A DNA stretch of 20,148 nucleotides from a virus. A program made the translations under genes and the position numbers. Numbering within the stretch: the first letter of the stretch is position 1; the number at the start of each line of letters is the position of its first letter. The notes under the pieces were generated by a model, which did not search any database, was not told the DNA's origin, and saw only the letters and a program-made list of their open reading frames with translations. The stretch spans positions 1 through 20,148 of IMG/VR virus record IMGVR_UViG_3300029319_000574. One strand, given 5' to 3'. Below are positions 1 through 20,148 of the stretch, piece by piece.

Positions 1-102
1 ATCGGTTTAGCTCTTGTAATGGGTGCTTTAGAATTAAGTCACATTCAAACGCATATGACTGAGAAACGTCCAAATTTACATTATCATAAAGTAGTTCGTT
101 AA
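1..102 (+). CDS. C-terminal end of an unidentified protein (5' truncated)
   Basis: Frame 1 is open from the first base to a TAA at 100-102, giving 33 residues; the start lies outside the window. The other two forward frames close at about position 10 and about position 59, so this is the only frame that can be the tail of an upstream gene. The visible part begins with a short hydrophobic stretch (IGLALVMGALEL) and ends with a histidine-rich basic tail (HYHKVVR). In T7-like phages the gene before the capsid is usually the scaffolding protein, but this tail does not obviously look like one and I do not recognise a family. It has the same strand, the same TAA stop and the same AT-rich composition as the phage genes that follow. 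Confidence 0.55.
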   Translation: MGLALVMGALELSHIQTHMTEKRPNLHYHKVVR

Positions 103-109
103 GCGACAT

Positions 110-128
110 GGGAGGTGCAATGCCTCCC
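110..128 (+). terminator. Stem-loop after the upstream gene, weak terminator candidate
   Basis: GGGAGG (110-115) pairs exactly with CCTCCC (123-128) around a 7-nt loop, starting 8 nt after the upstream stop codon. The position suits a terminator or a 3'-end-stabilising hairpin. The downstream bases (TCTACATTTGG) lack the uninterrupted T-run of an efficient intrinsic terminator, unlike the hairpin at 1461-1482, so it may instead be an RNA-processing or stability element. Confidence 0.4.
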
Positions 129-137
129 TCTACATTT

Positions 138-168
138 GGTATTAGCCTCTACGGAGACACCTAATGCC
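138..168 (+). other. RNA hairpin with UNCG-type tetraloop
   Basis: GGTATTAG (138-145) pairs with CTAATGCC (161-168) through eight base pairs, one of them G-U. Inside, CTC (147-149) and GAG (154-156) close a TACG loop, giving C(UACG)G in RNA, a member of the exceptionally stable UNCG tetraloop class. An asymmetric internal loop (C146 against 157-160) separates the two helices. The 3' strand shares bases 167-168 with the palindrome at 167-178, so the two structures compete. Confidence 0.45.
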
Positions 169-178
169 GTCTAGACGG
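167..178. repeat. Perfect 12-bp palindrome CCGTCTAGACGG
   Basis: CCGTCTAGACGG equals its own reverse complement. As RNA it forms a short hairpin; as DNA it could be a two-fold symmetric protein site. An alternative pairing joins GTCTA (169-173) to TAGAC (184-188). It lies between the UNCG hairpin and the 202-228 stem in the capsid leader. Confidence 0.45.
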
Positions 179-201
179 TGGGATAGACCACAGGCAGCTT
201 T

Positions 202-228
202 GAGTCTTAGCTGATACAATTAAGATTC
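202..228 (+). other. RNA hairpin in the capsid leader
   Basis: GAGTCTTA (202-209) pairs with TAAGATTC (221-228) over eight positions with one G-U, leaving an 11-nt loop that a further G-T pair could shorten. It lies just upstream of the TATAAT box and could be an RNase III-type processing stem or part of a larger leader fold. No function is shown. Confidence 0.4.
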
Positions 229-229
229 C

Positions 230-235
230 TATAAT
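230..235 (+). promoter_or_regulatory. Possible -10 box (TATAAT) upstream of the capsid
   Basis: An exact TATAAT lies 38 nt before the capsid ATG. The hexamer at the expected -35 spacing (TTAGCT, 207-212) is a poor match to TTGACA, and the sequence is AT-rich, so chance occurrence is plausible. Some marine T7-like phages are thought to rely on host-type promoters, which is the only reason to record it. Confidence 0.2.
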
Positions 236-247
236 TCTAGATCTAGA
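236..247. repeat. Perfect 12-bp palindrome TCTAGATCTAGA
   Basis: The sequence is two direct copies of TCTAGA and is identical to its reverse complement. It follows the TATAAT box immediately, 27-38 nt before the capsid start. It would suit an operator or dimer-binding site, or a weak AT-rich hairpin in the 5' UTR. No binding protein can be named. Confidence 0.35.
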
Positions 248-273
248 GACGATACATATAACCTTATAAAATA

Positions 274-1443
274 ATGGCACAACAGTCAACAAACAATCCT
301 GCTTCACAAACCTTTCTGGGTAGGATTAATACAGCGACAAACGCAACTAACAACAGAGATTTATATTTAAAGTTGTTCAGCGGTGAGATGTTTACTGGCT
401 TCCAAAGAGAGACAATCGCAAGAGATCTCGTTATGAAGCGTACACTCACCAACGGTAAGAGTTTACAGTTCATTTATACTGGACGTACAAGTGCGGAATA
501 CCACACTCCTGGAAACAGTATATTAGGAAACTCTGACAAAACTCCTCCAGTAGCAGAAAAGACAATCACAGTAGATGACCTACTCATCTCTAGTGCATTT
601 GTCTATGAGCTAGATGAGACACTTTCTCACTACGAGTTAAGAGGAGAAATTTCTAAGAAGATCGGTTATGCTCTTGCACAGAAGTATGACAGATTAATCT
701 TCAGAGCTATTGCTAAAGGTGCTAGACAGGCATCCCCAGTATCCCTAACCAACTTCGTTGAGCCAGGTGGTACACAAATTCAAGTGGGAGCTGGTTCTAA
801 CGCTGATGATGCTCTTGATGACACTAAGCTAGTAACAGCATTTTATGATGCTGCAGCAGCTCTTGACGAAAAAGGAGTTTCTGATGATGGTAGGGTTGCC
901 GTACTTAACCCTAGACAGTACTACGCACTTATACAAGGTGCTGGTAATAACGGTCTAATCAACAGAGACGTACAAGGTACAGCACTTCAGTCTGGTAACG
1001 GAGTAATTGAAATTGCAGGTATTCAAATCTACAAATCAATGAACGTTCCATTCTTCTCTAAGTATGGTACTAAGTATGCACCTTCAAGTGGTGCTTCAGC
1101 TGCAACTGACCTTGATACAGTAGATCCTGGAAATACAGGTTCATTCGTATCTGAAGGTATCGAAACAGCTACAACAGTTACAGGCAACAACTACGGAGCT
1201 CGTCAGAACTACGGTGCTGCTTCTAACTTTGCAAACACATGCGGACTAATCTTCCAAAGAGAAGCTGCAGGTGTAGTAGAAACAATAGGGCCACAGGTTC
1301 AAGTAACTTCTGGTGATGTTTCTGTTGTTTACCAAGGCGATGTCATCCTAGGACGCATGGCTATGGGAGCAGATTATGTGAACCCAGCAGCTTGTGTAGA
1401 ATTGTTCGCAGGAACAACTACAAAGCCAGCAGCTTTCTCATAA
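274..1443 (+). CDS. Major capsid protein (T7 gp10-like, HK97 fold)
   Basis: This 389-residue protein would form the icosahedral head shell. The N-terminal signature LYLKLFSGEMFTGFQRE (about residues 30-46), followed by the YTGRTSAEYHTPG block (about 68-80) and the VAVLNPRQYYALI segment (about 208-220), is typical of T7-like podovirus capsid proteins with the HK97 fold. T7 gp10A is about 345 residues, so this one is slightly long, mainly in a Gly/Ser/Thr-rich stretch around residues 270-325. The ATG at 274 follows an AT-rich sequence without a Shine-Dalgarno motif and gives Met-Ala. Codon use is biased: by hand count Phe is TTC 11 times and TTT 5 times, while the tail genes use almost only TTT, consistent with a highly expressed gene. 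A terminator follows 17 nt after the stop. I see no slippery heptamer for a T7-style 10B frameshift. Confidence 0.95.
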   Translation: MAQQSTNNPASQTFLGRINTATNATNNRDLYLKLFSGEMFTGFQRETIARDLVMKRTLTNGKSLQFIYTGRTSAEYHTPGNSILGNSDKTPPVAEKTITVDDLLISSAFVYELDETLSHYELRGEISKKIGYALAQKYDRLIFRAIAKGARQASPVSLTNFVEPGGTQIQVGAGSNADDALDDTKLVTAFYDAAAALDEKGVSDDGRVAVLNPRQYYALIQGAGNNGLINRDVQGTALQSGNGVIEIAGIQIYKSMNVPFFSKYGTKYAPSSGASAATDLDTVDPGNTGSFVSEGIETATTVTGNNYGARQNYGAASNFANTCGLIFQREAAGVVETIGPQVQVTSGDVSVVYQGDVILGRMAMGADYVNPAACVELFAGTTTKPAAFS

Positions 1444-1460
1444 TATATATACATTTATAC

Positions 1461-1482
1461 GGGGGCACTCGCCCCCTTTTTT
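1461..1482 (+). terminator. Intrinsic terminator after the capsid gene
   Basis: GGGGGC (1461-1466), an ACTC loop (1467-1470) and GCCCCC (1471-1476) form a perfect 6-bp all-G:C stem, followed by six T residues (1477-1482). This is a textbook Rho-independent terminator in very AT-rich DNA. It lies between the gp10-like and gp11-like genes, exactly where T7 carries T-phi. Partial read-through would lower expression of the tail and core genes relative to the capsid. The next gene's ATG begins only 3 nt after the T-run. Confidence 0.93.
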
Positions 1483-1485
1483 ATT

Positions 1486-2124
1486 ATGGCAGTAATACCT
1501 TACGGAGTGTCTACCGAACTAGATGCTGTAAACTCAATCCTGATGAGCGTTGGAGAAACCCCAGTTAATACATTAACAGTGCAGAGCCCCGAAGTGGCTA
1601 TAGCACAAAAGACTCTAAGGCAAGTCTGCCGTGAGGTGCAAGCTGAGGGATGGTCATACAACACAGAGAATGAGTATCCTATAGATACCGATACTAATAA
1701 TCAAGTTATAGTTCCAAACAATGTTTTACAAATGGATCTAAATATCTTTCAACATGGTAAAGATTATAACGTGGTTAGACGTAGTGATAACGGTATATCC
1801 AAAGTGTATGATAAAAAGAACCATACATTTACTTTTGAAAATTGTAATAAATTATATTTTGATATGATATGGATGATAGATTTTGAAGATCTACCACAAC
1901 CATTTAAAGATTATATAACCGCTAGAGCTTCCAGAATCGCCTCTAACCGTATGGTAAACAACCCTCAGTCTTCTAAACTCCTTGAAGGAGATGAAGCTAA
2001 TCTAAGGGCACTAGCGTTAGAGTACGAGTGTAAACAGGCAGACCACAACATATTTAATGACTTTCAGTATCAACAAGATGCTAATACAGTATACAGACCA
2101 TTTAAAGTATTAAGAAGAATGTAA
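1486..2124 (+). CDS. Tail tubular protein A (T7 gp11-like)
   Basis: The 212-residue product matches T7 gp11-type tail tube/adaptor proteins (T7 gp11 is about 196 residues) in size, position and sequence character. Its N-terminus (TELDAVNSILMSVGETPVN, followed by a VCREVQAEGWSYNTENEYP block at about residues 47-65) is characteristic of the family, and the C-terminal half (FKDYITARASRIASNRMV, about 140-157) also fits. These proteins form a ring beneath the portal and connect it to the nozzle. The start is immediately downstream of the terminator T-run, with no Shine-Dalgarno sequence and no room for one outside the hairpin. The stop codon overlaps the next start in TAATG, implying translational coupling with the gp12-like gene. 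Confidence 0.93.
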   Translation: MAVIPYGVSTELDAVNSILMSVGETPVNTLTVQSPEVAIAQKTLRQVCREVQAEGWSYNTENEYPIDTDTNNQVIVPNNVLQMDLNIFQHGKDYNVVRRSDNGISKVYDKKNHTFTFENCNKLYFDMIWMIDFEDLPQPFKDYITARASRIASNRMVNNPQSSKLLEGDEANLRALALEYECKQADHNIFNDFQYQQDANTVYRPFKVLRRM

Positions 2125-5100
2125 TGGCAACAGTAAATCAACGTATCCCAAACTTTCTAGGGGGTGTATCTCAACAACCAGATAAAATAAAATTTCCAGG
2201 ACAATTAAGGGTATGTGATAATGCTGTCCCAGATGTAACATTTGGTCTTAAGAAACGTCCTCCTGCAGAGTTTGTAGGAACATTAACAGGTTCTACTTCA
2301 ACAGGACACTGGTATGAAATATTAAGAGATGGAGATGAAAAATATTTAGTACAAATTACAGTAAGTAATGTTGGGTCTAGTAGTGTAAAACCAATTAGAG
2401 TATGGGATATAGCAACTGGTCAAGAACAATCTTTAACAAATGCAGTTGGAGCTAGTGTTTTTGGTTATCTTGATGGTGCAACAAAACCATATGCTGTAAC
2501 AACAATTCAAGACTATACACTTATAGCTAACCCAAATAGACTGGTAGCTAAGTCTACTGCTACTACAGGCACAGCTATAGAAAATGGAGATTATGCTTAT
2601 GCTAGGTTGGATACTATTGCTTACAATACTGAATATATTTTATATGCTGGTACAGCTCCATCACCCAATACATTTTACAGGGTTACTTCTGTAAAGGTAG
2701 ATAAAAAAAATGGTAACAGTTTACAAGGCCCTACTTTTGATTCAACTGACACAGATCAATCTAAATCTGGTACATTAACTTGGTCATTTTCTGGTGGTGA
2801 AGCAATACAAAATACTTCTAATAGAAGTAATTGTTTAGATGTTGAAGGTAGTTTACAGGTAAATGGTACTAGTTATGTTTCAAGTCAAAATGCAAATTAT
2901 CAAAATAATAATTCCAGCAATAGAGATGACTTTTTAGGTTTTACACAAACTTACAAAACAAGATATACTGCAACCGTAACATTAACAGACGGTGGTATAA
3001 TTAGAGAAACAAGTGAAGCTACTGCATTAGCTAAACACTTAGATGTTGCGATAGAAGGAATTGTTTATCGTATATCGGTTGAAGCGGTAGAACCAGTAGT
3101 CACTTATGACTCAACAACTGGTTTTACTTATGCTTATCATAAAACACCAAAAAACCCAGATAACGGTGTGCTTTCTATGGCTACTATTTTAGAAAGATTA
3201 GCATATGCTGTAAATTCTCATGTAAATAATGTTACTGCAGAGGTTATAGGTAGTGGTTTATTTTTGAAAGGAACGGCTGCATCTAGTGTAAACTTTTTAG
3301 GTGGTGCTGTAAACGAGAACATGAGTGTCATAGGTCAAAAAGCACAAGATATTAGTCGATTACCAGCTATGAATAAACACGGTTACGTAGCTCAAATATC
3401 GAATACTGCAGATTTAGATACTGATGATTACTATGTAAAGTTTGAAGCTAATAATGGCTCTTCTGGGACTGGTAGTTATGAAGAAACTGTGCGTCCTCAC
3501 AACTTTGCGGGAACTGCTGCAGTTGATACAATGAAAGCTGGTTTTGACCCTTCAACAATGCCACATGCATTAATAAATAACCGTAATGGTACATTTACTT
3601 TTGCAAAGTTAGATGAAGCAACAGCTACTTCACTAGGAAATGAAAATTACTGGAAAGATAGAGTTGTAGGTGACAACATATCAAACCCATTTCCAACGAT
3701 TGAAGGTAGAGCAATAACTGAGATGTTTTTTCACAGAAACAGATTAGGTTTGATCGCTGATGAACAAGTTGTAATGAGTCAGCCTGGAAATTATTTTGAT
3801 TTATTTATTGTTTCAGCTATAGCAGCCAGTGATGATAACCCAATAGATATAACTGTATCAGATATAAAACCTGCATTTATTAATCATACATTACCTATAC
3901 AAAAAGGTGTAATGATGTTTAGTGATAATGGTCAATTTTTATTATTTACTGAATCAGATATATTTAGTCCTAAAACTGTTAGATTAAAAAAAATATCTAG
4001 TTATGAGTGTGATGCAACCATAGAACCTGTAGATCTTGGTACTTCTGTTTTATTTACGTCTAATGTATCTGCATATGCTAGAGCATTTGAAGCTACGATT
4101 GTAGATGATGATACACCTCCTAAAATTATAGAACAAACTAGAGTTGTACCAGAATTTTTACGTAAAGATATTACAAAGTCAACTAATTCTGCAGCTATTG
4201 GTATAACAACTTATGGTACAAAAGGTGATAATGTAGTTTATCATTATAAATATTATGATGCTGGTAATCAGAGAGAACAATCTGCATGGTATAGTTGGAC
4301 ACTTACAGGTACTATGCAACATATGTTCTATACAGCTGGTAGTTTTTTTACAGTAACTTTACACGATGGGACATATAAATTATGTAGACATGAATATGTT
4401 ACAGATGCTACGTCTGATAGAGTATATGTGCTAGGTACAGGTACTGTTGGTTCAACACTTACAACTTCAAGACAGTTTGAAGCACATCTAGATAACATGA
4501 CTATAGCTACAAACGTAGCTGGGTCAGCTCAAACAACTACAGCTCCAGAAAAAACTGTACTTACAATACCATATACACCTGCAAACACTACAGATTTATT
4601 TATGGTAGGTTTGTCTGGTAATGACAGTGATGGTAATTCTATTGCTGGTACTGTAAGGGCAGCTGACGCTGTAGGAACTAACAGTGTTACCTTTAACAAC
4701 ATAAATTTACATAGTGCAGCAAAAATAGCTGTAGGTTACAAATATACAAGCACTATTGAACTACCAACATACTACGTTAATCTAGGTAATAATGCGTATG
4801 ATACAGAGGGTGACTTACGTATATCAGGTATAAACTTTGAAATGGGTGTAGGTGGCCCTATGGAGTTTCATCTTACGTCACCATTTGAATATGTAGATGC
4901 TAGTGGTAATATTACTAAGGATATAGATGATTATATACAAGTTGAGTCTGGTATGTTTACCAACTCAAGTGTATTTGATAAACCACCTGCAGATTTAACT
5001 AGACGTGTTAGAGTACCCGTGCAAAGAAAAAATGAAAAATATACATTACAAATAAAAATACCAGACCCTTTTTCTACTGCCTTAATCTCAGCAAGCTGGG

Positions 5101-5138
5101 ACGGCATTTATTCCAACAAACGACATGTACGAAGGTAA
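2124..5138 (+). CDS. Tail tubular protein B / nozzle (T7 gp12-like)
   Basis: The 1004-residue product is the tail nozzle protein; T7 gp12 is about 794 residues, so this is a large version. The N-terminus (RIPNFLGGVSQQPDKIKFPGQ, about residues 7-27) is the family hallmark: the protein begins by stating its own assembly surface, followed by a KKRPPAEFVG block. A second hallmark, FHRNRLGLIADEQVVMSQ plus the NYFDLF segment, occurs at about residues 536-562. The extra length lies mainly in Ser/Thr/Asn-rich sequence at about residues 180-300 and 730-830. Translation probably restarts from the preceding stop through TAATG; the only upstream purine run is AAGAAGAA. Codon use is strongly A/T-ending, unlike the capsid. 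The 3' end overlaps the gp13-like gene by 14 nt. Confidence 0.94.
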   Translation: MATVNQRIPNFLGGVSQQPDKIKFPGQLRVCDNAVPDVTFGLKKRPPAEFVGTLTGSTSTGHWYEILRDGDEKYLVQITVSNVGSSSVKPIRVWDIATGQEQSLTNAVGASVFGYLDGATKPYAVTTIQDYTLIANPNRLVAKSTATTGTAIENGDYAYARLDTIAYNTEYILYAGTAPSPNTFYRVTSVKVDKKNGNSLQGPTFDSTDTDQSKSGTLTWSFSGGEAIQNTSNRSNCLDVEGSLQVNGTSYVSSQNANYQNNNSSNRDDFLGFTQTYKTRYTATVTLTDGGIIRETSEATALAKHLDVAIEGIVYRISVEAVEPVVTYDSTTGFTYAYHKTPKNPDNGVLSMATILERLAYAVNSHVNNVTAEVIGSGLFLKGTAASSVNFLGGAVNENMSVIGQKAQDISRLPAMNKHGYVAQISNTADLDTDDYYVKFEANNGSSGTGSYEETVRPHNFAGTAAVDTMKAGFDPSTMPHALINNRNGTFTFAKLDEATATSLGNENYWKDRVVGDNISNPFPTIEGRAITEMFFHRNRLGLIADEQVVMSQPGNYFDLFIVSAIAASDDNPIDITVSDIKPAFINHTLPIQKGVMMFSDNGQFLLFTESDIFSPKTVRLKKISSYECDATIEPVDLGTSVLFTSNVSAYARAFEATIVDDDTPPKIIEQTRVVPEFLRKDITKSTNSAAIGITTYGTKGDNVVYHYKYYDAGNQREQSAWYSWTLTGTMQHMFYTAGSFFTVTLHDGTYKLCRHEYVTDATSDRVYVLGTGTVGSTLTTSRQFEAHLDNMTIATNVAGSAQTTTAPEKTVLTIPYTPANTTDLFMVGLSGNDSDGNSIAGTVRAADAVGTNSVTFNNINLHSAAKIAVGYKYTSTIELPTYYVNLGNNAYDTEGDLRISGINFEMGVGGPMEFHLTSPFEYVDASGNITKDIDDYIQVESGMFTNSSVFDKPPADLTRRVRVPVQRKNEKYTLQIKIPDPFSTALISASWDGIYSNKRHVRR

Positions 5139-5568
5139 GTATATACAGACCTGCACTCCTGAGTTAGCTCTAAGTGTAGGTCTAAACTTACGTTATGAAG
5201 ATAGACGTGAGGCAGAGGAGACTTCTGGTTTATGTGCAGAAGCTTCTATAATTGAATCTTTTTATAATTCAGCATATTCTGTATATTTTAAGGTTCCCAA
5301 CGGCAAGGCTGCTGGAGTGGCAGGAGTGACCCCGCAAAATTTAATATGGATGCTATGTACTGATGCTAGTACAGAATATCCACATACATTTGTGAAGGAA
5401 GCTAAACGCTGGGTAAACAGTTTACTCAATCCTTATTTATTTAATCAAGCAGATATGCGGAATGAATCACACATAAAACTACTAAAACTTTTAGGTTTCA
5501 CCTTTGTTAACTATCATGTCTATAACAATGTACCTCTTATAACATTTATAAAACCATGTGCACAGTAA
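5125..5568 (+). CDS. gp13-like internal/assembly protein
   Basis: This 147-residue protein sits where T7 encodes gp13 (about 138 residues), a small protein needed for assembly of the internal virion proteins. The C-terminal segment NESHIKLLKLLGFTF (about residues 112-126) matches the T7 gp13 signature NKSHIRFLKTIGAVF as I recall it. That 'SHI..L..LGF' pattern, together with the central V(T)PQNLIWMLCTD strand (about residues 68-79), is reminiscent of a GNAT-type acetyltransferase fold, but I see no clear acetyl-CoA-binding motif, so catalytic activity is doubtful. It starts inside the end of the nozzle gene (14-nt overlap) and its stop overlaps the next start in TAATG, so all three are likely co-translated. 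Confidence 0.85.
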   Translation: MYEGKYIQTCTPELALSVGLNLRYEDRREAEETSGLCAEASIIESFYNSAYSVYFKVPNGKAAGVAGVTPQNLIWMLCTDASTEYPHTFVKEAKRWVNSLLNPYLFNQADMRNESHIKLLKLLGFTFVNYHVYNNVPLITFIKPCAQ

Positions 5569-6293
5569 TGGCGTTGAGCATAGGTATGGGTGCTGCACAA
5601 GCCGTAACAGGAATTGCGGAGCAGAACAGAGCCCATCGTGCTCAGGTCGATGCCGTTAATCGTAGCAATGCGATGGCACGGCAAAAATATCTTAATGACA
5701 TAACTATCTCAGCTTTTAACGATCAACGTAAAGGTGAGGTATTTACAGCTCAATTACAAGCTGATGCTACAGCTAGATCTGCATACTATCAGCAAAAACA
5801 AATAAACCAATTAGAACACAATAGAGCATCTGAAGCTGCTCAAGCCGAACTAAGAGAAAAGGTAACTAAAACAATGTTTGATAGTCAAACCAACTTAGCA
5901 AAGGCAATTAAAGCTCAAGGAACAGTACTAGCAAGCGGACAGCAAGTTGGTCAATCTATGATGCTTACTCTTGATGATATTGAAAGAGAGTACGGTATGG
6001 CAAATGCACAACTTGATGCAACCATATTTGACGCAACAAGAGCTTATGGTATTAAGCAGTTTGGCCTAGATTTAGACAACTATGCTGCTGATACTTCAGC
6101 TTACAATAACATATCTACATCCGCTTACGTAGCTCCTACAGCTTCGTTTATGACACAAAAACCAATCGAACAAAAAGCTCCTCCAAAACCATCACCACTT
6201 GGCCCAATACTTGGCGGTATAGGTACTGTCTTTAAAACGGGAACAACTCTTGGTGGACAGGATTATTGGCAGGACAACTTCTTTAAAAAATAA
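5568..6293 (+). CDS. Internal virion protein (T7 gp14-like)
   Basis: The product is about 241 residues from the ATG at 5568; T7 gp14 is about 196. I prefer this start to the in-frame ATG at 5556 because it forms a TAATG overlap with the preceding stop, as in the gp11/gp12 pair, and gives the common Met-Ala beginning. Residues 1-15 are weakly hydrophobic (ALSIGMGAAQAVTG) and are followed by a long Ala/Gln-rich, probably helical region (about 20-150). A Pro-rich stretch (about 195-210) and a Gly-rich tail (LGGIGTVFKTGTTLGG) follow. In T7 the counterpart leaves the virion first and inserts in the outer membrane as the outer part of the ejection channel. The assignment rests on position, size and the helical, Ala-rich character. 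Confidence 0.85.
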   Translation: MALSIGMGAAQAVTGIAEQNRAHRAQVDAVNRSNAMARQKYLNDITISAFNDQRKGEVFTAQLQADATARSAYYQQKQINQLEHNRASEAAQAELREKVTKTMFDSQTNLAKAIKAQGTVLASGQQVGQSMMLTLDDIEREYGMANAQLDATIFDATRAYGIKQFGLDLDNYAADTSAYNNISTSAYVAPTASFMTQKPIEQKAPPKPSPLGPILGGIGTVFKTGTTLGGQDYWQDNFFKK

Positions 6294-6301
6294 CTAAGGT
6301 T

Positions 6302-9300
6302 ATGACATACTCAGGCAGTACACAAAACTCCTCGTATTCTAAACGCACATACAACAAGAAAGACGCAAACGATCTTGCTGCATTAGCTAAGGCTATGGAT
6401 AAACAGCGTAAGGAAACGGTAACAGAATTTAGACAAGCATCGACAGATCAGCTTGGTGAGTTAGATCGACAAGATAAAATACAATACAGTAACGATCAAT
6501 TTCAAATAAGACAACTAGCTAAGTTTAGTGACAATTTAAACAGTTTCTTAAAAGAGTCTGTTGAAAGTGTAGGTAAAGCATATATTGATAATAAACGCCA
6601 AGAAGGTATTGAATTTGAAAGAAAATACCGTGCGGGTGATCCAGACGCAGTAGCTAAAATTGACGCTGATAAAGAGCAATTAAAACAGATTGAGGAACAA
6701 GTAAACTCAATGTCTCAAGAAATCAATGAGTCTGTTGACGCATTTCTTAGTAGAAAAGCAGAGGAAGAGATTTCACTCAAAGATAAAATAAGAGCTCTTA
6801 ACGTAAAGAAACTTGGCCCAAACATTCGTTGGGGTTTTGTAAGAGCTCAGTTACAAGAATCCGCTCAAGGTTATAGTTCACATCTAATTGATACTTTACA
6901 AAACAGTGAAGAGCAATTTACAACTAAAGATAACACTACTTATACTATTGGTAAATACAGTGAGATACTAAACCCAGACCATAAGAAAGAGATTGAGGAT
7001 TATGTTGAAGATCAGTACATTGCTAACAACAACCCGTTTGGTGCTTCTGATGTAGTTAGAAATGCTTATCTTACTGCAAAGGTAGTTGAGACTACTGACA
7101 AGTATAGAGAAAAAGAGTATATAAAAGAAAGAGCACAACTAGGTGAACAACAACAAACTGGTAGAGTTGACACGTTAATTACATCTTCAATAGATTTCGA
7201 TGCTGATAGAGTCACAACTGTTACACTAGCAGACGGTACAACTATAGAAGAAAATCGTAGTATTATTGCTTTAGATGGTGCTATACAAAATCTACTTACC
7301 GAAGGCCCTAGCAGCGAAGCTATGGTCAACGATAATGTTAGCCCATACAAAGCTAATAAAACTAGAGTTATAAATGCTATAAAAGAGGCTTATTCATTTT
7401 TAGACTCTGACACTGCAGCAGAACTTACTGAACATTTATTAAAGAAAAAATTTAAGATGGCTGGTATGGAGGGTACACTAGAAACCCTAATGGCAGGTGA
7501 CTTAAATCTAAAAGAGATAATGTCAGAGCATGGTAGTAAGGTAGCCTTACAAAATGAAAGGTTACGTAAAACAATGTTATCTGATTTTAACACAGAAATA
7601 AATGGGTATTACAAGTCATATCGTGAAGGTAAATTAACTGAACAGGAAGTTAGAGATCAAGCTAAAATAATTAAATCAAGTGGTGCTTATGATTTGATAT
7701 TTGATGAAGCTGAGTTTCAGAAAAAACTAATAGCTTTAGAAGAGTGGAAGCCAGCTCATTTTAATTACACTGATTCTATGGGTAAAGCCGATGACATTAT
7801 GAACGATCAGGGATTTTTGTCTAGTGCAGATATGTTACAGATGCACCCAGAAGCTCTAAAAGAGATAATGGAAGATGCTAATGGTAAGAAAGAAAGATTT
7901 ATATATAAGGATAATCTTATCTGGGCTAAAATGGGTAAATCAAATTTTGATACTCTTTTAGATAAAACCTTAGAACCTATAAATGGTGCAATAGATGCAA
8001 TAGTTAAAGAAACAGCTATTGATCTAACTGATGACATAACCATGAACGCTATCAAAGATGCAACTAGAGCACATTTACTACGTAAAGCTAACTTGTATCA
8101 CTTAAATGGTAGTTCTGGGGTTAAAGCCTTATCACAGGCTGCTATTGAAGTTGGAACAGAGCTTCAAGCTGGTACAGGTATTTTTGCACGAGATGGTGAG
8201 AAATTTACTGATATTAGGATGCAACCTCCAACAATAGCAGGTGGACAAGATATAGAAACTCTAATACAAGAAGGTGCTGTCGTTACAGCTAAATTAGACA
8301 TATTACAAGGATCTGGTAAACAAGAAGATTTTTTAGCAACTAAAGTTCTTATACCTGCAGGTAGTAAATTACTAGAACCAGACGTAGGTGAAGATGGTGT
8401 TATACGTAAGTTACCTAACGCTTTGTTTGAAATAGCAGAGTATAGCGAAACAGGTTATACAGCTATAGATGTTTTAAATTTACAACGTAAGGTAAATAAG
8501 TTAGAACCTTATAAATTAAGTGAGTTTTCTCCCGAACTACAGGCGTTACATACTAAGGTTAAGAATGAATATCCACATCTAGCTAAAGTTTTTAACAGTA
8601 GTCCAGAAGGAACATCAAGAGCTATAGATGAACTAGGTGCTGTCGATCTAAATACATTAACAAACTCTGTTATTGTCAACATAGAATCTCCTATATTTGA
8701 AGGTGACTTAGATCAAGTGCTAACTAGATTTGGCTATGAAAAAGATAAGTATGACAACAGTGCGTTAATACAAGAAGAAGTAAGACGTAAACAAGTAAAC
8801 TATTTACTAAAAACAGCATTACAAACAACTAATGACAAGAACCAAGCTATACTTATGGTAGCTACTGGTATGAGATTTGGTGAAAGTTCTATGAATGATT
8901 ATGGTGAGGGTAGTATTTATGATAATATTAGTAACCAAAAATCTGATTATGCCTATTCTGTTTTAGATGCGTATTACTCAGGAGATACTTCTAAGTTAAT
9001 AGGTACTTATAGTAGTGATACACTTGTTACAGGTCAGTTTAGAGATCTTACAAAAACAGAGGCTAAGTATAACTTAGAACCTAACTATGTTATGGAAAAC
9101 ATTGTAGGTAATGTTAAGAATATAAATTTAAGAGATACAGCAAAGAATAAAGCTGTTCTAGAAATACTTAATAATAAACAGTTTATACCACCAGAAGATA
9201 TAGTAGTACCTAGTGCTGGTCTATATGGTAGAAGTGTTATACGTAACCCTCTATATGATAAGTATAAGCAAGCTCTAAAAATCTACACAGATATTGACAA

Positions 9301-9580
9301 TCTTACAACTAAAATAAGTAAGCAAGATACAAGTATACTTAACAGTAAAAAAGAATACTTTAACTTACAAAAATTATTACAGTTCCAAGAAAGTCATGAT
9401 TTAGGTGGTAAGTATGTACCGATTACTGATTCAAAGTTTTTTGTCTATAGAGATGAATGGATGGAGAAAAATGGTAGTAAATACCAAGGTGCAAACAAGA
9501 ACAAGGTTAAACAATTAAACAAACAAAGAATGGAGTATATACTCTTAAAATCTAAAGAATACTTAGGTTTGGGTGAATAA
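6302..9580 (+). CDS. Internal core/ejection protein (T7 gp15-like)
   Basis: The product is 1092 residues, considerably longer than T7 gp15 (about 747). It has the expected position, between the gp14-like and gp16-like genes. It is highly charged and probably mostly helical, with Glu/Lys/Gln-rich segments such as DADKEQLKQIEEQVNSMSQE (about residues 120-139), and no signal peptide or membrane span is evident. The family forms the middle part of the internal core and, after ejection, a periplasmic tube. No enzymatic motif was recognised. The start lies 8 nt after the previous stop, with only AAGG very close to the ATG as a possible ribosome-binding site. The family is identified mainly by context; the sequence itself is divergent. 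Confidence 0.85.
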   Translation: MTYSGSTQNSSYSKRTYNKKDANDLAALAKAMDKQRKETVTEFRQASTDQLGELDRQDKIQYSNDQFQIRQLAKFSDNLNSFLKESVESVGKAYIDNKRQEGIEFERKYRAGDPDAVAKIDADKEQLKQIEEQVNSMSQEINESVDAFLSRKAEEEISLKDKIRALNVKKLGPNIRWGFVRAQLQESAQGYSSHLIDTLQNSEEQFTTKDNTTYTIGKYSEILNPDHKKEIEDYVEDQYIANNNPFGASDVVRNAYLTAKVVETTDKYREKEYIKERAQLGEQQQTGRVDTLITSSIDFDADRVTTVTLADGTTIEENRSIIALDGAIQNLLTEGPSSEAMVNDNVSPYKANKTRVINAIKEAYSFLDSDTAAELTEHLLKKKFKMAGMEGTLETLMAGDLNLKEIMSEHGSKVALQNERLRKTMLSDFNTEINGYYKSYREGKLTEQEVRDQAKIIKSSGAYDLIFDEAEFQKKLIALEEWKPAHFNYTDSMGKADDIMNDQGFLSSADMLQMHPEALKEIMEDANGKKERFIYKDNLIWAKMGKSNFDTLLDKTLEPINGAIDAIVKETAIDLTDDITMNAIKDATRAHLLRKANLYHLNGSSGVKALSQAAIEVGTELQAGTGIFARDGEKFTDIRMQPPTIAGGQDIETLIQEGAVVTAKLDILQGSGKQEDFLATKVLIPAGSKLLEPDVGEDGVIRKLPNALFEIAEYSETGYTAIDVLNLQRKVNKLEPYKLSEFSPELQALHTKVKNEYPHLAKVFNSSPEGTSRAIDELGAVDLNTLTNSVIVNIESPIFEGDLDQVLTRFGYEKDKYDNSALIQEEVRRKQVNYLLKTALQTTNDKNQAILMVATGMRFGESSMNDYGEGSIYDNISNQKSDYAYSVLDAYYSGDTSKLIGTYSSDTLVTGQFRDLTKTEAKYNLEPNYVMENIVGNVKNINLRDTAKNKAVLEILNNKQFIPPEDIVVPSAGLYGRSVIRNPLYDKYKQALKIYTDIDNLTTKISKQDTSILNSKKEYFNLQKLLQFQESHDLGGKYVPITDSKFFVYRDEWMEKNGSKYQGANKNKVKQLNKQRMEYILLKSKEYLGLGE

Positions 9581-9582
9581 TT

Positions 9583-12500
9583 ATGAGCGACACATTAAGA
9601 CCCATAAACTCGTATGATTATCCTACCGATACCGAGTTTCAAGATTTACGAGAGGTAGGACAAGAACTTATTAAGGAAAAAGGACTTGAAGATAAAATAC
9701 TAGAGCAAGAAAAAGCAAAAGCAGAGGATCAAGGTTTTATAGCTGACAATCCTCTAGATGCTCTTAGTGACGTTGCTTCTATAGTTCCAGGAGCAGCTAT
9801 AGACGCTGCAGAGAGTATTGGACAGTTCTTAGACCTTAGTGGTGATACACTCAACACAGCAGCTGCTAACTTGTTTGGACATCATCAATTTGAGTCTGAC
9901 AATCCTTTTAGTGATAAGTATGAAAAAGGTAACTGGATAGATATACCAGATCAGTTTACACCTGAGACAAAATCAGGTCTTGGTAAACTAGCAAGAGGTT
10001 TAGGAGAATTTGGTATACTAGCAGTATTAACTGCAAAAACAGGTGGAGCCCTTGGAGGTGCTTTAGGTGGTGCTAAGGCTACTGCTGCTGGTACTAAAAT
10101 GGCTGGTCTTGTAAACAAGATGAAAGCTGGTTCTAGACCTATGCAGTTCTTACTTAGTCCTAAAGCAGCAAAATTTGGTAAGATAGCCAGCGAGGGTGCT
10201 GTAGCTGACTTTATTATGAATGATAGTGAAGAAGGTAATATAGCAAACCTTGTAGATCAGTATGCTCCTATAATACCATTTAGTAAAGCCTTAGCTGTTA
10301 ACGAAGAAGATAACCCATACTCAGCTCGTATTAAATCAGTTATAGCTGGTGCGGGTATGAATATTGTAGGTCATGCTTTGGTAGGTTTTTTAAAAGGTAA
10401 GTTTGCTGCTACTAAAAAAGCAAAAGAACTTATTGAAGAACAGAAACTACTAGAGGGTAAAGAACCTAAATTACTTACAGGTTCTACAGATGCAGTAGGC
10501 AAAGGTTTTGTTATTAAAGACTTTTATTCTGACGTTATCAACAGATCAAATAACGAAGGTACTCAAGTTATGTATGATTACATACGTAAACAAGGGTATG
10601 ACGATGCTGCTGAAGCTAGATTACAAGCTAATACTAACTTTGCTGATGGTAAAGGTTTTCGTAACGATGTAGACTATTTAGATCTTTACTTAAGAAAATA
10701 TCTTAACGAAGAAGATTTTGAAGAAGCACAGAGATTGTTTGCAGGTGAGGATTTAAACTCATCAGTAACTATCAAAGGTGATCCCGAAGAGGGTTTCCCA
10801 GATCAAGTAATATCTCCAGAACAACGTATAGTTGACACTCGTGGTAAAGGTACATACTATCATGGTGCTGCCTCTGAAATAGATAAGTTAGTAGGGCCAT
10901 ATGATTCTGAAGATTATTTTGGCAGAAACGGCCCAGGATTATTCGGGTTTGGTTTTTACACTACAGATGATCTAATTACTGCTAATAAATATAAGAAAAA
11001 AAATGTTACTAAAGCTGAGTTATCAGAACCTATAGTATACAAAACTAGAGAGCTAAAAGAAGTAAAATTTTATGACTTAGATGCTCCTATGTCAGATACT
11101 GTACTTAAAGAAATAGATGACATAATTGAAAGAGATAATTATGTTAGTGACTCTTTAGCTGACGCTCTAGCAGATGTAAGTCGAGGAGGTAGTCTAGCAG
11201 ACTTTTTACGAGAAGCAAAAGAATATGCAAGATATAATGATATATATTCTGAAGAATTTGCAGAAAATGTTTTTCTACCTATACAAAGAATACTTGAAAA
11301 AGAAGGTATTGGTGGTTACACACATAAAGGTGGTATATATAGAGCCAAAGGTAAAAGAACACACCAAGTTAGAATATACTGGGATCCTGCTAATCAGCTA
11401 GAACTAGGTAAAACTTCTACAGAAACTGCAACTTTACAGGACTATATAGACCTTGCAATGAGAAAAGGTCAGGCTGCAGGAGATCCTTGGATGCCAGAAA
11501 TGGGTATGAGTCGTAAGCAAGAAAGAGCTAACAGACTACGTAAACCAGATCCAGAGGTAAACCCTAATAAATTTAGTAACGAAGAAAGAGCTAGTCAGCG
11601 TGTATCAACAGATACTGACAACCCATACACACAGTATGTAGAAGAAGCTACTAAGATGAACGACATAGGTCAAAGACCTGTGGGTTCAACTAACATGAGT
11701 ACTAATGCTAGAACCAGACAGATGGCTGGTGATGACCAAGGTCTACGTAAACTAGCTGAAGAAGTCATGGACAGCATTTCAGAAAATGACTTTAAGCAAA
11801 TTGATAATGCACAGCCCTTTGCAAAAAGGATTGATATGTACTATCAAATGGCAAAAGAAATAAATGAGATTATTGCTGTTGGTGGTGATGACAGTATAAA
11901 TGCACTAAGACGTTATCTTAACGCAGATCTTGGTACAAAAAAAGTTGATGTATCTGATCTTACAGGTAGAAAAAACTTTATATTTTGGGATTTTGACGGA
12001 GAAAAAATTATAACTATTACACCTCAAATGGCTAACGCTTTAAAGATTGCAGTAATGCACAATCTTAAAAAAGCATCAGACATAGGTACAGGTGTTACTA
12101 TGTTACCAAAAGGTGCTAACGCAACTAGACAAGCCTTAGATATACTTGACAATCTACAACTTGCTATGGTTGAGATGAAGAAAATATCTTTCATGACTGG
12201 TAATGCCCTACAGGTACAAAAAGGTATTGGATTGTTTGAACAAGGAAGTCGTAAAAAATTAGCGAAAAAACTTAAACAAATTGAGTTAGAAGAAAAGACT
12301 TTTACAGAAAGACTTAAAGAACTAATCCAAAAAGGTGATAAAAAACAAGCTCGTCAACTATCAGAAATATATGCTATCACAGATGGTAGGGTAACTTCTC
12401 TGTCTATGATACAAAATTATCTTAAGAAAAGGCTAGGTTTTGGTGGTGAGATTAACGGTCAACGCATCCCATCTCAAGTATTTAGAGAGTTAGCGTCTGT

Positions 12501-14409
12501 ATATTACAATTCTATACTTAGTTCACCTAAAACACCCATGAGAGCTGTTGTAGGTACAAACCTTATTGCTGTACTCAGACCATTTCAAATGTGGGCTGGA
12601 GCTACACTAAGACAAGATAGAGCACAGGCTGCTGTAGCAGCTGCAGCTATAGATGGTATAGGTAAAGCATACGCAGATACTTTTAGAATATTTAAGTATA
12701 ACTGGGAGCAAGGTGTACATAACAAACGTCTGTCATATCAAGGTAGATTTGATTTACCAAGAGACTTAGCTAAGTTTCAACAGTTAGGTAAGTATGCAGA
12801 AGAGTTTGGTACACCAGCTGAAAAGATGATGTATAGAGCTATAAATCAAATTGTAAAAATAAATACTAACCCTTGGTTCCGTTACTCACAGAACATTATG
12901 GGAGCAGGTGACGCTGCAGCTAGAACAGCTATAGGACGTTTTACAGCTCGTATAAGAGCAGCTCAAGAAGGCGTAGAAAAAGGTATACCTCTAGAAAATC
13001 TTACTGACTATGCAAAAGCACAAGAGCAAAGATTTTTAGATCAAATATTTACACAAAGCGATGGTAACATGATGGTTGTTACAGATCAGGCAGCTTTAAT
13101 GGCTGGTCGAGAAGCTACCATGACTAAGGACATTGAAGGCTGGATGAAGGTATTTGAGTCAATAAGTGGTAATCCTTTAGGTATGTTTTTCTTCCCGTTT
13201 GCTAGAACTGGTTATAATGCTTTACGTTTGACTACCCAACATACACCCTTAGAAATTTTTAGTAAAAGATATAAGGATATTATGGCAGGTACAAACCTAG
13301 AAAAATATGGTTTAACTGCAGCAGATTTACCAGCAGAAAAAGCACTTATGGAAGGTAGAATTGCTATGGGTTCTGCTATACTTGGTATGGCGATTGCAGG
13401 AGCTGCAGCTGGTAATATTTATGGTGATGCACCACGAGACAAAGAAATGAGAGACTTGTGGGCGATGGAAGGTATAAGACCTTACACAATGCGAGTTGGT
13501 AACACTCTAGTATCCTATAGAGACTTTGAGCCTTTCAATACTATTATTGCAACAGGAGCTAATTTATTTAATTATCAACATGCTTTAGATGAAGATTTGT
13601 TTTCTGAGTTTGCAGAGACTGCTATATTTATGATGTCTGCAGCTCTAGTAGATAAATCTATGCTTGCAGGTGTAGAGGACTTAGCTACTGTTTTAGATCC
13701 TCAAGGTTTAGAAAGAAAAGGCGGTAGATTATTTGCTCAAACAGCAAGATCTATTTTACCTTGGTCTGGTCTTTTAGGTAGTATTGGTGACTTGCTAGAC
13801 GCTAACCAAAAAGAAGCAGTAGGTATGTTTGAAATTATGGTTAGACGTGATGCTATCTTTAAATCTACACTACCTCCTAAGTATGATATATTATCAAAAG
13901 ATAGATCTGGCACACCATTTCAAATTCCTGGAAGTCAACCACTAGCCCGTGCATTTAACTTTTTATCACCAATAGCAATTACTAATACCTCTGGAGATCC
14001 TGTAAAAACAACACTATATGATATAGGATATAATTTACCAGATGTACTTAGAACATACAAAGGTATACAGTTGACTTCAGCTGAAAGATCTTTAATGACT
14101 AAGTATTTGTCTATGGGTAATTTACGGTCAGAGTTAGAAAAAGTATTTGCAAGTAAAGCGTTTCAAAATGGATATAAAGAATTTAAAGATTTAAAGGGAC
14201 GTAGACGTATGGGTATTAGAGTAGAAGATCAAGAGTTTTACCAAATGGTACAAAAGGTCTTTAGAAAAGCAAAGAAAGACGCATATTATAAAATGATAGC
14301 AGAAAATCCTGAGCTTGATGACAAGCTAAAAGAAGCAGCACGTTTGAAGAGACTTGGTGGTTCTGGTAATTATGAACAAATAAATAAAATTTTAAATATA
14401 CCAAAATAA
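9583..14409 (+). CDS. Giant internal virion/ejection protein (T7 gp16-like) with ADP-ribosyltransferase-like segment
   Basis: The 1608-residue product (T7 gp16 is about 1318) is the largest core protein, expected to cross the envelope with the DNA and form the inner-membrane part of the ejection channel. A Gly/Ala-rich hydrophobic segment lies at about residues 141-172, and a second, likely membrane-inserting segment (GSAILGMAIAGAAAG) at about 1263-1277. The stretch NPWFRYSQNIMGAGDAAART (about 1096-1115) and the block containing GIRPYTMRVGNTLVSYRDFE resemble the C-terminal halves of other large podovirus ejection proteins. Residues about 424-608 look like an ADP-ribosyltransferase: YYHG (425-428), GFGFYTT (455-461) followed by A467 and Y470, then GGYTHKGG (577-584) and QVRIYWDP (595-602). 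I see no soluble-lytic-transglycosylase motif at the N-terminus, unlike T7. The start lies 3 nt after the previous stop. Confidence 0.88.
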   Translation: MSDTLRPINSYDYPTDTEFQDLREVGQELIKEKGLEDKILEQEKAKAEDQGFIADNPLDALSDVASIVPGAAIDAAESIGQFLDLSGDTLNTAAANLFGHHQFESDNPFSDKYEKGNWIDIPDQFTPETKSGLGKLARGLGEFGILAVLTAKTGGALGGALGGAKATAAGTKMAGLVNKMKAGSRPMQFLLSPKAAKFGKIASEGAVADFIMNDSEEGNIANLVDQYAPIIPFSKALAVNEEDNPYSARIKSVIAGAGMNIVGHALVGFLKGKFAATKKAKELIEEQKLLEGKEPKLLTGSTDAVGKGFVIKDFYSDVINRSNNEGTQVMYDYIRKQGYDDAAEARLQANTNFADGKGFRNDVDYLDLYLRKYLNEEDFEEAQRLFAGEDLNSSVTIKGDPEEGFPDQVISPEQRIVDTRGKGTYYHGAASEIDKLVGPYDSEDYFGRNGPGLFGFGFYTTDDLITANKYKKKNVTKAELSEPIVYKTRELKEVKFYDLDAPMSDTVLKEIDDIIERDNYVSDSLADALADVSRGGSLADFLREAKEYARYNDIYSEEFAENVFLPIQRILEKEGIGGYTHKGGIYRAKGKRTHQVRIYWDPANQLELGKTSTETATLQDYIDLAMRKGQAAGDPWMPEMGMSRKQERANRLRKPDPEVNPNKFSNEERASQRVSTDTDNPYTQYVEEATKMNDIGQRPVGSTNMSTNARTRQMAGDDQGLRKLAEEVMDSISENDFKQIDNAQPFAKRIDMYYQMAKEINEIIAVGGDDSINALRRYLNADLGTKKVDVSDLTGRKNFIFWDFDGEKIITITPQMANALKIAVMHNLKKASDIGTGVTMLPKGANATRQALDILDNLQLAMVEMKKISFMTGNALQVQKGIGLFEQGSRKKLAKKLKQIELEEKTFTERLKELIQKGDKKQARQLSEIYAITDGRVTSLSMIQNYLKKRLGFGGEINGQRIPSQVFRELASVYYNSILSSPKTPMRAVVGTNLIAVLRPFQMWAGATLRQDRAQAAVAAAAIDGIGKAYADTFRIFKYNWEQGVHNKRLSYQGRFDLPRDLAKFQQLGKYAEEFGTPAEKMMYRAINQIVKINTNPWFRYSQNIMGAGDAAARTAIGRFTARIRAAQEGVEKGIPLENLTDYAKAQEQRFLDQIFTQSDGNMMVVTDQAALMAGREATMTKDIEGWMKVFESISGNPLGMFFFPFARTGYNALRLTTQHTPLEIFSKRYKDIMAGTNLEKYGLTAADLPAEKALMEGRIAMGSAILGMAIAGAAAGNIYGDAPRDKEMRDLWAMEGIRPYTMRVGNTLVSYRDFEPFNTIIATGANLFNYQHALDEDLFSEFAETAIFMMSAALVDKSMLAGVEDLATVLDPQGLERKGGRLFAQTARSILPWSGLLGSIGDLLDANQKEAVGMFEIMVRRDAIFKSTLPPKYDILSKDRSGTPFQIPGSQPLARAFNFLSPIAITNTSGDPVKTTLYDIGYNLPDVLRTYKGIQLTSAERSLMTKYLSMGNLRSELEKVFASKAFQNGYKEFKDLKGRRRMGIRVEDQEFYQMVQKVFRKAKKDAYYKMIAENPELDDKLKEAARLKRLGGSGNYEQINKILNIPK

Positions 14410-14420
14410 TAACTAAATAA

Positions 14421-17400
14421 ATGGCAGTCACAACTAAAATTCTTTTTCCTGCCACAAGCAACAGTAGCACCACCGATTTTAGCTTGTCGGGACTACAACT
14501 TCATAATCAAGATGATTTAGATGTCTATGTTACTAAAACAACAGCTGGTATAGCTGCTAATAATAACAAACGTATTTTACATAATAGACAAAGTACTAAC
14601 AGTAATGTAGACGCTAATCATAAACAAGTAAATAACACAGACGGACTGTACTTCCCAGCCATAACACATACAGGGGGTACAGAAACTTTAGAAAACTATC
14701 AAATAGTAAACAATAATGGTACAGTACGGTTTAACAATGCTTTACCTAGTGGTGCTATTGTTTTTGTTGAACGTAGAACCAGAGATGAATCTGGTACATA
14801 TACTGCGTTTGCTAGTGGTAGTACTATAAGAGCTAGAGATCTTAACGATTCAGCTGAACAATCAAACTTTACAGCACAAGAAGCTAGAAATAAATCACTA
14901 ACTATAGAAGGTGTTTTATTTGACGGAGATCAACCAAGCACAAACTTTGTTACAACTAGCCATATTGTAGATGATACTATAACCACAGCTAAAATAGTAG
15001 ATGCAAACGTAACTACTGCTAAGATAGCAAATGATGCTGTTACAGTAGATAAACTTGCAAATAACTCAGTGGTTGCTGGTAATATACAAAACGGACAAGT
15101 AGGATCAGTCGCTCTAGCAACTAACGCAGTAACTACTGATAAGATTCTAAATGATTCTGTAACTACAGCTAAAATACCTAACAATGCAATTTTAAATGCA
15201 AAAATAGCTGACGATCAAATTGACTCTAGACACTATGTAGACGGTAGTATAGATACAGCTCACTTAGGTAATAATGCAGTAACTACTAATAAAATTACAG
15301 ATAACTCTGTAACTACAGCTAAAATACCTAATGACGCAGTAACTACAGCTAAAATAGCAGACAGTAATGTTACAACAGCTAAACTAGCAAACGATGCAGT
15401 TACAGTAGATAAACTTGCAAATAACTCAGTCGTTGCTGGTAATATACAGAATGGAGCTGTAGGGTCACTTGCTTTAGCTACTAACGCAGTAACCACAAAT
15501 AAGATAACAAACAGTAGTGTAACCGTAGATAAAATTGCTGACGGTAATATTACTACAACTAAATTAGCTAATAATGCTGTTACTACAGCTAAAATTAATG
15601 ATGCACAAATTACTACAGCTAAAATTGCCGATAGTAATGTAACTACTGCAAAGATAGCTAATGATGCTGTTACAGTAGATAAACTAGCCAACAATGCAGT
15701 TGTTGCAGCTAACATTCAAAATGGAGAGGTAGGTTCACTTGCCTTATCTACTAACGCAGTTACTACAGATAAAATTACAGATGCAAACGTAACTAGAGTT
15801 AAAATTGCAGCAGATGCAGTTGACAGCACTAAATTAGCTGATAATGCAGTTGACTCAGAACACTATGTAGATGGATCTATAGATGAAGTTCACTTAAATG
15901 CTAACATTGTAAGTAGTAGCAAAATTATAAACGGTGCTGTTATAGAGACTAAAATAGGCACTAATGCAGTAACTACAGCTAAGATAGCAAATGATGCTGT
16001 AACAGCAGATAAAATTGCAGATGCAGTTATTGTTACAAATGCTGAACAAGCAAGTCATAGTGTAAATGATACAACATTCTTTACAACAGCAGCAGCTGAA
16101 GCTAGATACTTTAACGCATCAACTGGAGAGACTATTAAAGATGGTCAAACATTTCCAGATAACGATACAACAATCGCTACAACCGCAGCCATCAACGACA
16201 GGATTATTGACTTAGTTGATGATGTTGGTGGGTTTGTACCAATAGCAAATGAAACATCTTTTCCGACTTCTAATCCTGATATTAATAATGGTTCTGGTAC
16301 TCTGGTATCTATTAAATCTATATCAAGCACACGTACACCAAGCAGTGGCACAGTCACTATTGCAAACGGTGCGGGAACTGGTAACACTGTATCTATTACG
16401 GGGTGTGGATCAACCGTTCTTACCGCAGGTTTTGGTATAATTGTAGAAACTACATCTACCTTACATACATATGCGTTTCATAGATTAGTACCAAAAGCGA
16501 CAGAGGTTACAACTGTTGCAAGCAATATAACTAACATTGTTAATGCTGGATCTAACACTGCAAATATAAATGCTGTAGCTGGTAATGCTACTAACATAAA
16601 TACTGTAGCTGGTAATAACTCAAACATTACTGCTGTTGCTAATAACTCAAGTAATATTAATAGTGCAGTATCTAATGCATCAAACATTAACAGTGCTGTA
16701 TCTAACGCTAGTAATATAAATACTGTTGCAGGGTCTATATCCAATGTAAATACAGCAGCTACAAATATTTCAAGTATTAATACTGCTGCAAGTAATATTA
16801 CAAACGTAAATAACTTTACTGATAGATACCAAATAGCATCTTCTAACCCAACAACAGATGGTGGTGGTAATGCACTTGCTGCTGGAGACTTGTACTTTAA
16901 TACATCTGCTAACGAACTAAAAGTTTATACAGGTTCTGCCTGGCAGGGTGGTGTTACAGCTACAGGTAACTTTGCTTCGGTTACTGGTAATACATTTACT
17001 GGTAGTAACATATATAACGACAACGTAAAAGCTATATTTGGTACAGGGTCAGATTTTCAAATATATCATAATGGTTCTCATACATTTTTAGAAAATAGTA
17101 CAGGTCATGTTTGTTTTCGTGCTGGCGGTGGTCAGATACAATTACAAGCTGTAAATGGTGAAAACGGAGTTCTTATAAGACCTGATGGAGCCGTAGAAAT
17201 TAAGTACGACAACAGTAAAAAGTTTGAGACAGTTACAGGTGGAGTTACTATTACAGGTACTTTAACTGCTGATCGGGTAGACGTTAGTGATAATGAAAAA
17301 ATTAGAGTTGGAGCATCTGGAGACATATTGTTGTTACATGATGCAAATGGATCAGAGCATGGTGTTGCTGGTAGTTCTTATATTAAATGTCAAGGTGTTC

Positions 17401-20148
17401 ACGATAATATTTTAAATATATTTACTGCTTCTGCTACAGGAAAAATACATCTTAAAAATAATAACTTAAATAAAACTATGTTATCGGCTAACGGTAACGG
17501 ATCAGTAGACTTATATCACAATAACACTAAAAGGTTTGAGACAACTGGAAATGGAGTAAATGTTATAGGAAATTTAATTGCCGATTGTAATGTCTCAATA
17601 GATCCTGACTCCAATACAAACCATTTTATAACAGGTGCTATTCAAGATGGTAGTGGTTGGTCAGCTCAAGGAATCGCCTTTGGTCAAGGAACAGGCAAGA
17701 TGGCTGCTTTTGGAGTCTCTAATTCACTATACATGGCTCATGGTGACGGTAGTAATGCCAATAGCTTGACAACTTTTATGGAAGTCAATAATGCTGGAAG
17801 AGTAAAATTACATTATAATGGTAGTGGCAAATTTGAGACTACAAGTACTGGAGCAACTATTACTGGTACTTTAATTGCTGATGGTTTAACTCTTTACGAT
17901 AATGAAAAATTACTAATTGGAACTAATACCGATATAGAGGTTTTTCATGATGGTACAAATAGTATTTTTCAAAGTGATACTGGAGATTTACAGATAAATT
18001 CTGGAAACTCTGCTGGTAATGTAGAAATAAATTTAAACAATAATGTTGCTGGTAACACTAGAGAAACATCAGCAAAGTTTATAAAAAATGGAGCAGTAGA
18101 ACTCTATTACGACAACAGTAAAAAGTTTGAGACAACAACTAATGGTGTACTTACAACTGGAAATATTCAACTTGATACTGATAGCGGAAAACTAACTGTT
18201 GGAGATTCTGGAGATTTTGAACTTTATCATAATGGTACATCAACTTATTTAGACAATCTAACTGGACATCTAATAATAAGAAATAATGTAGGTGGTGATC
18301 AAAATAATAATATTTATATAAAGGTTAAACAAGATGAAGATGGAATTGTTATAAATGATGACGCTGACGTAGAGTTATATTACGACAACAGTAAGAAGTT
18401 TCAAACTACTGCTAATGGCGGATTATTTACCAGTAGTAGAGTTCAATTTCATAATACTACTTCTTCTGGTAGTTATGCTCAATTCACTAACTCAGGTACA
18501 GGTCATGCAAGTAATTCGGGGCTTTGGGTTGGTGCAAATAGTTCAAATCAAGGAGTTGTACAGAACAAAGAAAACTCACATATTCTATTTTATACTAATG
18601 ACACTAAAACCTTTGAGCTTAGAGCTAATGGTGATGCAGCTCTTACAGGTGATAAAGGTTTATATCTTGGTGCAAATGATGATCTTTTAGTTGGTCATGA
18701 TGGTAGTCTTACACGAATAACAGATACTTTTGGTCACATGAAGATCTCAAGTAATACTATTGAGATTACTAACCAAGCATTAGGTGAAAATTATATAAAA
18801 GCCGTAAATAATGGACAAGTAGAACTCTACTATGACAATAGTATCAAGCTTAAGACTACAAGTGTTGGTGTACAAATTAATGGAGACTTAAATTTTTCTG
18901 ATTCTGTTGCAAATGACATACATCTTCGTGGTGGAAAAATTTATGGTGATGATGGTGCTACAAATGCGTTTACACTTCAAAATACTTCTGGAAATGCAAA
19001 CCATTCAAAAATAGTTATTGGTGACAGTTTTGGAAGTGATAATGGTGGTATTACATTTTATGGTGCTGGTAGTTCTAGTACTGACGTAAAGTTAAGAATT
19101 AGAGGAACTACTGATACAGTAGAAATTTCCGATAACCACAAATTTGTTTGCGGAGATGGTTCGGATTTACAAATTTATCACGATGGATCAAACTCTCATA
19201 TTGCTGAAGCTGGAACTGGTGTATTAAAAATATCAGGTAGTGCTGGGGTATATATCAACAAACATGATAACTCAGAAACTATGGCAGCATTTTTACATGA
19301 TGCTGGAGTAGAACTGTATCACAACAACAATAAAAAGTTTGAGACAACAAGTGGTGGTGCAACTGTTACAGGTAATTTAACTGTTTCAAATGTGCTACTT
19401 GATTCTTCTACAAGCGTTATTAGATGGCCAGAAAATGCTGGTAGTAATACTTCTAGAACGTGGGATATAATTGGTGAACAAGGTGGATATGGATTCCTTG
19501 AGGTTAAATATGCTAGTGCTTATAATGGTTCTGCCAACGAAAAAAGTGTTAGATTTAATGCAAATGCTGGCGTAATTCTCTACTACGACAACGCTCAAAA
19601 GTTTGAGACAAGATCGGGTGGGTGTCATGTAACTGGACACTTAGAGCTTGACGATAACGGTAAAGTCATGCTTGGTGCTAGTAATGATATGCAGATTTAC
19701 CATGATGGTGCAAATTCTAGGATTTCTGATAATGGTACTGGTAACTTAGTATTAGATAGTAATAACGTAATTATTCAAAGTAATGATCAGACTGAGACAC
19801 AAGCAATCTTTGCTTCAAATGCAGATGTAAAACTGTATTATGATAACTCTCAAAAATTTACTACAGCATCTAACGGAGCTATAGTTTATAATAAACTAGG
19901 TATAGGAGTTTTAGTTGGAAATAGTCTTGGTAGTACTAGAACTTATGCTATAGCTATAGGAGACAATGACACTGGTATAGCACAAAATGGTGATGGTATA
20001 CTAGAGTTTTGGTCTAATAACCAAGTTAAACAAACAATAGCTCAAGGCGGTAATGGTCATAGAGTTATGTTTAACCACACAGATACTGGTACTTATAATG
20101 CTCATGTTTCTGCAAGACAAAATTCTAACGGGCCTTATCCGTTTGGAG
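14421..20148 (+). CDS. Giant tail fibre protein (T7 gp17-like N-terminus), 3' truncated
   Basis: The frame is open from ATG 14421 to the last base, giving more than 1909 residues; T7 gp17 is 553. The N-terminus (about residues 1-165) matches the T7 tail-fibre attachment domain, with ERRTRD (about 117-122), GSTIRARDLNDSAEQ and AQEARNK (about 151-157). Then come about 30 short repeats of the type NAVTTAKIAD (about 178-538). A single-copy domain follows (about 550-700) with ARYFNASTGETIKDGQ and AAINDRIIDLVDDVGGFVPI, then ten 10-residue repeats (702-801), and then about ten longer units ending in LYYDNSKKFETT (about 869 to the edge). The product should be an elongated homotrimer that binds the host surface. 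The C-terminal tip or chaperone lies outside the window. The start lacks a Shine-Dalgarno sequence and is preceded by the AT-only run TAATAACTAAATAA. Confidence 0.92.
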   Translation, partial: MAVTTKILFPATSNSSTTDFSLSGLQLHNQDDLDVYVTKTTAGIAANNNKRILHNRQSTNSNVDANHKQVNNTDGLYFPAITHTGGTETLENYQIVNNNGTVRFNNALPSGAIVFVERRTRDESGTYTAFASGSTIRARDLNDSAEQSNFTAQEARNKSLTIEGVLFDGDQPSTNFVTTSHIVDDTITTAKIVDANVTTAKIANDAVTVDKLANNSVVAGNIQNGQVGSVALATNAVTTDKILNDSVTTAKIPNNAILNAKIADDQIDSRHYVDGSIDTAHLGNNAVTTNKITDNSVTTAKIPNDAVTTAKIADSNVTTAKLANDAVTVDKLANNSVVAGNIQNGAVGSLALATNAVTTNKITNSSVTVDKIADGNITTTKLANNAVTTAKINDAQITTAKIADSNVTTAKIANDAVTVDKLANNAVVAANIQNGEVGSLALSTNAVTTDKITDANVTRVKIAADAVDSTKLADNAVDSEHYVDGSIDEVHLNANIVSSSKIINGAVIETKIGTNAVTTAKIANDAVTADKIADAVIVTNAEQASHSVNDTTFFTTAAAEARYFNASTGETIKDGQTFPDNDTTIATTAAINDRIIDLVDDVGGFVPIANETSFPTSNPDINNGSGTLVSIKSISSTRTPSSGTVTIANGAGTGNTVSITGCGSTVLTAGFGIIVETTSTLHTYAFHRLVPKATEVTTVASNITNIVNAGSNTANINAVAGNATNINTVAGNNSNITAVANNSSNINSAVSNASNINSAVSNASNINTVAGSISNVNTAATNISSINTAASNITNVNNFTDRYQIASSNPTTDGGGNALAAGDLYFNTSANELKVYTGSAWQGGVTATGNFASVTGNTFTGSNIYNDNVKAIFGTGSDFQIYHNGSHTFLENSTGHVCFRAGGGQIQLQAVNGENGVLIRPDGAVEIKYDNSKKFETVTGGVTITGTLTADRVDVSDNEKIRVGASGDILLLHDANGSEHGVAGSSYIKCQGVHDNILNIFTASATGKIHLKNNNLNKTMLSANGNGSVDLYHNNTKRFETTGNGVNVIGNLIADCNVSIDPDSNTNHFITGAIQDGSGWSAQGIAFGQGTGKMAAFGVSNSLYMAHGDGSNANSLTTFMEVNNAGRVKLHYNGSGKFETTSTGATITGTLIADGLTLYDNEKLLIGTNTDIEVFHDGTNSIFQSDTGDLQINSGNSAGNVEINLNNNVAGNTRETSAKFIKNGAVELYYDNSKKFETTTNGVLTTGNIQLDTDSGKLTVGDSGDFELYHNGTSTYLDNLTGHLIIRNNVGGDQNNNIYIKVKQDEDGIVINDDADVELYYDNSKKFQTTANGGLFTSSRVQFHNTTSSGSYAQFTNSGTGHASNSGLWVGANSSNQGVVQNKENSHILFYTNDTKTFELRANGDAALTGDKGLYLGANDDLLVGHDGSLTRITDTFGHMKISSNTIEITNQALGENYIKAVNNGQVELYYDNSIKLKTTSVGVQINGDLNFSDSVANDIHLRGGKIYGDDGATNAFTLQNTSGNANHSKIVIGDSFGSDNGGITFYGAGSSSTDVKLRIRGTTDTVEISDNHKFVCGDGSDLQIYHDGSNSHIAEAGTGVLKISGSAGVYINKHDNSETMAAFLHDAGVELYHNNNKKFETTSGGATVTGNLTVSNVLLDSSTSVIRWPENAGSNTSRTWDIIGEQGGYGFLEVKYASAYNGSANEKSVRFNANAGVILYYDNAQKFETRSGGCHVTGHLELDDNGKVMLGASNDMQIYHDGANSRISDNGTGNLVLDSNNVIIQSNDQTETQAIFASNADVKLYYDNSQKFTTASNGAIVYNKLGIGVLVGNSLGSTRTYAIAIGDNDTGIAQNGDGILEFWSNNQVKQTIAQGGNGHRVMFNHTDTGTYNAHVSARQNSNGPYPFG
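15027..15146 (+). repeat. 40-residue fibre cassette, copy 1 of 3
   Basis: Residues 203-242 begin ANDAVTVDKLANNSVVAGNI and end with ATNAVTTDKI. The same cassette recurs at 15387-15506 and 15657-15776 with few changes. The first two copies are 360 bp apart and the last two 270 bp apart. Confidence 0.85.
15387..15506 (+). repeat. 40-residue fibre cassette, copy 2 of 3
   Basis: It differs from copy 1 by about three residues: GQV becomes GAV, SVAL becomes SLAL, and the end reads NAVTTNKI. Synonymous differences are scattered through the DNA, so the copies are not a very recent exact duplication. Confidence 0.85.
15657..15776 (+). repeat. 40-residue fibre cassette, copy 3 of 3
   Basis: This copy reads NNAVVAANIQNGEVGSLALS in its middle and ends NAVTTDKI like copy 1. 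It is slightly more diverged than copies 1 and 2 are from each other. Confidence 0.85.
16524..16823 (+). repeat. Ten in-register 10-residue repeats in the fibre
   Basis: Residues 702-801 divide without gaps into ten decads of the pattern N-x-[TS]-N-[IV]-N-x-[AV]-[AV]-[GSN], for example NATNINTVAG, NSSNINSAVS and NASNINTVAG. At the DNA level this is a 30-bp period over 300 bp. Hydrophobic residues fall at decad positions 2, 5 and 8, a 3-3-4 spacing. The last unit is degenerate and leads into NNFTDRYQ. This is probably a rod or linker between the shaft domain and the C-terminal repeats. Confidence 0.85.
17025..20148 (+). repeat. Long C-terminal fibre repeats (YHDG ... LYYDNSKKFETT type)
   Basis: About ten imperfect units carry a shared closing motif, in fibre residue order: KYDNSKKFETV (928), LYHNNTKRFETT (1031), LHYNGSGKFETT (1130), LYYDNSKKFETT (1228), LYYDNSKKFQTT (1319), FYTNDTKTFELR (1390), LYYDNSIKLKTT (1469), LYHNNNKKFETT (1632), LYYDNAQKFETR (1720) and LYYDNSQKFTTA (1805). 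Most are followed by a short T-G-x-L strand segment and a [DE]-[LF]-x-[IL]-Y-H-[DN]-G opening motif. Spacing is 71-103 residues, with one gap of 163 where a motif has degenerated. The units are probably beta-rich and trimeric. They continue towards the window edge. Confidence 0.85.

Follow-up and report, generated by a model that had tools for sequence, protein, structure and literature searches.

The gp16-like ejection protein of a marine cyanophage-like virus, classified here from its sequence, contains an inserted module that is related to ADP-ribosyltransferases (ARTs). Our reading, to which we assign a probability of roughly 60%, is that residues ~418-605 of this protein form an H-Y group ART-superfamily module, an optional and exchangeable cassette that would deliver ADP-ribose transfer to a host macromolecule early in infection. 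The module shows homology to known ART families, a predicted ART fold and an invariant His and Tyr. It is inserted into gp16 with a patchy occurrence among relatives, and a similar domain is found in the pre-ejectosome of cyanophage A4.

The window, i.e. the whole stretch of 20,148 nucleotides that was analysed, is part of a 22,119-base virus record (IMGVR_UViG_3300029319_000574). A block of late genes in T7 order encodes the major capsid protein, tail tubular proteins and counterparts of gp13, gp14, gp15 and gp16, and it also includes a long tail-fibre-like ORF. The capsid protein shares 71-73% identity with those of marine Synechococcus and Prochlorococcus podoviruses and of uncultured Mediterranean relatives, and a picocyanobacterial host is therefore likely. 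The tail-fibre-like ORF (window 14421-20147) encodes more than 1909 aa, runs off the window and contains repeated units, e.g. VTTAKIANDAVTVDKLANN and VELYYDNSKKFETT. The features of the core-protein block and of the module are:

5125..5568, + strand: gp13-like internal virion protein (phrog_308, E 7.7e-33)
5556..6293, + strand: gp14-like internal virion protein (Pfam T7_gp14, E 5.6e-9)
6302..9580, + strand: gp15-position core protein, 1092 aa (assigned by position and size)
9583..14409, + strand: T7-gp16-type internal virion (ejection) protein, 1608 aa (phrog_6651; P-SSP10-like gene order)
10834..11397, + strand: inserted ART-like module, residues ~418-605 (missing in P-SSP10 gp16; 64-member family; AF2 model; structural matches)
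10861..10863, + strand: H427, predicted catalytic His in strand 1 (invariant, 64/64)
10957..10959, + strand: Y459, predicted NAD-binding Tyr in strand 2 (invariant, 64/64)
11095..11304, + strand: helical stretch that separates both groups of strands in the ART core, residues ~505-574 (four helices, model residues 90-158)
11362..11367, + strand: H594-Q595, start of the strand expected to hold the third catalytic residue (H594 64/64, Q595 52/64; model residue 179 = 594)

The window gp16 matches PHROG 6651 'internal virion protein' over residues 41-1600 (E 4.2e-242) and is encoded directly after gp13-14-15, as in Prochlorococcus phage P-SSP10, which places it among the T7-type gp16 internal virion proteins. 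The N-terminal lytic transglycosylase of this type was not found in the window gp16 in a Pfam search at E<=1. This agrees with the original prediction that no such domain is visible in the protein. Also in the gp15-like protein no transglycosylase family was detected, and this protein gave no match at all in the Pfam search. Searches of the window gp16 against Pfam and PHROG revealed no LPD domain and no second enzymatic family, so that it is not a polyvalent protein, which combines several effector or LPD domains in one polypeptide. Comparison with the homologous P-SSP10 gp16 (1363 aa) showed that both flanks align, whereas window residues ~400-605 have no real counterpart. This region is thus an inserted module that the P-SSP10 protein lacks. 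The translation of positions 9583-14406 reproduces exactly the motifs on which an ART-like domain had been proposed: YYHG with H427, GPGLFGFGFYTT with Y459, A467, Y470 and HQVRIYWDP with Q595. The proposed location of the domain also stands, with conserved limits of ~418-605 that are slightly wider at the start.

Direct searches with the window domain in Pfam, PDB sequences and phage genomes (tblastn) gave weak or no matches, so a profile built from relatives was needed. The window domain alone identified six IMG/VR contigs with the module and the first profile 38 loci; a second profile yielded 171 IMG/VR candidates, of which 80 were kept. In an alignment of 64 members, H427, G428, G455, G457, Y459, T461, Y470, G575, G578, H581, G583, G584, H594, V596 and I598 are invariant. 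The conservation of the His and the Tyr on which the original prediction depended thus extends to all 64 relatives. In more divergent gp16 forms, identified at a later stage, the HG and GxGFY motifs and H594 are retained but H581 is not. A profile made from the 52 relatives outside the close gp16 group scored the window protein with 179.7 bits, compared to at best 4.2 bits for 200 shuffled copies. The H-Y motif in the window gp16 is not there by chance.

The module also occurs in carriers of other architecture. One ORF of ~2076 aa (L027:5793-12020) joins a portal-like part (phrog_21), the ART-like module and a gp16-like part (phrog_6651), and two portal-containing ORFs (L018:4533-8681 and L036:4002-8708) have the module at their C-terminal end. 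In L033:6870-8696 and L139 (contig 3300020460_000058), gp16 consists of two ORFs, one of 609 aa that ends just past the module and one of 976 aa. Since the gene is intact in the near relative L034/L140, the split is either genuine or due to a mistake in assembly. One module lies on a contig (L119, BJHE01000017.1) binned as Cyanobium in a metagenome, possibly phage DNA in a cyanobacterial bin.

The family profile links the module to two known ART families, in both cases through the N-terminal (His/Tyr) half only. It aligns with ten ART-PolyVal domains of phages at E 9.8e-8 (prob 94) and with five proteins of DUF3990 at E 1.3e-6 (prob 91). The ART relationship of the original prediction is hence seen in profile comparison. 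Single relatives are recognized by Pfam as DUF3990 (to E 2.7e-7) or ART-PolyVal (to E 5.2e-4), all below the curated cut-offs. For ART-PolyVal (PF18760, cut-off 31.2 bits) the window was not reported at E<=1 and the best relative reached 21.2 bits; for DUF3990 (PF13151, cut-off 32.2 bits) the window scored 14.1-14.3 bits and the best relative, part of L021, 30.8 bits. A sequence match to PARP16 (E 0.72) was set aside as weak, and the stronger-looking matches beside it were designed helical proteins hitting the helical region.

Two relatives (L021 and L043) contain the module and a bona fide ART-PolyVal domain in one protein, together with LPD22 or with LPD1/LPD5/LPD38/ddrB-ParB, and are thereby polyvalent proteins. 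Such proteins are predicted to be injected with the phage DNA (PMC5512222). The module shares with ART-PolyVal (PF18760; Iyer et al. 2017, PMC5512222) the HG and GxGFY motifs, the predicted co-injection and the presence of module homologues in the same proteins. It differs from the polyvalent ARTs, which are of the H-Y-D type, in that the Asp of their YDG aligns to a Gly, in the long helical region that parts the two halves, and in its carrier, a T7-type gp16 without LPD domains. HG and GxGFY are also shared with DUF3990, in which a Gln near the C-terminal strand is invariant in the five aligned members. Unlike the window protein, however, DUF3990 proteins are small and stand-alone and are encoded on Bacteroidota plasmids beside DUF3791.

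To model the module, AF2 was given the 64-row family alignment; an earlier run with six sequences was poor (pLDDT 57) and was replaced. The resulting model (pLDDT 87.4, pTM 0.85) has strands at the HG and Tyr motifs, two more in the middle, then a run of four helices and three strands at the end. H427 lies in the strand at model residues 10-14 and Y459 in that at 43-46. The module is thus predicted to have the split beta-sheet ART fold, with the His in strand 1 and the Tyr in strand 2 as in the H-Y-[EDQ] clade. In a Foldseek search, chain B of the cyanophage A4 pre-ejectosome (9k3a) ranked first (E 7e-7), followed by a RES toxin of Pseudomonas putida (E 5e-3) and, weakly, by PARP5A and ParT (E 0.46-0.74). 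BFVD gave 33 matches at E<=0.001, among them many phage proteins with ART-PolyVal and LPD domains (E 2e-9 to 1e-3). With VIA-align, 9k3a_B reached Z 13.1 over 174 residues. Diphtheria toxin (7.6), tankyrase (6.8), ParT (6.4), RES and PARP1 gave Z values of 6-7.6; for all PDB matches other than 9k3a, Z is below 8 and near background, and only 9k3a_B is above typical background. The model and its matches bear out the ART-like fold that had been anticipated from the motifs.

The chain 9k3a_B is identical to gp27 of Anabaena phage A-4L. Like the window gp16, gp27 is a core/ejection protein with the same predicted fold, a similar helical region and the motifs YHGT and WGSGTYFS (GxGTYFS), and most of the module can be aligned to it (local E 0.0009, single comparison). 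By this modelled correspondence, there is already a solved virion structure in which a cyanophage core protein bears an ART-like domain. Unlike the window protein, gp27 lacks the HQVRIYW motif, belongs to a phage of the family Saffermanviridae and is annotated only as 'tail protein'.

To assess presence and absence of the module, gp16 relatives were collected by their C-terminal part, which was also used for a tree. Intact gp16 relatives with the module have 1577-1884 aa and those without it 1324-1394 aa, and in the tree the module state changes at least two times, by gain or loss. The longest forms (L153-L157 and L171, 1866-1884 aa) carry the module and ~270 extra residues; no Pfam family was detected in the L171 stretch that was searched. 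At the DNA level, the gp16 genes of the window and of L009 are 87-100% identical (mostly >=95%) over nearly all of the region outside the module. Identity drops to 70-82% at residues 361-420 and 481-600 and is 92% at residues 421-480, the His and Tyr block. The helical region belongs to the stretch of the module that diverges most. In three close pairs (window-L009, L025-L035 and L016-L013), dS of the module is about twofold or more that of the flanks, and dN/dS is 0.13-0.51 across all pairs. Taken together, the local drops in identity, the raised dS and the dN/dS values fit a module that is swapped through recombination and kept under purifying selection; the linker and the helical region would change faster.

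The third catalytic residue is the least regular part of the presumed active site. Polyvalent ARTs are described as H-Y-D (PMC5512222), and the larger ART clade as H-Y-[EDQ]. The position of Q595 is Q in 52, K in 6, T in 2, N in 2, D in 1 and H in 1 of the 64 aligned relatives, and the adjoining H594 is invariant. Q595 was therefore rejected as a fixed catalytic residue. The H-Y-[E/x] layout of the original prediction holds for the His and the Tyr within an ART-like fold but not for Q595, about which caution had been voiced from the start. In a multiple alignment of uncertain register, the Asp of the polyvalent 'YDG' falls on G577 and a later Glu on Q595; profile alignment gave no firm register for the C-terminal strands.

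This variability could mean that the ART fold is kept and catalysis is lost, the module having a structural or ligand-binding role in the core or ejectosome. In the solved A4 pre-ejectosome the similar domain is seen in an ordered state, which speaks for such a role. On the other hand, H427, Y459, T461, Y470 and H594 are invariant down to 27% identity to the window and across quite different carriers, divergence is concentrated outside the His/Tyr block, and sister phages have gp16 relatives that do without the module. We consider this explanation somewhat unlikely. Still more tentative, and doubtful, is the suggestion that the module represents a separate active-site class of functional ARTs. 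In such an enzyme the invariant H594 would take the place of the usual acidic or Gln residue at the third position, and the cassette, a fast-changing effector passed between phages, would reach the cell by way of the DNA-ejection machinery itself. Enzymatic activity as such is plausible.

An active module might also consume NAD+ instead of modifying a macromolecule. As an enzyme of the NADase or NAD phosphorylase type it would drain or adjust host NAD+ or defeat NAD-based immunity. RES toxins, which are NAD-degrading, are the first named enzymes after 9k3a in the Foldseek ranking, and the third Glu, which favours transfer to protein, is missing. However, the protein modifiers diphtheria toxin and tankyrases match equally well or better by Z, and the closest sequence relatives are polyvalent ARTs, which makes such a role improbable. 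That the motif arose by chance in an unrelated domain that is not an ART is hardly credible: only the weak Pfam scores of the window alone speak for it, and the invariant residues, the profile matches, the AF2 fold, the structural matches and the shuffle control all speak against it.

For the H-Y group ART module we infer enzymatic activity and host modification along the following lines. The gp16-like protein would sit in the core of the virion and leave it before the DNA, as its family membership and the A4 example, with gp27 in the solved pre-ejectosome, suggest. The module would then be exposed to the cytoplasm, where NAD+ should be available, and could, much as T4 Alt does, attach ADP-ribose to a macromolecule of the host at an early stage of infection. 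T4 Alt had been named as the precedent for such an injected ART. As an analogy in how it may work, namely a virion-packaged ART that is injected with the DNA, this comparison is sound, but Alt is not the closest precedent, since the similar domain in the cyanophage A4 pre-ejectosome is closer. Alt is a separate protein with an R-S-E active site (PMC5512222), whereas the window module conserves H and Y, lacks the R-S-E pattern and would belong to a different clade.

The usual picture of T7-type core proteins is that of a conduit by which the DNA crosses the envelope. ARTs that are packaged in the virion and injected are already known from T4 Alt and from polyvalent proteins (PMC5512222, PMC9503650). 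In the titles and abstracts of the literature searched, with most subscription journals outside this scope, no description of an ART inserted in a T7-type gp16 was found. A 2022 survey reported ARTs in only 3% of siphoviruses and podoviruses (PMC9503650). Modules of the gp16 type may have been missed in earlier counts, possibly because their scores lie below the Pfam cut-offs. As the module is optional among gp16s, nature provides pairs with and without it that can be compared in experiments, and the solved A4 pre-ejectosome shows, in structural terms, the place of such a domain prior to ejection. If the module is active, some marine cyanopodovirus-like phages would also have in gp16 a vehicle for an enzyme that arrives ahead of all phage gene expression, and the virus may thus bring an enzyme that modifies host molecules into the cell in the first moments of infection.

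Follow-up and report, generated by a model that had tools for sequence, protein, structure and literature searches.

A very long, modular tail fibre gene in a Tangaroavirus-like podovirus, with a predicted S74 chaperone at its end and traces of module exchange among its relatives

Tail fibres decide the host among cyanobacteria, which carry much of the photosynthesis of the ocean. The fibre gp28 of P-SCSP1u (PDB 8i4m chain e, 1079 aa) belongs to a T7-type tail, and only the N-terminal part of the fibre was resolved in the structure (PMC10575957). Longer fibres occur in Tangaroavirus isolates, such as the Prochlorococcus phages P-SCSP-R27W (PQ540732; 1761 aa) and P-SSP10 (HQ337022; ~2032 aa, in two pieces of 1141 and 891 aa at the record ends). 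The L-shaped fibre pb1 of the unrelated phage T5 (1396 aa) ends in a self-cleaving S74-type chaperone of 133 aa, with the pair Ser1264/Lys1269 and an arginine about 14 residues before the cleaved serine (PMC4690869). The same spacing is given for MYRF, a human protein with the same domain (S578/K583; PMC3742443). The fibre gp17 of T7 itself follows gp16 and is short, and it is not known to contain a comparable shaft, repeat units or an S74 domain.

The window analysed here comprises 20,148 nucleotides, the first part of a virus record of 22,119 bases (IMGVR_UViG_3300029319_000574). Its structural genes are ordered gp11-gp12-gp13-gp14-gp15-gp16, followed by the fibre gene; family matches were obtained for the capsid protein, gp11, gp12, gp13 and gp14, and phrog_6651, the gp16 type, adjoins the fibre gene on its 5′ side. 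The gene in the gp15 position (6302-9577, 1092 aa) is syntenic, yet matched no family in Pfam or PHROG at E ≤ 0.01. The nozzle is 58–61% identical to those of Tangaroavirus isolates (tblastn) and about 31% or less to those of other cyanopodoviruses among the matches listed; for the fibre, too, the nearest relatives are Tangaroavirus isolates. These sequences place the virus among Tangaroavirus-like podoviruses of T7 type (Autographiviridae), with Prochlorococcus isolates as its closest relatives, and its host is very probably Prochlorococcus or Synechococcus. The preliminary description of a T7-type podovirus fibre, very long and modular, is upheld by the gene order, the homology of the anchor and the parts found along the protein. 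We put at roughly 90% the probability of the account as a whole, namely that this is the gp17-type fibre of a Tangaroavirus-like podovirus, with a modular arm and an S74 end, which evolves by module exchange.

The fibre gene lies in the gp17 position on the plus strand, as do all features given below. It begins with an ATG at 14421 and continues for 1909 codons without a stop to the window edge (14421..20147), as had been described from the letters alone; at 1909/553 = 3.45, the original figure of more than three times the length of T7 gp17 (553 aa from the NC_001604 coordinates) also holds. A chance open frame was excluded because tblastn finds collinear relatives, the P-SCSP-R27W fibre aligning without a break to residues 1–1778 (34% identity, 93% of the query). 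The end of the window was evidently set by a scaffold gap, ten consecutive N (record 20149-20158) inside the fibre tip that begin one base past the last full codon of the window. Read straight through the ten N, the fibre frame meets a stop shortly after the gap, at 1916 aa; since the length of an N gap is arbitrary, we regard this stop as an artefact. Another frame after the gap runs for 135 codons to a stop at record 20566-20568, and the placeholder length thus splits the gene over two frames. The extension of the contig to a stop codon, suggested at the outset as a check, leads to one beyond the gap in the shifted frame. The two frames were joined by homology with a single relative (1/1 found), the metagenomic contig L063, whose single 318-aa protein aligns to both flanks of the gap with 57% identity over the last 37 residues before it and 84% after it. 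Going by L063, 19 residues (~54 nt) would fall within the gap, in agreement with the reading frame; therefore a full fibre of ~2063 aa is expected, the known residues (1909 + 135 = 2044) setting its minimum length. A targeted search for the tip returned one further weak locus, L154, without S74, and viral_contigs, searched with an exact degenerate pattern taken from before the gap for a near-identical contig to fill it, gave 0 stretches.

The gap invites two other readings of the gene. According to the first, the sequence beyond the gap is part of a fibre gene of its own; P-SSP2 and P-SSP3 have such an arrangement, with S74 in a second fibre gene, and two-gene forms are also found in six further loci (S-TIP37/L006, L031, L038, L039, L041 and L043). 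In L063, however, the domain runs uninterrupted across both sides of the gap and in a consistent register, and we consider a separate S74 gene very unlikely. According to the second, the assembly has fused the fibre genes of two different phages into one long frame. A scaffold join does lie immediately past the window, blocks shared at the DNA level among fibres of this family give assemblers places to cross over, and the metagenomic contigs L052, L054 and L056 end inside the central module. Against this, the modules come in the same order in isolates, whose fibres are of similar length, the GC content is even along the gene (0.33–0.37), and the collinearity with P-SCSP-R27W is unbroken. Hence, of the assembly problem that had been named as the way to refute the long fibre, the join itself is present at the window edge, whereas a two-gene chimera carries only a slight probability, because L063 spans the same domain and relatives are collinear to residue 1778.

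The stretch past the gap (record 20161-20565, outside the window) matches the endosialidase-type chaperone Peptidase_S74 (PF13884, E 7.8e-9, 36.1 bits against a cut-off of 22), and the self-cleaving chaperone that had been presumed to lie beyond the window is thereby confirmed at the level of a predicted domain with its Ser/Lys dyad. The predicted catalytic serine is encoded by record 20212-20214, and the serine with a lysine at +5 is found in 75/75 aligned sequences, the window virus included; the spacing is the same as in T5 pb1 and MYRF. The upstream oxyanion arginine, as in T5 pb1, is not evident here: position −14 from the serine is Asn in the window virus and mostly Ser or Thr in its relatives, with no conserved Arg, part of the upstream sequence lying inside the gap. 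The 70 complete proteins with this S74 module have a median length of 533 aa and the largest has 1459 aa, which makes the window fibre the longest carrier of the module seen.

At its N-terminus the fibre has a virion anchor (residues 1–165, 14421..14915), which is 56–58% identical to those of Tangaroavirus isolates (56% in P-SCSP-R27W, 58% in P-SSP10). Compared by hhalign with T7-like anchors it gives 97.8% and E 7e-13, while the comparison with T7 gp17 alone is weak (24.5%, E 8e-4), in keeping with a distant homology. The anchor had been called a standard T7 attachment domain; its likeness to T7 anchors stands at the profile level, but 'standard' claims too much, since it carries an insertion of ~45 residues and a single-sequence Pfam search of the window fibre gave no PF03906 match even at E ≤ 10.

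The three repeat types in series that had been reported behind the anchor were recovered as two decapeptide arrays followed by units of ~84 aa. The first array, of VTTAKIANDA type, forms a shaft (residues ~185–545, 14973..16055) with a period of 10, visible as tandem repeats in the DNA; in its self-similarity every best offset is a multiple of 10. It is followed by a 145-aa central module or 'junction' (residues 557–700, 16089..16520) and by the second array, of NINTVAGNAS type and likewise with a period of 10 (residues 701–800, 16521..16820). An AlphaFold model of residues 545–860, computed as a single chain like all our structure models of fibre parts (37 alignment rows, mean pLDDT 73), has a partly confident β domain at ~604–690 and a helix over ~693–802, and array 2 is therefore probably a helical stalk. 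The short β segment that follows (residues 801–860, 16821..17000) bears a weak Foldseek resemblance, at E about 7, to the tailspike TSP3 and to the trimerisation domain of collagen XVIII. A trimerisation domain is a possible interpretation of this segment.

The largest part of the arm consists of nine units (residues 868–1828, 17022..19904), each of ~84 aa with the motif V-x-LYYDNSKKFET (unit HMM, i-E ≤ 1e-3). The model of residues 1128–1330 in this region (65 rows) is all-β with a pLDDT of 91.5. In sequence, the units are homologous to the C-terminal part of P-SCSP1u gp28 (E 3e-42), a fibre that also has a homologous central module but is half as long as the window fibre. A comparison of the unit fold with the PDB gave nothing significant, the best entry being the Mu tail fibre 5yvq (E 0.057). 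The fibre tip starts behind the units (residues 1829–1909, 19905..20147), where the 57% identity with L063 over 37 aa falls directly upstream of the S74 domain of that contig. Thus, of the tip and chaperone that had both been placed outside the window, the chaperone is indeed outside, whereas the tip begins inside, at about residue 1829, and only its last part is beyond the edge. The stretch 19959-20147 also shows a weak likeness (36%, E 4e-3) to distal subunits of T4-like long tail fibres from Enterobacter, Cronobacter and Klebsiella phages.

If the tail resembles that of P-SCSP1u, six homotrimers of the fibre would dock through their anchors between adaptor and nozzle. The shafts, the central hub and the units would form a long flexible arm, and the tip would contact and bind the cell. 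The S74 chaperone would trimerise the distal end and cut itself off before the serine at record 20212, as in T5 pb1. Beyond the presence of the parts this scheme is drawn from analogy. It could be asked whether each repeat unit is instead a receptor-binding domain, which would make the fibre a multivalent or broad-specificity adhesin. The units are numerous and divergent among themselves and from those of relatives (31–37% identity), as recognition surfaces would be. On the other hand, their common LYYDNSKKFET core is kept across phages, the model is plain all-β, no lectin or binding family was matched in the window protein, and the characterised fibres of T7 and T5 bind the receptor by their distal part (T7 as outlined in PMC10575957; T5 in PMC4690869). 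We thus judge binding by each unit improbable, though less so than either of the readings raised by the gap, and retain the arm with a distal binding tip; a large modular receptor specificity, as initially suggested, is a plausible hypothesis.

The extra length of the fibre comes mainly from the stalk and the repeat units. Iron-binding HxH motifs were considered as a cause of the size and rejected, none being present among the 2044 known residues. Longer fibres tend to have more units (Spearman 0.59, n = 40 complete fibres), and nine units by the same HMM also occur in P-SCSP-R27W and L046. From annotated coordinates or ORFs, the fibres of P-SSP7, SS120-1, S-TIP37, P-SSP3, P-SCSP1b, NATL1A-7 and P-SSP2 have 715, 874, 1008, 1012, 1079, 1202 and 1295 aa, respectively. 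Those of the Tangaroavirus isolates have 1486 aa in NATL2A-133, 1708 aa each in 9515-10a and P-SSP6, and the lengths already given for P-SCSP-R27W and P-SSP10. The fibre of P-SSP10 (L007:14651-17326) is interrupted where its linear record starts and stops, and is annotated as two incomplete genes. Complete fibre ORFs that contain the central module number 41, a few of them near-duplicates, and range from 683 to 1824 aa with a median of 1342. Since the Tangaroavirus isolates span 1486–2032 aa, the window fibre stands at or near the top of the family but is typical of the genus. The view that a small podovirus would be exceptional in having a fibre of this size is therefore not borne out, and the comparison of lengths among related marine podoviruses, which the preliminary description had recommended, does not single it out as a lone outlier. 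The fibre adds a new and very long representative to a known class, and the most interesting part is the pattern of exchange.

This pattern centres on the central module, an unnamed domain between two differing shaft types. It has no Pfam family, and the comparison of its fold with the PDB gave no match below E 1. Its identity reaches 80% in P-SCSP-R27W, 74% in P-SSP10 and 72% in 9515-10a, compared with 56–58% for the anchor, 74% for the capsid protein (P-SCSP-R27W), 61–62% for the nozzle (P-SCSP-R27W and P-SSP10) and 31–37% for the units; by these values the module matches the capsid protein in conservation. In NATL2A-133, also a Tangaroavirus, it is only 29% identical and no units pass the HMM threshold, and we therefore recognise at least two central-module subfamilies. 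The module is present in fibres with differing anchors. Its identity with P-SCSP-R27W at fourfold sites is 42%, near chance (37%), and thus its conservation is mostly at the protein level; recent recombination as the cause of the conservation of the whole module is not supported, for the same reason.

Two shorter stretches behave differently at synonymous sites. Among 59 relatives, fourfold identity is 51–60% at residues 561–620 (16101-16280) and 66% at residues 841–860 (16941-17000), against an expected 42–44%; it is 49% in the bin 661–680, and near or below expectation in the remaining bins. These values were obtained from 1559/1711 pairs, which share ancestry, and from few fourfold codons per bin. 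At residues 841–860, the end of the short β segment, the alignment contains long identical DNA words in many fibres. The pattern fits homologous recombination at this seam or a DNA-level constraint, and we grade it a lead because the pairs are non-independent and the codons in each bin are few.

Around the central module, the parts of the fibre differ between relatives in a mosaic manner. The P-SCSP-R27W fibre, 300 aa shorter than the estimated total of the window fibre, has a tip without a match to residues 1831–1909 and no S74 match, and P-SSP10, similar in length, has the autoproteolytic domain Peptidase_G2 at its end where the window virus has S74. Among 45 C-termini (the window fibre, P-SSP10 and 43 relatives), S74 is found in 6/45, Peptidase_G2 in 1/45 (P-SSP10) and a Collar domain in 1/45, the rest having other or no Pfam families. 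In the six two-gene loci named above, the proximal fibre is without units and the units lie in a gene 3–4 nt past the fibre stop, and so the one-chain form seen here corresponds to two genes there. The fibres of P-SSP2 and P-SSP3 are 98% identical up to residue 715 and have no such block thereafter; those of P-SCSP-R27W and 9515-10a are 98% identical up to residue 177, again with no such block thereafter. The metagenomic contigs L013 and L018 share 5798 bp of 95.8% identical DNA (L013:7486-13275, L018:10523-16312), which extends from fibre residue 150/175 to the fibre end and a further ~1.7 kb downstream, downstream genes included, while the identity between their gp16 proteins is only 28% and no match is obtained between their anchors. 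The same pattern is found in L019 and L021, with 92% identity over residues 179–787. All four (4/4) have phrog_6651 gp16 upstream of the fibre and are therefore T7-like podoviruses of different lineages.

Compared in this way, anchors, unit arrays and tips are exchanged, and the family's fibres are natural mosaics. For Alteromonas phages, an exchange of fibres between distant phages has been described (PMC10579305), as have incongruent fibre trees for cyanopodoviruses (PMC4646655) and, for marine phages, a T7-like anchor followed by variable fibre ends (PMC3909814), and evolution of this kind is therefore not new. In the literature on cyanopodovirus fibres, S74, repeats and recombination, with subscription papers mostly outside reach, we found no report of the central module or of the exchange points. 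Length would grow by the accumulation of repeat units and by the joining of modules, while podovirus lineages would swap anchor, arm and tip, with selection holding the central module constant. As a wider proposal, to which we give somewhat less than even odds, the fibre distal to the anchor in marine T7-like podoviruses may be a mobile cassette with its own hub (residues 557–700), which selection holds while anchors, arms and tips are swapped; the DNA-conserved stretches at 561–620 and 841–860 may help, and deeply separated lineages would swap whole 1300-residue arms and the genes downstream of them. In P-SSP6 (L145:3534-7626) the gene in the gp16 position is annotated as two and is one in the near-identical 9515-10a, a frameshift or a difference in annotation. 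At the locus described here a giant fibre is coupled to a putatively removable chaperone, and its relatives indicate at which points fibres of this kind are broken and joined anew in nature.
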